From the NCBI RefSeq assembly GCF_014699135.1, contig NZ_JACOFT010000003.1:620001-684000 (forward strand): 64,000 bases of DNA. The letters run 5' to 3'. The translations under genes and the position numbers were made by a program. The notes beneath the pieces are model-generated. The model made no database searches. It had not been told where the DNA came from and saw nothing but the letters and a program-made list of their open reading frames with translations. Positions 1 to 64,000 of this stretch are shown here, piece after piece (position 1 is the first letter of the stretch; every line of letters starts with the position of its first letter). The DNA is from Cognatundibacterium aquatile. Lineage in GTDB: Bacteria; Pseudomonadota; Gammaproteobacteria; Burkholderiales; Burkholderiaceae_D.

Positions 1-2517
1 GCCGTGCATGCCAAACCAGAACAAAAACTGGAATTGCAAAACATCAGCCTGCGTGCGCAGCAGTTATCGACCGCGAAAGACGTCAAGCCAGCACAACTGA
101 AACTGAGTCTGGAAACAAAAGCCGATGAAAAAATCGGGTTTGACGGGCAATTGCAGATTTTTTCCTCTACGCTGAATGGCAAGCTTGCCATCAGCGATGT
201 GGCGCTCGCCAATTATCAGGCTTTTCTGAATCCGTTTTTGAAGGCGAATCTGAGTGGCAAACTGGATGCGGAATCCAGCGTCAGTCTGAAGGCTGGCGAA
301 TTTCAGCTTAGTAATTTATCGCTCAGACTGCGTGATCTGCTGCTGAAAGGGAACGCCAGTGACGGTAGCATTGCGCTCAAATCTTTTGCGCTGAACAAAA
401 CACTACTTGACTCCACGAACCGTGCGATACAAATGGGAACCGCGGAATTTGATGGTTTGCGGGCGGATATCCGGCGCGATAAATCGGCGACGATGCTGAT
501 GCAGAGCTGGTTGCCCGAGTCAGCTTCCTCTGCGACCAAAGGGAACGTCGTCAGAACTGCCAACGCTGAACAGCCACCTGCCAAGAGCGCAGCAGCTGCG
601 CCGTGGAAAATCAGCCTGAATCAATTTGATCTGAAAAATAGTGAAATCGATTTTCTCGATCAGTCGGTCACACCGGAAGTGAAATTAAACCTGAACAGCA
701 TCAGCCTGAATCTGGGGCAACTGAGCAGCGATCTCTCTAAAGACGTCAGCTTCCGTCTGCAATCGAAACTGAACCGGCGTTCCAAGCTGAATCTGGATGG
801 CAGTAGTTCTGCCGGTATGAAAAAAGTAAACGTGAATGTCGATACAGAGAGTTTGCCGATTGCGCGACTATCTTCGTATTTTTCGCAATTTCTGAATGTG
901 CAGATTGTTAAAGGTGGCGGCACTGCCAAGGGCAAGCTGGTACTGACAAATATCCTGGAAGCCGACCGTCAGTTTGATTACGACGGCATGCTGAGTCTGA
1001 ATAATTTTCAGATATTTGAAAATGGCACAGAGGAGGATTTTCTGGACTGGAAAGCGATATCGGCCGAAGGCATTCACGCGAACGTAGGAAAAACCAAGCA
1101 ACTGATTGATGTTAAAAAACTGAGCCTGAATGATTTTTTTGCGCGTCTGGTGTTGTCTGACAAGGCGCGCTTGAATTTACAGAATATTCTGGTGAGCCAA
1201 ACCGCGAAGGATGTACCTGCGAACGCAGTGCCGACGTCGAAAGAGATGACGCCGAAAACCACTGCAGGCCTTGCCGGTAGCACCACCGTGACGCAGAAAG
1301 TACCGGTCACCGGTACGCCATCCTCCGTCGTTATGCGCATAGGGCAAACCGTCATCACCGGTGGCAACGTAAACTTTACGGACAATTTCATACAACCGAA
1401 TTACCATGCAAACCTGACTGGCATCAGCGGTAGCATAGGCACGATTTCATCCGACAACCCACAAGTGGCAACGGTGGAACTGAATGGCAAAGTGGATGAT
1501 GACGCACCTTTGCTGATTTCAGGCAGCATGAATCCTTTATCCACACCGGTATTTCTGGATATTAAAGGCAGTGCGAACGGGATCGAGCTGACCAAGCTGA
1601 CGCCGTATGCGGCTAAATATGCGGGCTACGTGATTGAAAAAGGTAAATTGTCGGCTCAGGCAAGTTACAAAATAGAGAACCAGCAATTGACGGCTGAGAA
1701 CGAGGTGAGGCTGGATCAACTGACGTTTGGTGAGCGGGTGGACAGCCCGAGTGCGACCAAATTACCAGTGATGCTGGCAGTGGCGCTGTTGCGTGACAAC
1801 CAAGGCCGGATAACGATTAATTTACCGATCTCTGGCTCATTAGCCGACCCGCAGTTTTCTGTTAGCAGCATTATTTTTAAAGTGTTTGTGAACATCATTA
1901 CCAAGGCGGTGACGTCACCGTTTGCCTTACTGGGATCGATGTTTGGTGGTGGTGAAGAGCTGGCCTATCTTGAATTCAATCCCGGCAGTGCAGTTCTGAC
2001 GCCGGCGGCAACTGAAAAACTCGACAACCTGGCAAAAGCATTGAAAGAACGCACCAGTCTGCATCTGGATATTACAGGCCGTGTGGACGTCAAGAGTGAT
2101 ACTGAGGGCGTACGTCATGAAATGCTGGAAAATCGTTTGCGCGAAGCTAAATGGCGTGAACTTGGCCGGAAAAATCGCGGCATCAAAGCGGAGTCGCTGA
2201 CATTGACGGCAGACGAACGACATAAATTTCTGCAATCCTTATACGATGCTGCAAAATTCAATAAACCACGGAATGTGCTGGGGCTGGCTAAAACGCTGCC
2301 AGACGCAGAGGCGGAACAATTGCTATTGCAAAATCTGACGGTGGACACCGATGATTTGCGGGACTTGGCGCAAAGACGCGCAGATACTGTGCGCGATTAT
2401 CTCGAAGATGTGGCACTGGTGAGTCGCGAACGCATGTTCCTGATTGCCCCCAAACTGAATGCGGACGGCATCAAAGATAAGGGCGCTCCTAACCGCGTTG
2501 ATTTTTCATTGAAGTAA
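1..2517 (+). CDS. DUF748 (AsmA-like) protein, 5' end outside window
   Basis: The reading frame is open from the first base, so the N-terminus lies outside the window; about 838 codons are present, ending in TAA. The protein is rich in alternating hydrophobic/polar beta-strand sequence with long low-complexity linkers, as in the AsmA/DUF748 family of large envelope proteins that are anchored in the inner membrane and span the periplasm. The C-terminal part contains GEELAYLEFNPGSAVLTP near residue 655, the typical conserved end block of DUF748 proteins, followed by a helical tail. No transmembrane anchor is visible here, which agrees with truncation by the window edge. The family is linked to lipid transport between membranes, but this member's substrate cannot be read from sequence. 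About 150 nt separate it from the next gene, so it is probably its own unit. Confidence 0.8.
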   Translation, partial: AVHAKPEQKLELQNISLRAQQLSTAKDVKPAQLKLSLETKADEKIGFDGQLQIFSSTLNGKLAISDVALANYQAFLNPFLKANLSGKLDAESSVSLKAGEFQLSNLSLRLRDLLLKGNASDGSIALKSFALNKTLLDSTNRAIQMGTAEFDGLRADIRRDKSATMLMQSWLPESASSATKGNVVRTANAEQPPAKSAAAAPWKISLNQFDLKNSEIDFLDQSVTPEVKLNLNSISLNLGQLSSDLSKDVSFRLQSKLNRRSKLNLDGSSSAGMKKVNVNVDTESLPIARLSSYFSQFLNVQIVKGGGTAKGKLVLTNILEADRQFDYDGMLSLNNFQIFENGTEEDFLDWKAISAEGIHANVGKTKQLIDVKKLSLNDFFARLVLSDKARLNLQNILVSQTAKDVPANAVPTSKEMTPKTTAGLAGSTTVTQKVPVTGTPSSVVMRIGQTVITGGNVNFTDNFIQPNYHANLTGISGSIGTISSDNPQVATVELNGKVDDDAPLLISGSMNPLSTPVFLDIKGSANGIELTKLTPYAAKYAGYVIEKGKLSAQASYKIENQQLTAENEVRLDQLTFGERVDSPSATKLPVMLAVALLRDNQGRITINLPISGSLADPQFSVSSIIFKVFVNIITKAVTSPFALLGSMFGGGEELAYLEFNPGSAVLTPAATEKLDNLAKALKERTSLHLDITGRVDVKSDTEGVRHEMLENRLREAKWRELGRKNRGIKAESLTLTADERHKFLQSLYDAAKFNKPRNVLGLAKTLPDAEAEQLLLQNLTVDTDDLRDLAQRRADTVRDYLEDVALVSRERMFLIAPKLNADGIKDKGAPNRVDFSLK

Positions 2518-2669
2518 TCTGATCTCAGGCACAGCTTTTTATAACAACGATGATGCTGCGATTAAAGTCCTGCAGAACCGGATATCGTTCTTTGCTGACG
2601 GATTGTTTTGAGCATCATCTTGATTTATGCTGATCTGACGGGCGTAACAATTTTGTTTAAGGAGTGAGA

Positions 2670-3062
2670 ATGACATCTGCAAACCTGGTCAACATTTTGT
2701 ATGTTGAGGACGACTCCGATATACAGACGGTGGCGCAGATTGCCCTTGAAGTTGTTGGCGGCTTTGTTCTGAAGACCTGTAGTTCAGGCAGTCAGGCACT
2801 GTCAGAGGTGAAAGCGGGCTTTGTGCCGGATTTGCTGTTGCTCGATGTCATGATGCCCAATATGGATGGACCAACGACATTGGCAGAGTTACGTCAACTG
2901 CCCGTAACGGCGACGACGCCGGTGGTTTTTATGACGGCGAAAGTGCAGACCTCAGAATTGGAACTGTATTATTCCTTAGGTGCCATCGGCGTGATCGCTA
3001 AACCTTTTGATCCTATGGAATTGTCCGCACAAGTCGCTAAACTCTGGCAGGAAAGAAAATAG
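2670..3062 (+). CDS. single-domain CheY-like response regulator
   Basis: A 130-residue receiver domain with no output domain. The acidic pair is in YVEDDSD, the phospho-acceptor is Asp59 in LLLLDVMMPNMDG, and the conserved Lys is in the late AKPFD motif. ATG at 2670 is chosen because AAGGAG ends 6 nt upstream; a GTG at 2664 in the same frame overlaps that ribosome binding site. The stop codon abuts the ATG of the next gene (Hpt-REC-REC-GGDEF) with no gap, so the two are co-transcribed and probably partners: the Hpt domain of the neighbour could exchange phosphate with this receiver. That link is inferred from position, not shown by sequence. Confidence 0.88.
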   Translation: MTSANLVNILYVEDDSDIQTVAQIALEVVGGFVLKTCSSGSQALSEVKAGFVPDLLLLDVMMPNMDGPTTLAELRQLPVTATTPVVFMTAKVQTSELELYYSLGAIGVIAKPFDPMELSAQVAKLWQERK

Positions 3063-4715
3063 ATGTCAGAAAAAATGGATAACCTGCAAGAGAAACTGCG
3101 TAAGCTGGAAGCGCTTTTTTTGCAGAAATTACCCTCCCGGTTTGACGAGATCACTGGTGCATTAGGACAGTATTTGCACAACCCGCAGGACAAAGAGTCA
3201 CTGACGGCTTTGCATCGTCATCTGCATACGATGGCCGGTTCCGCAGGCACTTTCGGCTTTGAAGAGTTGGGTGTGCAGGCGCGGGTGTTTGAGTCGCGTC
3301 TGAAGCCATTATTAAGCGGCACAGAGTGGAGTCAGACTGAGCTGGACGATTACGCCCGTGATATTCGCGATTACTTTGCTGCCGCACTCAACAATCTCAA
3401 CAAGGAACATGCGCCGGGTGATATCGCATCCGCAGACGCGAGCGAAGTGGCGTCGTCCGATAATCAGTCGCGGCTGATTTATCTGGTCAATCAGGATTGT
3501 CGGCAAAATCAGGAAATTACGACCCAACTTGAGCATTTTGGTTACGAGACCATCAGCGTGGAACAGTCGAAAAATCTGGCTCTGGCGGTAGCGCGACGAC
3601 GCCCGGATGTGATTGTGATCGATATGGGATCTGCCGAAGATGGCACTGGCGGGGTCGAAGAAATAAAGAAAGTAGAACAACTGCAACGCTTGCGTATTCC
3701 AACGATTTTTATTTCGAAGTCGAGTAGTTTTGATTCTCGCCTGATGGCGGTGCACGCCAAGGGTGATGGCTACTTTACTAAGCCAGTCGATGTCGTCGAG
3801 CTGACTGAAAGAATCGATACCATCTTGCAGCGCGATGAGACGAAAGGCTACCGGATACTGATCGTCGATGATGATGTGGTGACGGCGAATTATTACGGTG
3901 AGATTTTGCGCAATGCCGGCATGATCGTGCAATTGCTGAATGAGCCAACCCGGATATTGTCTGTCATGACAGATTTCCGCCCTGAGCTGTTGCTGCTCGA
4001 TGTCTACATGCCATTGTGTAGCGGCATTGAATTGTCGCATCTGATTCGTCAGGACAATTCGTACGTGGATGTGCCTATCGTATTTTTATCCAGCGAGGCT
4101 GACCCACAGAAACAGCTGGAAGCAGTGCGTGCTGGTGCGGATGATTTCATTACCAAACCGGTGGCGCCGGATTACCTGATCTCGTCGCTGGCAACGCGTG
4201 CCGAGCGCTATCGTTCTTTGCGTGCGCTGATTATGCGCGACGGACTGACTGGCTTATATAACCATACTGCGATCAAAGAGCATCTTGCCGCCGAGATTTT
4301 GCAGGCGCATCGCAATGCGACGCCGCTGGCGTTGGCGATGATCGATCTCGATTATTTCAAGCAGGTGAACGACCAGCATGGGCATGCTGCCGGCGACCAT
4401 GTATTACGTATGTTGGCGCGTTTGTTGCGTCAGCGTCTGCGCCGTACAGATATCGTCGGGCGTTACGGTGGTGAAGAGTTTGCTGTTATTTTTCCGCATA
4501 CCGATGCAAGTACCGCACGCCGGGTGCTGGATCAGGTCCGCATTGCATTTGCGAAAATTCTTCAGCATTCAGAAAACAGGGAGTTTTCTTCAACGTTTTC
4601 TGCCGGGATTGCCGATCTGGAGTTATCTGGCGATGTCGATACCTTGTTTGATGCTGCCGATGCGGCGATGTACGTCTCCAAACAAAGCGGACGCAATTGC
4701 ATTACGATCGCCTGA
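3063..4715 (+). CDS. Hpt-REC-REC-GGDEF diguanylate cyclase
   Basis: A 550-residue cytoplasmic signalling protein. Residues about 10-110 form a histidine phosphotransfer domain (HTMAGSAG, probable phospho-His55). Residues about 138-250 form a first receiver with Asp187 in IVIDMGS; its surrounding motif is atypical. Residues about 263-380 form a canonical receiver with Asp313 in LLLLDVYMP and Lys in TKPV. Residues about 390-550 form a GGDEF domain with an intact active site GGEEF (469-473) and an RxxD inhibitory site (Arg460-Asp463) five residues upstream, so it should make cyclic di-GMP and be feedback-inhibited. The layout resembles PleD-type cyclases with an extra Hpt module. It follows the receiver gene directly. 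No transmembrane segment is seen, so input must come through phosphorelay. Confidence 0.9.
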   Translation: MSEKMDNLQEKLRKLEALFLQKLPSRFDEITGALGQYLHNPQDKESLTALHRHLHTMAGSAGTFGFEELGVQARVFESRLKPLLSGTEWSQTELDDYARDIRDYFAAALNNLNKEHAPGDIASADASEVASSDNQSRLIYLVNQDCRQNQEITTQLEHFGYETISVEQSKNLALAVARRRPDVIVIDMGSAEDGTGGVEEIKKVEQLQRLRIPTIFISKSSSFDSRLMAVHAKGDGYFTKPVDVVELTERIDTILQRDETKGYRILIVDDDVVTANYYGEILRNAGMIVQLLNEPTRILSVMTDFRPELLLLDVYMPLCSGIELSHLIRQDNSYVDVPIVFLSSEADPQKQLEAVRAGADDFITKPVAPDYLISSLATRAERYRSLRALIMRDGLTGLYNHTAIKEHLAAEILQAHRNATPLALAMIDLDYFKQVNDQHGHAAGDHVLRMLARLLRQRLRRTDIVGRYGGEEFAVIFPHTDASTARRVLDQVRIAFAKILQHSENREFSSTFSAGIADLELSGDVDTLFDAADAAMYVSKQSGRNCITIA

Positions 4716-4772
4716 GGTCTGAGGTTTGTTTTATGGCTGCCAGTCTTGCTGAGGAAAACGACTTCTTAAAAT

Positions 4773-4804
4773 AAAAAAGCCTGAACATCGTTCAGGCTTT
4801 TTTT
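4773..4804. terminator. bidirectional intrinsic terminator
   Basis: GCCTGAAC and GTTCAGGC form a perfect 8-bp stem around a 3-nt loop, with a run of A before and T after. It lies between the converging diguanylate cyclase gene and parC and can end transcription from both sides. Confidence 0.9.
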
Positions 4805-4832
4805 ATCGGTATCAGCTTAGCTCAGGCTTAAC

Positions 4833-7148
4833 TCAGCCCAGCTTCTGCAAGCTGCTGGCCCTGATTTTTGCTTCCAGCGGCTTGCCTTTGCGAGCACGTT
4901 TGTTGATGTGGACAGACAGGGCATTGGCGCTCAGATTCACTTCCTGCACTTTGCCACCACGTCCGGTTCCCGTTACCCTGACGCCTTTCTGGCTGATCGC
5001 CTGCGCCGCCAGCAGGGCTTCTTTTTCTTCGAGTTCCATCAGAATAACGCCGCGTCCACCGCTCGATAATTGCTTGATTTCATTCAGACCGAAGACCAGC
5101 AAACGGCCATTTTCAGACAAGCAGGCTATCGCGCTGGCATCTTCGCTGATGACCGCTGGTGGCAGCGGCAAATCGTTTTCTTCCAGCGTCATAAAGGCTT
5201 TGCCAGCCTTCATACGACCAACCATGTCACCCACTTTCGCGGTGAATCCATAACCGGCATCAGAGGCCAGCAACAAACCGGTGTCATTGTTACCTGCGAA
5301 GTAATGCAGAATCTTGGTGCCAGCCGCTAGATCGATCAGCGTCGTAATCGGCACACCGTCGCCACGCGCACCGGGCAGGGCGGCAACGGGGACAGAATAG
5401 ACTCTGCCGTTCGAGCCAAATACCAGTAAATGATCAACCTTGCGGCATTCAAACGTGCCATACAGGCTGTCACCCGCCTTGAACGTGAACTGGCTGGCTT
5501 CATGTCCGTGACCAGTGCGGGCGCGCACCCAGCCTTTATCCGAGATGACAACCGTGACTGGCTCATCGACCACTTTTTGTTCTACCGATGCGCGTACTGC
5601 TTCTTCTATCAGCGTGCGGCGTGCATCGCCAAATTGCTTTGCATCGGCTTCGATTTCTTTGATCAGCGTTTTCTTCATCGACGCAGGATTGTCGAGCAAA
5701 TCATGCAAGCCCGCTTTTTCTTTACGCAGCTCTGCCAACTCTTGCTGAATTTTAATTGCTTCCAGCCTTGCTAACTGGCGCAAACGAATTTCCAGGATAT
5801 CTTCCGCCTGCCGGTCGGATAAGCGGAAAGCCTGTATCAACGCGGGTTTCGGCTCATCCGACTCGCGGATGATGCGGATCACTTCATCGATATTGAGTAA
5901 AACTGCTTCGCGGCCTTCGAGAATATGAATGCGGTCATCGACTTTTTTCAGACGAAATTGGGTGCGACGTGTGACGGTCGTGAAACGGAATGCGATCCAC
6001 TCGCTGATGATATCGAGCAGACCTTTCTGGCGTGGGCGACCATCGCCACCGATCATCACCAGATTAATCGACGCCGAACTTTCCAGCGAGGTATGCGCGA
6101 GCAACATTTGCATGAACTCGGCCTGATCCTGATTTTTCGATTTTGGTTCCAGTACCAGTCGCACAGGTGCATCTTTGCCCGATTCATCACGCACCGTATC
6201 GAGTACCGACAAGATCACTTGCTTTAACGCGACCTGTTCGGGCGACAGTGTTTTTTTACCGGTTTTGATTTTCGGATTGGTCAGTTCTTCGATTTCTTCC
6301 AATACCTTTTGCGACGAGACGCCCGGCGGTAATTCGGTCACCACCGCTTGCCACTGACCGCGCGCCATGTCTTCTATTTTCCAGCGGGCGCGCACTTTCA
6401 TGCTGCCACGACCACTCGCATACATCTCCGCAATCGCCGATGCCGGCGTGATGATTTGACCGCCGCCGGGGAAATCCGGGCCGGGAATATATTCCATCAA
6501 CTCCGCCTGTTTCATGGCCGGGTTGCGGATCAGCGCGACGGCGGCTTTGGCGACTTCGGTCAGATTATGCGAAGGGATCTCCGTCGCCAGACCGACCGCG
6601 ATACCGGATGCACCATTCAGCAACACCATAGGCAAACGCGCCGGCAGCAGCTTGGGTTCTTCGGTGGTGCCGTCATAATTCGGCTGAAAATCGACGGTAC
6701 CCTGATCGATTTCATCCATCAGCAATTTGGCAATCGGCGTCAGGCGCGCTTCGGTGTATCGCATTGCCGCCGCACCATCGCCATCGCGCGAGCCGAAGTT
6801 ACCTTGTCCATCGATCAGCGGATAACGCAGCGAAAAATCCTGCGCCATCCGTACCAGTGCGTCATACACAGACTGATCGCCATGTGGATGCAGCTTACCG
6901 AGCACATCACCGACCACCGCAGCCGATTTACGCGGTTTGGCCGACGAATTCAGACCGAGTTCGTTCATCGCAAACAGGATGCGACGCTGCACCGGTTTCT
7001 GACCATCGCAGACGTCCGGCAAGGCGCGTCCTTTGACGACGGAAATTGCGTAATCAAGATAAGCACGTTCGGCGAAACTCGCCAGCGTCAGTGCTTCGCC
7101 ATCGCCTGGCGGCGGTGTCTGTTCAAATAAATTCGCTTGTTCGCTCAT
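4833..7148 (-). CDS. parC: DNA topoisomerase IV subunit A
   Basis: A 771-residue type IIA topoisomerase breakage-reunion subunit that decatenates replicated chromosomes with ParE. The catalytic tyrosine is Tyr131 in RYTEARLT. The quinolone-region motif [17 protein letters not shown] is present. The C-terminal part carries the beta-pinwheel repeats expected of ParC, and the length is close to that of E. coli ParC (about 750). ParC rather than GyrA is supported by the pairing with parE next door. It lies 164 nt downstream of parE on the same strand; a palindromic intergenic repeat sits in that gap, so the two genes may be transcribed together through the repeat or from separate promoters. Confidence 0.95.
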
Positions 7149-7211
7149 AGTTTTTTATTCTTTGTTGCATCCGGCAAAATGCCACTTTGTTTGCCGATAT
7201 TCGTCATTTTT

Positions 7212-7292
7212 GGGGAGTATGTCTGAAAATACACCTTATGTCCGCATATTCATTGGGGTGTTTACATATACTGGGGGGGGTATTTTCAGACC
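7212..7292. repeat. palindromic intergenic element, copy A (about 80 bp)
   Basis: The left part has GGGAGTAT (7213-7220) followed by GTCTGAAAATAC (7221-7232); the right part has ATATACTGG then GTATTTTCAGAC (7280-7291), the exact inverse of the left 12-mer. A further ACACC/GGTGT pair lies inside. The same GGGAGTATATTT-type ends occur at 25915-25998 and 37938-38017. It lies in the parE-parC gap. Confidence 0.65.
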
Positions 7293-7312
7293 TTAAAAAG
7301 CATTTCAGCGCC

Positions 7313-9304
7313 TTAAATATCGGCCTCGACAGCATTACCGTGTTCTTCTATCCAGGCACGACGGGCCGCAGCTTCGCCTTTTCCCATCAGCATGTTGAAG
7401 CGCCCCTCGGAAAAATCCTGATCGAATTCACCGAGGCTGACCGGTAACAAACGGCGGGTGTCTGGATTCATCGTGGTTTCCCATAACTGTTCTGCATTCA
7501 TTTCACCCAGACCTTTGAAGCGGGAAATATTCCATGCGCCGTCTTTGACACCTTCTTTGCGTAACTTGTCTTCGATCGACGTCAGCTCGGCACTGTCCAG
7601 CGCATAGATTTTCTGCGCCTGTTTTTTGCCACGTGCCGGAGCATCAACGCGGAATAGCGGCGGACGCGCAACGCAGATATGACCACGTGCAATCAGTTGG
7701 GGGAAATGTTTGAAAAACAGCGTCAGCAACAGCACCTGAATATGTGAACCATCGACGTCCGCATCAGACAAAATACAGATCTTGCCGTAACGCAGATTCG
7801 AGAGATCAACATTATCGTTCGTCCCATGCGGATCGACGCCGATGGCGACCGAAATATCGTGAATTTCATTGTTCGCAAACAGACGATCACGTTCCGATTC
7901 CCAGGTATTGAGCACCTTGCCGCGTAACGGCAGGATCGCCTGAAATTCTTTGTCGCGTCCCATTTTTGCTGAGCCACCAGCGGAATCACCTTCGACTAAA
8001 AATAATTCATTGCGAGTAATGTCGCTGGATTCGCAGTCCGTCAGTTTGCCCGGTAAAACGGCAACGCCAGAGGACTTTTTCTTTTCCACTTTTTGCGCTG
8101 AACGCAAGCGTGACTGCGCTTGTTTGATCACCAGTTCAGCGAGTTTTTTACCGTAATCCACGTGCGAGTTGAGCCACAATTCCAGCGGTGGTTTGGTGAA
8201 TGAAGACACCAGCCGCACTGCATCGCGCGAATTCAGGCGCTCTTTAATCTGTCCCTGAAATTGCGGGTCCAGCACTTTGGCTGACAGCACAAATGAGACG
8301 CGCGCAAACACATCTTCTGGCAGCAGCTTGACGCCTTTCGGCAGCAGCGAATGCATTTCAGCAAAGCTCTTGACCGCGCCGAATAAGCCTTCGCGCAGAC
8401 CGGATTCATGCGTACCACCAGCTGGCGTCGGAATCAGATTCACATACGATTCACGCACCACATTGCCTTCTTCGGTCCAGGCCACGACCCACGATGCGCC
8501 TTCGCCTTCGGCAAAACCTTCGGTGTCCGCGCTGGCGAATTGCTCGCCTTCAAACAGCGGGATCAGTGGTTCGCCATGCGAATACTGGGCCAGCGCTTCG
8601 GTCAGATAACCACGCAAGCCCTGATCGTATTGCCAGGTTTGCGATTCACCGGTTTTGGCATTGCTCAGTGTGACTTTCACGCCTGGCAGCAAGACCGCTT
8701 TTGAGCGCAGCAAACGCTGTAACTCACCTTGCGGTATATTCGCAGAATCGAAATATTTTGCATCGGGCCAGATACTGACGCGGGTGCCGCTCTTTTTATC
8801 GCCACGGGGAATAGGCTGGCTGCGCAGTGGTTCTATCACATCGCCATCAGCAAAGGTCAACTGATGTAAGCCAGCTTCACGCCAGACGGTAATTTCCAGG
8901 CGTTTGGATAGCGCGTTTGTGACAGAGACACCAACGCCGTGCAGACCACCGGAAAACGCATAGGCTCCGCCGGAACCTTTGTCGAATTTACCGCCGGCGT
9001 GCAAACGTGTGAATACAATTTCGACCGTGGGAACACCTTCGTCCGGATGCAGTCCAACCGGAATACCGCGACCGTCATCCTCAACGCTGACGCTGCCGTC
9101 AGTGTTCAGAGTGACTTGTATATGTTTGCAATGACCGCCCAAAGCTTCATCGGACGCATTGTCGATGACTTCCTGGATAATGTGCAGAGGGTTTTCGGTG
9201 CGGGTATACATGCCCGGTCTTTGTTTAACCGGTTCCAGCCCTTTGAGGACGCGGATGGATGATTCGCTATAGTCGGACGGAGTCGTATTTTTTTTAGTGG
9301 CCAT
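7313..9304 (-). CDS. parE: DNA topoisomerase IV subunit B
   Basis: A 663-residue ATPase subunit of topoisomerase IV. The N-terminal GHKL ATPase is seen in EVIDNASDEALGG and the glycine-rich VEDDGRGIPVG and GGLHGVGVSV loops. The TOPRIM part has EGDSAGGSAKMGRDKEFQ and DADVDGSHI, and the C-terminal box has SRFKGLGEMN. The length fits ParE (about 630-660) and is much shorter than most GyrB. The start at MATKKNTTPSDYSE is the first ATG and gives the normal distance to the ATPase motifs. parC follows downstream on the same strand. No strong Shine-Dalgarno is visible upstream. Confidence 0.95.
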   Translation of the reverse strand: MATKKNTTPSDYSESSIRVLKGLEPVKQRPGMYTRTENPLHIIQEVIDNASDEALGGHCKHIQVTLNTDGSVSVEDDGRGIPVGLHPDEGVPTVEIVFTRLHAGGKFDKGSGGAYAFSGGLHGVGVSVTNALSKRLEITVWREAGLHQLTFADGDVIEPLRSQPIPRGDKKSGTRVSIWPDAKYFDSANIPQGELQRLLRSKAVLLPGVKVTLSNAKTGESQTWQYDQGLRGYLTEALAQYSHGEPLIPLFEGEQFASADTEGFAEGEGASWVVAWTEEGNVVRESYVNLIPTPAGGTHESGLREGLFGAVKSFAEMHSLLPKGVKLLPEDVFARVSFVLSAKVLDPQFQGQIKERLNSRDAVRLVSSFTKPPLELWLNSHVDYGKKLAELVIKQAQSRLRSAQKVEKKKSSGVAVLPGKLTDCESSDITRNELFLVEGDSAGGSAKMGRDKEFQAILPLRGKVLNTWESERDRLFANNEIHDISVAIGVDPHGTNDNVDLSNLRYGKICILSDADVDGSHIQVLLLTLFFKHFPQLIARGHICVARPPLFRVDAPARGKKQAQKIYALDSAELTSIEDKLRKEGVKDGAWNISRFKGLGEMNAEQLWETTMNPDTRRLLPVSLGEFDQDFSEGRFNMLMGKGEAAARRAWIEEHGNAVEADI

Positions 9305-9439
9305 GCAAATAGAAATCTGTTGTTTTGGTTAAAGTGCAATAATATTTTGCAATTTTTAAATACGGAATACATGATTTTAGATGTATTCTTGCATACGTTT
9401 TGGCAGCTATTGTAGCTGTAATAGGTAGATGGATAAACG

Positions 9440-10273
9440 ATGTCAATAAAAACTCCAACGATCGCGATCCGACTGCTTGGATTTTCCGCCAAAGAGGAAG
9501 AAACTTTTTCTGCAGTACTCGCGGTAGCACGCGAGACCGGTTACAGCTATACGTGTCTGAGGACGGGGTGCGTCCAGGATCCGGACATGTATATCGTCAA
9601 TGCCAGCAATATCAAAGCGATTGCAACACTGTCTGATCTTAATCCCGGCGATGCGATGCCGGTGTTGTTAATTGGTAAAACCGATATTGATTTACCTTAT
9701 CAGGTGATGCCAAAGCCTATCCGCTGGCGCAATATTTTCGGCATTCTTGACGAACTGATCAATAAACGTGAACTGTTACTACATACTTTAGCTGCGCACA
9801 CCATCAATTTAACCGTGCATGAGCGGCGCGCTCATAAACGCATAGATTTTGATCTTACCGATCCACAGGTGTATCAAAAAATGCGTGATACGCCGATGGC
9901 GAAGGGCGGCATTCTGGTCGTTGATAAGGACACGCAATTCCGTGAATACGTGGCGGCCATTATGGATCATTACGGTATTACTGTTACGCTGGCGGCCGAT
10001 GAGCGTAGCTCCCTGATGCTGGATCGGAATAACCAGCATGCGCTGACCTTAATCAACACGTCTACCCCTGATGTCGATCCTTATCACCTGTGTGACGGGC
10101 TGAAAAAACAAAATCACGGTTTAAAGACTTCCGTGATTTTTTTAATCGATCAATCTTTTGATTACAAACTCGGGCTGGCGGAGCGGGTGCGTTGCGACGG
10201 TTTTCTGGTAAAACCATTGTCCCGTCGTGTTCTGCTCAGTACGATCAGAAAATACTTACACTTATTTAAATAA
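9440..10273 (+). CDS. tandem pseudo-receiver protein (two REC-like domains)
   Basis: A 277-residue protein that reads as two receiver-like folds joined by a linker containing HERRAHKRIDFDL. Domain 1 (about 5-110) ends in MPKPIRW, the place of the receiver Lys; domain 2 (about 156-275) starts GGILVVDKDTQ and has Lys258 in FLVKPLS. The residue at the phospho-acceptor position is Asn in both: Asn54 in YIVNAS and Asn206 in TLINTS. Neither domain should therefore take phosphate from a kinase, and the protein may act as a constitutive or ligand-sensing partner. No kinase or output domain is adjacent. It runs tail-to-tail with the VWA gene, with only 9 nt between stop codons. Function is unknown. 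Confidence 0.65.
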   Translation: MSIKTPTIAIRLLGFSAKEEETFSAVLAVARETGYSYTCLRTGCVQDPDMYIVNASNIKAIATLSDLNPGDAMPVLLIGKTDIDLPYQVMPKPIRWRNIFGILDELINKRELLLHTLAAHTINLTVHERRAHKRIDFDLTDPQVYQKMRDTPMAKGGILVVDKDTQFREYVAAIMDHYGITVTLAADERSSLMLDRNNQHALTLINTSTPDVDPYHLCDGLKKQNHGLKTSVIFLIDQSFDYKLGLAERVRCDGFLVKPLSRRVLLSTIRKYLHLFK

Positions 10274-10282
10274 GCCCGGCGC

Positions 10283-11452
10283 TTACTTGCTGAGTAATCG
10301 CATTCCCCGTTCCAGTCCTTCTATGGTGACCGGAAACATGCGGTTGCTCATGACCTGACGAATAACCGAAATAGACTGCCGGTATTGCCACAAGCCTTCC
10401 GGTTCGGGATTGAGCCAGATATATTTGGGAAATGTCGTTGCAAAACGTTGTAGCCAGACAGCACCAGCTTCTTCGTTGTTGTATTCGACGGAGCCGCCCG
10501 GTTGCAGAATTTCATACGGACTCATGGTGGCATCGCCAACAAAGATGAGCTTGGTATCCGGTGGATATTTGCGCAAAACATCCCAGGTCGGAAATTTTTC
10601 CGCATGACGGCGACGGTTATTTTTCCAAAGATAGTCGTACACGCAATTATGGAAATAGAAGAATTCCATATTTTTGAATTCAGTTTTCGCTGCTGAAAAC
10701 AGTTCTTCCGTTTGCTGTATGTGATCATCCATCGTGCCACCGACGTCCAGCAACATGAGCACTTTGATATTGTTTTTGCGCTCGGGTTGCATCTTGATAT
10801 CAAGATAACCAGCATTGTTGGCCGTTGCTTTGATGGTGGCATCCAGCGCCAGTTCTTCCTCTGCACCCTGACGGGCGAATTTACGCAAGCGGCGCAGCGC
10901 GACTTTGATGTTGCGTGTGCCGAGTTCACGTTCAGCGTCGTAATCTTTGAACGCGCGCTCTTCCCATACTTTGACCGCACTGCGGCTGCCCCCCTTGCCG
11001 CCGATGCGTATTCCCTCGGGATTCGTGCCGCCATTACCGAAGGGCGAGGTGCCACCCGTGCCTATCCATTTACTGCCACCTTCATGCTGTTCTTTTTGTT
11101 CGTTCAGCAGCTCTTTAAGTCTGTCTATGAGTTTGTCGTAGCCAAACTTTTCGATCGCCGCTTTTTGCTCGTCGCTCAGTTCGCGTTGCAGTCGCTTGGT
11201 CAGCCAATCGAGAGGGATGTCAGGACGTTGCTCAAAGATCGTGTCTATCCCCTTGAAATACATGCCGAACGCTTTATCGAATTTGTCGTAATGCGCTTCA
11301 TCCTTCACCATGATCGTACGCGATAGGAAATAAAAATCGTCGAGTGACATGTTGATCAGACCTTTATCCAATGCTTCAAGCAGCATCAGAAATTCTTTGA
11401 TCGAGACAGGAATTTTGGCGTCTTTTAACGTAAAGAAAAAATCAATCAGCAC
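10283..11452 (-). CDS. VWA domain CoxE-like protein
   Basis: A 389-residue protein of the VWA-containing CoxE family. The N-terminal half (about 1-120) is helical; a glycine-rich segment follows near residue 130-155; the C-terminal half is a von Willebrand A domain with a metal-site motif LLDVGGTMDDH, the variant MIDAS common in this family, and a later FVGDATMS block. Such proteins normally work with a MoxR-type AAA+ ATPase encoded next door, as chaperone pairs for metal-cofactor or complex assembly. No MoxR gene is adjacent: the upstream neighbour, 11 nt away, is a GNAT acetyltransferase, and they probably form an operon. The partner ATPase must be elsewhere or lost. Confidence 0.82.
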   Translation of the reverse strand: MLIDFFFTLKDAKIPVSIKEFLMLLEALDKGLINMSLDDFYFLSRTIMVKDEAHYDKFDKAFGMYFKGIDTIFEQRPDIPLDWLTKRLQRELSDEQKAAIEKFGYDKLIDRLKELLNEQKEQHEGGSKWIGTGGTSPFGNGGTNPEGIRIGGKGGSRSAVKVWEERAFKDYDAERELGTRNIKVALRRLRKFARQGAEEELALDATIKATANNAGYLDIKMQPERKNNIKVLMLLDVGGTMDDHIQQTEELFSAAKTEFKNMEFFYFHNCVYDYLWKNNRRRHAEKFPTWDVLRKYPPDTKLIFVGDATMSPYEILQPGGSVEYNNEEAGAVWLQRFATTFPKYIWLNPEPEGLWQYRQSISVIRQVMSNRMFPVTIEGLERGMRLLSK

Positions 11453-11463
11453 TTGTTTATCTC

Positions 11464-12051
11464 TCAGTATTTATTTTGCATATATTGCAAATTCTTTTTT
11501 AAGCCCGGCCATTCATTTTGCAGAATGCTATACACAACCGTATCACGGATACGTCCGTCGGGTAATATCATGTGATTGCGCAAAACCCCGTCACGTTTGG
11601 CACCAAGCCGCTCAATTGCAGCTTGCGAACGTCGGTTAAACCAGTCGGTACGGAATTCTACCGCGATGCAGTTCAGCACTTCAAATGCATGGGTCAGCAG
11701 TAATAATTTACATTCCGTGTTGATTGCCGAGCGTTGCACCGATTGCGAATACCAGGTGTAACCGATCTCCAGGCGCTGGTGTTGGTGATCTATATTGCAA
11801 AAGCGGGTAGATCCTACAATTTTGCCTCCTGATTTCTCGCGGACGACAAACGGTATTGCCTTTTGCTGGGACTGCATGGCGAGCGCTGTATCAAGCCACT
11901 GTTGTGTTTGTTCCGGCGCGGGTACCGAAGTAAAGAATAGTTTCCACAGTTCACCATCGGCAGCCGCATTGCGGATATCCGCAATATGTGCCTGCTCTAA
12001 AGGCTCCAGACTGACGCTTGTTCCCTGCAAATGTAGTGGCTGACATTCCAT
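11464..12051 (-). CDS. GNAT N-acetyltransferase, RimJ/RimL-like
   Basis: A 195-residue acetyltransferase of the Acetyltransf_3 group, which includes the enzymes that acetylate ribosomal protein N-termini and many with other amine substrates. Family hallmarks seen are FVVREKSGGKIVGSTRF in the central strands, LEIGYTWY, and the C-terminal NRRSQAAIERLGAKRDGVLRN block that lines the acetyl-CoA site. Start ATG at 12051 fits the domain boundary. It is 11 nt upstream of the VWA/CoxE gene on the same strand and probably shares its transcript. The substrate cannot be read from the sequence. Confidence 0.82.
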   Translation of the reverse strand: MECQPLHLQGTSVSLEPLEQAHIADIRNAAADGELWKLFFTSVPAPEQTQQWLDTALAMQSQQKAIPFVVREKSGGKIVGSTRFCNIDHQHQRLEIGYTWYSQSVQRSAINTECKLLLLTHAFEVLNCIAVEFRTDWFNRRSQAAIERLGAKRDGVLRNHMILPDGRIRDTVVYSILQNEWPGLKKNLQYMQNKY

Positions 12052-12190
12052 ACTGATTCCTCGCGGTAGTTATTTTTTAAGACTGTTGCACAAAAAGTCT
12101 GTGAATATCAGTAACAATAATGAAAAAATGGGTGAGTGAAGATGGTTTCACGGGTTATAATCTTCTATTCACTCAAAACAACAGCAATGC

Positions 12191-12219
12191 TTGCTAACGA
12201 AAATAAAAGCCGTTATACT
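12191..12219 (+). promoter_or_regulatory. sigma-70 promoter of rpsT
   Basis: TTGCTA (12191-12196), a 17-nt spacer and TATACT (12214-12219) make a near-consensus housekeeping promoter about 80 nt upstream of rpsT, consistent with strong ribosomal-protein expression. Confidence 0.7.
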
Positions 12220-12300
12220 GCAAAGCTGTATAGAATTTTGCGGCGTGGCATTTAATCAAATGTTTTGACCTCGTCGCTTTGACCACGTTTAGGAAATCTC

Positions 12301-12564
12301 ATGGCAAATACCGCACAAGCACGCAAACGTGCTCGTCAAGCAGTAAAACAAAACGCACACAATTCCAGCCAACGCTCGACTCTGCGTACAGCAATCAAAG
12401 CTGTTCGTAAAGCAATCGAAGCTGGTGATAAAGCTGCTGCTGCAACAATTTTTCAAGCTTCCGTATCGACTATCGATCGCATCGCTGACAAGAAAATTAT
12501 TCACAAGAATAAGGCTGCCCGTCATAAAAGCCGCCTGGCTTCCGCTCTGAAAGCTTTAGCTTAA
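12301..12564 (+). CDS. rpsT: 30S ribosomal protein S20
   Basis: An 87-residue, Lys/Ala-rich helical protein starting [13 protein letters not shown], the typical S20 N-terminus. It binds 16S rRNA early in assembly of the small subunit. Length is normal for the family. AGGAAAT lies just upstream of the ATG. It is a monocistronic gene with its own strong promoter and a good terminator downstream, the common arrangement for rpsT. Confidence 0.97.
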
Positions 12565-12607
12565 TTGCTATTCTGCCTGCAGATAAGTGCAGGCGATTTC
12601 AGATGTA

Positions 12608-12636
12608 AAAAAACCGCATTTTTTGCGGTTTTTTTG
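12608..12636 (+). terminator. intrinsic terminator of rpsT
   Basis: AACCGCA and TGCGGTT form a stem around a T-rich loop, followed by seven T. It ends the rpsT transcript. Confidence 0.88.
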
Positions 12637-12695
12637 TTTTCTTCTTCAGATTTCATCAGATACACAGATGTGTTGGGTATCTGATGCGAAACTGC

Positions 12696-13148
12696 TCAGC
12701 GCAGTGGCAGGCCTTCAATTTTGCTGCCTGGTTTAATATTTTTTTGTTTGAACCAACCCTGATTCATTTCCAGTGCGTAGCGCACCGTCTTTTTCGCACA
12801 GTGAGAGTCGGTCGTTTCTGGCTGCATATCTTCAATGTTGACGATTTTCCCTTCGCCGTCGATAAATGCGACAGACAATGGGATCAGTGTGTTTTTCATC
12901 CACATACAAACGCCGGCCGGAGCGCCAAAATCAAATACCATGCCTTCGTTGATCCCCATTTTGGTTCTCAACATCAGGCCTTGTTCCCGATCAGCATCAC
13001 TGGCAGCCACTTCTGCTTGAATGACGTAAATGCCAGCAGAGAGTTGTTTGACAGGCAGTTTTCTTTCAGCATGAGCAAGAGGCATCAGCACGCTGAGTAG
13101 AACAATACTTGCCGCTTTCAGTTTGATATTCGGGAAAAGGTTCATCAT
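12696..13148 (-). CDS. DUF192 family secreted protein
   Basis: A 150-residue protein with a signal peptide (hydrophobic ASIVLLSVLMPLAHA, probable cleavage after AHA near residue 27) and a DUF192 domain. The family marks are REQGLMLRTKM, MVFDFG, CMWMKNTLIPLSVAFID and the closing ALEMNQGW. DUF192 is a small beta-barrel of unknown function found in periplasmic or extracellular proteins. There are two adjacent ATG codons at the start; the first is used here. It is transcribed away from a terminator that closes the preceding small gene, so it needs its own promoter in the short gap. Confidence 0.85.
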   Translation of the reverse strand: MMNLFPNIKLKAASIVLLSVLMPLAHAERKLPVKQLSAGIYVIQAEVAASDADREQGLMLRTKMGINEGMVFDFGAPAGVCMWMKNTLIPLSVAFIDGEGKIVNIEDMQPETTDSHCAKKTVRYALEMNQGWFKQKNIKPGSKIEGLPLR

Positions 13149-13197
13149 GGTTGGAATCAGGTTAAAAAAAATAACAACAGGTATGCTACCGCAAATG

Positions 13198-13227
13198 AAA
13201 AAGGCAGGAATACATCCTGCCTTTTTT
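13198..13227 (-). terminator. intrinsic terminator downstream of the small Ala/Lys-rich gene
   Basis: AAGGCAGGA and TCCTGCCTT form a 9-bp stem with a 5-nt loop and flanking A/T runs. It can work on either strand and separates the 66-residue gene from the DUF192 gene. Confidence 0.85.
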
Positions 13228-13258
13228 ATTTTGCGATCAGGTAATTAATTTGCAGTAA

Positions 13259-13459
13259 TTACTTTGTCGCAGATGCGGATGCTGCAGCTTCAGCAGCAGC
13301 TTTTTTCGCTTTCTTCGTTTTTTTAACTTTTTTAGCTGGTTTAGCAACTTCAGCCGAAGCAGAAGCAGATGCCGGAGTGGAAGCTGCCGGTGCAGGGGCT
13401 TGTGCGAAAGCGGCTGAAGCAAACAGACCAGCAATCAGAGTGGCGATCAATTTTTTCAT
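13259..13459 (-). CDS. small Ala/Lys-rich secreted protein
   Basis: A 66-residue protein starting MKKLIATLIAGLFASAAFAQ, a clear signal peptide with an AFA-Q cleavage site near residue 19. The mature part has only about 47 residues: an Ala/Pro/Ser stretch, then a Lys-rich block (KPAKKVKKTKKAKK) and an Ala-rich end. No domain is recognised; such short proteins are common in Burkholderiales and are usually annotated as hypothetical. AGGAAG lies about 7 nt upstream of the ATG, and a terminator follows, so this looks like a genuine monocistronic gene. Its positive charge would favour binding to anionic envelope polymers, but that is only a guess. Confidence 0.7.
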   Translation of the reverse strand: MKKLIATLIAGLFASAAFAQAPAPAASTPASASASAEVAKPAKKVKKTKKAKKAAAEAAASASATK

Positions 13460-13602
13460 GTTAACTTCCTTTGCGTGAGTATTTGGGAGGGTGATTCAAT
13501 AGGAATCATCTGGATAACGCACTCAAACCCAGATAAGTTGACATGATATTGCAGCACATAGGGGAAATCGCAATTAATTATGCTGCAAGGCAATAAAGCA
13601 AC

Positions 13603-14148
13603 TCAAACGCCCACTTCTTGCCATTCTCCTGGCAATAAAGGATGTGTTTCTAATGAGAATCCTCCAATTGCAGTACGTATCAAGCGCAAAGTGGGAAGTC
13701 CGACTGCTGCCGTCATTCTTCGAACCTGGCGGTTTTTTCCTTCCGACAGAATAATGCACAGCCAACTGGTCGGAATATTGTTTCGGTGCCGAATTGGCGG
13801 TGTTCTTTCCCATAACCATTCAGGTGTTTGTACGTGCATGACGGTGCATGCCTGAGTCACAAAATCCCCCAGATCTAAAGGATTGCGCAAACGCTCCAGC
13901 GTTTCTTTGTCAGGTATGCCTTCTACTTGCACCAGATAGGTTTTCGCTTGTTTGTGATCGGGATGACTGATGCGATTCTGAAGTTTGCCGTCATCTGTCA
14001 GTAAAATTAAGCCCTCACTATCTGCATCAAGACGTCCCGCCGGGTATATATTAGGGATGTGCAAATAGTCCGCCAGAGTTGGCCTGTCCGGATGAGCGGA
14101 AAACTGGCACATGACGTTGAATGGTTTGTTAAATAGGATGAGTTTCAT
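13603..14148 (-). CDS. rluE: 23S rRNA pseudouridine synthase, RluE-type
   Basis: A 181-residue RsuA/RluB/E/F-family pseudouridine synthase without the N-terminal S4 domain, as expected for RluE. It starts at the core fold (MKLILFNKPFNVMCQF). The catalytic aspartate lies in AGRLDADSEGLILL, and the closing motif GKNRQVRRMTAAVGLPTLRL is typical. RluE modifies U2457 in helix 89 of 23S rRNA in E. coli. Length is slightly below E. coli RluE (217). It is divergent from icd, with about 180 nt between start codons. An odd feature is the Trp/Arg-rich insert at about residues 109-130 (EWLWERTPPIRHRNNIPTSW). Confidence 0.9.
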   Translation of the reverse strand: MKLILFNKPFNVMCQFSAHPDRPTLADYLHIPNIYPAGRLDADSEGLILLTDDGKLQNRISHPDHKQAKTYLVQVEGIPDKETLERLRNPLDLGDFVTQACTVMHVQTPEWLWERTPPIRHRNNIPTSWLCIILSEGKNRQVRRMTAAVGLPTLRLIRTAIGGFSLETHPLLPGEWQEVGV

Positions 14149-14330
14149 GGCAATATGGTAACCGCAATTTTGTAAACAGATGGCATCCAGTAAAATACTA
14201 GTGCATAATACGAAATGAAGGTCTTGTGTCTTATAGAAGAGTTAATAGCGATATTGACCGCTATGTTAGCAAGCAAGGCATATTACGAGAAAAGCGTGAC
14301 CCGCTTGATCGCCTAACTACGGAGAAAACG

Positions 14331-15584
14331 ATGTATCAACATATTAAAGTACCTGCTGAAGGTAAAAAAATTACCGTCAATGCTGACTTTTCATTGAATG
14401 TTCCTGATAATCCTATCATCCCTTTTATCGAAGGCGATGGTACTGGTGTTGATATCAGCCCGGTCATGATCAAAGTCGTTGATGCGGCCGTAGCAAAAGC
14501 CTACGCAGGCAAGCGCAAAATCAGCTGGATGGAAATCTATGCTGGTGAAAAATCCACGAAAGTATATGGCCCAGATGTCTGGTTGCCAGAAGAAACACTG
14601 AAAGTATTGAAAGACTACGTAGTTTCCATTAAAGGTCCATTGACAACGCCAGTTGGCGGTGGCATTCGCTCCCTGAACGTGGCTCTGCGTCAGGAACTTG
14701 ATCTGTATGTCTGCCTGCGTCCTGTGCGTTATTTCAAAGGCGTACCATCCCCAGTACGTGAACCAGAAAAAACAGACATGGTGATCTTCCGTGAAAACTC
14801 AGAAGACATCTATGCCGGTATCGAATTCGCGCAAGGTTCCGATCAGGTTAAAAAACTGATTAAGTTCCTGCAAGACGAAATGGGCGTGAAAAAAATCCGC
14901 TTCCCTGAAACTTCAGGCATTGGTATCAAACCAGTTTCTATCGAAGGTACTGAGCGTCTGGTTCGTAAAGCGATTCAATACGCGATCGACAATGACAAGC
15001 CATCTGTGACTATCGTCCACAAGGGCAACATCATGAAGTACACCGAAGGTGGCTTCCGTGACTGGGCTTATGCATTGGCGCAAAAAGAATTCGGCGCAGA
15101 ACTGATCGATGGCGGTCCATGGTGCAAATTCAAAAATCCAAAAACAGGTAAAGAAATTACTGTTAAGGATTCGATTGCTGATGCATTCCTGCAGCAAATT
15201 TTGTTGCGTCCGAATGAGTACAGCGTTATTGCTACACTGAACCTGAACGGCGACTATATTTCTGATGCGTTGGCGGCTCAGGTTGGTGGTATCGGTATCG
15301 CTCCTGGTGCTAACTTGTCTGATTCAGTTGCTATGTTCGAGGCAACACACGGTACAGCACCTAAATACGCTGGTAAAGATTATGTGAACCCAGGTTCATT
15401 GATTTTGTCCGCTGAAATGATGTTGCGTCACATGGGATGGACTGAAGCTGCTGATTTGTTGATTTCTTCAACAGAAAAAGCAATTACGGTGAAAAAAGTC
15501 ACTTATGATTTTGCCCGTCTGATGGAAGGTGCTACTCAAGTATCTTGCTCCGGCTTCGGCGATGTCATGATAGAAAACATGTAA
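14331..15584 (+). CDS. icd: NADP-dependent isocitrate dehydrogenase
   Basis: A 417-residue TCA-cycle enzyme converting isocitrate to 2-oxoglutarate and CO2 with reduction of NADP. Seen: the phosphate loop [15 protein letters not shown], the substrate Arg/Ser region [23 protein letters not shown](S)EDIYAGIEF and [19 protein letters not shown]. Length matches E. coli Icd (416). ATG at 14331 is preferred: GGAGAA lies 5 nt upstream and the protein then starts MYQHIKVP as in relatives. The frame is open 35 codons further upstream to a GTG, but that stretch has no family similarity. A candidate promoter with TTGTAA near 14169 and an AAATAC/TAAAAT -10 near 14190-14197 lies in the gap. A strong terminator follows. 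Confidence 0.95.
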
Positions 15585-15641
15585 ATCTGAGCACTGCTTT
15601 CTGGTTGGAGAAATCCGGCCAGACAGGTAAGACGCAGTCAG

Positions 15642-15672
15642 AGCCCCCTGTTTTGCGACAGGGGGCTTTTTT
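15642..15672 (+). terminator. intrinsic terminator of icd
   Basis: AGCCCCCTGT and ACAGGGGGCT form a 10-bp perfect stem with a 6-nt loop, followed by a T run. Confidence 0.92.
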
Positions 15673-15914
15673 GTCGTTTATCTGTACCCAGAGCGCGAGA
15701 CTTAATGAAGATTTCTTCTACCGGTTTTTAGCCAAAAAGACATCTCATTCTGATAGAATTAAGTTGAAAAACAAATCTCGAAGTTGATTTTCAAGGCAGG
15801 TGCAGTTTGTTGGATCAAGGCTTCGGGATCCGTGTGAGACCACTCCGGTCTGTGTTCCCGTGGCTTGTGACGGCAGAATGCTACTCACTTTTCTTGATTA
15901 TGAATTTCAAGTGA
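15673..15914 (+). other. leader region between icd terminator and the DUF3857 gene
   Basis: Together with the terminator this is a 330-nt gap without a gene. AT-rich sequence near 15745-15785 (for example GATAGAATTAAG) could hold a promoter for the DUF3857 gene. A CGGGATCCG/GAGACCACTCCGGTCT segment near 15828-15850 can fold locally. Nothing else is recognised. Confidence 0.3.
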
Positions 15915-15947
15915 GTGACCATTCTTTGCATACTTATGACGCCATTC

Positions 15948-18806
15948 ATGACACCCGCCCTGTTCAAACTGACCAGGCTGAATAAAATATCCTCTATCTC
16001 CTTCAAGAGTACTGCCTCTGTACTTTGCATCTTTTTTTGCCTCTGCTTGCTGGCCCTGTGCAGTCATGCTTCTGCGGTGCAAACCGAAGCGCAGACTAGT
16101 GGCAGGCCGCAGGAGTCCCAGCGCTTTGAAAAAAATCTGGTTCGCGGCGAGCCAGTGCCCTCATGGGTAGAATTGGATAATGGAAGCCAGGTGGCAAATA
16201 CCAGTAATGCCGCGCCACTGGTGGTTCGCCTGTCCGATGTCCAGACCTATGTAGACAAGCAGGCAAGCACTTATGTGCATCGCATGATGCAGGCAAATGA
16301 AGCCTCCATGCTGACGCAGGTGGGCCGGATTGAGATTCCATTTCATCCCGAATATCAAAGAGTGGGCTTGCACAGCATCCGGGTCATCCGGGGTAGTCAG
16401 GTATTTGACAAAACCACTACCGCTGATATCCGTTATTTGCAGATGGAAAGTGAACTTGATTCCGGCATTTTCACAGGTTCAGTTACCGCGTCGATTGTGA
16501 TTGATGACATCCGCATAGGCGATATTGTCGATATAGCGTATTCAACGACAGGGCAGAATCCGGTTTTTGATGGTCATTTCTTCTCGACCCTGATGTGGGA
16601 TAACAGTTACCCGATTTTGCGCAAGCGCATACGTCTGAACACGCCAGCCAGCAGACCGGTCAAATACCGCATTCTTGGCCAGGGCAGTGGCAATATCCAA
16701 ACCAGGGAAGAGCAACTGGCGGGCCGCAAGATCATTACATTTACTGCGGATCAGATCAAGGCAATAGAGTTTGAACCCTATGTGCCGCACGACATATTCC
16801 AGTTCAGGGTCATACAGTTTTCAGAGTTTTCACAATGGCAGCAAGTCAATCAATGGGCGCAAAACCTGTTTGACGTCAGCACCAATAGTGCCGAACTCGA
16901 TAAAGTCGTGGCGGGGCTGCGTGGGGCGGGTAACTCAGACCAGACTGTGCAGCAAGCGCTGGCTTATGTACAGAATGAGATACGCTATCTGTCGATTTCC
17001 ATAGGTGAGAATTCTCACAAGCCTTTCCCGCCGGACGTAGTGCTGGCCCGCCGTTACGGCGATTGCAAGGACAAGTCTCTGTTGTTATCGACGATTTTGA
17101 GCAAACTGGGGATAGAGGCAGCTCCTGTCCTGATTTCTGCATCCAACCCAGCAATGCCAGGAAAAATGCTGCCTTCTCCTTTGGCATTTGATCATGCAAT
17201 CGTCAGGGTCAGGGTAAATGGCAAAGTCTATTACCTCGACCCGACCAGGGCCGCCCAGTACGGGCCGCTTGCCAATATGGGACAGGTACACGCCGGTGCT
17301 GAAGTACTGGTGATTAACAAGGATAGTTTTGAACTTGCCACGATCCCCAAAAATGAAGAGGGCACGGCGACCGTTAATGGGCGTCTGGAAAAAATACGCC
17401 TGGATAAAATGGATGGCGTGGCAGAGTTTCAGGTTACGCATCAGTATTCAGGCATAGAAGCTGAGCAGGTGCGTTCTTACCTGGCACGGCAAACCAGAGA
17501 GCAATTGAAAAATACCTACGTCGCCTCAGTGTTGAGACGCTATCCTGATGCCGAGCTCAAGTCAGGCCCAACTGTTGCTGACAACCGCCAGGCCAATACT
17601 GTCAATATTGAATTGAAATTCCAGATACCTGGCTTGCTGGTCCAGAATGCTTCTGGATGGCAGCTGCGCTATCAGGCATCAAATATGCGTGAGCGTTTTT
17701 ATATTCCTGAAAATCCCAAACGCAAGCAAGCCCTGATCGTGCCGACACATCCGCCGCTGATACGCTATGAACTGGAAGCTAGATTGCCAGAAAAGGTCAA
17801 TGCGAACTACACGCCTTCGATTACAAATATTGATGACCCGGCATTCAAGGCAAGCGAAACTTTGACTTTCAAACAGAATGTGTTCAAGGCCAGCGTCGAG
17901 TTGCACAGCCTGAAAGACAGGATAGCGCCGCAGGACGTGGTTGTTTTCATGGCAGATACCCGCAAAGTCGGTGTCATGCTGGAAGGTAGTATACAGATAC
18001 GCAAGACGGACTTGCGTGAAACTGCTGCTCGTGACTTGCCTGACGTACCAATCAAGCAGAAGGTAAGGGAACAACTGGAAGAGGAAATACGCAACAAATC
18101 CAGCCTCATCAATGAAGCGCGCGCCAGCGGCAGTGTCCCTGCGCAGGCACTCTGCGAACGCAGCCTGGCCTATGCGCGTATGGGGCGCAAATCCGATGCC
18201 CTGGCAGATCTGCAGATAGCCAGAAAGGATGCCCCGGATAGCTTGGAATATTTACGCTGCCGTTCAAATGCCTATTATGCGATAGGGGACTTTAAAAACA
18301 GTGAAGCAGACAGCGCACGCCTGTTGTCCCTTGGAGCTGCTGATGGCAGGCTTTACATGTCGCGCGGCATGTCCTTGTTTGCCCTGGGTAAATGGCGGGA
18401 GGCTGCAGATAGTTTTGCCTTGGCGATAGAGCAAGGCAGTGGCAGCCAGGCCAAATTGCGCGCCAGCATCATGCGCCAACTGGCACTCAGGCGGCAAAAT
18501 CTGTCATCCAATCTCAATAACGCCGTGGATGGCAGTGATGACTGGTTTAGTGACATGTTGTCAGCCACTTATGCAGGCGGGAAGTCGGAAGACCAGGTAT
18601 TGCATCAGGTGCATAAGCGCACAGGAGATGAGCTTGATGTGGCATTGGCCGAGGCCTATTTCTACATCGCTCAATTGAATATGATTAACGGTAACAAGAT
18701 CAAGGCCTCAGTTTACATGCAGAGATCTGTTGAAAAAAGTCCGCTCAACGCAGATTACCGGCCATTGGCTGAGTTTGAAGCAGAGCGATTAAAGAAAAAT
18801 AAATAA
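15948..18806 (+). CDS. DUF3857 / transglutaminase-like / TPR secreted protein
   Basis: A protein of about 950 residues. A hydrophobic segment (VLCIFFCLCLLALCSHASA) near the N-terminus is a likely signal peptide. The next part matches the DUF3857 beta domain; then comes a transglutaminase-like core with RRYGDCKDKSLLLSTIL (Cys codon at 17064-17066), a downstream His in LAFDHAIVRV and Asp in YYLDPTRA, so the Cys-His-Asp triad is intact. The last 250 residues are TPR-like helical repeats. The true start is uncertain: GTG 15915, ATG 15936 and ATG 15948 are all in frame; none has a strong ribosome binding site. Members of this family are found in periplasmic or surface proteins, with no settled substrate. 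Arginine is often AGG here, unlike flanking genes. It is 22 nt upstream of the next gene, probably an operon. Confidence 0.78.
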   Translation: MTPALFKLTRLNKISSISFKSTASVLCIFFCLCLLALCSHASAVQTEAQTSGRPQESQRFEKNLVRGEPVPSWVELDNGSQVANTSNAAPLVVRLSDVQTYVDKQASTYVHRMMQANEASMLTQVGRIEIPFHPEYQRVGLHSIRVIRGSQVFDKTTTADIRYLQMESELDSGIFTGSVTASIVIDDIRIGDIVDIAYSTTGQNPVFDGHFFSTLMWDNSYPILRKRIRLNTPASRPVKYRILGQGSGNIQTREEQLAGRKIITFTADQIKAIEFEPYVPHDIFQFRVIQFSEFSQWQQVNQWAQNLFDVSTNSAELDKVVAGLRGAGNSDQTVQQALAYVQNEIRYLSISIGENSHKPFPPDVVLARRYGDCKDKSLLLSTILSKLGIEAAPVLISASNPAMPGKMLPSPLAFDHAIVRVRVNGKVYYLDPTRAAQYGPLANMGQVHAGAEVLVINKDSFELATIPKNEEGTATVNGRLEKIRLDKMDGVAEFQVTHQYSGIEAEQVRSYLARQTREQLKNTYVASVLRRYPDAELKSGPTVADNRQANTVNIELKFQIPGLLVQNASGWQLRYQASNMRERFYIPENPKRKQALIVPTHPPLIRYELEARLPEKVNANYTPSITNIDDPAFKASETLTFKQNVFKASVELHSLKDRIAPQDVVVFMADTRKVGVMLEGSIQIRKTDLRETAARDLPDVPIKQKVREQLEEEIRNKSSLINEARASGSVPAQALCERSLAYARMGRKSDALADLQIARKDAPDSLEYLRCRSNAYYAIGDFKNSEADSARLLSLGAADGRLYMSRGMSLFALGKWREAADSFALAIEQGSGSQAKLRASIMRQLALRRQNLSSNLNNAVDGSDDWFSDMLSATYAGGKSEDQVLHQVHKRTGDELDVALAEAYFYIAQLNMINGNKIKASVYMQRSVEKSPLNADYRPLAEFEAERLKKNK

Positions 18807-18828
18807 AACTATTGATGAGGGAGTAGTG

Positions 18829-20058
18829 ATGTTGGTGTGTAGATTATTGTTAGTGCTGTTTTTGTCGTCTCTGGCATCGTTTTCTGGTGCCGCCGGGATA
18901 CCGATCAAGAATCCGGCGGCGCTTGAGGATGTGCAACAGATTGTCAGTACCTTTGGTATAGACCAGGGAGTACAGAATGCTATTCGCCGTGACCTGGAAA
19001 ATAACAACAAGACGAAGCCTGAATTGTATTTTGATCCGGTAATTTATATGCAGCCGTTTACAGTCGAGGCGATTAATCAGCATATTTCCGTTGTGCTGGC
19101 AAAATACATTTCATCGGATTATGCACAAAAGCTGTTGAAGGAATTACCCAAGCCTGCTGGTAAAATTTCTACCCGTCTCTGGCGGACTGAAATGAACCAG
19201 AGCCTTGATGCGGCACGTGGCGAATTCAATAAACTGTCGCCAGCTGATCGCAAGGCAGTTAACGACTTTCGCTCTTCACCAACCTTCCTGAGCATGCTCA
19301 ATGCACTCAATAACAGCCGGGAGGAGCGTCAGGAAGAGTTGGGAAACTGGTCAGGCAATGAAATGCGGGCGAGGGTACAGCAATCGCGCAAGGCAATTGC
19401 AGAATTGATGGAAATCAGTATCAAGCTTGAAAAAGAAGAAATTGACGAAAACGTCAAATTGTCCGAACGTATTCCTCTTACTGGCCAGCGCTCTTTTGAT
19501 CAGGAAGCTCGTCTGACTTTCGAATACCTGCGTGCCAATATCAAACAGAATTTGCGTTTTTCTGAAGAACTCAAGGCATTGGACCTGGCGAATGCATTAA
19601 AACCTGCCATCCTGACTTCCCGCCAGGGCATAGAAAACAGCAACCTGGCCATTCTTGCAGCAGAGGCCATGTTTGACAATAATTCCAAGCGCTATGATAG
19701 CCTGCGCGCAAGCTATACCGACGCCATTGAAAAAATCATCATGTCGCCGCAACAGAGGCAGGATGTCATCGCCAACAATAAAAAGAATATGGAAGATATC
19801 CTCGAGCTGAGGATAAGACTCAACGAACATTTACGTGTTTTTCTTGAACTGAAAAAGCAGGTACTGGTACTTTGTGAGAGCCGATTCGGAAAAATAAAAG
19901 TTGAAGGTGATGCTCTGGTTTTCGACAGCGAGCAGGATGTCAATCAATATAACAGTCTCGTCAGGCAGATCAATGCAGAAAGACAGGCTCTGCTAAACAT
20001 TGAAAAGCAAGATCTGGATGAGCGTAGCCGTTCATTGGCGACGTTTAGAAAGAAATAG
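18829..20058 (+). CDS. secreted helical protein of unknown function
   Basis: A 409-residue protein not recognised by family. MLVCRLLLVLFLSSLASFSGAAG is a signal peptide with probable cleavage after GAA. The mature part is strongly helical and charged, with long heptad-like stretches (about residues 170-400) that suggest coiled coil. A central segment has DFRSSPTFLSMLNAL, reminiscent of small DUF2059-like helical modules, but this is weak. ATG at 18829 is preferred over the overlapping GTG at 18826 because GAGGGAG sits 6-7 nt upstream. The gene follows the DUF3857 protein by 22 nt, so both are likely exported and act together. A weak hairpin near 20086-20118 followed by T8 may terminate the unit. 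Confidence 0.7.
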   Translation: MLVCRLLLVLFLSSLASFSGAAGIPIKNPAALEDVQQIVSTFGIDQGVQNAIRRDLENNNKTKPELYFDPVIYMQPFTVEAINQHISVVLAKYISSDYAQKLLKELPKPAGKISTRLWRTEMNQSLDAARGEFNKLSPADRKAVNDFRSSPTFLSMLNALNNSREERQEELGNWSGNEMRARVQQSRKAIAELMEISIKLEKEEIDENVKLSERIPLTGQRSFDQEARLTFEYLRANIKQNLRFSEELKALDLANALKPAILTSRQGIENSNLAILAAEAMFDNNSKRYDSLRASYTDAIEKIIMSPQQRQDVIANNKKNMEDILELRIRLNEHLRVFLELKKQVLVLCESRFGKIKVEGDALVFDSEQDVNQYNSLVRQINAERQALLNIEKQDLDERSRSLATFRKK

Positions 20059-20165
20059 AAGCCCTTAAAAATTCACCAGTCCAGTATTAATGATTCTCTG
20101 GAGGATTGGCTTTTTTTTAAGGGAGGTGTTTATTTATTTCAGCAATGTGGTACCGCACTGAGTTT

Positions 20166-20789
20166 TTAAATAATTATATTTCTTAAGGCGTAGCGGATGA
20201 GGTCTGCCTGACCTTCAATATTCAGCTTGCGCTTGATGTTAAGTCTGTGGGTTTCAACCGTCCTGACACTTAAACCTAAATCCAGAGCAATATGTTTGTT
20301 CGATTTACCTGTCGCAATGCTGTTCAGAACACACTGTTCCCGTTGAGTCAGAATCTGTGTTGCGTTGTTTGTATTGTTTTGCTTGAGGCCTGAGCTGAAA
20401 TACACCCCGCCAGCCCTTACGGTTTCTATCGCGTTGATAATATCTTCTGCGGGAGCATCCTTCAGCACGTATGCGCGAGCACCTGCTTGTATCGCCTGAC
20501 TCACATACTCGGCCTTATCGTGCATAGAGAGCATGATGATCGCGATCTGCGGGTAATCCTGTGTGAATTTTGCGGTCAGATTGATGCCATTGGTACCACC
20601 AAGATTAATGTCCATCAAAATCAGATCGGTTGCGTGAAGCGTCACCATTTTGCGAGCATCTGCTGCGTTACCAGCCTCGCCAACGATGTGAAAATGGGAA
20701 ATGGTTTCCAGCCTGGCCCTTAATCCATCTCTGACCAGAGGGTGGTCGTCGACTAATAGCAGATTGATTGTCTTTTTATCTGTCATCAT
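20166..20789 (-). CDS. NarL/FixJ-type response regulator
   Basis: A 207-residue regulator with an N-terminal receiver (VDDHPLVRDG; phospho-acceptor Asp60 in LILMDINLGG; Lys in VLKDAP) and a C-terminal LuxR helix-turn-helix (TQREQCVLNSIATGKSNKHIALDLGLSVRTVETH). It binds DNA as a dimer upon phosphorylation. Its ATG overlaps the stop of the sensor kinase gene in an ATGA arrangement, which implies translational coupling and a cognate pair. A second ATG follows immediately (MM), and either may be used. No target genes can be inferred; the neighbours on either side are unrelated in strand or role. Confidence 0.93.
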   Translation of the reverse strand: MMTDKKTINLLLVDDHPLVRDGLRARLETISHFHIVGEAGNAADARKMVTLHATDLILMDINLGGTNGINLTAKFTQDYPQIAIIMLSMHDKAEYVSQAIQAGARAYVLKDAPAEDIINAIETVRAGGVYFSSGLKQNNTNNATQILTQREQCVLNSIATGKSNKHIALDLGLSVRTVETHRLNIKRKLNIEGQADLIRYALRNIII

Positions 20790-22150
20790 ATTTCTCCATT
20801 CGGAATTTTTGCTATCACACTGGTGCCGCCTGCGCCTGAGAGTATATCCAGACTACCATTCACAGTGGCCATGCGCTCATGCATATTACTGAGTCCTATC
20901 CCGCGTTTGGGGTGATTTTCTATGCCTTGAATATCAAAGCCGGTTCCGTCGTCTTCGATTGTCAAGGAGATGATTTCTCCACTCTCAACGAGTTGTATAT
21001 CCACGTGGCTGACGTTGTGGGCATGTTTATGGATATTGGTCAGCGCTTCCTGCGCAATCCTGAACAGAACTGTATTACTGATTTCTGACAATTTGCTGAA
21101 ATTTCCTGTTGCCGTGACTCGTACCGGTAAGCCGCAGGCATTTTCAAATTCGCCAGCAAGATGTTCAAACGCTGCGACTAAGCCGAGATCATCCAGCATG
21201 GCAGGGCGCAGATCATGTGAAATTCTGCGTACTTCATTGAGCGCTTCATTGAGTTGTTGTGTTGCGCGGTGAAATGGCAATCTGGTTGCCTCCTGCGCCT
21301 TTTGGGGGCTATCCAGCTTTGCCAGGCCAGACTCTATCTGCAGCTTAATCGAGACCAGTAGCTGACTTAATCCATCGTGTAAGTCACGTGACAAGCGGGC
21401 GCGCTCATCCTCCTGAGAGCGAACGACACTCCTTGCCAGAACTTTCAGTTTGGCTTCGGCGATTCTGGATTCGCTGATATTCAACACCAAGCCCGACAGC
21501 GCAATCAATAGCGCACAAACCAGAGCGATGACGGCGATCCATATTAAGGTGCCACGTATATTCTTTTCTACCTGTACATCAATTTTATTCAGCGCTGCAT
21601 CGACATCGTCGAGATAAATGCCGGTGCCAAGCATCCAACCCCAGCGATCAAGCAGAATGACGTAACCGAGTTTTGGCGCAATCTGACCGCTGGACGGCTT
21701 TTCCCACAAATAGCGTACCGCGCCACCACCGGCTTTGGCTTTGTTGATCAGATTCTGAATCGTAAAATTTCCTTCCGGATCCTTCAGGTGCCACAAATTT
21801 TGCCCCATCAGCTCTGGTTGCCGTGGGTGCATCAGATTATTGCCGTTCATGTCGTAAACGTAAAAATAGCCATCGTCACCAAAATCTAAGGTGGATAGCA
21901 TCTTCTTGGCATGTTCCTGATTTTGAACTATGTCCTTACCATTGTTGTAAAAATGCTGAATTGCTGCATTTCCCAGACTGACATAGTGCTTCAGCTCCGC
22001 CTCTTTACTTGCCAGATACGCTTGCTCGACGGTGTTTCGCTGTTGCTTAGCCAAATTTGTCGCCTGATAGAAAACTGCCGCAGAAATACCTGCAAGCGAA
22101 AGCAAAAGAGGGATGATGGCCAGCAATATAAATTTATAGCGAAGTTTCAT
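20786..22150 (-). CDS. Cache-domain sensor histidine kinase (NarX/DegS type)
   Basis: A 454-residue inner-membrane kinase. A first TM segment (about 8-28) is followed by a periplasmic single Cache_2 domain (about 35-190) containing GYFYVYDMNGNNLMHP and WGWMLGTGIYLDDV, then a second TM (about 203-225). The cytoplasmic part has the HisKA_3 phospho-acceptor in RLSRDLHDGLSQ and an HATPase with EALTNIHKHAH, DDGTGFD and GIGLSNMHERM. Cache_2 domains usually bind small organic acids or amines. Its stop overlaps the start of the regulator gene. A terminator sits between its start and cspA on the same strand, so the pair needs its own promoter in the roughly 60 nt before the ATG. Confidence 0.93.
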   Translation of the reverse strand: MKLRYKFILLAIIPLLLSLAGISAAVFYQATNLAKQQRNTVEQAYLASKEAELKHYVSLGNAAIQHFYNNGKDIVQNQEHAKKMLSTLDFGDDGYFYVYDMNGNNLMHPRQPELMGQNLWHLKDPEGNFTIQNLINKAKAGGGAVRYLWEKPSSGQIAPKLGYVILLDRWGWMLGTGIYLDDVDAALNKIDVQVEKNIRGTLIWIAVIALVCALLIALSGLVLNISESRIAEAKLKVLARSVVRSQEDERARLSRDLHDGLSQLLVSIKLQIESGLAKLDSPQKAQEATRLPFHRATQQLNEALNEVRRISHDLRPAMLDDLGLVAAFEHLAGEFENACGLPVRVTATGNFSKLSEISNTVLFRIAQEALTNIHKHAHNVSHVDIQLVESGEIISLTIEDDGTGFDIQGIENHPKRGIGLSNMHERMATVNGSLDILSGAGGTSVIAKIPNGEI

Positions 22151-22211
22151 TTCGTCGTTGCGTCTTATGGAATGGGCGGTCTGCTATATCGTATTTATAC
22201 AGTTATTCCAG

Positions 22212-22243
22212 AAAAATAAAAAACCCCGCAAAAGCGGGGTTTT
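22212..22243 (-). terminator. intrinsic terminator of cspA
   Basis: Read on the minus strand, AAAACCCCGC and GCGGGGTTTT form a stem with a 4-nt loop, followed by a run of T. It closes the cspA transcript before the kinase-regulator pair. Confidence 0.9.
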
Positions 22244-22266
22244 TCAGAAAGTCCTAAATCCGGAAA

Positions 22267-22470
22267 TTAAGGATTTTGGATGTTAGAAGCTTGCTTGCCT
22301 TTAGGGCCTTGCGTGACTTCGAACGCTACTTTTTGACCTTCTTTCAGTGTCTTAAAGCCGTTCATTTGGATTGCGGAAAAGTGGGCGAACAAATCCTCAC
22401 CACCGTCGTCCGGAGTGATAAAGCCGAAGCCTTTGGAATCATTGAACCACTTGACGGTACCTGTTGCCAT
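22267..22470 (-). CDS. cspA: cold shock protein, CspA family
   Basis: A 67-residue OB-fold nucleic-acid-binding protein with both RNP motifs: KGFGFITP (RNP1) and DLFAHFSAI (RNP2). It starts [14 protein letters not shown], the usual CspA N-terminus. It acts as an RNA chaperone; whether this copy is cold-induced or constitutive cannot be told from the protein. A leader of about 80 nt is predicted from the candidate promoter upstream, with a small CTGGC/GCCAG hairpin inside (22522-22536), in keeping with the regulated leaders of this family. Confidence 0.95.
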
Positions 22471-22856
22471 AATGCGTCTTTCAAATAAAAACTAATCACA
22501 CGAGCCGTAAAAGCAAGAAACCTGGCGATATGCCAGCCCCCCCTAAACTTGCCCACTTCATATTGACTAATTACTACTAATGCAGTCAATAAATGTCATT
22601 CTTGGCGGAAAAAAAACTAAAGTCAAGAAACTTTTATTTACTTGTATCCTATTGTTGTATTTTTAAGTAATGTCAGCAAATTCCTTTATACATTTAAGTG
22701 AAATGTCTGCTTTTCACTTAAAACTTGATCTGTGAGAAATGATCACCATCTGTGAGTTTGTCCGAAAGCAGGTAACATCTGTTCAGAGCAGAAATAAGGT
22801 GGTTTTACCTGTTTATTATTTGCCTTTGGAACGAATCAACGTACTAGAATAGACGC
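22471..22856. promoter_or_regulatory. divergent cspA-clpS control region
   Basis: A 386-nt gap. For cspA (minus strand) a candidate promoter is TTGACT (22584-22589) with CAATAT (22560-22565), spacer 18; it sits in a TATTGACT/AGTCAATA inverted repeat (22561-22568, 22584-22591). Further right are an 8-bp inverted repeat AAGTGAAA/TTTCACTT (22696-22703, 22712-22719) and a direct repeat ATCTGTGAG at 22728 and 22748, 20 bp apart. For clpS a TAGAAT -10 lies at 22845-22850. The repeats could be operators, but no known regulator site was recognised. Confidence 0.45.
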
Positions 22857-23165
22857 ATGGGAAACAAGCAAGAAAACGGTACGATACTGGAGCGGCAGAC
22901 ACAACAGCTCAAACCGCCTTCAATGTATCAGGTAATATTATTGAACGACGACTATACCCCTATGGAATTTGTGGTGGCGGTCGTTCAGGAATACTTTCAT
23001 AAAGACCGCGAGACGGCGATGCAGATCATGCTCAAAGTACATAGAGACGGTAAAGGAATTTGTGGCGTATATTCGAAAGATATTGCACTGACTAAAGTGG
23101 AACTCGTTTTGACACACGCTCGTAAGGCAGGACACCCCCTGCAATGTGTGATGGAGGAAGTATGA
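22857..23165 (+). CDS. clpS: ATP-dependent Clp protease adaptor ClpS
   Basis: A 102-residue adaptor that binds N-end-rule substrates and delivers them to ClpAP. The family core is clear: [21 protein letters not shown], then the helix with [31 protein letters not shown], and [16 protein letters not shown]. Asp/Asn residues of the N-degron pocket ([10 protein letters not shown]) are intact. Its stop overlaps the clpA start (ATGA), the common clpS-clpA arrangement. There is no clear ribosome binding site and a TAGAAT box ends only 6 nt before the ATG, so the mRNA may be leaderless or the real promoter is further upstream. Confidence 0.95.
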
Positions 23166-25462
23166 TTGCGCAAGAATTAGAAGTCAGTTTGCATATGGCC
23201 TTTGTTGAGGCCAGACAAGCTCGTTATGAGTTCATCACAGTCGAGCATTTATTGCTGGCTCTGCTGGATAATCCTTCGGCAGCCGAGGTGATGCGCGCAT
23301 GCGCGGTCAATATCGATGACTTACGCAAAACCCTGAGTAACTTCATCACTGATAACACGCCGACCGTGCCTGGCACGACAGAGGTCGATACGCAGCCGAC
23401 CCTGGGTTTCCAGCGCGTGATTCAACGTGCGATCATGCATGTGCAGTCGTCGTCAAATGGCAAAAAAGAAGTCACCGGTGCGAATGTGCTGGTTGCTATT
23501 TTTGGCGAGAAAGACTCGCATGCCGTCTATTACCTGCATCAGCAAGGTGTCACCCGTCTGGATGTCGTGAATTTTATTTCTCATGGTGTCCGTAAAGATA
23601 ATCTGAACGAGCCGCAAAAATCTCCTGAAGGTGGTGATGAGGGGCAGGCAGATGCGCAGGCGAAAGAAAATCCACTGGATCAGTTCACCCAAAATCTGAA
23701 CAAGTCGGCAGCGGATGGCAAGATTGATCCCTTGATCGGCCGCGACAGTGAAGTCGAACGCGTGATACAGATTCTGTGCCGTCGTCGTAAAAACAACCCC
23801 TTACTGGTCGGTGAGGCGGGCGTCGGAAAAACAGCGATTGCCGAAGGCCTGGCGTTACGTATCGTCAAATCAGAAGTACCGGATATCTTACAAAATGCAG
23901 TGGTGTATTCACTCGATATGGGCGCATTACTGGCTGGAACGAAATATCGCGGTGATTTTGAGCAGCGTCTCAAAGGTGTGCTCAAACAGTTGAAAGAGAC
24001 ACCGAACGGTATTTTATTTATCGATGAGATTCATACCATCATCGGTGCCGGTTCGGCTTCCGGTGGAACGCTGGACGCATCCAATCTGTTGAAACCGGCT
24101 TTGTCGAGCGGGCAGCTCAAATGCATCGGTGCCACAACCTACACCGAGTATCGCGGTGTATTTGAAAAAGATCATGCACTGTCACGCCGCTTCCAAAAAA
24201 TTGATGTGAACGAGCCGACGGTTGAGCAAACTGTGCAGATTCTGCGCGGCTTGAAATCGAAGTTTGAAGAACATCACAATGTGAAGTATTCTGCCTCGGC
24301 ATTGACCACGGCAGCGGAATTGTCTGCCCGCTTTATCAATGACCGCCATTTGCCGGATAAGGCGATTGACGTGATTGATGAGGCCGGTGCCGCGCAACGC
24401 ATTTTGCCAAAATCGAAACAAAAGAAAACCATAGGCAAAGCAGACATTGAGGAAATTATTTCCAAGATCGCCCGTATTCCGCCGCAAACTGTCAATCAGG
24501 ATGATCGCAGCAAATTGCAAACCATCGACCGCGATCTGAAAAATGTCGTGTTTGGTCAGGAACCTGCGATTGAAGCGCTGGCTTCTGCAATCAAAATGGC
24601 ACGTGCCGGTTTGGGTAAAACAGACAAGCCTATCGGTTCTTTCCTGTTTTCCGGCCCGACTGGTGTTGGTAAAACCGAGGTCGCGAAACAGCTTGCCTTC
24701 ACGTTAGGTATAGAACTGATTCGTTTCGACATGTCGGAATACATGGAGCGCCATGCGGTCAGTCGTTTGATCGGTGCGCCGCCGGGGTATGTCGGTTTTG
24801 ATCAGGGCGGCTTGCTGACGGAGGCGATTAACAAGAAGCCGCATGCAGTGTTGCTGCTGGATGAGATAGAAAAAGCGCACCCTGATGTCTTCAATATTCT
24901 GTTGCAAGTCATGGATCATGGCACGCTGACGGATAACAATGGCCGTAAAGCGGATTTCCGTAACGTGATCATTATCATGACCACGAATGCCGGTGCCGAG
25001 AGCTTGCAGAAACGCTCGATTGGCTTTAATGACAGTCGTGAAGCCGGGGATGAAATGGCGGATATCAAGCGCATGTTCACGCCAGAATTCCGCAATCGTC
25101 TTGACTCGATCATCAGTTTCCGTGCCTTGGATGAAGAAATTATTCTGCGCGTGGTGGATAAGTTCCTGATGCAACTGGAAGAACAATTGCATGAGAAAAA
25201 AGTGGAAGCGACTTTCACTGATCACTTGCGTAAATTCCTCGCGAAGAAAGGTTTTGATCCGTTGATGGGGGCCCGTCCTATGGCTCGCCTGATCCAGGAC
25301 ATGATCCGCAAAGCGCTGGCCGATGAGTTGTTGTTTGGTCGTCTGGTGTCTGGCGGGCGCGTCGTGGTCGATCTCGATGATAAGGATCAGATTACACTGG
25401 ACTTCAGCGAAGGTGATGCGACGCCGCCAGAGGCCTCGCAGGAAATCGTTGAAGTGGAATAA
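23162..25462 (+). CDS. clpA: ATP-dependent Clp protease ATP-binding subunit ClpA
   Basis: A 766-residue AAA+ unfoldase that works with ClpP. Order: Clp N-domain repeats (about 1-140), AAA-1 with Walker [10 protein letters not shown] and Walker [14 protein letters not shown]-2 with Walker [10 protein letters not shown] and Walker [12 protein letters not shown], and the ClpB-type C-terminal domain. The ClpP-docking loop reads KRSIGFND (IGF in place of the E. coli IGL). ATG at 23162 is chosen because it overlaps the clpS stop and has GGAGGAAG directly upstream; a GTG six codons earlier would lie inside clpS. Length matches E. coli ClpA (758). A hairpin follows the gene. Confidence 0.96.
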
Positions 25463-25472
25463 ATAAAAAAGT

Positions 25473-25499
25473 GCACAGTGATCGTACTGATCGCTGTGC
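25473..25499 (+). terminator. hairpin after clpA, terminator-like without a U-tract
   Basis: GCACAGTGATC and GATCGCTGTGC pair over 11 positions with one G-T wobble around a 5-nt loop. The following sequence is GTATAACT rather than a T run, so it may be an mRNA-stabilising hairpin or a weak terminator between clpA and the next gene. Confidence 0.4.
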
Positions 25500-25538
25500 G
25501 TATAACTGATGTGCGGTGTTCACACTCGGGAGATCATA

Positions 25539-25817
25539 ATGGGTAGTTTTGTCGTACCGTTGTATGTGTTGGATTACACAACCAAAACGATTAATGCTGT
25601 ATTGTCGCCAGCTGCACTGGAAGGCAAAGAAGTAGAGGTCGATGTATATGACCGGCGTGACGCAGGGAAAAAATATACGGCAATCGGTCGCCGGATTAAA
25701 GGTGAAGATGACACATTTCTGATTTGTGTCACTTTGGATTCCGGCCCACATGAAGACTCCTGGAATTACACCTTACTGCGCGAATCCGCAGGTCGTAGCC
25801 GCAAAATGAAAAAATAA
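25539..25817 (+). CDS. small conserved hypothetical protein
   Basis: A 92-residue protein starting MGSFVVPLYVLDYTTKTINA. No known domain is recognised. It has an alternating pattern suggesting a small beta-barrel (DYTTKTINAVL, KEVEVDVYDRRDAG, DTFLICVTLDSG) and a basic tail (RESAGRSRKMKK), and it lacks a signal peptide, so it is probably cytoplasmic. ATG at 25539 is preferred over an upstream ATG at 25509 because CGGGAG is placed 6 nt before it. It follows clpA by 76 nt with a hairpin in between and has its own terminator. Function unknown; the place after clpA does not by itself imply a role in proteolysis. Confidence 0.65.
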   Translation: MGSFVVPLYVLDYTTKTINAVLSPAALEGKEVEVDVYDRRDAGKKYTAIGRRIKGEDDTFLICVTLDSGPHEDSWNYTLLRESAGRSRKMKK

Positions 25818-25843
25818 AAACCGGAGCTTACTCCGGTTTTTAT
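25818..25843 (+). terminator. intrinsic terminator
   Basis: CCGGAG-CTTA-CTCCGG hairpin flanked by A5 and T5, directly behind the small hypothetical gene. Confidence 0.9.
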
Positions 25844-25914
25844 TTGCTCTGCCGCTGAGGGCAGGGGCGCTGTTGATGTTGTTTACACGTTCAAAGCTTC
25901 GTATTTACCCATTT

Positions 25915-25998
25915 ATATACTCCCGGGAGTATATTTCAGAGCCCTTATTTCCTGCGGGGATAAAGGCGAAAATATAAAAAACAGGGGGGAGTATATTT
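25915..25998. repeat. palindromic intergenic element, copy B (about 84 bp)
   Basis: It begins with a perfect 20-bp palindrome ATATACTCCCGGGAGTATAT (25915-25934) and ends with GGGAGTATATTT (25987-25998), in the same orientation as the right half of the palindrome. GTATATTTCAGAGCCC next to the palindrome resembles GTATTTTCAGACC in copy A. Copies A and C lie at 7212-7292 and 37938-38017. It fills the gap downstream of dut. Confidence 0.65.
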
Positions 25999-26017
25999 AT
26001 TTCTGGCGTCGTGTTGC

Positions 26018-26467
26018 TTAATGTTTGCCGGTACTGCCAAAACCGCCGTCACCGCGTTCGCTGCCGCCAAACTCTTCCACGATGTTAAATCCAACCTGCA
26101 CCACCGGAACGATAATTAATTGCGCCAGCCTATCCATAGGATTCAACGTGAACGCACTGTGTCCACGATTCCAGGTCGAGATCATCAACTGACCTTGGTA
26201 ATCAGAGTCAATCAATCCCACCAGATTTCCCAGTACGATGCCATTTTTATGGCCCATGCCGCTACGTGGCAGAATCATTGCGGCATAAGCCGGGTCCGCG
26301 ATATGGATCGCCAGCCCGGTCGGAATCAATACTGTTTCACCCGGTTGTATCGTGACAGACTCGTCCAGGCAGGCGCGTAAGTCCAGCCCCGCGCTGCCCG
26401 GTGTGCCATAACTTGGCAGCAAGTCTTTCATGCGTGGATCAAGAATTTTGAGATCGATATTTTTCAT
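26018..26467 (-). CDS. dut: deoxyuridine 5'-triphosphate nucleotidohydrolase
   Basis: A 149-residue trimeric dUTPase that splits dUTP to dUMP and pyrophosphate, keeping uracil out of DNA and feeding dTMP synthesis. The five family motifs are present: [43 protein letters not shown], and the Gly-rich C-terminal GGFGSTGKH that closes over the active site. Length matches E. coli Dut (151). It is the last gene of the ribF-ileS-lspA-coaBC-dut run and lies 47 nt after coaBC. No terminator hairpin was found directly downstream; repeat copy B is there instead. Confidence 0.96.
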
Positions 26468-26514
26468 AAAAACTCAGAAAAAGAAAATGTAAGTAAGGCG
26501 AACAGTTTGTTCAA

Positions 26515-27723
26515 TTAATGTGGCAAGCGTCGCGCGATTTCAGCCAACAATTGAATTGCCAGCGTTTGCTTGTCAGCACGTGGCAGCGCGGTGTGTCCGT
26601 GCTCGTCAAATAAGACGAGTTCATTGTCGTCTCTGCCGAACGTGTGGTGACCGATGTTGCCTACCAACAGCGGTATATTTTTCTTGATACGTTTCGCGGC
26701 ACCGTATTCCAGCAGATTTTCTGACTCCGCTGCAAAGCCGACGCAGTAAGGCGCGCCGGGCATCGCGGCAACGGTGGCCAGAATGTCCGGGTTTTGTGCA
26801 AACACCAGTTGTGGCGTGTCATCGTGCTGCGTTTTTTTCAGTTTGTGCTCACTTGCATTGGCAACTCGCCAATCGGCCACGGCCGCGACGGCAACAAAAA
26901 TATCCTGCTTGTGTTGTGCGAGGCTTTTCAGCACGGCATCATGCATTTGCAGCGCGGTCTGTACGTGGATGCGGCGCACGCCATGCGGCGCTTCGAGAGC
27001 GGTCGGGCCTGATATCAAGGTCACATGTGCGCCGGCTTCCCAAGCGGCAAGTGCAATCGCGTAACCCATTTTTCCGGAAGATAAATTGGTGATGCCACGC
27101 ACCGGGTCGATAGGTTCGAAGGTTGGGCCTGCTGTGATGAGCAGGTGCTTACCAGCCAGTATTTTCGGCTGGAATGCCGCGATGATTTCCGTGAGTAATT
27201 GCTCAGGCTCCAGCATGCGTCCCATGCCGGTCTCGCCACAAGCCTGGTCGCCTGCAGCGGGCCCCAGAACCTGTATGCCGTCCTCTTCAATCTGAGCGAC
27301 GTTACGTTGTGTCGCCGCGTTTTGCCACATCTCGACATTCATTGCCGGGGCGATCAGTAAAGGAACGTGACGAGGCCGGGCTATGCACAGCGTGGACAGC
27401 AAATCGTCACACGCACCATGGGCGAGCTTGAACATGAAATCGGTGCTGCAGGGGGCAATGATGATCGCGTCGGCATCGCGCGTCAGATCAATATGCGGCA
27501 TATTGTTATGAATGCGCGCATCCCACTGATCGGTAAACACGGTATTGCCTGACAAGGCTTGCATCGTCACAGGTGTGATGAACTGTGTTGCGGCCTGCGT
27601 CATCACGACTTGTACATGAGCGCCTGCTTTACCTAATGCCCTTGTTAATTCAGCGACCTTGTAGCAGGCGACGCCACCGGTCATGCCAAGCACAATTTTT
27701 TTTCCAGCCAGTCGCAGACCCAT
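26515..27723 (-). CDS. coaBC: phosphopantothenoylcysteine decarboxylase/synthetase
   Basis: A bifunctional coenzyme A biosynthesis enzyme of 402 residues. The N-terminal CoaC flavoprotein half has MPHIDLTRDAD (catalytic His), APAMNVEMWQN and the Cys of GDQACGETGMGRM. The C-terminal CoaB half (from about residue 190) has ITAGPTFEPIDPVRGITN and the SSGKMGYAIA strand. ATG at 27723 is chosen: AAGGAG lies 8 nt upstream, while the GTG at 27732 overlaps that site. The start is 12 nt after the lspA stop, so they are co-transcribed. The enzyme ligates cysteine to 4'-phosphopantothenate using CTP, then decarboxylates the product. Confidence 0.95.
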   Translation of the reverse strand: MGLRLAGKKIVLGMTGGVACYKVAELTRALGKAGAHVQVVMTQAATQFITPVTMQALSGNTVFTDQWDARIHNNMPHIDLTRDADAIIIAPCSTDFMFKLAHGACDDLLSTLCIARPRHVPLLIAPAMNVEMWQNAATQRNVAQIEEDGIQVLGPAAGDQACGETGMGRMLEPEQLLTEIIAAFQPKILAGKHLLITAGPTFEPIDPVRGITNLSSGKMGYAIALAAWEAGAHVTLISGPTALEAPHGVRRIHVQTALQMHDAVLKSLAQHKQDIFVAVAAVADWRVANASEHKLKKTQHDDTPQLVFAQNPDILATVAAMPGAPYCVGFAAESENLLEYGAAKRIKKNIPLLVGNIGHHTFGRDDNELVLFDEHGHTALPRADKQTLAIQLLAEIARRLPH

Positions 27724-27735
27724 GTTCAGCACTCC

Positions 27736-28254
27736 TTATTTTTTGACGCGACGCAATTCATCCAGAATGAACAGGGCTGCGCCGACCACAATCGCACTAT
27801 CGGCGATATTGAAAGCCGGAAAGTGATAAATCTCTTTGTAATGGAAATCCAGAAAATCAATCACATGACCATACAACAGGCGGTCAATCACATTTCCCAG
27901 CGCACCACCCATAATCATCGCCAGTGCTGAGCAAAACAGCTTTTGCGTCGAGTGACGCTTCAGAAGGTAAGTAATGTACGCCGCTGCAATCAGCCCTATC
28001 GCGGTAAAGAAATAGCGCTGCCAACCAGATTCCGCAGCCAGAAAGCTGAATGCCGCGCCTTTGTTATACACCAGCGTCAGATTAAAAAAAGAGGTAATGC
28101 TCAGCGATTCAGCATAGGCGAATAATTTGGTGATGGTGATTTTACTGACCTGATCAAACAGAATAATGATCGTCGCCAGACCCAGCCAGGGTATCAGGGA
28201 GGAACCTGAAGTAGTTGAACCAGCAGAGAAATTCGAACGTTTTTTGGTAGCCAT
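27736..28254 (-). CDS. lspA: lipoprotein signal peptidase (SPase II)
   Basis: A 172-residue inner-membrane aspartic protease that removes signal peptides from prolipoproteins. Four TM segments are visible. The catalytic aspartates are in [11 protein letters not shown] and FNIADSAI, and the conserved [11 protein letters not shown] block is present. The length fits the family (about 165). The N-terminus has an unusually long soluble Ser/Thr-rich lead (about 18 residues) before TM1. It follows ileS after a 193-nt gap that holds a MITE-like repeat, so it may rely on a promoter in or near that repeat. Confidence 0.95.
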
Positions 28255-28332
28255 GGATAGTCTGAAAAGAAGAGAATGGGCGTAACCTTACCTGAAAGCA
28301 GGCGATGTCAGAAAGTTAAAGCAGTTTCATTT

Positions 28333-28387
28333 GCTGACTTACGCAACATCGCCATCATGCCTCGCCGGAACAATTTTGCGTCTGTGC
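28333..28387. repeat. MITE-like repeat, copy 1 (short)
   Basis: A short element with ends CTTACGCAA (left) and TTTTGCGT (right, inverse), containing CGCCAT and ACAATTTTGCGT blocks also seen at 55710-55809. It lies in the ileS-lspA gap. Just to its right AAACAAG/CTTGTTT with an inner GCAGA/TCTGC pair could be a weak terminator for ileS. Confidence 0.45.
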
Positions 28388-28447
28388 TTCATTTAAACAA
28401 GACGGGCAGATGATGTTCTGCTCCACCTTGTTTATCTGTATTGAAAA

Positions 28448-31312
28448 TTACGCGAAACGACGCGTTTCACCCGCACCAAACAAATTGCTGACGCAGCGGC
28501 CACACAAGCCTGTGTGCTCGGTATGGCTGCCAACGTCTGCACGATAATGCCAGCAGCGCTCGCATTTTTCATATTTGGATGGCGTCACGACGACGGCTTC
28601 TTCCGCCTCTGTCGCGACTTGCTCAACTGTGGCAGCAGAGGTGATCAGCGTAAATTTCAAATCGTCTGCCAGACTGCTCAGCACCGCAAATTTGTCTCCT
28701 GCAGCTTTGATTGCGACTTCTGCTTGCAGTGATGAGCCGATCGCACCAGATACACGTACTTCTTCCAGTTGTTTGGTCACATCCGTACGCACTGCACGCA
28801 AGGTATTGAATTTGCCGAGCAAGGTTGCAGCATCGGCGATTTCCGGTAACTGGTAATAGGTTTGTGTGAAGATGGTTTCGTCGCTGTCTTTGTAGGCATC
28901 GGCTGCGGCAAAGAATTGCCATGCTTCTTCCGCAGTGAACGACAGCATCGGTGCCATCAGACGCAGCAACGATTGCGTGATATGCCAGATCGCTGTCTGT
29001 GCCGAACGACGCGCATGCGACGTTGTACCGCTGGTGTACAGACGATCTTTCAGAATATCGAGGTAGAAACCACCGAGATCTTCCGAGCAGAATGACTGCA
29101 ATTTGCTGACCACAGGGTGGAATTCAAACGCATCAAAATGCGCCAGGATATCTTTCTGCAACGCTGCCATATTGGCGATTGAGTAGCGGTCGATTTCCAG
29201 CAGCTCATTGATCGCGACCGCATCTTTTGCCGCATCAAAATCCGACGTATTCGCCAGCAAGAAGCGTAAGGTATTGCGGATGCGGCGATAGGCTTCCGTC
29301 ACACGTTTCAGGATTTCGTCAGAGATAGATAATTCACCTGAATAATCAGACGATGCGACCCACAGGCGCAAGATGTCTGCGCCGAGTGTGTCGGATATTT
29401 TTTGCGGTGCTAAAGTATTGCCCAAAGATTTGGACATTTTTTTACCTTCGCCATCGACAGTAAAACCGTGTGTCAGCAAGGCTTTGTAAGGCGCACGTCC
29501 ATCCAGCATGGATGCAGTCAACAGCGAGGAGTGAAACCAGCCGCGATGCTGATCAGAGCCTTCGAGGTACAGGTCAGCAGGGAACTGTAGTTGTTGTTTG
29601 TGTGAACCACGTAAGACAGTCTGATGTGTTACGCCGGAATCAAACCAGACATCCAGCGTGTCGCGGTTTTTCACGTACATATCTGCTTCATCGCCAAGCA
29701 AATCCGCGACTTCGATTTTTTGCCAGGCTTCGATACCTTCTTTTTCCATGCGCAGAGCGATCTGTTCCAGCAATTCTGGCGTGCGTGGATGCAACTGGCC
29801 GGTTTCCTTATGCAGGAAGAACGCCATCGGTACGCCCCATTGACGCTGACGTGACAAGGTCCAGTCAGGGCGGTTGGCGATCATGCCATGCAAACGTGCC
29901 TTACCCCACGCGGGGAAGAATGCTGTTTCATCGATGGCTTTCAATGCAGTCTGACGCAGACTGTCGCCACCCGCTGTGGGCGTATTGTCCATGCTGGCAA
30001 ACCACTGGGAAGTGGCACGATAGATGATCGGCGTTTTATGACGCCAGCAATGCATGTAGCTATGGTCAAACATTTTCAGCGAGAACAATGTACCCGCTTC
30101 TTTCAGTTTTTCGCAGATAGGCTTGGACGCTTCCCAGATTGTCATACCAGCGAAGAAAGGCAGGCTGGACGCGAATCTGCCATCACCCATGACAGGGGCG
30201 ATGATGTCGTCGTCTTTCATGCCATGCGCTTTGCATGACTGGAAATCTTCTATACCGTAGGCTGGTGCAGAGTGAACCACGCCGGTACCGGTTTCGGTAC
30301 TGACGTAATCACCCAGATAGACCGGAGAGAAACGGTCATAGCCCGCATCCATTGCCGCCAGCGGATGTTTAAATTTAATTTCGGATAAATCTGCACCCAG
30401 ACAGGTGGCGATGATTTCGCCAGTCAGTCCGTAGTTAGTCAGGCAGGCTTCGACCAGGTCTTTTGCCAGTATCAGCAGGATGTCTTCACCGTCGCGCTGG
30501 GTCTTGACCAGTGCGTAAGTGATTTCAGGATGCATGTTCAATGCCTGATTCGACGGGATGGTCCACGGCGTTGTGGTCCAGATCACGCAATAGCCTTTAT
30601 CCAGTGGCAGCTTATCCAGTTTGAAGGCCGCAGCCAGTTTGTTGTGTTCCGCAAACGGGAAACCGACATCGATGGATGGATCGCGTTTGTTTTCGTATTC
30701 GACTTCAGCTTCAGCCAGTGCAGAGCCGCAGTCAAAACACCAGTTGACTGGCTTCAGGCCGCGATAGACATAGCCTTTTTCCAGTAATTTGCCGAGTGCA
30801 CGCAATTCATCGGCTTCATTGCCGAATGCCATAGTCTTGTAGGGATTATCCCATTCACCCAGAACGCCCAGACGGATAAAGCCGGCTTTTTGTTTTTCTA
30901 TCTGTTCATTCGCATACGCGCGCGCTTTGGCATGCACTTCGGCCACTGGCAGGTTTTTGCCAAACAGCTTTTCGACCTGAATTTCAATCGGCATACCGTG
31001 GCAATCCCAGCCAGGTACATACGGTGCATCAAAGCCAGCCATAGTGCGGGCTTTGATGATCATGTCTTTCAATATCTTGTTGACAGCATGACCCAGATGG
31101 ATATCGCCATTGGCGTATGGTGGGCCGTCATGCAGGATGAATTTTGGACGACCGGCAGCAGCCTTGCGCACACGTTCATAAATTTTTTTGTCCTGCCATT
31201 CCTTGACCCATTTAGGTTCGCGTTTGGCGAGGTCGCCACGCATAGGGAAGGCGGTTTCGGTCATGTTGACCGGATATTTATTGGCAGATTTAGCCGCTTT
31301 GTTTTCAGACAT
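28448..31312 (-). CDS. ileS: isoleucyl-tRNA synthetase
   Basis: A 954-residue class I aminoacyl-tRNA synthetase. The HIGH signature reads [17 protein letters not shown] and the KMSKS loop is KKMSKSLGN. The CP1 editing domain ([15 protein letters not shown] and [12 protein letters not shown]) is intact, and the C-terminal zinc-binding domain has KCERCWHYR and LCGRCVSN. Length is typical of bacterial IleS type 1 (about 940). It lies 52 nt after ribF, the conserved ribF-ileS-lspA order. It charges tRNA-Ile and removes mischarged valine. Confidence 0.97.
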
Positions 31313-31364
31313 GATGAATTTTCTTGTAAAGAGAGAGGAAGAAGAAAAGCCGTACGGTGTTTCT

Positions 31365-32345
31365 TCAAATTCGGTCAGTAGCGTTACTGGCGGGGATGCG
31401 TGTCGTTACTCCGAAATAAGAACGCGCCTGATCGGCGTCACGCTGAATCGCGGCTGTCAGTGTTTCCAGATCGCTATATTTCTCTTCGTCACGCAGTTTC
31501 TGTAAAAACTCGATCTGTACGATGTTGCCGTAAGCATTGCCGCTGTAGTCGAACACATGCGTTTCCAACAGCACGCGACCACTATCATCCACGGTAGGGC
31601 GCACGCCCAGACTGGCGACGGCAGGCAGCGGCTGAGCGGCGAGGCCATGTACCTGCACAATAAAAATACCGGTCAGGGCAGGGCGATGATGCGCGATGCG
31701 TAAATTCAGCGTCGGAAAACCAATCGTACGACCCAGTTTTTGCCCGTGTATCACATGACCAGAAATACGGTAAGGGTGGCCAAGCAATGCCTGGGCTTCG
31801 TCAAAGTCACCTTGCACTAACGCGGCGCGAACGGCCGAGGAGGAGATTCTGACGCCTTTATTTTGCACCGAAGCTAAAGTCACGACCTCAAAGCCGTGGA
31901 CTTTACCAGCAGCTTCCAGCATTGCGATACTGCCGGCGCGTTTGGCACCGAAGCAGAAATCTTCACCCACCATCAGCCATTTCACATGCAAACCTTCGAC
32001 CAGCACTTTTTCTATAAAGTCCTGCGGCGACAGCGAGGCAAAATGGGCATTGAAATGTTCGACGATCACGCGATCGACATTGGCGTTTTGCAGCGAAGTC
32101 AGGTTGTCACGCAGATTGGCAATTCGTGCAGGTGCTTTCGATAAATCGCCAGCCAGTTTGGCAAAGAATGCGCGGGGATGTGGTTCAAACGTCATCACTG
32201 CAGCCTCGATACCGAGACGGTTAGCGGCGTCGCGCAGGTGGGCGAGCAAAGTCTGATGACCAAGATGCACCCCATCAAAGTTGCCTATCGCCAATGCACA
32301 AGCGGCACGGGAGGCTGCATTCGGAAGTCCGCGAAATACCTTCAT
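31365..32345 (-). CDS. ribF: bifunctional riboflavin kinase/FAD synthetase
   Basis: A 326-residue enzyme making FMN and FAD. The N-terminal FAD synthetase half has [15 protein letters not shown] and a later [12 protein letters not shown]; the C-terminal riboflavin kinase half starts near residue 190 with [11 protein letters not shown] and has [14 protein letters not shown] at 32345 gives the usual start MKVFRGL; the frame runs 32 codons further upstream, but that part is translated intron RNA. No good ribosome binding site precedes the ATG. The 3' end of a group II intron lies about 20 nt upstream, so the leader and probably the promoter of ribF have been split by the intron. It is the first gene of ribF-ileS-lspA-coaBC-dut. 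Confidence 0.94.
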
Positions 32346-32404
32346 TGTGTCCAGAAAACTGCTGGTAGGGTAGGAACAGGTCATTGCTGACCCATTCCCC
32401 CCTA

Positions 32405-32439
32405 AGAACCGTGCTTGCGAGTTTCCCCGCACACGGCTC
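32405..32439 (-). ncRNA. group II intron domain V
   Basis: On the minus strand GAGCCGTG..GCACGGTTC forms the compact catalytic hairpin with an AC bulge-type middle and a GAAA-type tetraloop, the most conserved part of group II introns. An AGGGGGGAA..TTCCTACCC domain VI helix follows. Confidence 0.82.
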
Positions 32440-32481
32440 AAGCCTATAACAATACTTCTAAAAAGAAGTAACCATTTTTTT

Positions 32482-34179
32482 TCAAAGCCCCCAAGTGGGA
32501 GCCGGCTTTATTACTTTCAAACCAGTGCTATGTACTTGGGCGTGACAATTGGGGTGCAATAGTACCCGATTTCCCAAAGCATCAGAACCTCCATGCACAC
32601 GATATTCAATGTGATGGTCATGCCAGCCTGTTGTCTTGGTCATCTTGCAACTGCATATTGCACAAAGTCCTTTCTGATCAATGTACATCCGAATAAATTG
32701 CTTACGATGCCGCATGTTTTCCAACATGCGTTCCTGTTGCAATTGTTCGCCATACATTTCCCATTCAGGGTCAAACGGGTTATACGCCCCTTTGATTTTC
32801 TTGTGCCGCTTAATTGCTGTCCCGGATAACTGGTACAGTTCTGTCAGCGTTGTTTCCCCTTTTTCGTTCGCTACAGGTACTGCGAACACCCAATTTCGTT
32901 CGCCAGTGGTGTGGAAATACTTCTTCCGTATCCACTCACCGTTTTTATTTGGATGTCGTCGTGCCGCCCACCGCCAGATCGCCTTGAAAATCAGGCTATC
33001 CATTCGGTTGTACGTCGCTTTGGCTACTACCGGACTGTGATACTGCGCCCAGCCTCGTAGAATCCGGTTCAACATTTGGATTAACTCCCCCTGTTTTACC
33101 GTCTTATGTTGACTGATGATTTCCTTGGCCTTGCGATAAAACGTTTGCACGTTTTTCTTACTTGGTTTGATGAGCAGTTTTTCCTGATACTTACGGAAAT
33201 TCCACCCTAGAAAATCAAAGCCTTCGTCAATATGAACAATATGCGTTTTGGTTTCTGATAACTGCAATCCTCTGACTGCAAGGAATGACTGTATCCAAGG
33301 TTTAACTTCCCTCTCTAAGACATCTTTAGAGGCACCTGTTATCACAAAGTCGTCAGCATATCGAACTACATTCACTTTTAGCTTACGTGCTTTAGTCTGA
33401 CCTAAGAAATCAATCAAGCCAGATTCCAACCCGTTTAGTGTCACATTTGCCAAAGTAGGGGAAATGATTCCCCCTTGCGGCGTACCGGCTTCCGTCTCCT
33501 GAAACTGCCCTTGATAAACTAGGCCAGATTTCAACCATTTCCGCAGAATTGAATGCTCCATAGGAACATTTTTAATCAGCCAGTCATGGTTGATGTTATC
33601 AAAACAGCCTGCTATATCTGCTTCCAATATCCATTGAGCCGAAGCTTTCTTGGATAAATTGACAAATAGTTGAGACATCGCATCTGCTGTTGATCGATTG
33701 CTCCGAAATCCATAAGAATTCGGGTCACTCGTCGACTCAGACACGGGTTCCAACGCCAACAAAAATAAAGCCTGCATAGCCCGATCGCGCATAGTGGGTA
33801 TCCCTAAGGGGCGTTTTTTCCCATTCGCTTTCGGTATATAGATTCTCCGCAAAGGCAGAGGTCTATATCCACGCGGCTTCATCCTGTTAACTGCCAACCA
33901 TTTCGTTTCAGGTGACTCCCATAGCTCACCATCTACACCCGCTGTACGTTTACCTTGATTCTCAGTAACACGTCTTACTGCTAATAACTTTGCAGAGAGC
34001 ATGCGGGTCAGCATTCGTTGCAGGGCTTTCACCTTGCGCCATTTGCCTTCCCGTGTAGCCTTCGCAATTCGGATCTGCATCCCTTTCACATTCCTCTCGA
34101 CCTGCCGCCAGTTAACGGCGTGCCAGTCTTGCGGTGCGTGAGAAAGCGCAGACACATCCATATGGATATGCACTCTCAT
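32482..34179 (-). CDS. ltrA: group II intron reverse transcriptase/maturase with HNH endonuclease
   Basis: A 565-residue multifunctional intron protein. Order: N-terminal RT0 region, RT core (about 80-330) with RPLGIPTMRDRAMQ, GTPQGGIISPTLAN and the catalytic VVRYADDFVITG; maturase domain X (about 350-450) with LLIKPSKKNVQTF and RGWAQYHSPVVAK; and a C-terminal HNH domain with CAICSCKMTKTTGWHDHHIEY, GGSDALGNRVLLHPNCH. All key residues are intact, so it should support splicing, reverse transcription and second-strand cleavage in retrohoming. The start at 34179 has AAGGAGG 8 nt upstream. An N-terminal MRVHIHMDVSALSH lead is normal for this class. It shares the strand of ribF. Confidence 0.93.
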   Translation of the reverse strand: MRVHIHMDVSALSHAPQDWHAVNWRQVERNVKGMQIRIAKATREGKWRKVKALQRMLTRMLSAKLLAVRRVTENQGKRTAGVDGELWESPETKWLAVNRMKPRGYRPLPLRRIYIPKANGKKRPLGIPTMRDRAMQALFLLALEPVSESTSDPNSYGFRSNRSTADAMSQLFVNLSKKASAQWILEADIAGCFDNINHDWLIKNVPMEHSILRKWLKSGLVYQGQFQETEAGTPQGGIISPTLANVTLNGLESGLIDFLGQTKARKLKVNVVRYADDFVITGASKDVLEREVKPWIQSFLAVRGLQLSETKTHIVHIDEGFDFLGWNFRKYQEKLLIKPSKKNVQTFYRKAKEIISQHKTVKQGELIQMLNRILRGWAQYHSPVVAKATYNRMDSLIFKAIWRWAARRHPNKNGEWIRKKYFHTTGERNWVFAVPVANEKGETTLTELYQLSGTAIKRHKKIKGAYNPFDPEWEMYGEQLQQERMLENMRHRKQFIRMYIDQKGLCAICSCKMTKTTGWHDHHIEYRVHGGSDALGNRVLLHPNCHAQVHSTGLKVIKPAPTWGL

Positions 34180-35015
34180 GCTGCTTTCCTCCTTGTAAAT
34201 TGAAAGATGACTTCAATTTCCCAAGTGGAAAACCATAACGCTCCTTGTGGGAGCGTCCATAGCTCCCACAAGTAAAAATATCCGTCCGGTGAGTATCATA
34301 TTAATAGTGCTTGATACCCATCCTTTATCCCATCCAAGATAAAGGGTTGGTCAGCCGTCTTGCGACGATAGACCAGATAGAAGTCTGCACCCTTTCAGGT
34401 CGGGACAAATCTTGAATCCCTATCCGAACCGTTACAGCCCGGCATTCGCTTTCTCTATCCTCCCATGCCCGCTCCTCCAACAGTTTCCCTCACGGGTTAC
34501 CTGCCAATATCCGATATATTAATGGGGATATGGCGGAGAGTCGGGTTTTCCACGTTCCCTATTTGTCACACGACTGGGTTAGGGTTTGCCTCTTCTCCGG
34601 TGGTCTGATGACGACGTATTCCGAGCTTTGAGCGGAATAACCGACCACATACCTTTTGGTTAGTGCCTGACAGCAGTTTTGGCACTTCAATCTTTACGAA
34701 GTTTAATAGCAATTCACTTACATTACCCATACCAGCCAGCCTAGCCTCTCAACCTCGTCACTGCTCGAAGTTTCCATATGACTACCTCACGGCAGAAATA
34801 CGCCCATCGCTGGGGAGTACGTTGTCAGGGAAGCTTCACACGCTGCCGTTACCAGCCTCGCATGTTCCCGTAGACTACTATTAGTCGCATAACAGGTTCA
34901 CTACTCATCAGTTTTCAAATGATGAACCGAACAATGACAAATAGAGCTTTTGTCCCTTTACAGCTAATTCTCACACCGGTAAATTGGTGTCCAACTTCTA
35001 CGACTAAGGAATGCA
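34180..35015 (-). other. intron 5' RNA (domains I-III) and 5' exon junction
   Basis: This gene-free stretch is mostly the structured 5' RNA of the group II intron, up to about 34976, rich in short pairing segments. The last 40 nt (34977-35015) are the 5' exon and the upstream region of the small gene on the other strand, including its AAGGA ribosome binding site near 35007. Confidence 0.7.
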
Positions 35016-35315
35016 ATGACCATATATACAGACTTATCTCAGTTACCTAAAATTTCGACCGAAGAGTTAAAAACACTCGGGGCGACTTCAGGCACATTGA
35101 ATGTCAAAGTCATCGAAGTTGACGGTTATTACCTCCCCATGATTCACTACGCTCCACCAGAAGGTGAATTACAACTGCGCGGCTTCATCATTGACGGCGA
35201 AAACATATTGGCAACCGTAGAGCTAGCCGATGTAACTACTGCTCTAGAGGAAGTTCTTGGTGCACCAAACCTCCTATTGGACGTCGAAGTACCAGAAGGT
35301 ACAACAATGCACTAA
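35016..35315 (+). CDS. small acidic protein of unknown function
   Basis: A 99-residue acidic protein starting MTIYTDLSQLPKISTEELK. No family is recognised. It looks like a compact alpha/beta protein (NVKVIEVDGYYLPMIHY, LRGFIIDGENILATVEL, then an acidic end). There is no signal peptide or membrane segment. AAGGA lies 5-6 nt before the ATG, which supports real translation. It is AT-richer than the core genes, stands alone between the intron and other hypothetical genes, and is divergent from ribF; the intron is inserted in its upstream region on the opposite strand. A weak ATCAACC/GGTTGAT hairpin follows at 35327-35354. It is likely accessory DNA. Confidence 0.6.
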   Translation: MTIYTDLSQLPKISTEELKTLGATSGTLNVKVIEVDGYYLPMIHYAPPEGELQLRGFIIDGENILATVELADVTTALEEVLGAPNLLLDVEVPEGTTMH

Positions 35316-35586
35316 AACTACCTCTAATCAACCCTATAAATTACTTAGGTTGATCTTCCTACTCCCCTGAAAAAGTTAGGGAAATTTTATTTAAAAGAGT
35401 TATTTCTCTTTACACGGGGACAAAGTGTCGTGTCGCACCAAAGCGGTAGATTATAAATGCTTTCGCTCATAGCAGCCGTGTAAAACGCGAATTCCGGATG
35501 GATTCAGTGCGTTTCTGGGCGCTTTTCCCGCATTCATCGCACATTTTTGCCGCATTGGCACGGTCGTTTTTCGTTTGTGCTGAGGG

Positions 35587-36291
35587 TTATTGCGGCTTCC
35601 TGCCAGCACAGGTGAAGGAATCAAGCGCAATCTGATGCGTGATGATTGCCTGATTGGCACTCCCGCAAATGTTGTCTGCCTGTTGCTGTCGACCAGTATG
35701 TTCGAGCGCGGAGATTAAATGGCGGATATGGTCTGCGAATCGCTGTAGGCTGATTGTAATGAATTCGTCGCCGGTGTCGGGATGCTTTTGCGCGATTCTC
35801 ATTGAACCCAGATATACGTCTAATGCCAGCTCATACTTTTTCTGATAGTCGTCCAGATAGCTGGCGCAGATGAGCCATTTTTCTGCTTGGACCAGTTGCT
35901 CCCAAATCAGGTCGTGAACGCTGGCCGCCAGAGCCGGGTGGCTCTCGTGAATCCGGCAAAACGTGTCGAGTGCCGCGTCAGATTTTTCGATGTGACGACA
36001 AATCGCGAGGTAATCGTGGAAATCAGAAGCAATGCCCGTCGCCATGAATTTCTGCAGGCTTTGCTCGCAATACTGTTCCAATTTCAGTTGTGCTGGCGGA
36101 TAGTTTTTCCCCAGATCAGCCCACCCACTCAGACAAAACGAAAGCCTGACAGCGCTGAGCGCCGGATTCTCTTCCAATGCATGCTCAAAAAACTGCAGAT
36201 ATTTCTCTAACGCGAATGCCGGTTCCTGCCTTGCAACGGCGGCTTGCGCATCTCTCAGCCATTGTTCTGCTTGCGATGGAGGTGTGGGCAT
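35587..36291 (-). CDS. hypothetical helical repeat protein
   Basis: A 234-residue soluble protein with no signal peptide. It is almost entirely helical (AEQWLRDAQAAVARQEPAFA, LEKYLQFFEHALEENPAL, KWLICASYLDDYQKKYELAL), with a periodicity like TPR helices, but no clean TPR consensus. No function is assigned. ATG at 36291 is used; a TTG at 36306 is in the same frame, and neither has a strong ribosome binding site. It lies 24 nt downstream of the small zinc-ribbon gene on the same strand, so both may be one transcript. The last residues (CAGRKPQ) are followed by a gap holding only decayed coding-like sequence. Confidence 0.6.
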   Translation of the reverse strand: MPTPPSQAEQWLRDAQAAVARQEPAFALEKYLQFFEHALEENPALSAVRLSFCLSGWADLGKNYPPAQLKLEQYCEQSLQKFMATGIASDFHDYLAICRHIEKSDAALDTFCRIHESHPALAASVHDLIWEQLVQAEKWLICASYLDDYQKKYELALDVYLGSMRIAQKHPDTGDEFITISLQRFADHIRHLISALEHTGRQQQADNICGSANQAIITHQIALDSFTCAGRKPQ

Positions 36292-36315
36292 GACTGTTTT
36301 GTCCAATAAGTTATC

Positions 36316-36528
36316 TTAATGATGGTGCGACCAGGTGACGTCATTTGAATTCAGGTAGGACTCGACTGCTTCTTTGTTGCCGGTTGCATGTTTCATAACT
36401 TTACCACAGGTGCAGATGCCCTGATAGGGTTGTATGTGCGAGCAGGCGGAGACTTTTTGCAAAAAGACCTGAACAGATTTGCTGCAGTTTTTACATTTGA
36501 AGGTCAGGATACGGGCTGGTTTATTCAT
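36316..36528 (-). CDS. small zinc-ribbon-like protein
   Basis: A 70-residue protein starting MNKPARILTFKCKNCSKSV. It has a CKNC pair near residue 12 and a CTC/GK motif near residue 39 (GICTCGKVM), which with Cys29 could bind one zinc. The C-terminus is His-rich (SHHH). No family name is certain. It probably acts in the cytoplasm as a small metal-binding or nucleic-acid-binding protein, but this is inference from the Cys pattern only. It precedes the helical repeat gene on the same strand and may be co-transcribed with it. Confidence 0.6.
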   Translation of the reverse strand: MNKPARILTFKCKNCSKSVQVFLQKVSACSHIQPYQGICTCGKVMKHATGNKEAVESYLNSNDVTWSHHH

Positions 36529-36622
36529 GATGGTGAGATGGCGTGCGGACGAAAATTAAGTTAAGTATGATGCTGTGAATGACTGATGGTGAATTACCGA
36601 TGTGCGATGACGATGTCGAAGT

Positions 36623-37759
36623 TTATTTTAATTTCAGACGCCACAACGAAGTCACTTCTTTTACCCGCGCTGCATGCAAGGGATCGCTGCTGTCGGTGGA
36701 TTTAGGGTGACGTGGTTTGATATCCATTTTGCCTGCGACAACGAGACCGGCGGCGGTTATCCAGTCCCATAGTTCAGTCTGGGTGCGTAAGCCCAGATGT
36801 TCGGCAAAATCGGACATGATCAGCCAGGCTTCGCCATTGGCTTCCAGATGGTCGGCAACACCGGCCAGAAAGCCACGTAACATGCGGCTTTCCGGATCAT
36901 AGATGGCGTGTTCGATAGCGGAATTCGGACGTGCTGGCAACCACGGCGGGTTACAGACGATCAGTGGCGCCTTACCGGCAGGGAATAAATCTGTTTGCTG
37001 CAATTCGACTTGCGTTGTTAATCCAAGCCGTTCGAGATTGTCACTGGCACAACGCAGGGCGCGCGGATCGAGGTCGGTCGCGACAATTTTTCTGATGCCA
37101 CGTTTTGCCAGCAGCGCCGAGACGACCCCAGTACCGGTGCCGATATCGAATGCCAGTTCGGTCGAGGGTAAAGGCGCTTTTGCCAGCAGATCGAGGTATT
37201 CACCACGCACCGGGGAAAACACGCCGTAATGCGGATGGATTTTTGCGCCCAGTGCCGCAATGTCCACACCACTTTTACGCCATTCATGGGCGCCGATGAT
37301 GCCGAGCAATTCACGTAATGAGGTGACAAATGCGGTGTCAGATGCGCCATAGGCTTCAGTGCAGGCAGTAACAACATCTGGCGCGCGGCGCAGGGGAATA
37401 CGGTAATCCGCCTCGAATGGAATCAATACCATGGCCAGCACCCGCGCGCGCTGGGATTGTGCCTGCCGGTGTAAATGGAAGGCTTCGGCGGCGGTCGCTG
37501 CCACTTTCGTTTTTTTACCGGCCGGTTTCTTGTCGATGCGACGGGCGAGTGCCTGCAATAATTGTTTGGCATTCTGAAAATCGCCGCGCCACAACAAGGC
37601 GGTTCCTTCGCACGCCAGCTTGTAGGCGATTTCTGTGCTCATGCGGTCATCGGCGATCTGCACCCGCTTTGGCGGCGGTGTGCCATTCTCAGCATGCCAG
37701 CGACAACTGCGTACTTCGTCGTTTTCTGTCCATTGCAATTGTGGAGAAGGTAAATTCAT
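36623..37759 (-). CDS. class I SAM-dependent methyltransferase (NPPW type)
   Basis: A 378-residue methyltransferase. The N-terminal 170 residues form a family-specific helical domain; the SAM-binding fold follows with FDIGTGTGVVSALLAKRG (motif I), the acidic TDLDPRALRCA, and the catalytic-type ICNPPWLPARP motif, as in enzymes that methylate exocyclic amines or glutamine side chains (PrmC, RlmG/RsmC relatives). The substrate is not identifiable. ATG at 37759 (MNLPSPQLQW) is chosen over an upstream in-frame GTG/ATG region of 48 codons that lacks conserved features. In relatives a methyltransferase of this kind often stands next to ribF, so the block between them here may be a later insertion. 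Confidence 0.78.
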   Translation of the reverse strand: MNLPSPQLQWTENDEVRSCRWHAENGTPPPKRVQIADDRMSTEIAYKLACEGTALLWRGDFQNAKQLLQALARRIDKKPAGKKTKVAATAAEAFHLHRQAQSQRARVLAMVLIPFEADYRIPLRRAPDVVTACTEAYGASDTAFVTSLRELLGIIGAHEWRKSGVDIAALGAKIHPHYGVFSPVRGEYLDLLAKAPLPSTELAFDIGTGTGVVSALLAKRGIRKIVATDLDPRALRCASDNLERLGLTTQVELQQTDLFPAGKAPLIVCNPPWLPARPNSAIEHAIYDPESRMLRGFLAGVADHLEANGEAWLIMSDFAEHLGLRTQTELWDWITAAGLVVAGKMDIKPRHPKSTDSSDPLHAARVKEVTSLWRLKLK

Positions 37760-38118
37760 GCTGAGCCTGTTATTTTTTTGAATAGTGATGTTGCACGCTG
37801 GGTCGTGTGCCGGGGCGCGATTGTACCTGAGCTGGCAGTGTAGCAAACAAAGTGTCGCCTTCAGTGTATTCTCGTCAACAACGTAGGAGTGATACGACCG
37901 CACGGAAGCTGGATACGGCGATACCGTAGGTAGTTTTTTGGGGGGAGTATATTTTAATGACCCCTATTTTAATAGGACAATCAGCCTGTTTTTAAAGATA
38001 CTCCCTCCCAGTATATGGAAACAGAAATAAGGAAATTGCAGGCAGCCTTGCGAAGCATTTGGCATGTCCAATGTGAATCTATACCGGAGGCTGTATTGAC
38101 ATAGCAAAAGAAAGAATA
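37760..38118. other. gene-free region with repeat copy C
   Basis: About 360 nt without a gene. It contains the leader of the methyltransferase gene (minus strand) and palindromic repeat copy C. A GGAGGC-containing stretch near 38085 has no start codon of a plausible gene behind it. Nothing else is recognised. Confidence 0.4.
37938..38017. repeat. palindromic intergenic element, copy C (about 80 bp)
   Basis: The left end has TTTTTTGGGGGGAGTATATT with GGGAGTATATTT at 37943-37954; the right end has GATACTCCCTCCCAGTATAT. GGGAGTAT (37943-37950) is the exact inverse of ATACTCCC (37998-38005). Length and end motifs agree with copies A (7212-7292) and B (25915-25998). Confidence 0.65.
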
Positions 38119-38160
38119 GAAAAAGCCGCTGCCATCATCTCGACGGCAGCGGCTTTTTTA
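38119..38160 (-). terminator. intrinsic terminator of the DUF5610-like gene
   Basis: AAAAGCCGCTGCC and GGCAGCGGCTTTT form a 13-bp stem with an 11-nt loop. It lies 12 nt after the stop of the minus-strand gene. Confidence 0.85.
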
Positions 38161-38171
38161 TGTAATGAATG

Positions 38172-38825
38172 CTATTTTTTAATGTCCGACGATGCTTGCG
38201 CCGGGGACGATAAACTGACCGTATCGCCAGTCGGTAAGCCCTGTGATTGCCAGCGATCAAATTCTGCGCGAACAGCTTTTAAAGTCTGCTGACTGATGTC
38301 TGGCAGGCTGCCGCCAAGGATATCGGCGGCTTCCTTGAAGCCCTTTTCTACAGCATCGCGAATTTTCTGCAATTTCGCCGGGTCGCCACCGATGGCGGCT
38401 TTGGCAAAGGTCAGAATGCGCTCTGCGGTTTTTTGTGCACTGAACTCACCGCCGTCGGCAATCGCTGCCTGCGCCGCCTTGATGTCGTCGGCCGACGCAG
38501 TGATTTTTTGTTCGCCGCTGACAACTTTGGATAATTGCAAACCTTGCTGCTGCACTGCAGATTTAATTAAATCCGTGATTTGTTGCGCCTTGCGATTGGC
38601 TTCTTCGACTGCAGCGGCAACATCCGAGCTTGAGGATGTCTTGGTTCTCGGATCTGCATAGACCGGAGAGTTTTTTGCGGCGGAACTGGAATCGAGGCTG
38701 ACTTTGTCGCTCGCGACGGCATTGCTGGCATTCTCGCCATTACTATCTGCTCTTTTGACGGTCGTTGATGGTTTTGCAGATACTGTCGGCGTACTTGTGT
38801 TGACGCCCGATACACTCAGATCCAT
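38172..38825 (-). CDS. DUF5610-like protein of unknown function
   Basis: A 217-residue protein. The first 60 residues are Ser/Thr/Ala-rich and look disordered (MDLSVSGVNTSTPTVS). The rest is helical, with KAQQITDLIKSAVQQQGL, AERILTFAKAAIGGDPAKLQ and FKEAADILGGSLPDISQQTL, which resembles the DUF5610 pattern of proteins with a conserved domain ending in an FDRW-type motif. There is no signal peptide or TM segment. The function of this family is unknown. It has its own terminator and an about 280-nt gap upstream, so it is a single-gene unit. Family assignment is from memory of the pattern and moderately sure. Confidence 0.6.
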   Translation of the reverse strand: MDLSVSGVNTSTPTVSAKPSTTVKRADSNGENASNAVASDKVSLDSSSAAKNSPVYADPRTKTSSSSDVAAAVEEANRKAQQITDLIKSAVQQQGLQLSKVVSGEQKITASADDIKAAQAAIADGGEFSAQKTAERILTFAKAAIGGDPAKLQKIRDAVEKGFKEAADILGGSLPDISQQTLKAVRAEFDRWQSQGLPTGDTVSLSSPAQASSDIKK

Positions 38826-39111
38826 TTTGCGCTCCTCAGAATAAGTTCAGAGACGAATACCTCTGTCTTTGCTTAACGACAGAAAACGCCGTTTCTATAA
38901 CTTTCTTGTGACTTATTTTTAAGCAACTTTGTGCTGTGTCAACGAGGATCGTCTCCGTATTACCTCTTGCGTATGGAAGCTCTCGTTTCCCCAATCGCTA
39001 AGGCGTTTGTTGTGACCAGATGGTGGAGGCTCGCCAAAACTAGTCCTGGATCAAGGAAGTGTCTTGCCGGACAGGGTAAGATGAAATTAAGGCATTGAAA
39101 CGGTGGCGACG

Positions 39112-39354
39112 ATGGCAAAAAAGTTTCCTGTGCAACCCAAGAATCCTGAGCGTATCTGCTGGGGTTGTGACGAGTACTGCCCGGCCGATGCTATGCGTTG
39201 TGGAAATGGTGCCGATCGCACCGCACATCCTGCTGAATTATTTGGCGACGACTGGCAGGCGTGGGAACCGAAGGTGGTGATCGAGATCGTTCCTGCGGAC
39301 AAGATCGATAACGCCGATGCCACTGTGAATACCGATATCCACACTCGCGTTTAA
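39112..39354 (+). CDS. DUF3079 family small protein
   Basis: An 80-residue protein, MAKKFPVQPKNPERICWGCD, with a Cys motif CWGCDEYCPADAMRCGNG (four Cys) that fits the DUF3079 family. The four Cys suggest a metal or Fe-S site, but this is not established. The conserved HPAELFGDDW closes the domain. ATG at 39112 is used; a GTG at 39103 is in frame. No strong ribosome binding site is seen. It stands alone between the DUF5610-like gene (divergent) and rsmE (convergent). The A/T-rich, CAATAA-repeated stretch after its stop is simple sequence, not a clear terminator. Confidence 0.75.
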   Translation: MAKKFPVQPKNPERICWGCDEYCPADAMRCGNGADRTAHPAELFGDDWQAWEPKVVIEIVPADKIDNADATVNTDIHTRV

Positions 39355-39408
39355 CAATAACAATAGCAATAAAAATAGCACTAGCTGGTATTGCTCACAT
39401 TTTTGAGA

Positions 39409-40134
39409 TTACATTCCGCCCCATGCTGCATTGATCGCCGCGATGGCCGCCAGACCGGCAGTTTCTGTGCGTAGAATTCGTGGTCCCATTGACAATGCGA
39501 TCACACCTTGTCTGGTCGCCATGTCTTCTTCCTCTTCAGTAAATCCACCCTCAGGACCTATCAGTAAGCTGACCGCCTGTGGGGCGCGATGTTTTGTCCA
39601 TTCGGCCAGCGATTGATCGGCACGCGGCGAAAGCATGATCCGTTGATGTATATCCTGTTGCCCCAGCCATTTTCCCAGATCCAGCGGTGCCGAAAGATGC
39701 GCAAGTCGATTACGACCCGATTGCTCGGCAGCGGCGACGATGATGCCTTGCCAGTGACTGAGTTTTTTTTCTGCACGCTCAGCCGACAAGCGCACGACGC
39801 AGCGTTGTGAAGCGAGCGGTTGAATCGACGAGATGCCCAGTTCCATGGCTTTTTCTATGATCCAGTCCATCTTGCTGCCTTCCGGTAAGGCTTGCGCCAG
39901 CGTCAGGCTGTAAGGCAGTTCAACTTCTTCTGGTAAAAATACTTTCAGTTCTGCGCTGGCCCGTTTCTTTGCGATATCGATGATGCTGGCAACATAGCAG
40001 CCTCCCTCGCCGTTAAACAGTTGTATGGTGTCTCCGGTTTGCAGACGTAAAACAAAAACATGATGTGCTACCGTTTCCGGCAAATCGATAACAGCACCAA
40101 CGGTAAGCGGAACAGGGCAGAAAAAACGTGGCAT
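39409..40134 (-). CDS. rsmE: 16S rRNA m3U1498 methyltransferase
   Basis: A 241-residue SPOUT-family methyltransferase. The N-terminal PUA-like part has HHVFVLRLQTGDTIQLFNGEG; the C-terminal knotted domain has KMDWIIEKAMELG, LLIGPEGGFTEEE and SMGPRILRTETAGLAAI, the SAM-binding knot loop. It methylates U1498 of 16S rRNA. Length matches E. coli RsmE (243). It starts 24 nt after the DUF350 gene on the same strand, so it may be read from the upstream polyamine-linked operon as well as from its own promoter. Confidence 0.95.
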   Translation of the reverse strand: MPRFFCPVPLTVGAVIDLPETVAHHVFVLRLQTGDTIQLFNGEGGCYVASIIDIAKKRASAELKVFLPEEVELPYSLTLAQALPEGSKMDWIIEKAMELGISSIQPLASQRCVVRLSAERAEKKLSHWQGIIVAAAEQSGRNRLAHLSAPLDLGKWLGQQDIHQRIMLSPRADQSLAEWTKHRAPQAVSLLIGPEGGFTEEEEDMATRQGVIALSMGPRILRTETAGLAAIAAINAAWGGM

Positions 40135-40158
40135 AACTTTAAAGACCGATTGAGTTCA

Positions 40159-40566
40159 TTAATATGTCAGAGAGGCTGCATTGAGTAAGCCCATGCTCAG
40201 ACTGATAGCGCCAAGAAAAATACCTGAGGCGACTTTATTTTCCGGTATGTCCAGGACTAGTCCGGGTAACATGACTCTGGCCGCGAAATACGCTAACAGT
40301 TGTACTAGTAAAGCAATACAACCCCAGATCAGCATATCTTGCAGATTCACACTATTGGCAATTGCTGAAGCGAGGGCGATGCTATAGCCAAGTATTGAGC
40401 CGGATAAACTGGCGGCGGCAGCCATGTTACCAGAGCGTATCAGCGTGATTTCTTTGTAAGGGGTTATCCTGATATAAATTGTGACAAATAGCAGCAATAA
40501 AATCATGGATGAAATAAAGTGGCTGATAAATGCGGGCAGGGCGTAAGTCAGTAAATGTTCGCTCAT
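40159..40566 (-). CDS. DUF350 membrane protein
   Basis: A 135-residue inner-membrane protein with four hydrophobic segments (FISHFISSMILLLLFVTIYI, then near residues 45-65, 75-100 and 110-135), matching the DUF350/YjfL family. ATG at 40566 is used; a TTG at 40578 is in frame but overlaps the upstream gene. In E. coli, YjfL lies beside a DUF1190 protein (YjfM) and a GSP-synthase-like ligase (YjfC), the same trio as here. Its stop region is 24 nt from rsmE. Family function is not settled; the conserved gene company suggests it works at the membrane with the ligase. Confidence 0.85.
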   Translation of the reverse strand: MSEHLLTYALPAFISHFISSMILLLLFVTIYIRITPYKEITLIRSGNMAAAASLSGSILGYSIALASAIANSVNLQDMLIWGCIALLVQLLAYFAARVMLPGLVLDIPENKVASGIFLGAISLSMGLLNAASLTY

Positions 40567-40570
40567 GGTG

Positions 40571-41704
40571 TCAGTCAATAAAGTAGTGAGGGATGAAACG
40601 GCTGGTGTTTTTGGTGATTAATGTTTCGTCTTCCCGGATGCCTATACCGGCGGCTTCATCACCGACGACCCATGCGCCTATGGAGGTATAAGCGGGTGTG
40701 ATGCCATCGTCAAATTTTGGTTGCGGCGCATATGCCTGATAGACATACCCCTCCGCGCCATATTCCCCGGTAGTATGTAGAACTTCACCGTCGGCGTAAA
40801 TCGAGATATTTTCACCTTCACGTGAATACAAAGGTTTTTTGACGTGATTGCCGCTGATGCGCCATGCATCAAAATAGGCGGGCAGCAGATTCGGGTGATG
40901 CGGGAACAGTTCCCACAAAACTGGCAAAATGGCTTTGTTCGACAAAATCATTTTCCAGGCGGGCTCAATGATGGTCATTGGGCGGGTTAGTAAGTGCGCT
41001 GCAAATTCTTCACGACACAGCCATTCCCAAGGATAAAGTTTAAATAAATTCTGGATGCTGATATCAGCATCATCTACAAATACACCTTGTTTCTGATCCC
41101 AGCCCAACTGCTCAATTGCACATTGTTTCGTTGCAAAGCCCGCCTGGATAGCGGTGTCACGAAGATAGGAAAGGTTACCTTCATCCTCTTCATTTTCCGC
41201 CGCACAGGTGACGTGGAGTAAGCCTTTGCCGGGGAATTTTTTCCATTGAGTAATCAGTTTTTCATGTAAAGAGTTGAACTGGTCTGCATCAGGAAAGACA
41301 TCTTGCAACCAGTACCATTGCGCGACACTGGATTCGACCAGTCCGGTAGGCGTGTCTGCGTTGTACTCCAGCATCTTAGGTGCGCCGGAACCATCCCAGC
41401 TCAGGTCAAACCGGCCATACAGTGAAAACTCCTTTTCACGCCAGCTTTCTTCAACGAGCGACCAGAATTGCGCCGGAATCGCGAAACGATCTTGCATACC
41501 GTGCCGCACAACATGATCCACCGCTTGCAGCGACATCTGATGTAAATCCAGTGTTGCCTGCTCCAGTACGTCAATTTGTTCAGAGTTAAAGCAGTAGGCA
41601 TAGCGTTCGTCCCAATACAAACCATCAATCGAGTGATAGCTGAACCCCAGACTTTCAAATTGTTGTTGCCAGCCTGCTCTTGGCGTCAGTGAGGTGCGTA
41701 TCAT
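40571..41704 (-). CDS. glutathionylspermidine-synthase-like ATP-grasp ligase
   Basis: A 377-residue protein of the GSP_synth family (YgiC/YjfC-like). The ATP-grasp synthetase fold is recognised by SLYGRFDLSWDGSGAPKMLE, YNADTPTGLVESSVAQWYWL, KPLYSREGENI and IIEPAWKMILSNKAILPVLW. It lacks the N-terminal amidase domain of the bifunctional E. coli Gss. Relatives join the carboxyl of a glutathione- or peptide-like acceptor to an amine such as spermidine; the true substrates of the short YgiC type are not known. Its ATG overlaps the stop of the DUF1190 gene (TAATG), with GGAGGCGG upstream. It overlaps the next frame to the DUF350 gene, so it is in a tight operon behind speDE. Confidence 0.88.
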   Translation of the reverse strand: MIRTSLTPRAGWQQQFESLGFSYHSIDGLYWDERYAYCFNSEQIDVLEQATLDLHQMSLQAVDHVVRHGMQDRFAIPAQFWSLVEESWREKEFSLYGRFDLSWDGSGAPKMLEYNADTPTGLVESSVAQWYWLQDVFPDADQFNSLHEKLITQWKKFPGKGLLHVTCAAENEEDEGNLSYLRDTAIQAGFATKQCAIEQLGWDQKQGVFVDDADISIQNLFKLYPWEWLCREEFAAHLLTRPMTIIEPAWKMILSNKAILPVLWELFPHHPNLLPAYFDAWRISGNHVKKPLYSREGENISIYADGEVLHTTGEYGAEGYVYQAYAPQPKFDDGITPAYTSIGAWVVGDEAAGIGIREDETLITKNTSRFIPHYFID

Positions 41705-42180
41705 TATCCGCCTCCTGAGTGACCATGAGCCGTTCCACCGAAGCCGCCACGACTGACGCTGCGGCTTACACTTCGCCCCACCGCGTGATCGGGTTGTGCA
41801 CCTTGCGAGTTTTGTATGCCGAAATTTCGTTGCGCTGTTTCGCGGTTTCCCGGTGTGTAGTGAGGGCCGTAATATGAACCATTACCCATACTATGATAGC
41901 CACCCGAGGAACCTCCACCCGCATAGTGCGCTGCGCTGCTCGCGCTTGAACCTGTGTCGCTGATGTGGTTCAGGTTAGTGTTTGTCGTCTCTTCACATGC
42001 GTTTCTTTCGCCCCAGTCTTTGCGACAATCTTCAAGGCTTTGATATTGATCGCGAATGGTTGTTAATTCCTGTGGGCGATTGTCACTGCATGCCGTCAGA
42101 CTGGCCGACGTTGCCAGTAATAAAGGCAATGCATGGCCGACTCTTTTTTTACAGGGTGGCTTCCTTATTCCTGCGCTCAC
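41704..42180 (-). CDS. DUF1190 (YgiB/YjfM-like) lipoprotein
   Basis: A 158-residue protein whose N-terminus has a hydrophobic segment ending in the lipobox SLTAC (Cys about residue 31), so it should be a lipid-anchored envelope protein. Next comes SLEDCRKDWGERNACEE, the Cys-containing DUF1190 core, then a Gly/Ser/Tyr-rich region (AGGGSSGGYHSMGNGSYYGP) and a closing GGTAHGHSGGG. The GTG start at 42180 is chosen because AGGAG lies 5 nt upstream. E. coli ygiB-ygiC and yjfM-yjfC show the same pairing with the ligase. It is 13 nt after the speDE stop and overlaps the ligase start. Function unknown, but it is a candidate acceptor or envelope partner of the ligase. Confidence 0.83.
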   Translation of the reverse strand: MSAGIRKPPCKKRVGHALPLLLATSASLTACSDNRPQELTTIRDQYQSLEDCRKDWGERNACEETTNTNLNHISDTGSSASSAAHYAGGGSSGGYHSMGNGSYYGPHYTPGNRETAQRNFGIQNSQGAQPDHAVGRSVSRSVSRGGFGGTAHGHSGGG

Positions 42181-42193
42181 TTTTTCTCCTGTT

Positions 42194-43453
42194 TCAGCTC
42201 GTGGTTGGCATCAGTTTGCGCATGAAATTTGGCAATACAAATAGCGCATGATGTACTTCATCATTGTAATATTTTAGCAATTTAAGTTGGCGGTGTTCGA
42301 TTCTCTGCTTTACCGTTGACGCGCCCAGTGCTATTGGATCGATACCCTTGCTCGCAATTGCCATTCCCCATAATGCCCCGTATAAAGGTATGAACACTGA
42401 ATAAGGTCTCACGACCGGAAAGCTGACGAACAGTTTTCGTAAGGTGTCGCAATAACGTTGCGGGTGGTAGTAGGGGCTGCCGAGATGCATCACCAATATG
42501 CCGTTATCCGTCAATTTAGCCGCGCATGCTTGAAAGAACTCTTCCGTAATACAAGTCGCAGCGAGTGTGCTGCCATCGGGTGCCTGTGGATCGGTGAGGT
42601 CGAGAAAAATCAGATCATACAGTTCCTCGCATTTACGTACATAAGCGAAACCGTCAACATGGACGTGTCTGACCTTGTCGTGATCAAGACTTCCCTGATG
42701 AATTTCATGCAAATACTTTCTCGATATGCTGACGACAGCGGGGTCAATTTCACACAGGGTCAACGTTTCCAGGCTGGGATGTTTTAGCAGCTCTCTGCAT
42801 GAACCCCCGTCGCCGCCACCGATAATCAGTGCAGTTCTGGGGGCAGGATGCGTAATCGCGGCTGGATGGATGAGGCTCTCATGATAAAAAAATTCATCTT
42901 TTTCAGAAGTCATCATTGCGCCGTCAATCCGCATGAGTTTACCGAAGTCGGCGCTATCAGCGATTTCTATCTGTTGAAACTGACTGCGGGTTTGCAGTAA
43001 TGGTGTGGTTCGTGTGCTGTAAAAAGTGGATGAACTTAGTCGCTCAGTTGAAAGTGTCTCTGTTCCTGATGTTGCCGAGGTCGTTTGTCCTCGGGTAATC
43101 TGCTGGCGAGATACTGTATCCGGTTGAAAATGTCGTATCAGGCTATCGACGATGTATCTGGCTTTTTCGGAGTTGTCCTGATGGAAGTTGCAGACATAGA
43201 CATCAAGCGTCACGGCATTTTTTTCCGGCCAGGTGTGAATGGCGACGTGCGATTCGGCCAGCAATAAAGTCCCGGTCACACCGGCTGCACTGCCATCTGG
43301 ATTATTAAACGAGTGATATTTTTGTCCGACGATGGTCAGTCCTGCGTCTATTGTTATCTTTGTCAGTAATTTGCTTAATTGTTCCTGACACAGAAAAAAC
43401 TCGGTATCTGCTTTGCAATCAAAGCAATCGGCGGTCAGATGTAAGCCTTCCAT
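42194..43453 (-). CDS. SpeD-SpeE fusion: AdoMet decarboxylase/spermidine synthase
   Basis: A 419-residue fused enzyme. Residues 1-120 are an S-adenosylmethionine decarboxylase of the short bacterial/archaeal type: AESHVAIHTWPE gives the self-cleaving Ser68 that becomes the pyruvoyl cofactor, with His73 and Cys88 in DVYVCNF. After a Ser/Thr-rich linker (about 115-150), residues 155-419 form a spermidine synthase: MTSEKDEFFYHESLIHP, IGGGDGGSCRELLK (212-217 GGGDGG) and the catalytic Asp285 in LIFLDLTDP. One polypeptide could therefore make decarboxylated AdoMet and pass its aminopropyl group to a diamine. The start ATG at 43453 gives a normal SpeD N-terminus. It leads the operon with the DUF1190 lipoprotein, ATP-grasp ligase and DUF350 genes, and is divergent from tkt. 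Confidence 0.93.
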   Translation of the reverse strand: MEGLHLTADCFDCKADTEFFLCQEQLSKLLTKITIDAGLTIVGQKYHSFNNPDGSAAGVTGTLLLAESHVAIHTWPEKNAVTLDVYVCNFHQDNSEKARYIVDSLIRHFQPDTVSRQQITRGQTTSATSGTETLSTERLSSSTFYSTRTTPLLQTRSQFQQIEIADSADFGKLMRIDGAMMTSEKDEFFYHESLIHPAAITHPAPRTALIIGGGDGGSCRELLKHPSLETLTLCEIDPAVVSISRKYLHEIHQGSLDHDKVRHVHVDGFAYVRKCEELYDLIFLDLTDPQAPDGSTLAATCITEEFFQACAAKLTDNGILVMHLGSPYYHPQRYCDTLRKLFVSFPVVRPYSVFIPLYGALWGMAIASKGIDPIALGASTVKQRIEHRQLKLLKYYNDEVHHALFVLPNFMRKLMPTTS

Positions 43454-43485
43454 GGTTTCAGCGTGTAATGTAAAAGTCGCAATTG

Positions 43486-43514
43486 TATTGTGTGACGCCG
43501 TGCTCTGGTAAAAT
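43486..43514 (+). promoter_or_regulatory. candidate promoter of tkt
   Basis: TATTGT (43486-43491), a 17-nt spacer and an extended -10 TGGTAAAAT (TAAAAT at 43509-43514) lie about 90 nt before tkt. The -35 is weak. The 150-nt gap also has to hold the divergent speDE promoter. Confidence 0.4.
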
Positions 43515-43606
43515 AACGGGCTTTGCAGAGCCTTGAATGTCGTTTATTCAAAGACGCTCGCTAACATGCTCACTGACCAGTTTCCTCATCTATACCTTCT
43601 ATCGCC

Positions 43607-45610
43607 ATGATTTCATCTCTCCAGCCAGCAATAATCACTAAGATGGCAAGCGCAATTCGTGCCTTGTCTATGGATGCAGTACAAAAAGCCAATTCCGGTC
43701 ATCCGGGCGCGCCTATGGGCATGGCAGATATTGCTGTGGCATTGTGGAAAGGCCACTACCGTCATAATCCATCGAATCCGCAATGGATTAACCGCGACCG
43801 TTTTGTGCTGTCGAATGGACATGGTTCGATGCTGCATTACTCCTTGCTGCATCTGACAGGCTACGACCTGTCTATGGATGAAATTAAAAATTTCCGTCAA
43901 CTGCATTCGAAAACAGCAGGACACCCAGAGGTGCATGTCACGCCAGGCGTGGAAACCACTACCGGCCCGTTGGGACAAGGCATTACCAATGCAGTCGGTA
44001 TGGCACTGGCTGAAAAATTATTGGCAGCCGAATTCAATCAGGGCGATCTGAAGATTGTCGATCATTACACTTACGCTTTTATGGGCGACGGCTGCCTGAT
44101 GGAAGGCATTTCGCACGAAGCATGCTCTCTGGCGGGCACGCTGCAACTGAATAAATTGATCGCATTCTGGGATGACAATGGCATTTCGATTGATGGTCAC
44201 GTAGAAGGCTGGTTCACCGACGATACGCCAAAACGTTTTGAAGCGTATGGCTGGAATGTTATTCGTGCGATTGATGGTCACGATGCAAAAGCGGTGGATG
44301 CGGCGATTGCATCCGCAAAAACATCGGCCAAACCAACGCTGATCTGCTGCAAAACCGTGATCGGTAAAGGCTCGCCGAACATGGAAGGCACGCACAATGT
44401 GCACGGCGCAGCGTTGGGCGATAAAGAAATTGCTGCAGTACGCGCTCATATTGGTTGGGAGTACGCGCCATTTGAAATTCCTGAAGACGTTTACGCCGCT
44501 TGGGATGCGAAAGCAGACGGCGCCAAAGCTGAAGCTGACTGGAATGCACAATTCACTGCTTACACCGCACAATTCCCGCAAAAAGCAGCTGAACTGACAC
44601 GCCGAATGAAGGGTGATTTGCCAGCGAATTTTGATGATGTCGTGGCAAATGCCATCGCCGCCTGCGTCGAGAAAAAAGAAAATATCGCTACCCGCAAAGC
44701 CAGCCAGAACGCGATTCAGGCCTTTGCCCCATCGCTGCCAGAATTCCTCGGCGGCTCTGCCGATCTGACCGGTTCTAATCTGACTAACTGGAAAGAATGC
44801 GTCGCGGTACGTGGCAATCAGGCTGGTAATCACATCAACTATGGTGTGCGCGAATTCGGTATGAGCGCGATCATGAACGGTATCGCTTTGCATGGCGGCT
44901 ACATTCCTTTTGGCGCGACTTTCCTGACTTTCTCAGATTACAGCCGCAATGCGATCCGCATGGCAGCGTTAATGAAAATCCGCACGCTGTTTGTATTCAC
45001 GCATGATTCTATCGGTCTCGGTGAAGATGGCCCTACCCATCAATCTGTCGAACACGTTTCCAGTATGCGTTTGATCCCGAATCTGGATAACTGGCGTCCG
45101 TGTGATACCGTGGAATCTGCTGCTGCCTGGGCGCATGCGGTTAAACGTAACGACGGCCCATCGACCTTGATTTTCTCGCGTCAAAACTTGCCGTATCAGG
45201 AACGTACAGCACAACAGATCGCTGACATTCAGCGTGGTGGCTATGTTCTGCAAGATGCAGCAGATGCGAAAGCGGTGCTGATCGCAACCGGTTCTGAAAT
45301 CGAGCTGGCCGTTAAATCCGCAGCCGCATTGGCAGAACAGGGTATCGCAGTGCGCGTGGTGTCCATGCCCTCGACTGATGTATTCGATCGTCAGGATGCT
45401 GCGTACAAAACTGCGGTGTTGGGCAAGGGTTTGCCACGCATTGCGATTGAAGCTGGCGTAACGGACTTCTGGTACAAATATGTTGGTCTGGAAGGTGCTG
45501 TCGTCGGTATCGACACGTTTGGCGAATCCGCTCCGGCAGGTGTCTTGTTTAAGTATTTTGGCTTTACAGTTGAAAATGTGGTCGCCAAGGTCAAGGCGAC
45601 GCTGGCTTGA
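43607..45610 (+). CDS. tkt: transketolase
   Basis: A 667-residue thiamine-diphosphate enzyme of the pentose phosphate (and Calvin-type) pathways that moves two-carbon ketol units. The N-terminal part has [19 protein letters not shown] and [14 protein letters not shown]; the ThDP motif is [23 protein letters not shown]; the pyrimidine domain has [20 protein letters not shown]. Length is typical (about 663). ATG at 43607 has only a weak ribosome binding site. The next gene begins as its stop ends, and gapA follows, so tkt-GNAT-gapA may form a central-metabolism unit. Confidence 0.96.
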
Positions 45611-45615
45611 GTACG

Positions 45616-46224
45616 ATGACAGATTTAGTTGACAGCACTGTGAGCCTTATCAAAGAAGTCAGTCTGCGTCGTGCTACTGTGGCAGACGCAGAAGCAATCG
45701 CCGCCGTGCGTGTGGAAAGCTGGCAAACCACCTACCGCGGCATGATTCCGGATACGTATCTGGATCAGATGCGTATTGAGGATAGCTTCCTGCATTGGAA
45801 GCAGATATTGGAAGCCTTGCCTGCTGCAGGTGACCGCGTTTGCGTGTACGTTGCTGAAAGCGAAGGACACATTATCGGATTCGCGTCTGGTATGTTGTTG
45901 CCAGAGCCTAAGTTGGGAATGCGCGCAGAATTGACTGCAATTTATCTGCGTCCGGTCTGGCAGCGTTCTGGCATTGGTCGTCGTCTGCTGCAAAAGGTCG
46001 CCCGTACATTGCAAGCGCAGGGCGCTGATAATTTGCTGGTCTGGGTGATTTCAGGAAATGCCATTGCCCGCAATTTTTACGAAGATCTGGGTGCTACTTT
46101 ACTGCATGAACAGGCATTTACCTGGGATGGCATCGATTTGAAAGAAGTCGGTTACGGCTGGCGCGATTTATCGGTGCTGATGGCATCGGTGAACGCGATG
46201 CCGACATCGAGTGCAGTACACTGA
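45616..46224 (+). CDS. GNAT N-acetyltransferase
   Basis: A 202-residue acetyltransferase with an Acetyltransf_1 core: SLRRATVADAEAIAAVRVESW, VYVAESEGHIIGFASGML, and the acetyl-CoA loop LRPVWQRSGIGRRLLQKVA. It is preceded by about 20 residues of unconserved lead. ATG at 45616 is used; a TTG at 45607 overlaps the tkt stop. The substrate is unknown. It lies between tkt and gapA, with 5 nt and 67 nt gaps, and may be co-transcribed with either. Such an insertion between two sugar-phosphate enzymes has no obvious functional meaning. Confidence 0.85.
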   Translation: MTDLVDSTVSLIKEVSLRRATVADAEAIAAVRVESWQTTYRGMIPDTYLDQMRIEDSFLHWKQILEALPAAGDRVCVYVAESEGHIIGFASGMLLPEPKLGMRAELTAIYLRPVWQRSGIGRRLLQKVARTLQAQGADNLLVWVISGNAIARNFYEDLGATLLHEQAFTWDGIDLKEVGYGWRDLSVLMASVNAMPTSSAVH

Positions 46225-46291
46225 GATTTTTGCAAAATAGTTTGATTTTTATTGTTCTTTTATTGTTGTTTAGTCCTTTGGAGATAAAACC

Positions 46292-47308
46292 ATGACGATT
46301 CGCGTCGCAATCAACGGCTATGGCCGTATCGGCCGCAACATCCTTCGCGCTCACTATGAAGGTGGTAAGTTCAAGAACGAGATCCAGATCGTCGCGATCA
46401 ACGACCTCGGTAATGCAGAATCCAATGCTCACCTGACACGCTATGACACAGCCCACGGCAAGTTCCCTGGCACCGTCGTGGTTGAAGGCGACTCCATGAT
46501 CGTCAATGGCGACAAAATCAAAGTATTTGCAGAGCGCAATCCTGCGAACATTCCTTGGGGTGAGCTGAATGTTGACGTCGTGCTGGAATGTACCGGTTTC
46601 TTCACAACCAAAGAAAAAGCCTCTGCCCATCTGGCTGGCGGTGCAAAGAAAGTCATCATCTCCGCACCTGGCGGTAAAGATGTTGATGCAACCGTTGTTT
46701 ATGGCGTGAACCATGGCGTGTTGAAATCCACAGACACTGTGATCTCCAATGCATCCTGCACAACGAATTGCCTCGCACCATTGGCAAAACCATTGAACGA
46801 CGCAATCGGTATCGAAAGTGGTTTGATGACAACCATCCATGCTTACACCAATGATCAGGTATTGACAGACGTGATGCATGAAGATCTGCGTCGTGCACGT
46901 TCTGCAACGATGAGCATGATTCCAACCAAAACAGGTGCAGCCGCTGCAGTTGGTTTGGTATTGCCAGAGTTGAACGGTAAATTGGATGGTTACGCAATGC
47001 GCGTTCCAACCATCAATGTTTCCGTGGTTGATCTGACTTTCATCGCAAAACGCGATACGACAGTAGAAGAAATCAATAAAGTATTGAAAGACGCATCCGA
47101 AGGCGCGTTGAAAGGTATCCTGGACTACAACAAAGCGCCGCTGGTGTCGGTTGACTTCAACCACAACCCTGCTTCTTCCACCTACGACGAAACATTGACG
47201 AAAGTGAATGGCGGCCGTTTGGTAAAAGTATCCAGCTGGTATGACAACGAGTGGGGCTTCTCCAACCGTATGCTCGACACGACTGTTGCACTGATGAGCG
47301 CAAAATAA
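46292..47308 (+). CDS. gapA: glyceraldehyde-3-phosphate dehydrogenase
   Basis: A 338-residue glycolytic dehydrogenase oxidising glyceraldehyde-3-phosphate with NAD and phosphate. The Rossmann start is [18 protein letters not shown], the active-site Cys lies in [17 protein letters not shown], and [13 protein letters not shown] closes the catalytic domain. Length is standard. GGAGATAAAACC precedes the ATG. Codon use is strongly biased to one codon per amino acid, as in highly expressed genes. A strong terminator follows directly. Confidence 0.96.
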
Positions 47309-47325
47309 TTCTGCGTTTTGATTTC

Positions 47326-47358
47326 AAAAAATACCCCGAACTTTCGGGGTATTTTTTT
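47326..47358 (+). terminator. intrinsic terminator of gapA
   Basis: ACCCCGAA and TTCGGGGT form an 8-bp stem with a 2-nt loop, preceded by A5 and followed by TATTTTTTT. Confidence 0.93.
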
Positions 47359-47487
47359 GTCCAACGAATTCAGAATACTTGAATTTGTCAAAGTTCAATG
47401 CAAGATGACAGGAGCAGTCTTGTGTAACTACTACCTACTCTGTAGAAATGCGACACATCACAGCAATCATTACATAACAGGAGCCGT

Positions 47488-48171
47488 ATGATGAAATTGA
47501 AGAAACTGTTTTCACAGAATAAAGGCTTTATCGTTTTCATGTTAGGGATGGCGCTGGTACGTGGTGCTCTTGCTGATTATTACCTTGTGCCGTCAAGCTC
47601 CATGTATCCAACCCTGCTTGAGGGTGACAGAGTGATTTGTGACCGCATCGCTTACGATATCAAGTTGCCTTTAACTGATGTCATTCTCAAGCATGTGTCT
47701 GATCCACAGCGTGGCGATGTCGTGACTTTTTCATCTCCGGAAGATGGTACACGGCTGGTGAAGCGCCTGATCGCAATCCCGGGCGATGTGGTTGAAATGC
47801 GTGACGAGCATTTACTAATTAACGGCCAGGCAGCCAATTATGAGCCGACAAAACTTGCAACTGCCGATCACCTTACACCACAACGCGAATATAGCGGGCT
47901 GCAGCAAGTATATAAAGAGCAGCTTGGCAGCCTCAATCATCACATCATTGTGATGCCTGAACGCGCATCTATGCGTAACTTTGGCCCGGTTCGCGTGCCT
48001 GACGGCGAGTATCTGATGCTTGGCGATAATCGTGATAACAGCAAAGATTCGCGCTACATCGGCTTTGTAAAACGTGAACTGATTACCGGCCAGGTGAAGC
48101 GTTTAATGTTTTCTCTGAATGGCGATGATTATTACTTGCCTCGTATCGAGCGATTTGGCGCAAAACTGTAG
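47488..48171 (+). CDS. lepB: signal peptidase I-like protein (short form)
   Basis: A 227-residue type I signal peptidase with one N-terminal TM segment (FIVFMLGMALVRGALADYYL) and a periplasmic catalytic domain. The Ser-Lys dyad is seen: Ser38 in PSSSMYPTL and Lys92 in RLVKRLIAIPGD, and the GDNRDNSKDSRY box is intact. It is shorter than the usual LepB of this group (about 290-320, two TM), so it is likely a second, accessory signal peptidase rather than the housekeeping enzyme normally beside lepA. Two ATG codons start the frame (47488, 47491) after CAGGAG. The downstream neighbour is a secreted Cache protein, which could be a substrate; that is only positional inference. Confidence 0.88.
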   Translation: MMKLKKLFSQNKGFIVFMLGMALVRGALADYYLVPSSSMYPTLLEGDRVICDRIAYDIKLPLTDVILKHVSDPQRGDVVTFSSPEDGTRLVKRLIAIPGDVVEMRDEHLLINGQAANYEPTKLATADHLTPQREYSGLQQVYKEQLGSLNHHIIVMPERASMRNFGPVRVPDGEYLMLGDNRDNSKDSRYIGFVKRELITGQVKRLMFSLNGDDYYLPRIERFGAKL

Positions 48172-48415
48172 AAAGAGGTCTGAAGTCTGGTATTGACTGT
48201 AATGCCAGATTTCCGGATTCACTGCTGACGTTGTGCGTTGGCTGTTCTTTTGGAAATGTATATTTTTGTGAAAACAATCAAAAGTACGACAGATTTATTG
48301 CGCTGCACAGTGACTAATACTGGACTGCAAGCAACAACTCATTAATCATTTGAACGGTAAGGCAACATAACAACCATGCATCGGCATCAGGTCGGGCGTC
48401 ATCAGGAGATAAGAC

Positions 48416-48874
48416 ATGAAATTAATGAGTAAGCTATTTTGGTTGGCCGTAATGGGCTTTTTTATGACCACAGCCATGGCAAAAGATGAGCGTGGCTCGA
48501 CGGCGGAGGCGCAGGCTTTGGTCAAAAAAGGAATTGCCCATATTAAAAAGGTTGGGAAAGAGAAAGCGTTTGCCGATTTTAATGATGCGTCCAACAAAGA
48601 TTTCCACGACCGGGATCTGTATCTGTTTGTCTACGATATGAACGGCATCAGTCTGTCACATGGCGCTAATCCAAAGATGATAGGCAAAAATTTGCTGGAT
48701 TTGAAGGTTGAGGGAAAACCGATTATCAAGGAAATGATTGCGGCTCTTAAAACGAAGAATGACGGCTGGATTGATTATCAGTGGCCGAATCCTGTAACCA
48801 AGGGCTTGGAAACAAAATCCAGTTATTTTGAAAAAAATGACGATTACTTTCTTGGATGCGGTGCGTATAAATAA
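48416..48874 (+). CDS. free-standing periplasmic single-Cache protein
   Basis: A 152-residue secreted protein. MKLMSKLFWLAVMGFFMTTAMA is a signal peptide with cleavage near AMA-KD. The mature part is a single Cache_2 domain: RDLYLFVYDMNGISLSHG, PKMIGKNLLDLKV, GWIDYQWPNPVTKGLETKSSYFEK and the closing LGCGAYK. It resembles the Cache domain of the histidine kinase at 20786-22150, but it lacks TM segments or signalling domains, so it may act as a soluble binding protein or decoy for small ligands. GGAGATAAGAC precedes the ATG. It is a single-gene unit ended by a terminator. Confidence 0.82.
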   Translation: MKLMSKLFWLAVMGFFMTTAMAKDERGSTAEAQALVKKGIAHIKKVGKEKAFADFNDASNKDFHDRDLYLFVYDMNGISLSHGANPKMIGKNLLDLKVEGKPIIKEMIAALKTKNDGWIDYQWPNPVTKGLETKSSYFEKNDDYFLGCGAYK

Positions 48875-48910
48875 GTCATAGCATCGGCGATTCTTCTGTT
48901 CGCCATCAAT

Positions 48911-48945
48911 AAAAAAACAGCGCTGGATCAGCGCTGTTTTTTTAT
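48911..48945. terminator. bidirectional intrinsic terminator
   Basis: CAGCGCT and AGCGCTG form a 7-bp stem with a 5-nt loop flanked by A7 and T7, between the converging Cache and IclR genes. Confidence 0.92.
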
Positions 48946-48980
48946 TCTATTGTTGTTCTTTAATGCTGATCTGACATTGC

Positions 48981-49760
48981 TCAGCGTGGACCTTTATATC
49001 CCAGCGCAGCAGAAATCTGGTGCGCAGTTTCCATTAAATTGTTTTTCCAGTCTTCTTGCAAACGATCGGCTGGTGCTGAAATCGACAGACCAGCGATCAT
49101 TTTTCCGCTGTCGTCGTGAATGCCGGCAGCCATGCAGCGCACACCCAATTCCAGTTCTTCGTTATCTTTGGCATAACCGGTTTGACGAACTTCTGCAAGT
49201 TCCTTTTCCAGTTTGGAAAGATCCGTAATGGAGTTTTTATTGTGGCCAGACAGCCCGGTACGTGTTGCGTAAGCCCGTATCGCTTTTGGCTCATCCAGGG
49301 ATAAAAATAATTTGCCGGTTGATGTCAGATGTAACGGCGCACGGCCGCCGATAGCTCTGACTACTTGCATGCCGGAGCGTTCAGAGAAAGCACGGTCGAT
49401 ATAAACGATATCATCCCCCTGACGGACAGAGAGATTGATAGTCTGATTGGTCTGCCGGTGCAGCGTGCGCATAAACTCAAGCGCGGTTTCACGCACGTTC
49501 AGATGACTTTTGACGATATTGCCAAGTTCAAGCAAACGCATACCTAACTGGTAATAACCTGTATCGGCGCGATCAACGAAGCGCGTTTTGACCAGATCGT
49601 TCAAAATCCGGTGAGCAGTAGACGGATGCAAGCCCGTTTCAGATGCCAGCTCTTTCAGGCTGACCGGATCTTGATAATGCGCAAGCGCATCAAGCAGAGA
49701 AACCATGCGTTCTATAACTTGTATGGAGGTTTTTTCTGAAGCTGGAGCGTCGTTTTTCAT
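48981..49760 (-). CDS. IclR-family transcriptional regulator
   Basis: A 259-residue regulator. The N-terminal winged helix reads VSLKELASETGLHPSTAHRILNDL; the C-terminal IclR effector domain has RQGDDIVYIDRAFSERSG, LHLTSTGKLFLS and a closing MAAGIHDDSGKMIAGLSIS. IclR proteins sense small organic acids or aromatics and control nearby catabolic genes, but no such operon is adjacent. ATG at 49760 (MKNDAPASEK) is chosen; an in-frame upstream ATG adds seven residues with no conserved content. It is divergent from dgkA, with a 316-nt intergenic region between start codons. Confidence 0.9.
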   Translation of the reverse strand: MKNDAPASEKTSIQVIERMVSLLDALAHYQDPVSLKELASETGLHPSTAHRILNDLVKTRFVDRADTGYYQLGMRLLELGNIVKSHLNVRETALEFMRTLHRQTNQTINLSVRQGDDIVYIDRAFSERSGMQVVRAIGGRAPLHLTSTGKLFLSLDEPKAIRAYATRTGLSGHNKNSITDLSKLEKELAEVRQTGYAKDNEELELGVRCMAAGIHDDSGKMIAGLSISAPADRLQEDWKNNLMETAHQISAALGYKGPR

Positions 49761-50076
49761 AATCTCGGTGGTGCAGTGCAATATTTAAGTTATACCACAA
49801 TGTGAAAAAATCGTCATTGACTCGACAATGAAAAGACAAGCTGAGCCGCAAATTTAGTAAAAAACGATGCAAATTCGCTGCAAACGATATGATTTGGGTG
49901 TCGAAAAAATAATCTTTTGGGCTTGAACAGGCTCGCATGTTTATTTCAAACCATGCCGCAGAAAAGTGATTTTCGTCATCATTTTGAAATGGAGTGTGAA
50001 GCTTTGTCATGTAAAATCCGGCGGCAAGGTGGGAGCCGGATATGGCTCCTCCGTTTTTTTCTCACAAGGGATAACG
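49761..50076. promoter_or_regulatory. iclR-dgkA divergent region with alternative hairpins in the dgkA leader
   Basis: This 316-nt gap has no gene. On the plus strand ATCCGGC (50016-50022) is exactly complementary to GCCGGAT (50035-50041), and GGAGCC (50032-50037) to GGCTCC (50044-50049); the two hairpins share bases and exclude each other. The second is followed by T7 (50054-50060), like an attenuator, 16 nt before the dgkA ATG. A TGTAAAAT box (50010-50017) could be a -10, in which case the first arm would not be transcribed. Regulation is a possibility, not shown. Confidence 0.4.
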
Positions 50077-50475
50077 ATGTCAGATCAGGAACAACCGATC
50101 AGCGAGTTCAAAAGTAAAAGTGGTTTGCGACGCATTTTTTCGGCATTTTTTTATTCGATTGATGGTTTTCGTTCAGCCTGGATCAACGAACATGCATTCC
50201 GTCAGGAATTGGTACTGGTTATTGTCGGCGTCATTGTCGCGTTGAATCTGCCAGTAACGGCAATTGAGAAATTGATGATGATTTCGGTGTTATTACTGAT
50301 ACTCGTTGTTGAATTATTGAATTCCGCCGTCGAAGCGGTGGTGGACAGGGTTTCCCTTGAGCGGCATACCTTGTCAAAAAATGCCAAGGATTTTGGCAGC
50401 GCCGCCGTATTACTGACATTTTTTATCGCAGTCGGTACCTGGGCTGTCATTTTAGTGAATCGCTTTTACCCATAA
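50077..50475 (+). CDS. dgkA: diacylglycerol kinase
   Basis: A 132-residue inner-membrane enzyme phosphorylating diacylglycerol to phosphatidic acid, recycling lipid released during envelope glycan synthesis. Three TM segments are visible after an N-terminal amphipathic stretch (RRIFSAFFYSIDGFRSAWINEHAFRQE). The catalytic motif VELLNSAVEAVVDRVS holds the conserved Glu and Asn. Start ATG at 50077 follows AAGGG; the open frame extends 37 codons further but runs through the leader hairpins. cobT starts 7 nt after the stop, so the two are transcribed together. Confidence 0.94.
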   Translation: MSDQEQPISEFKSKSGLRRIFSAFFYSIDGFRSAWINEHAFRQELVLVIVGVIVALNLPVTAIEKLMMISVLLLILVVELLNSAVEAVVDRVSLERHTLSKNAKDFGSAAVLLTFFIAVGTWAVILVNRFYP

Positions 50476-50482
50476 GAAAAAC

Positions 50483-51517
50483 ATGTTACCTACCATTTTA
50501 ACGACGAACGATGCCACGCTTGCCAGCACACTCAGCAATGCAATCAATAACAAAACCAAACCGTTGGGAAGTCTGGGGCGCCTTGAGCAACTGGCTTTAC
50601 AAATAGGCCTGATACAGCAAACCACGACACCGGTTTTGTATGACCCGGCCATTATTGTGTTTGCCGCCGATCACGGAGTTGTTGCAGAGGGAATTTCAGC
50701 CTTTCCGCAAGATGTCACCTGGCAGATGGTCGAAAATTTTCTCAGTGGCGGCGCGGCAATTAATGTGTTTGCCAGACAAAATAATATTGCGCTGCAGATT
50801 GTCGATGCGGGCGTGAATCATGAGTTTGGTGAGCGAAATGGTTTGATTCACCGTAAAGTCGCCTCTGGTACACGTAATTTTGCGCAGCGGCCAGCGATGA
50901 CACCGGAGCAATGTCAGCTGGCTATACAGAATGGGCGGGCACTGGTTGCAGCCTTATCCGGTAACGTGCTTGGCTTTGGCGAAATGGGTATCGGCAACAC
51001 AACGGCCGCTGCAGCGTTGATGCATAAACTGACCGCGCTGCCGGTAGCCGATTGTGTGGGGGCGGGTACTGGATTATCTGCTGACGGCATACGGCATAAA
51101 CAAAAGGTCATTGAAGCTGGTGTTGCACTGCATGCAGGTGTAAATGAACCTCTTGACGTCTTAGCTTGTTTTGGTGGCTTCGAAATTGCGACGATGGCCG
51201 GAGCCATGCTGGAAGCAGCTGCACGCCGTAAGGTCTTGCTGATCGATGGGTTCATTGTCAGCAGCGCTTTGCTCGTCGCGGCACGATTGCAACCGGATAT
51301 TCTCGATTACTGTGTGTTTTCACATCAATCTGACGAAAGTGGTCATGCTCGCCTACTGGCTGCGCTGGAGGTTAATCCTGTACTGAAACTCGATCTGCGT
51401 TTAGGCGAGGGCACCGGTGCGGCGCTGGTCTATCCTATGGTGCAGGCCGCGGTTAACTTCCTGAATCAGATGGCGACATTTGGTTCCGCGCAAGTCAGTG
51501 AAAAGAGTGCTGGCTGA
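50483..51517 (+). CDS. cobT: nicotinate-nucleotide--dimethylbenzimidazole phosphoribosyltransferase
   Basis: A 344-residue CobT that makes alpha-ribazole phosphate from nicotinate mononucleotide and dimethylbenzimidazole for the lower ligand of cobalamin. Hallmarks are NNKTKPLGSLGRLEQLALQIG, the ADHGVVAEGISAFPQDVTWQM block, GFGEMGIGNTTAAAAL and CVGAGTGLSADGIRHKQ. Length is standard (E. coli 359). It lies 7 nt behind dgkA and its stop overlaps the cobS start by one base (TGATG), so cobT-cobS are coupled. No cobalamin riboswitch was found upstream of this sub-operon. Confidence 0.96.
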   Translation: MLPTILTTNDATLASTLSNAINNKTKPLGSLGRLEQLALQIGLIQQTTTPVLYDPAIIVFAADHGVVAEGISAFPQDVTWQMVENFLSGGAAINVFARQNNIALQIVDAGVNHEFGERNGLIHRKVASGTRNFAQRPAMTPEQCQLAIQNGRALVAALSGNVLGFGEMGIGNTTAAAALMHKLTALPVADCVGAGTGLSADGIRHKQKVIEAGVALHAGVNEPLDVLACFGGFEIATMAGAMLEAAARRKVLLIDGFIVSSALLVAARLQPDILDYCVFSHQSDESGHARLLAALEVNPVLKLDLRLGEGTGAALVYPMVQAAVNFLNQMATFGSAQVSEKSAG

Positions 51518-52317
51518 TGACGCTGTTAGGACAGCAAGTGCTGCATCAGTTGCGCTTGTTTTTTATTGCGCTGCAGTTTTTTACGCGCATTCCTATTCCG
51601 GGCTGGGTGGGCTTTGATCCTGCCTGGCTGCACCAAGCTTCGCGTTATTTTCCTGCGGTCGGTTGGGTAGTTGGTGCGGTTGCGGCCAGTACCTATGCGA
51701 TTGCATCGTTGTGGTGGCCAGCCGCTGTCGCGATACTGATGTCCATGGTGGCAAGTATTTTATTGACAGGTGCATTTCACGAAGACGGGTTTGCCGACGT
51801 CTGCGATGGGTTTGGCGGTGGGACGACACCGGTACGGGTGCTGGAGATCATGAAAGACTCACGCATAGGCGCGTATGGTGCGATTGGCATGTGTCTGATG
51901 TTGTTGTGTAAATTTATCGTGCTGGTGAGCTTGCCGACAGTGCTGGTCTTACCTTCCTTGCTGTTGGCACATCCATTGTCGCGCTTATTTTCCTGCAGTC
52001 TGATCTGGCTGCTCAGTTACGCGAGACAGGAAGGGAAGGCGAAACCGCTGGCGCAACAGATGACGTCGAATGAGTTCGGTATCGCTTGTCTCACAGTCTT
52101 GTTGCCCGCAGGAGTTATCTTGCTGTGGCAACCTTTGATGATAGATCGTCTGTTACCTGCGCTGGTTTTAATGCTGCTGGCGAGTTTCTGGCTTGCACGC
52201 GTATTTTTCAAAAAAATCGGCGGATATACCGGCGATTGTCTGGGGGCAGTGCAACAACTGTCGGAACTTGCGTTTTATCTTGGTGTACTGGCACGCGTTG
52301 TCAGTGCAAATCCTTAG
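51517..52317 (+). CDS. cobS: adenosylcobinamide-GDP ribazoletransferase
   Basis: A 266-residue membrane enzyme joining adenosylcobinamide-GDP to alpha-ribazole to give adenosylcobalamin. Several TM segments are visible. The conserved acidic motif HEDGFADVCDGFGGG and the GAYGAIGMCLMLLCKF segment are present. The N-terminal LRLFFIALQFFTRIPIP is typical of CobS. It overlaps cobT by one base and is followed 21 nt later by cobC. Confidence 0.94.
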   Translation: MTLLGQQVLHQLRLFFIALQFFTRIPIPGWVGFDPAWLHQASRYFPAVGWVVGAVAASTYAIASLWWPAAVAILMSMVASILLTGAFHEDGFADVCDGFGGGTTPVRVLEIMKDSRIGAYGAIGMCLMLLCKFIVLVSLPTVLVLPSLLLAHPLSRLFSCSLIWLLSYARQEGKAKPLAQQMTSNEFGIACLTVLLPAGVILLWQPLMIDRLLPALVLMLLASFWLARVFFKKIGGYTGDCLGAVQQLSELAFYLGVLARVVSANP

Positions 52318-52338
52318 CCTCGTGAGAATGTGGACGCG

Positions 52339-52884
52339 ATGCTTTTGCATCTGATACGTCATACAAGACCCATCATCGCGCCTGGTATTTGTTACGGCCA
52401 GTCAGATGTTGCTGTTACTTCATCGGACTGCATGTCTCTGGCTGCCAGTTTAAAACCACGCTGGTCAGCACATGTGCCCGTATATTCCAGTCCTTTGCAA
52501 CGTTGCACACGGTTGGCAGACTTGTTGCATCCGACACCGCTTATAGATCCTCGTATCATGGAGCTGAATTTCGGTCATTGGGAAATGCAGGCGTGGGAAC
52601 AGATTTCCCGTTCAGAAGTTGATGCCTGGGCTGCTGATGTCGTTCATTATCGTCCCGGGCAACAGGAAAACCTTGTGCAGATGGCTGAGAGGGTGAGTGC
52701 GTTTCTGGGCGATTTATATGCGACAGCGGAGCCGGAGGCGGTGATAGTTTGCCACGCTGGCGTCATTAAAATGATTGCCGCGTGGGAGAATGGTCTTGGA
52801 AGTGTCGGCATCGCGCAACGGGCGGCGCAGAGTAACGATGAATTTTCATATGGTTGTTGCATTGATATTAATATTGTCATGTAG
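52339..52884 (+). CDS. cobC: alpha-ribazole phosphatase, histidine phosphatase family
   Basis: A 181-residue histidine phosphatase. The phospho-His motif is LIRHTRPIIAPGICYGQ, with a second-part His in VIVCHAGVIKMI and YSSPLQRC. Position directly after cobT and cobS supports the CobC role, removing phosphate from alpha-ribazole-5'-phosphate or from cobalamin phosphate, rather than a general phosphoglycerate mutase. ATG at 52339 is used; an in-frame GTG at 52330 is possible. Length fits CobC of related bacteria (about 190-200). Confidence 0.85.
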   Translation: MLLHLIRHTRPIIAPGICYGQSDVAVTSSDCMSLAASLKPRWSAHVPVYSSPLQRCTRLADLLHPTPLIDPRIMELNFGHWEMQAWEQISRSEVDAWAADVVHYRPGQQENLVQMAERVSAFLGDLYATAEPEAVIVCHAGVIKMIAAWENGLGSVGIAQRAAQSNDEFSYGCCIDINIVM

Positions 52885-52957
52885 GATATGAGGGTTGGTT
52901 TTCCGTTCTGAGCTAAGTGCGGAAACCTATGGCGCGCTAACCGGTGACATTATTCTC

Positions 52958-53305
52958 ATGATAGAATTCAGACGAGCCCCGCGTATCAATGTGAGCTGGC
53001 GTTGCGGCATCAGAATGCCGGATGGTCATTTGTTGTTGTGCCGGGCCGTGAATATTGCCGGTGAGGGCGTGTTAGTGCAGTGCCCTGAAAGTTTGCAACT
53101 CACACAAATCTACCCGATGATGATAGAAATCCCCGGTATCGCGAACAGCGATGACATTTTCCGAGTTGCATGCAAAGGATCTGTCCGGCATATCATTCTC
53201 AGTGGCGATCACTATCATGCCGGTATGCATCTGACAAATATGTCCGATTTGCATTCAGAGCTGGTCAATGCCTGGATTTCCAGAGCGAATAAGTTCGCTT
53301 CTTGA
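52958..53305 (+). CDS. PilZ-domain protein
   Basis: A 115-residue protein with a PilZ fold. The c-di-GMP-binding arm is present as RRAPR followed by a beta-barrel, and AVNIAGEGVLVQCP stands where the usual D/N-x-S-x-x-G occurs, with Ala in place of Ser. Binding may thus be altered. The rest (GIANSDDIFRVACKGSVRHI, HYHAGMHLT) follows the family. ATG at 52958 is used; the open frame extends upstream to 52895 through sequence of no clear family match. It lies between cobC and the btuB riboswitch and has no evident link to cobalamin. The window also encodes a GGDEF enzyme (3063-4715). Confidence 0.75.
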   Translation: MIEFRRAPRINVSWRCGIRMPDGHLLLCRAVNIAGEGVLVQCPESLQLTQIYPMMIEIPGIANSDDIFRVACKGSVRHIILSGDHYHAGMHLTNMSDLHSELVNAWISRANKFAS

Positions 53306-53383
53306 TAATATTATCTTGCTGTTGTCGTCATGTTGTTTTCACCCCCATCCTTGCCCGACTTGTCATCTGCCGATAGAATGACG

Positions 53384-53665
53384 GAGTTTTGGTGCTCGCA
53401 GACATGTTCATGTCTGCAGTTAAACGGGAAACACGATGTAATTCCGGAAATATCCAGAGATCTGCGTGCGCAATCGGCACGATAAAAGACAGATCACCGG
53501 ATTTCACGATGAAAAGCAAGAGTGTGCTGCCCCCGCAACGGTGTACAAGTTGCTGTATTTCTTTCTGTAGATTGATACAGCCAGCCATTTTCCAATACCA
53601 CTGTGCGTTGATGCATGGGAAGGTCAGATGGTGATATTTGTCAGCCCGGATACCGGCCAGAATAA
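53384..53665 (+). ncRNA. cobalamin riboswitch upstream of btuB
   Basis: The sequence has the order of elements of a B12 riboswitch: a 5' GGTGCTC with a GACATG/CATGTC hairpin, GGGAAACACG, the B12 box CTGCCCCCGCAACGG (53527-53541), and the closing CAGCCCGGATACCGGCC (53642-53658). Binding of adenosylcobalamin should repress btuB and the genes behind it. An expression-platform hairpin follows at 53738-53765. The spacing and arms are normal for the class. Confidence 0.93.
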
Positions 53666-53737
53666 GTGAAGTGATACGGCAGGCATTTTCTGCGACGGCA
53701 TACGCTGTGCAGAAATATTTGACGTTCGCTTTGTTGA

Positions 53738-53765
53738 ATACAGCCTACGGGGACGTTGGCTGTAT
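53738..53765 (+). promoter_or_regulatory. expression-platform hairpin of the btuB riboswitch
   Basis: ATACAGCC and GGCTGTAT form a perfect 8-bp stem around a 12-nt loop, 21 nt before the btuB ATG. It lies downstream of the aptamer and before the start codon, where a switching hairpin affecting translation or termination is expected. Only partial T-richness follows, which favours translational control. Confidence 0.5.
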
Positions 53766-53786
53766 GCCTCGCTTATTTTCTACATC

Positions 53787-55622
53787 ATGAACTCTGTATT
53801 CAAACCTCTTGCCCTCGGTCTTGCCGTGGCTGCCGCATTTCCTGCATCGTCTGCATTTGCCCAATCGATTTCTGTTTCTTCCGCATCCAGCGTGATTATC
53901 ACCGCGGGTCGTCAACCACAGGCCGCGATTGACGTTCTCGCCGACAATGTCGTGATCACTGCTGAGCAAATTCAACAATCAGGCGCGGCATCCGTCGTTG
54001 ATCTGCTGCAACAACAACGCGGCATAGAAATCAGTCGCAATGGCGGTCCTGGTAATAATTCTTCTGTATTTATGCGTGGTGGTAACAACACGCAAAATCT
54101 GGTGTTGATCGACGGTGTCCGTGTTGGTTCTTCAACTACCGGTGGTGCGACCTGGGCGACAATTCCGCTAAGTCAGATCGACCATATTGAAATCGTTTAT
54201 GGCCCTTTGTCCAGCCTGTATGGCGCGGATGCCATGAGTGGCGTGATCCATATTTTTACTAAGAAAACGCCGGGTGTGTTGAATACGACAGCTTCGCTCG
54301 GTGCCGGCAGTTACGGTACGCGTAAAGTACAGGCCGGAGTTTCCGGATCTGTCAGCAGTAATCTGAGTCTGGCGCTGAATGTCGCGCATGACGAAGATGA
54401 AGGATTTTCTGCTACCAAGACAGGTAACCCCGATAAAGACGGCTACAAACTTGACAGTGTCAGTCTGCGTGCCGACTACGAGGTCAGCAAAGACCTGGAG
54501 TTCGGTGCCAAATTTTTACAAAGTCGTTTGAATGCCCAGTTTGATTCGGGCGCTAAGAATGATTACAGCGTACAGAACTTAGAAACCATTTCTGCTTTTG
54601 GTAAGGGACGCATTAACGATATCTGGACTGCCTCTTTGCAGTTTGCACAATCAACCGACAAGACCTTTACCGCAGGTTCTTATGACCCGAGCCAGATCGA
54701 TACTGTACAGAATCTGATTACGTTCCAGAACGATATCCGTATCGGTAAAGACGTACTGCAATTATTGGCTGAACGCCGTGAAGAAACGGTGGATACCACG
54801 ACTGCCGGACTCAACGGTGATCGCAAAACCGATTCTCTGGCAGCATCCTATGTCCTGAAACATCAGGCCCATCTGGCGAGTGCAAGCGTGCGCTATGACC
54901 GCAGCTCGGTCTACGGTTCTCACACCACGGGCAGTGTTGCTTATGGCTATAAGCTGAATGACTCGTGGCGTGTGAACGCCAGTTATGGCAGCAGCTTCCG
55001 TGCGCCGACGTTTAACGAGTTGTATTACCCGGGTTATGGCGTTGCCTCGAATAAGCCCGAGCAAGCAAAAAATGCCGAAGCAGGCATTTATTATGAGCTT
55101 GGCGATACGCAACTCAGCGCTGTTTATTATCAGAACAAGGCGACAGACTTGCTCGTCAGCACTAATACCTGCCCTGTGGATGTAAAAGGTCATCCTTACG
55201 GTTGTGCTTACAACGTAAATAAAGCCACGATGTCTGGTCTGACTGTGGGGGCGAACACTCGTCTGGGTGACTGGAATCTGCGTGCTTCCGTCGATATTCA
55301 AGACCCGAAAGACGATACATCTGGTTTGCGCCTTGCCCGTCGCTCCAAAAAGCATGGTTCGCTGGCGGCAGAATACACAATAGCGAAAGCCAAAATCGGT
55401 GTTGAAACCGTATTTTCCGGTAACCGTTTCGATGACGTCGCAAACAAAAAAACGCTGGCGGGATATGGCTTGCTGAATATTTACGGCACGTATGAGGTTG
55501 TGAAAAATCTGACGGTGATTGGCCGCTGGAATAATGCGTTGAATAAAGATTATGAGCTCGCCAAAAACTATGCAACAGCGGGATCGAGCATCTTTGTTGG
55601 ATTGAATTACGGCTTTAAATAA
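53787..55622 (+). CDS. btuB: TonB-dependent cobalamin outer-membrane receptor
   Basis: A 611-residue outer-membrane barrel with a signal peptide (MNSVFKPLALGLAVAAAFPA, cleavage near AFA-QS), an N-terminal plug (about 45-150) with VVDLLQQQRGIEIS, MRGGNNTQNLVLIDG and MSGVIHIFTKK, and a barrel of beta strands to the C-terminus. Length is close to E. coli BtuB (614). The riboswitch upstream and the btuC/btuD genes downstream support the cobalamin role. SASSVIITAGR in the mature N-terminus is the probable TonB-box region. The terminal strand ends in YGFK. A terminator follows, so btuC and later genes may depend on read-through or a separate promoter. Confidence 0.93.
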   Translation: MNSVFKPLALGLAVAAAFPASSAFAQSISVSSASSVIITAGRQPQAAIDVLADNVVITAEQIQQSGAASVVDLLQQQRGIEISRNGGPGNNSSVFMRGGNNTQNLVLIDGVRVGSSTTGGATWATIPLSQIDHIEIVYGPLSSLYGADAMSGVIHIFTKKTPGVLNTTASLGAGSYGTRKVQAGVSGSVSSNLSLALNVAHDEDEGFSATKTGNPDKDGYKLDSVSLRADYEVSKDLEFGAKFLQSRLNAQFDSGAKNDYSVQNLETISAFGKGRINDIWTASLQFAQSTDKTFTAGSYDPSQIDTVQNLITFQNDIRIGKDVLQLLAERREETVDTTTAGLNGDRKTDSLAASYVLKHQAHLASASVRYDRSSVYGSHTTGSVAYGYKLNDSWRVNASYGSSFRAPTFNELYYPGYGVASNKPEQAKNAEAGIYYELGDTQLSAVYYQNKATDLLVSTNTCPVDVKGHPYGCAYNVNKATMSGLTVGANTRLGDWNLRASVDIQDPKDDTSGLRLARRSKKHGSLAAEYTIAKAKIGVETVFSGNRFDDVANKKTLAGYGLLNIYGTYEVVKNLTVIGRWNNALNKDYELAKNYATAGSSIFVGLNYGFK

Positions 55623-55670
55623 TCAAAGCAAAAATTGAATCGCGAATTAAAGCGGTATTCAAAATGAAGA

Positions 55671-55705
55671 AAAATCTGTGTCCGAATGCGGGCACAGATT
55701 TTATT
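55671..55705 (+). terminator. intrinsic terminator of btuB
   Basis: AAAATCTGTGTCC and GGGCACAGATTTT form a 13-bp stem with one G-T wobble around a 6-nt loop, followed by ATTTAT. Confidence 0.78.
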
Positions 55706-55709
55706 TATA

Positions 55710-55809
55710 GAACTTACTCAAAACCGCCCCAGCGGTGTTATGGCGCCTAGTCGTACTATTCGTACTGTCTTCGTCGCCATGCCTTGCTGGGACAATTTTG
55801 CGTCAGTCC
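55710..55809. repeat. MITE-like repeat, copy 2 (about 100 bp)
   Basis: Terminal inverted repeats GAACTTACTCAAAA (55710-55723) and TTTTGCGTCAGTCC (55796-55809) match in 11 of 14 positions when one is reversed. The interior has a TCGTACTAT/TCGTACTGT direct repeat and CGCCAT..ACAATTTTGCGT as in 28333-28387. It fills the gap between the btuB terminator and btuC. Confidence 0.5.
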
Positions 55810-55884
55810 TAATTTAAATTGATCGGGCTGTACATGCGCAACAAGTTTCTTTTTTTCAGCTCGCCGCCGACGCAGGATGGTTTC

Positions 55885-56904
55885 ATGCCTGCAAGCCGGG
55901 CGAAGCAACATGCCAGTCTGATATTTGGTTTTCTGCTGCTTTTCACCTTTGCCAGCATTGTATTTGCTGGCCTCACAGGTTCTGTCGCGCTGAGTTTTTC
56001 CGAGTTGGACGATGCGGCTGTTGAATTGATGCGCGGCCCCGCCAATTCTCTTGCCGCGAGTTTGCTTGAATTGCGACTTTCGCGTGCATTCACAGGATTC
56101 ATCACCGGTGCCACGCTTGCCTTGTCCGGCGTCTTGATGCAGGCCTTGTTGCGTAATCCCCTCGCAGACCCTTATGTACTGGGCATTTCCGGCGGAGCAT
56201 CTGTCGGCGCGCTGGCCACAATCTTATTCTATGGCGCGTTCTGGATGGTTGATCTGGCTGCGTTCGGCGGGGCGCTTGCGGTTGCCTTGCTCTTATTCGG
56301 CCTCGCCTACCGTGATTTCCGTGGCAGTGGCAGCAGCGATGGCAGCGCGCCCGTGTTATTGCTGACCGGTGTGATAGTCGCGTCCGGTTGCGGTGCATTG
56401 ATTACCTTGATGTTGTCGGTAGCACCCGATAGCCGTTTGCGCGGCATGGTGTTCTGGATGATAGGCGATTTATCCGGGGCGCAGTCGCGCTATTTGCCTT
56501 GGGTGGTCGGCGCTGGCGTATTTTTGTTTGCGATGCGAAATGCGCGTGCGATCAATATTGCAGCGATGCATGCGGATGTCGCCAGTACGCTGGGCGTGAA
56601 TATCGGACGTTTGCGCCAGCTCTTATTTTTATGTTCGGCCTTACTGACGGCCAGTGCGGTCAGCACCGCAGGCAGCATAGGATTTGTCGGTCTGATTATG
56701 CCGCATGCATGTCGCTTTGCTTTGGGGCCAGACCACCGTTTATTGATCCCAGCTGCAACGCTGGCGGGTGGCAGTTTTCTGGTCCTTGCCGACACGATTG
56801 CGCGTACCGTGGTGGCACCACAGCAGTTGCCGGTGGGGGTAATTACCGCCGTCATCGGCGTGCCGGTGTTTTTGTTGCAGTTGCATCAGTTGCGCCGCCG
56901 CTAA
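55885..56904 (+). CDS. btuC: cobalamin ABC transporter permease
   Basis: A 339-residue FecCD/BtuC-family permease with about ten TM segments. Hallmarks include LRLSRAFTGFITGATLALSGVLMQALLRNPLADPYVLG, ISGGASVGALATI and SIGFVGLIMPHACR. ATG at 55885 is preferred: AGGATGG lies 6-7 nt upstream and the length matches the family (about 330). An ATG at 55834 in the same frame would add 17 residues and lacks a ribosome binding site. It is 19 nt upstream of the ATPase gene. The placement in the B12 cluster supports the cobalamin role over heme or siderophore. Confidence 0.9.
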   Translation: MPASRAKQHASLIFGFLLLFTFASIVFAGLTGSVALSFSELDDAAVELMRGPANSLAASLLELRLSRAFTGFITGATLALSGVLMQALLRNPLADPYVLGISGGASVGALATILFYGAFWMVDLAAFGGALAVALLLFGLAYRDFRGSGSSDGSAPVLLLTGVIVASGCGALITLMLSVAPDSRLRGMVFWMIGDLSGAQSRYLPWVVGAGVFLFAMRNARAINIAAMHADVASTLGVNIGRLRQLLFLCSALLTASAVSTAGSIGFVGLIMPHACRFALGPDHRLLIPAATLAGGSFLVLADTIARTVVAPQQLPVGVITAVIGVPVFLLQLHQLRRR

Positions 56905-56923
56905 CGAGAATGGGACGATAACG

Positions 56924-57685
56924 ATGAAAACCCATCATTTGAATTTAACGGCAGGAAAACGCCTGCTGGTGCAAGAGCTGAACTGGCAGGTAAACGCGGG
57001 CGAATGCTGGTGCATTATTGGCCGTAATGGTGCCGGTAAAAGTACCTTGTTACGCACACTGGCAGGCTTGCGTCCGGTGGAATCCGGAGACATTTTTTTA
57101 GATGGCAAATCGCTGTCGGCCTGGCCGCTGGCAGAGCTTGCGCGTGAACGTGCTTTTTTATCGCAATCCCGCACCGATGCGTTTGGCTATTCCGCCATCG
57201 AGACGGTATTGAGCGCGCGTCATCCCTATCATGATGCTCATTACTGGGAGTCCGGTGATGACATGCAGATTGCCTTAGATACAATGCGCGAACTGGACGT
57301 TGCCGATCTGGCGCAACGCGATGTCCGCAGCTTGTCTGGCGGCGAACGGCAGCGTGTCGCAATTGCCGCCTTGCTGGCGCAGGATGCGCAACTCATGCTG
57401 CTGGATGAACCTGCAAACGCACTCGATCTTGCGCATCAGGTGAGTGTCATGCAATTGCTGTCGCGTTGTTGTCGCGAAAAAAATAAGTCCGTCATTATGG
57501 TCAGTCATGACCTGAATCTTGCCCAACGCATTGCTAGTCACGCTTTGTTGTTGATGGGTGATGGTCAATGGCTGGCCGGGAGCGCTGAAGACATGCTGAC
57601 CGCGGCACAATTGGGCGCTTGTCTTGGTTATCCGATAGAGCGCTTTGAGCATCACGGTCAGATACTTTTTATCCCGAAGAATTAA
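56924..57685 (+). CDS. btuD: cobalamin ABC transporter ATP-binding protein
   Basis: A 253-residue ABC ATPase. Walker A is IIGRNGAGKSTLLRTL, the signature is SLSGGERQRVAIAALL, Walker B is LMLLDEPANALD and the switch His is in VSHDLNLAQ. FecE/BtuD-type length and sequence. It lies between the permease and cobO genes, forming an importer with BtuC and the periplasmic BtuF encoded at 62248. The gene begins 19 nt after btuC. Confidence 0.92.
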   Translation: MKTHHLNLTAGKRLLVQELNWQVNAGECWCIIGRNGAGKSTLLRTLAGLRPVESGDIFLDGKSLSAWPLAELARERAFLSQSRTDAFGYSAIETVLSARHPYHDAHYWESGDDMQIALDTMRELDVADLAQRDVRSLSGGERQRVAIAALLAQDAQLMLLDEPANALDLAHQVSVMQLLSRCCREKNKSVIMVSHDLNLAQRIASHALLLMGDGQWLAGSAEDMLTAAQLGACLGYPIERFEHHGQILFIPKN

Positions 57686-57691
57686 ATAATT

Positions 57692-58336
57692 ATGAGCGAC
57701 CTTCCTTCTGCACCGATTGCTTCATCTATCGATAGCGACAATATCAACACCCGTCATCAGCGCCGCATGGAACGCAAGAAAGCGCTGATGGATGAAAAAA
57801 TTCAGCAAGCCCAGCGCACGACAGGTGTACTGCTGATCCATACCGGTAATGGCAAGGGAAAAAGCTCCAGTGCATTTGGTATGGTGATGCGCGCATTAGG
57901 GCATGGCATGAAAGTCGGTGTTGTGCAATTCATCAAAGGCGCGATGTCAACCGGAGAAGAAATTTTTCTGCGTCGTTTTCCTGATGAAGTCGAGTTCTAC
58001 GCGATGGGCGAAGGCTATACCTGGGAGACGCAGAATCGTGATCGTGATATTGAAAAAGCGACGGTCGCATGGGCGCAGGCAAAGAAATTTCTGAGTGATC
58101 CCAGCATCGGCCTGGTGGTGTTTGATGAACTCAATATTGCGCTGAAATACCATTATCTGGATCTCGATACGGTGATTGCCGATCTGGACGCACGTCCTGA
58201 AATGCAGCATGTGGTTGTCACTGGTCGCGGTGCGTTACCGGAACTCATTGCGATAGCCGATACCGTGACAGAAATGAATGTCGTAAAACATGCGTTCAAA
58301 GATGGCATCGTGGCGCAGGCAGGAGTTGAATGGTGA
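57692..58336 (+). CDS. cobO: cob(I)yrinic acid a,c-diamide adenosyltransferase
   Basis: A 214-residue BtuR/CobA/CobO-type corrinoid adenosyltransferase. The ATP loop is HTGNGKGKSSSAFGMVMRA; MKVGVVQFIKGAM, LVVFDELNIALKY and the late VVVTGRGALPELI motif are all conserved. It moves the 5'-deoxyadenosyl group from ATP to the cobalt. The first 40 residues (Ser/Asp-rich, then RRMERKKALMDEK) are a normal family lead. Its stop overlaps the start of the next gene (ATGGTGA), so they are coupled. Both imported and partly built corrinoids can be used. Confidence 0.95.
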   Translation: MSDLPSAPIASSIDSDNINTRHQRRMERKKALMDEKIQQAQRTTGVLLIHTGNGKGKSSSAFGMVMRALGHGMKVGVVQFIKGAMSTGEEIFLRRFPDEVEFYAMGEGYTWETQNRDRDIEKATVAWAQAKKFLSDPSIGLVVFDELNIALKYHYLDLDTVIADLDARPEMQHVVVTGRGALPELIAIADTVTEMNVVKHAFKDGIVAQAGVEW

Positions 58337-59631
58337 TAGCTCAGGCAAAAGTGGTGTTGGTATCGGCGATCGCGTCCGGACAAGGAAAAACAACGACAAC
58401 GGCGGCGCTTGCCCGCAAGTTGCGTGGGCAAGGCAAGATCGTCAGAATTTTTAAAACCGGGCCGGATTTTATCGACCCGATGATACTGGAGCGTGCAGGC
58501 GGCGCCCCGGTCTATTCACTTGATTTGTGGATGGTCGGCCAATCAGCATCGCAAGCCATGCTGGCGCAGGCAGCGCTGGAAGCGGATGTGATTCTGATTG
58601 AAGGAGTGATGGGGTTGTACGACGGCAGACCATCTTCCGCCGATCTGGCGCGTGCTTTTGGCGTGCCGGTGCTTGCGGTGCTGGACGTTGCCGCGATGGC
58701 GCAGACCGTGGGCGCGCTGGCGTTGGGCTTGCGCGACTTCGGGCCGGTTCATCTGGCCGGCGTGATTGCTAACCGTGTTGCCTCTGCTGGGCATGGAAAA
58801 ATGGTGGCAGCCGCGATGCGGGATATTCCTCTGCTCGGATACCTGCCACGCCAGGCCGAAGTGCTGCCTGAGCGACATCTGGGGCTGGTATTGCCGGAGG
58901 AAGTCGGACAGATCGATGCCATGCTTGATGCCATGGCAGAGCAGCTCGATCTCGATATGCAGGCATGGGATGCCTTACCTGAAACCCAGTTTGCGCTTGC
59001 AGCCCCTGTCGCTATTCCTCGTTTGTTGGAGGGGAAAAAAATTGCGGTTGCCCGTGATGCCGCATTTGCTTTTATCTATGCCGCAAATCTGGATACTCTG
59101 CGCATGTTGGGTGCAGAATTACTGTTCTTTTCTCCGCTTGCCGATCAGCCTGTTCCTGCCCAAGCCGATGCCCTGTATCTGCCTGGCGGTTATCCCGAAT
59201 TACATGCAGCCACCCTGAGCACTGCGCAGTGCTGGACAGCATCGGTCAGGGCCGCACATGCTGCCGGTATGCCGATATTGGCCGAGTGTGGCGGCATGAT
59301 GGCGCTGACGGAAGGATTGGTTGATTACGATGGAAAACATTGGCCTATGGCTGGTTTGCTTAACGGTGAAGTGCACATGCAGAAAAAACTTGCAGCACTC
59401 GGCGCACAGGCATGGCATTTTTCTGACGGAGATTTACGCGGTCATACTTTTCACTATTCGCGCTTCGACACATCGCTGCATCCAGTTGCGCATACGATCA
59501 AAAATGCGCATTACTCCGACAGCGATCAGGGCGAGGCGATTTATCAATGCGGGCATTTGCATGCCTCGTATTTTCACGCTTATTTCGCCTCAAACCCGGT
59601 CGCCGTCGCACGCTTGTTTTTAAGGACTTGA
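58330..59631 (+). CDS. cobB: cobyrinate a,c-diamide synthase
   Basis: A 433-residue CobB/CbiA enzyme adding amide groups to the a and c side chains of cobyrinate with ATP and glutamine. The N-terminal part has ASGQGKTTTTAALARKL and GPDFIDPMILERAGG; the C-terminal class I glutaminase half has the catalytic Cys in ILAECGGMMALTE. Length is normal (about 430-460). Its presence beside cobO suggests that corrinoids less amidated than cobinamide can be processed, or that the full route exists elsewhere. The start overlaps cobO by 7 nt; the next gene starts 1 nt after the stop. Confidence 0.95.
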   Translation: MVIAQAKVVLVSAIASGQGKTTTTAALARKLRGQGKIVRIFKTGPDFIDPMILERAGGAPVYSLDLWMVGQSASQAMLAQAALEADVILIEGVMGLYDGRPSSADLARAFGVPVLAVLDVAAMAQTVGALALGLRDFGPVHLAGVIANRVASAGHGKMVAAAMRDIPLLGYLPRQAEVLPERHLGLVLPEEVGQIDAMLDAMAEQLDLDMQAWDALPETQFALAAPVAIPRLLEGKKIAVARDAAFAFIYAANLDTLRMLGAELLFFSPLADQPVPAQADALYLPGGYPELHAATLSTAQCWTASVRAAHAAGMPILAECGGMMALTEGLVDYDGKHWPMAGLLNGEVHMQKKLAALGAQAWHFSDGDLRGHTFHYSRFDTSLHPVAHTIKNAHYSDSDQGEAIYQCGHLHASYFHAYFASNPVAVARLFLRT

Positions 59632-59632
59632 G

Positions 59633-60202
59633 ATGAGTCGCAGCTTGATTTTTGGTGGTGCCCGCTCAGGTAAAAGTGCGTATGCAGAACAACTGGCGCT
59701 TCGTCTTTCTGCGGAAGGCGGCAAACAGGTGATTTACCTCGCAACGGCAGCGGCGGCAGACAGTGAAATGCAGCAACGCATTGTTCATCACCAAAGTCGC
59801 CGCCCGACTGATTGGCAAACCATAGAGCAAACAACCGCACTGGGCGCAGCGATACAGGAATACAGCCAGCCCGAAACCATCTTGCTGATTGATTGCCTGA
59901 CCGTCTGGCTATCGAATTTATTATTTTCAGAAAATGTGGAATTTCCTGAGGTCGGCCAGATTACGCCGCCAACATTATTCGCTGAACAACGGAGCGAAAT
60001 GCTGAACGCGCTTGAACAGGCAAAGGGCGACGTCATCTTGGTATCGAATGAAGTAGGCATGGGCATCGTCCCGATGGGGGCGATTTCACGCTGGTTTGTG
60101 GATGAAGCCGGGCGTTTGAATCAGGCAGTGGCCGCCAGTTGCGACAACGTGGTCTGGGTTGCGGCAGGCTTACCTTTATTTTTTAAAGGCGCGCCATGCT
60201 GA
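59633..60202 (+). CDS. cobU: adenosylcobinamide kinase/guanylyltransferase
   Basis: A 189-residue bifunctional enzyme that phosphorylates adenosylcobinamide and attaches GMP. The P-loop is FGGARSGKSAYAEQLA; the guanylyl-acceptor His is in IVHHQSRRPTDW; ILVSNEVGMGIVP is conserved (VILVSNEVGMGI). Length is typical (E. coli 181). It lies in the tight run cobO-cobB-cobU-cbiB, with a 7-nt overlap to the next gene. Confidence 0.95.
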   Translation: MSRSLIFGGARSGKSAYAEQLALRLSAEGGKQVIYLATAAAADSEMQQRIVHHQSRRPTDWQTIEQTTALGAAIQEYSQPETILLIDCLTVWLSNLLFSENVEFPEVGQITPPTLFAEQRSEMLNALEQAKGDVILVSNEVGMGIVPMGAISRWFVDEAGRLNQAVAASCDNVVWVAAGLPLFFKGAPC

Positions 60203-61140
60203 TGATGACGGGCTTGACTACTGCTTTGTGTTTGCTGTTCGGTGTCGTGCTGGATATGGCATTCGGCGAAGTCAGAAAATGGCATCCGCTGGTGGGTTTT
60301 GGTCATTTGGCAAATCGGGTCGAACAAGGCCTGAACCGCGCATCTGCAAGCCGCTGGACAGGGGCTATTGCCTGGCTGCTGGTCGTGCTGCCGTTCGTGT
60401 TGCTCGCGATACTGACTTTGTGGTTCGCCCATCATTACACGACCTGGCTGGCGCCTGTATTGCATGGAATCTTGCTGTATTTCTGCCTCGGCTTACGCAG
60501 CTTACGCGACCATAATTTACCGATACAGCAAGCGCTGCTGGATGGCGATCTCGCGACTGCACGAAGGCTGACATCGTATATCGTCAGTCGCGATACCGAT
60601 GATGCGGACGAAGAATATCTGGCCAAAGCCAGCGTTGAATCGGTGTTGGAAAACGGTTGTGACGCGGTATTCGGTACCTTGTTCTGGTTTATGGTGTTAG
60701 GTGGTGCCGGTGCCGTTTTATATCGTCTGGCAAATACCCTGGACGCCATGTGGGGTTATCGTTCCAGCCGGTTTTTACGCTTTGGCTGCGTGGCGGCACG
60801 TATTGACGATGGCTTGAACTGGCTGCCTGCACGCCTGACAGCGCTGACTTATGCCGTTCTCGGCAACACGCGTCTGGCCTTGCAGTGCTGGCAGCGGCAA
60901 GCACCACGCTGGTCCAGCCCGAATGCGGGTCCTGTCATGGCAGCGGGAGCCGGCGCGCTGCATCTGACCTTGGGCGGTAATGCCCGCTACGATGGTGAGA
61001 ATGAAAGCCGTCCACTGTTAGGCAAAGGCAAACTGGCTGCAGCGTTGGATATTCAACGTGCATGGCAACTGGTTTTCGGTGGCACTTTGCTGTGGCTCGG
61101 CATCATCGTCCTGGCAGCGTTGTTTTTAAGCGGGATTTAA
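60196..61140 (+). CDS. cbiB: adenosylcobinamide-phosphate synthase
   Basis: A 314-residue membrane enzyme (CbiB/CobD) attaching aminopropanol phosphate to cobyric acid. The start region has LLFGVVLDMAFGEVRKWHPLVGFG; TSYIVSRDTDDADEE and ASVESVLENGCDAVFGTLFW are typical. Four to five TM segments are visible. Two ATG codons at the start (MLMM) overlap the end of cobU. It is followed 1 nt later by the threonine-phosphate decarboxylase gene, which supplies its substrate. Confidence 0.94.
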   Translation: MLMMTGLTTALCLLFGVVLDMAFGEVRKWHPLVGFGHLANRVEQGLNRASASRWTGAIAWLLVVLPFVLLAILTLWFAHHYTTWLAPVLHGILLYFCLGLRSLRDHNLPIQQALLDGDLATARRLTSYIVSRDTDDADEEYLAKASVESVLENGCDAVFGTLFWFMVLGGAGAVLYRLANTLDAMWGYRSSRFLRFGCVAARIDDGLNWLPARLTALTYAVLGNTRLALQCWQRQAPRWSSPNAGPVMAAGAGALHLTLGGNARYDGENESRPLLGKGKLAAALDIQRAWQLVFGGTLLWLGIIVLAALFLSGI

Positions 61141-61141
61141 T

Positions 61142-62152
61142 ATGCTTAAGCATGGCGGCAATTTACGTGATGCAGCAAAGATGTTTTCTCGTCCGCTCGA
61201 TGACTGGCTGGATTTATCGACCGGCATTAATCCGCATTTTTATCCGGCACCTGTGCTTGCGCCAAACGCCTGGCACAGACTGCCGGAATATTCCGAAGAT
61301 TTAATCGTTGCAGCGCAAAACTTTTACGGTGCACCGCGTATGTTAGCGGTCGCTGGCAGCCAGGCCGCAATTCAGGCCTTGCCGCGTTTGCGTCCGCTCT
61401 CGCGCGTGGTGGTGTCTGCGCCGTCTTACGCCGAACATGCATATCAATGGCGGCAGGCCGGACATGCGGTGAGCGAAACCCGTTATGAGGATTTGCATGA
61501 TGCCGTGGCAAATGCCGACGTGGTCGTATTGTGTAATCCGAATAATCCTACTGGTGAGATGATCGCCCCGGCGCAACTTCTGCAATGGGCTGAACAACTG
61601 GCGCAGCGCGGTGGTTGGCTGATCGTGGACGAGGCGTTTGCCGATACCTTGCCGGATATCAGTGTCGCAGCGCACACCCAGCGTGAGGGATTAATCGTCT
61701 TGCGTTCAGTCGGCAAATTCTTTGGTCTGGCTGGCATCCGGCTTGGTTTCGTCGCAGCCTGTGACGCCTTACTGACGCGCCTCGCAAACTACCTTGGTCC
61801 CTGGACTATCAGTGGCCCAGCGCAACAAATTGCAGTCTCTGCTTTGTCGGATACGAGCTGGCAACAGCATCAGCGACTGCTTTTACAGCGAGAAGGTGAA
61901 CGCTTGCGCTGTCTGTTGATGCAGCAAAACTGGCAATGTTCCGGCACGGATTTATTTCAATGGATCAGTGACCGCCACTTACAACAGCAAAGTCAGGCGC
62001 TGTGCCATTTCATGGCAGAACGCGGCATCTGGTTGCGCTGGTTTGAAGAAGGGGCGCACAGGCCGAATGGTGTGCGTTTTGGCTTACCTGCAAATGAAGC
62101 CGGGTGGCGGCGTTTGCAACTGGCCTGTGCTGAATGGACGAGCCAGATATGA
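61142..62152 (+). CDS. cobD: L-threonine-O-3-phosphate decarboxylase
   Basis: A 336-residue class I/II PLP aminotransferase-fold enzyme. It starts MLKHGGNLRDAAKMF and has WLDLSTGINPHFYP, the CobD-type N-terminus; PNNPTGEM, DEAFADT and the PLP Lys in SVGKFFGLAGIRLGF follow. It makes (R)-1-amino-2-propanol phosphate for the cbiB reaction. The name differs between systems (cobC in aerobic nomenclature). The end of the gene overlaps an ATG at 62149 in another frame (ATGA), which could be an upstream start for btuF. Confidence 0.93.
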   Translation: MLKHGGNLRDAAKMFSRPLDDWLDLSTGINPHFYPAPVLAPNAWHRLPEYSEDLIVAAQNFYGAPRMLAVAGSQAAIQALPRLRPLSRVVVSAPSYAEHAYQWRQAGHAVSETRYEDLHDAVANADVVVLCNPNNPTGEMIAPAQLLQWAEQLAQRGGWLIVDEAFADTLPDISVAAHTQREGLIVLRSVGKFFGLAGIRLGFVAACDALLTRLANYLGPWTISGPAQQIAVSALSDTSWQQHQRLLLQREGERLRCLLMQQNWQCSGTDLFQWISDRHLQQQSQALCHFMAERGIWLRWFEEGAHRPNGVRFGLPANEAGWRRLQLACAEWTSQI

Positions 62153-62199
62153 GCGTCAATATCAGTCGCAACAATGAGAGCAAAAAAGAGAAAAAAAAA

Positions 62200-62235
62200 G
62201 AGAGTAAAAAAGAGAGTAAAAAAGAGAGTAAAAAA
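62200..62235 (+). repeat. 12-bp tandem repeat upstream of the btuF start
   Basis: Three perfect copies of GAGAGTAAAAAA (62200-62211, 62212-62223, 62224-62235), with degenerate copies before (62178-62199) and a GAGGA after. If translated from 62149 it would encode a KKES repeat. The final GAGGA serves as ribosome binding site for GTG 62248, so the repeat sits just upstream of translation start. Confidence 0.85.
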
Positions 62236-62247
62236 GAGGATAACTAC

Positions 62248-63171
62248 GTGAACTTATTTTTCTGTCGTTTTTTCGTATTGGGTATCGTCGCTCTGTTGTT
62301 GTCAGCATCGGCGCAGGCGGCGATCAGTGTGAAGGATGACCTTGGTCATACCGTCAGTTTAGCTAAACCTGCAGAGCGCGTGATCAGCCTGTCACCGCAT
62401 GTGACGGAATTGATCTTTGCTGCTGGCGCTGGTGACAAAATTATCGGTACAGTCAAATACAGCGATTATCCTGCGGCGGCAAAGGATATTCCACGCATAG
62501 GCGATAACCGACAGTTTGATCTGGAACGCATTATGGCGATGAAACCTGATTTGCTGGTGATCTGGATGCACGGTGCTTTTGAGCGCCAGTTGGAAGTGTT
62601 GAAACAATCGGGCGTGCCATTTTTTTTCAGCGATCCGCAAAAGCTGGAACAGATTCCCGACACCATCCTCAAACTCGGGAGTTTGCTTGGTACCGAAAAA
62701 GCAGCACAACTTTCGGCGAACGATTTCCGCCAGCAGTTGCAGCAACTGCGTGCGCAGTATCAGGGGAAAGTAAAAGTGCGCACGTTTTATCAGGTATGGC
62801 ACAAGCCTTTGTATACGCTCAATGATAAGCATATTGTCAGCGATGCGATACGTGTCTGCGGCGGTGAAAATATTTTTGGCAAACTGAATGTGACCGCACC
62901 TGTCGTCAGCGTTGAAGCCGTGTTGCAGGAAAACCCGGAAGTGTTAATCAGTGCGGAAAGCCGCAATCAGGCTTCCAATGGTATCGATCAATGGAAAAGC
63001 ATGACATCGTTGCTGGCCGCAAAAAACAATAATCTGGTACTGATTGATGGCGATCTGGTGAACCGATCCGGCCCACGGATTATTGATGGCGCTAAAGCAA
63101 TATGTGAAGCGCTAGAGCAAGCGCGGCAAAAACGCGACAAGGCCGTGATACCACCACAAGGAAAAAAATGA
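62248..63171 (+). CDS. btuF: periplasmic cobalamin-binding protein
   Basis: A 307-residue substrate-binding protein. From GTG 62248, MNLFFCRFFVLGIVALLLSA is a clear signal peptide with cleavage at AQA-AI. The mature protein has VKDDLGHTVSLAKPAERVIS, SLSPHVTELIFAAGAGDKIIG and the C-terminal QNPEV-type lobe; BtuF is about 266 residues. The GTG start is favoured by AGAGGA 7 nt upstream and by the signal peptide then sitting at the N-terminus. An ATG at 62149 (overlapping the previous stop) would put 33 Lys/Glu/Ser-rich residues before the signal peptide, which would be unusual. It should feed BtuCD. Confidence 0.88.
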   Translation: MNLFFCRFFVLGIVALLLSASAQAAISVKDDLGHTVSLAKPAERVISLSPHVTELIFAAGAGDKIIGTVKYSDYPAAAKDIPRIGDNRQFDLERIMAMKPDLLVIWMHGAFERQLEVLKQSGVPFFFSDPQKLEQIPDTILKLGSLLGTEKAAQLSANDFRQQLQQLRAQYQGKVKVRTFYQVWHKPLYTLNDKHIVSDAIRVCGGENIFGKLNVTAPVVSVEAVLQENPEVLISAESRNQASNGIDQWKSMTSLLAAKNNNLVLIDGDLVNRSGPRIIDGAKAICEALEQARQKRDKAVIPPQGKK

Positions 63172-64000
63172 ATACCACCCCTTTGTTTGAGCGTATCGCC
63201 TGTTTATCTACCGAAGCCGTGGAAGTTTTATATGCGCTAGGCGCAGAAGATTGCATCGCAGGTATTTCCGGGTACACCACAAGACCAGCGCGTGCCCGTG
63301 ATGAGAAACCCAAGGTCAGTGGTTTTTCCTCTGCGCAGATTGAGCGAATACTGGCAGTGAAGCCCGATCTGGTGATTGCCTATTCCAATATGCAATCCGA
63401 GATCGTGCGCGAATTGATCAGTGCTGGTATTGAAGTCCATGCGTTCAATCAGCATCATGTTGCAGGTATTCTGCACATGATTAAAGTGTTAGCCGTACTG
63501 GTTGGAAAACAGGAGCAGGGTACGCAGTTGATCGCAGAACTGCAGGCGCAAATCGATGTTATCCGCCATCAGGCTGCGCAGTGGACGCACCGACCGAAGG
63601 TTTATTTTGAAGAGTGGAATGAGCCGCTGATGTCTGGTATCGGCTGGGTATCTGAGTTGATACAGATTGCCGGTGGCGACGATGTGTTTGCCGATCTGGC
63701 TGGTTTTCATAGTGCCAGACAGCGCATCATCGCAGACCCGGCCGAAGTGGTTCGACGCGCGCCGGATATCATTATCGGCTCATGGTGCGGAAAAAAATTC
63801 CGGCCGGACAGCGTGGTTACACGCGAAGGCTGGGATGCGATTCCGGCTGTTCGTCATGGGCGGGTACTGGAAATCAAATCGGCAGACATACTCTCGCCGG
63901 GGCCGTCGGCAATCCAGCACGGACTTCTGCAATTGCATGTACTGATTGCTGAGTGGCAGGCCTCGCAACCTTTGTCTGTAACACGTTCGTCAGTTGCCTC
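63168..64000 (+). CDS. second BtuF-like cobalamin-binding protein, 3' end outside window
   Basis: An open frame of 277 codons from ATG 63168 runs without stop to the window end; the start overlaps the btuF stop (ATGA). The protein starts MNTTPLFERIACLSTEAVEV and has LYALGAEDCIAGISGYTTRP, FSSAQIERILAVKPDLVIAY, a conserved central RPKVYFEEWNEPLMSGIGWV and AIPAVRHGRVLEIKSADIL, all typical of periplasmic-binding-protein lobes of the BtuF/FepB fold. It lacks a signal peptide, so it is probably cytoplasmic. Such signal-less relatives are often annotated as cobalamin-binding proteins in Burkholderiales. Its end and length are not known. Confidence 0.82.
   Translation, partial: MNTTPLFERIACLSTEAVEVLYALGAEDCIAGISGYTTRPARARDEKPKVSGFSSAQIERILAVKPDLVIAYSNMQSEIVRELISAGIEVHAFNQHHVAGILHMIKVLAVLVGKQEQGTQLIAELQAQIDVIRHQAAQWTHRPKVYFEEWNEPLMSGIGWVSELIQIAGGDDVFADLAGFHSARQRIIADPAEVVRRAPDIIIGSWCGKKFRPDSVVTREGWDAIPAVRHGRVLEIKSADILSPGPSAIQHGLLQLHVLIAEWQASQPLSVTRSSVA

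What the first reader, a model, noticed from the sequence alone, without database searches (positions are those of the whole stretch)
40159..43453. Polyamine-linked operon: SpeD-SpeE fusion, DUF1190 lipoprotein, ATP-grasp ligase, DUF350 membrane protein
Four genes are joined by a 13-nt gap, a TAATG overlap and an overlap of frames, so they are one transcript. They would make an aminopropylated polyamine (fusion enzyme), ligate an amine to a carboxylate (GSP-synthase-like), and act at the envelope (lipoprotein with DUF1190, four-TM DUF350). E. coli has the ligase, DUF1190 and DUF350 genes together (yjfL-yjfM-yjfC) without the polyamine enzymes, so this version names a likely substrate. Hypothesis: the ligase attaches the polyamine to a peptide or protein acceptor, possibly the Gly/Ser-rich lipoprotein or a glutathione-like molecule, which then acts at the membrane.
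Basis: partly seen in the sequence, partly recalled or inferred. Interest (0 to 1): 0.78.

Follow-up and report, generated by a model that had tools for sequence, protein, structure and literature searches.

The report
Polyamine-tagging operon for a lipoprotein
A four-gene bacterial operon makes a polyamine, carries a ligase of a family that can join polyamines to peptides, and encodes a small lipoprotein whose protein end looks like the place where the polyamine is attached, which would give this family of ligases a natural target.

Summary
In detail: fused SpeD-SpeE, a DUF1190-like lipoprotein, a GSP_synth ligase and DUF350 form one tight minus-strand operon. Much of the setting is published: the ligase is closest to E. 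coli YgiC/YjfC, reported as peptide-spermidine ligases (title seen only), and operons of DUF350, DUF1190, ATP-grasp and AdoMetDC are described (PMC11237479). What I did not find in the held library is the acceptor signature. The hypervariable lipoprotein beside the ligase ends in R[G/S]GFG, a spacer, then two small residues: last residue G/S in 119 of 126 distinct tails against 85 of 469 control ORFs. In a phylum sample all 43 acceptor loci with the strict motif, and 7 with variants, lie within about 4 kb of a ligase; the other 8 profile matches have neither. I propose that the ligase joins a polyamine to the lipoprotein's C-terminal carboxylate. The polyamine-gene link is local: 2 of 80 many-phyla loci and four families of the window's order; 13 of 28 ligase genomes there lack AdoMetDC and a strong spermidine synthase. 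Caveats: predicted export, no docking by AlphaFold, some ligases without acceptor, no biochemistry.

The parts
42194..43453 (-). SpeD-SpeE fusion (class 1b-type AdoMet decarboxylase + aminopropyltransferase), 419 aa; predicted pyruvoyl serine S68, with H73 and C88
   Evidence: Pfam PF02675 and PF01564; NCBIfam NF002010 298.5 bits over cut-off 260; only AdoMet_dc and only strong Spermine_synth in the genome
41704..42180 (-). DUF1190-like predicted lipoprotein (lipobox SLTAC, Cys31), proposed polyamine acceptor, 158 aa
   Evidence: Alignment with 19 relatives including E. coli YjfM and YgiB; Pfam DUF1190 below cut-off
41707..41751 (-). C-terminal tail RGGFG-GTAHGHSGGG of the lipoprotein (residues 144-158): proposed ligase recognition motif (41737-41751) and reactive C-terminal Gly carboxylate (codon 41707-41709)
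   Evidence: RxGxG columns invariant across 49 acceptors that are 14% identical on average; tail statistics; coupling to the ligase
40571..41704 (-). ATP-grasp ligase of the GSP_synth / YgiC-YjfC family, 377 aa; proposed peptide-polyamine ligase
   Evidence: Pfam GSP_synth 492.6 bits; PDB 7uk8 YgiC E 5e-105, 7uk6 YjfC E 2e-99; conserved R98, D100, E113, N115
40159..40578 (-). DUF350 (YjfL-like) small helical membrane protein; likely ATG start at 40566
   Evidence: Pfam DUF350 117.8 bits; AlphaFold model mean pLDDT 92.7, helices only

Best explanation
The operon is a protein-polyamination module. SpeD-SpeE makes spermidine (inferred from family). The ligase uses ATP to activate the C-terminal carboxylate of the neighbouring DUF1190-like lipoprotein precursor as an acyl phosphate and joins it to a polyamine amine, as GspS does with the C-terminal glycine of glutathione. 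The R[G/S]GFG near the C-terminus is the docking motif and the small C-terminal residues (commonest S-x-G-G-COOH) enter the active site. The modified, now more cationic lipoprotein is exported and acts at the envelope, with DUF350 as a membrane partner. Shown here: anatomy, family membership, acceptor-ligase coupling, tail conservation. From others: peptide-spermidine ligase activity of E. coli homologues. Inferred: that the tail is the substrate, that the carboxy end is the site, that the amine is spermidine, timing before export, and the envelope role.
For: Ligase homologues are annotated as peptide--spermidine ligases (title of Pederick 2023). Coupling: in 300 genomes of the order all 28 with the ligase have the acceptor profile, and of the other 272 only G382 matches, by a deletion scrap; the profile was built partly from these genomes. 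In a separate phylum sample 58 acceptor-profile loci were fetched: 47 have a ligase within about 3 kb (40 strict R[GS]G[FYW]G tail, 5 by a wider pattern, 2 other variants), 3 more with the strict tail have it about 3.6-3.7 kb away, the last 8 have neither tail nor ligase. Tail: R, G, G of RxGxG are the only invariant columns in 49 acceptors at 14% mean identity; E. coli YjfM and YgiB carry SRGGYG...GG and TRGGFG...GG. Last residue G/S in 119 of 126, position -2 in 117 of 125, tail interior 49%, control ORFs 85 of 469. Not a Shine-Dalgarno effect: both last residues G/S in 65 of 74 acceptors that end at the ligase start and in 22 of 26 that do not. Of 561 other ORFs of 100 aa or more in the many-phyla loci 8 have the motif near the end: 7 are the ORF next to the ligase, 1 the next but one.
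Against: The acceptor is predicted to be exported (lipobox-like in 74 of 103 by a simple pattern), so a cytoplasmic ligase must act before export. An AlphaFold model of an acceptor-ligase read-through left the tail disordered (block means 24-39). Ligases without a recognised acceptor exist: 6 of 109 loci, and in the class sample only 4 of the 7 GSP_synth genomes matched the acceptor profile: G010 (a fragment), G036 (a 673-aa frame) and G074 did not, and in G141 the match is on another contig than the ligase. Some tails end in Glu (6 of 103) or lack strict RxGxG. Thirteen ligase genomes have no AdoMet_dc, at most weak Spermine_synth hits and no nspC over its cut-off, so self-made spermidine is unlikely to be the amine everywhere (homospermidine synthases and uptake were not tested). 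Conserved residues can also mean docking without modification. No biochemical test.
Confidence: 0.45

Rival explanations
1. The conserved tail docks on the ligase as a regulator or scaffold, while the real product is a small peptide-polyamine conjugate; the lipoprotein reports envelope state to the ligase and is itself not modified.
For: The coupling and tail conservation would look the same; trypanothione synthetase and GspS, the next solved relatives after YgiC/YjfC, make small conjugates.
Against: Docking alone does not explain why the last two residues at the free carboxy end are G/S in over 90% of tails while the interior is 49% G/S.
Confidence: 0.25
2. The tail is a C-terminal sorting or anchoring signal read by envelope proteins, and ligase and lipoprotein are linked only by shared regulation.
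For: The protein is predicted to be exported; other C-terminal sorting tags exist (recalled); some ligases stand without an acceptor.
Against: The acceptor depends on the ligase: no strict-tailed acceptor without a ligase within about 4 kb among the 58 phylum-sample loci. The tail persists where DUF350 is absent (G223: no DUF350 at E <= 0.001; acceptor tail TRGGFG, L090).
Confidence: 0.12
3. The ligase modifies the acceptor, but the amine is not spermidine in general (putrescine, homospermidine or another amine); SpeD-SpeE sits beside it by ancestral gene order at the transketolase locus rather than as a dedicated supplier. (This can hold together with the best explanation, in which the acceptor and site are the main claim.)
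For: 13 of 28 ligase genomes lack AdoMetDC, strong SpeE and an nspC over cut-off; SpeDE is the only such gene in the genome; G382 lost the ligase and most of DUF1190 and DUF350 but kept SpeDE; G224 keeps SpeDE and DUF350 beside transketolase without a ligase.
Against: AdoMetDC and ligase lie within about 8 kb in 10 of 15 genomes that have both, across four families; E. coli homologues are named spermidine ligases.
Confidence: 0.35

Closest known systems
E. coli YgiC and YjfC with YgiB, YjfM, YjfL
   Same: Ligase family (PDB 7uk8, 7uk6), DUF1190 gene directly upstream of the ligase, tail RGG[F/Y]G...GG, DUF350 in the yjf operon
   Different: No AdoMetDC or spermidine synthase beside them; the yjf genes also include PspA-family YjfJ, DUF2170 YjfI and DUF2491 YjfK
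PspA/CesT-Tir operons with ATP-grasp, DUF350, DUF1190 and AdoMetDC variants (Ravi et al. 2024, PMC11237479, passages and section 19 read)
   Same: Joins ATP-grasp of the GspS type, YjfL/DUF350 and DUF1190; variants with AdoMetDC; proposes a polyamine-membrane link
   Different: Here a SpeD-SpeE fusion is in the operon and there is no PspA, CesT/Tir, channel or DUF2491 gene among the four; the passages seen do not mention a C-terminal tail or an acceptor role
Glutathionylspermidine synthetase/amidase (GspS) and trypanothione synthetase
   Same: ATP-grasp domain; the R/D/E/N positions 316, 318, 330, 332 of GspS are kept; an acidic run lies at E391-E392 (residue roles recalled)
   Different: No amidase domain; positions S335, S337 and D610 of GspS differ
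AdoMetDC-aminopropyltransferase fusions of Ca. Pelagibacter (PMC11107197, passages read)
   Same: N-terminal class 1b AdoMetDC fused to an aminopropyltransferase
   Different: The Pelagibacter fusions make spermidine and spermine/thermospermine in E. coli; the product here is untested, and the operon context differs

Membership tests
GSP_synth / YgiC-YjfC ligase family | Full-length GSP_synth domain | tested here: met
   492.6 bits over 371 of 371 positions; 7uk8 E 5e-105
GSP_synth / YgiC-YjfC ligase family | Conserved ATP/Mg catalytic positions (R98, D100, E113, N115, roles recalled) | tested here: met
   Invariant in 17 aligned ligases and aligned with GspS R316, D318, E330, N332
GSP_synth / YgiC-YjfC ligase family | Peptide-spermidine ligase activity | not testable with these tools
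   Needs purified enzyme
Glutathionylspermidine synthetase/amidase | Bifunctional protein with N-terminal amidase; NCBIfam PRK10507 cut-off | tested here: not met
   377 aa with one domain; 168 bits against a cut-off of 882
DUF1190 (PF06693) | Pfam gathering score | tested here: not met
   15.9 bits against 22
DUF1190-like ligase partner (as defined here) | N-terminal signal segment, two conserved Cys, RxGxG near the C-terminus, small last residues, ligase next door | tested here: met
   Y46, C52, C62, R144, G146, G148 invariant with YjfM and YgiB; ends SGGG, TAATG overlap with the ligase
AdoMetDC class 1b | Pyruvoyl Ser, His at +5, Cys at +20 (T. maritima S63, H68, C83 per PMC10407285) | tested here: met
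   S68, H73, C88 counted in the translation (positions)
Spermidine synthase (SpeE) | Spermine_synth domain and an equivalog cut-off | tested here: met
   147.5 bits; NF002010 298.5 over 260; TIGR00417 234.4 falls below its 249.55
DUF350 (YjfL) | Pfam gathering score | tested here: met
   117.8 over 26 bits
PspA/CesT-Tir polyamine operon group | PspA and CesT/Tir genes in the operon | tested here: not met
   The operon holds four genes; direct neighbours are an RNA methyltransferase (RsmE-like) and a transketolase. The rest of the genome was not searched for PspA

The most novel reading that the evidence does not exclude
A widespread bacterial protein modification: C-terminal polyamination of a dedicated, hypervariable lipoprotein family, recognised by an RGGFG...S-x-G-G-COOH tail. 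It would be found in at least Pseudomonadota, Acidobacteriota, Bacteroidota, Actinomycetota, Nitrospirota, Verrucomicrobiota and Planctomycetota (loci), with YgiB and YjfM as the natural substrates of YgiC and YjfC, and an operon such as this one making its own polyamine.
Probability: 0.4. Interest if true: 0.85.

Novelty: new variant of a known kind. Interest (0 to 1): 0.64.

Why it matters
As far as the held papers show, the natural acceptors of the YgiC/YjfC ligases are unknown. A conserved C-terminal tail on the gene product that nearly always accompanies these ligases names one acceptor and one exact site, testable in a laboratory E. coli strain by mass spectrometry. If true, bacteria modify an envelope lipoprotein with a polyamine, which would link polyamine metabolism to the cell surface through a defined chemical bond.

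Tried and rejected
Rejected: (1) tail glycines conserved only as a Shine-Dalgarno for the ligase. In the window the codons GGA GGC GGA TAA TG do hold GGAGG, but the two small last residues are as common where the acceptor does not end at the ligase start (22 of 26 against 65 of 74) and most Gly codons there are GGC. (2) A dedicated second polyamine pathway: SpeDE is the only AdoMetDC and only strong SpeE in the genome. (3) SpeDE-ligase linkage as the general rule: 2 of 80 many-phyla loci by my HMM labels (flanks of up to 5 kb, complete in 47 of 80; L142 is the same genome as G293 of the order sample). In the ligase tree (110 rows, quick method) the 11 linked rows lie within one 30-row clade and need 5 changes.

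Rows dropped: L142 (same genome as L070) in the tree and tail counts; L091 (G434, ligase interrupted by a stop) and L084 (my caller let an overlapping frame win) had no full-length ligase called and are not among the 109; L217 had no ligase called, hence 79. L144 and L075 are the same locus and both are among the 109. The tail patterns differ between calls: R[GSA][GA][FYW]G, wider, wider, strict (one search also allows Ala at the second place). Control ORFs come from a simple longest-ORF caller and may include false genes.
Full report
WHAT IS THERE. The four genes are real and in the order stated, on the minus strand: SpeD-SpeE fusion 43453-42194, DUF1190-like lipoprotein 42180-41704, ligase 41704-40571, DUF350 40578-40159. 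The lipoprotein falls below Pfam's DUF1190 cut-off (15.9 against 22 bits) but aligns with E. coli YjfM and YgiB over two conserved cysteines and the C-terminal motif. SpeD keeps S68, H73 and C88, which match the processing and catalytic residues S63, H68, C83 of T. maritima AdoMetDC named in PMC10407285 (passages). Transketolase lies divergently upstream; an RsmE-like methyltransferase gene follows 24 nt downstream on the same strand.

THE FUSION IS THE HOUSEHOLD SPERMIDINE PATHWAY. The window's genome has one AdoMet_dc match and one strong Spermine_synth match, both in this gene; three further Spermine_synth matches are weak (E 8e-10 to 5e-9). Two genomes of the same genus lack AdoMet_dc and ligase.

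HOW FAR THE FOUR TRAVEL TOGETHER. In 300 genomes of the order GSP_synth is in 28, AdoMet_dc in 103, DUF350 in 78 and the DUF1190-like profile in 29. Both ligase and AdoMet_dc are in 15 genomes: within about 8 kb in 10 (G000, G164, G200, G210, G254, G293, G316, G330, G391, G421; family codes f1, f145, f152, f164), on separate contigs in 3 (G304, G361, G369), far apart in 2 (G180, G420). The decarboxylase sits in a long frame (fusion) in the window and G200 and in a short one in the others; gene orders are. In 80 loci from many phyla, fetched by the ligase alone, SpeD/SpeE labels occur in only two, L141 (82% identical ligase) and L142; flanks were up to 5 kb and complete in 47 of 80. In a ligase tree the 11 SpeDE-linked rows fall in one 30-row clade and need 5 changes (quick method). 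So the polyamine genes are a local addition; ligase plus lipoprotein is the core, DUF350 a frequent third (27 of 28 ligase genomes of the order; labelled in 50 of the 80 loci).

LOSS EVENTS. In G382 a deletion joins about the first 34 residues of the DUF1190 gene to about the last 30 of DUF350, the ligase is gone, and SpeDE stays open. G224 has transketolase, SpeDE and DUF350 without DUF1190 or ligase. Among the 26 order-sample genomes that have a strong DUF350 (E < 1e-25) and no ligase, I count 19 with DUF350 within 10 kb of AdoMet_dc (read by eye), in line with the AdoMetDC-DUF350 operons in print.

THE TAIL. The ORF beside the ligase is hypervariable but ends alike. In 20 aligned proteins (22% mean identity) the invariant columns are Y46, C52, C62, R144, G146, G148; in 49 from many phyla (14%) only R, G and G of RxGxG remain invariant, with F nearly so. 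Motif R[GSA][GA][FYW]G near the end in 63 of 79 many-phyla loci, 11 more with a DUF1190-like protein and variant tails, 5 without either (one of the 5, L190, shows an upstream frame ending PSGGFG...SGGS). Over all fetched loci 103 of 109 with a full-length ligase have an acceptor by a wider pattern. In 133 tails (126 distinct: RGGFG 110, RSGFG 14, RGGWG 1, RSGWG 1) the last residue is G/S in 119 of 126, position -2 in 117 of 125 (Gly 98), position -4 Ser in 74 of 124; tail interior 49% G/S; last residue of other ORFs G/S in 85 of 469. Acidobacteriota and a few others end in Glu. E. coli YjfM ends SRGGYGRSSSARGHWGG and YgiB TRGGFG...RSMGG. Pfam DUF1190 matches only 17 of 49 and NCBIfam's DUF1190 model 18 of 49 acceptors at E <= 0.01.

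CONTROLS ON THE TAIL. (a) Not the ligase's ribosome-binding site: both last residues G/S in 65 of 74 acceptors that end at the ligase start and 22 of 26 others. (b) Not generic: 8 of 561 other ORFs of 100 aa or more had the motif near the end, and these are the unlabelled ORF next to the ligase in 7 loci and the next but one in L220. (c) Not selected by my sampling of ligases: in a phylum sample of 329 genomes searched with the acceptor profile alone, 58 genomes matched; I fetched 58 loci from 57 of them (own genome left out, one genome twice). 47 have a ligase match within the fetched stretch of about 3 kb on each side (40 with the strict R[GS]G[FYW]G tail, 5 by the wider pattern, 2 with other variants); 3 more with the strict tail have it about 3.6-3.7 kb away; the remaining 8 have neither tail nor ligase and are weak matches. 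The profile itself was built from ligase-adjacent proteins, which favours like proteins but not the neighbourhood.

WHERE THE COUPLING FAILS. It holds from acceptor to ligase better than the other way. In the class sample of 143 genomes 7 have GSP_synth but only 4 match the acceptor profile: G010 (a 29.5-bit fragment), G036 (a 673-aa frame, perhaps a GspS-type enzyme) and G074 (a very long branch in the tree) do not, and in G141 the acceptor match lies on another contig. Six of 109 loci have no acceptor (L093, L095, L153, L168, L175, L195).

MECHANISM. The ligase is closest to YgiC (7uk8, E 5e-105) and YjfC (7uk6, E 2e-99), which RefSeq names peptide--spermidine ligases. [quoted passage not shown] the paper is not held. 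PMC12506659 (passages) notes that YgiC does not have the glutathionylspermidine synthase activity of Gsp. Against GspS (positions counted from the alignment) the ligase keeps R98, D100, E113, N115 at R316, D318, E330, N332, has the acidic run E172-E173-D174 at E391-E392 (one-residue gap) and R357 at R598, but T118/T120 at S335/S337 and R369 at D610; what these GspS residues do is recalled, not from a call. GspS joins spermidine to the C-terminal glycine of glutathione (established knowledge). The simplest reading is that this ligase does the same to the C-terminal glycine of the lipoprotein, docking on RGGFG. Not shown: any modification, the site, the amine, the order of ligation and export.

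WHAT SPEAKS AGAINST. The acceptor carries a lipobox-like site in 74 of 103 by a simple pattern (several of the 29 misses look like wrong start calls) and otherwise often a hydrophobic N-terminal segment, so its C-terminus should end outside the cytoplasm. AlphaFold of the L094 acceptor-ligase read-through gave a confident ligase but left the tail at block means of 24-39. Thirteen ligase genomes (G154, G193, G201, G223, G266, G272, G321, G322, G339, G383, G404, G413, G434) have no AdoMet_dc, at most weak Spermine_synth (best E 7e-14, none in G339) and no nspC over its cut-off, so the amine there is something else, imported, or made by a route not tested.

WHAT IS KNOWN. Ravi et al. 2024 (PMC11237479; passages and section 19 read) describe operons that join a GspS-type ATP-grasp, DUF350, DUF1190 ('metal-chelating lipoprotein') and variants with AdoMetDC, and cite Li et al. 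2019 for the AdoMetDC linkage. Fused AdoMetDC-aminopropyltransferases are known (Ca. Pelagibacter, PMC11107197, passages). I found no mention of the RGGFG tail or of DUF1190 as acceptor in the listings or in the passages read; the unheld papers may differ.

VERDICT. Observation confirmed; interpretation partly supported, and sharpened: the polyamine-gene link is local, while the lipoprotein-ligase pair with its C-terminal signature is general and names a testable acceptor site.

Noticed in passing
L313 (G382) 3726-3937; L102 12728-12939: Deletion scar: N-terminus of the DUF1190 gene runs into the C-terminus of DUF350, ligase absent, SpeDE intact nearby.
   Followed up: partly
L314 (G224) 1870-5958: Transketolase-like gene, SpeDE fusion and DUF350 side by side without DUF1190 or ligase, with the same kind of neighbour as in the window.
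   Followed up: partly
L220 and L088: Two tailed acceptor-like genes near one ligase; in L088 the second has a less regular sequence but still ends RGGFG...SGGG.
   Followed up: no
L180, L181, L182, L198, L166, L210, L305: Acceptor tails that end in Glu instead of Gly/Ser (Acidobacteriota and a few others), which may mean another ligation site.
   Followed up: no
L267, L289, L309, L310, L312: Arrangement in one family of another class (f216): DUF350 and tailed acceptor on one strand, ligase about 2.5-4 kb away on the other.
   Followed up: partly
L184, L188, L209, L270, L278, L274: Tails with the last Gly of the motif changed (RGGFT, RGGFM, RGGFK); in L184, L188 and L209 (Cupriavidus, Trinickia) the acceptor lies downstream of the ligase.
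   Followed up: no
L316, L317: Same-order loci with a SpeE-like protein of 503 aa with a hydrophobic N-terminus, DUF350 and a stand-alone SpeD, resembling the second operon group of PMC11237479.
   Followed up: no
window 41704-41718: The last codons of the lipoprotein gene (GGA GGC GGA TAA TG) also hold a Shine-Dalgarno for the ligase.
   Followed up: yes
window 39409-40134: RsmE-like gene starts 24 nt after DUF350 on the same strand and may share the transcript.
   Followed up: no
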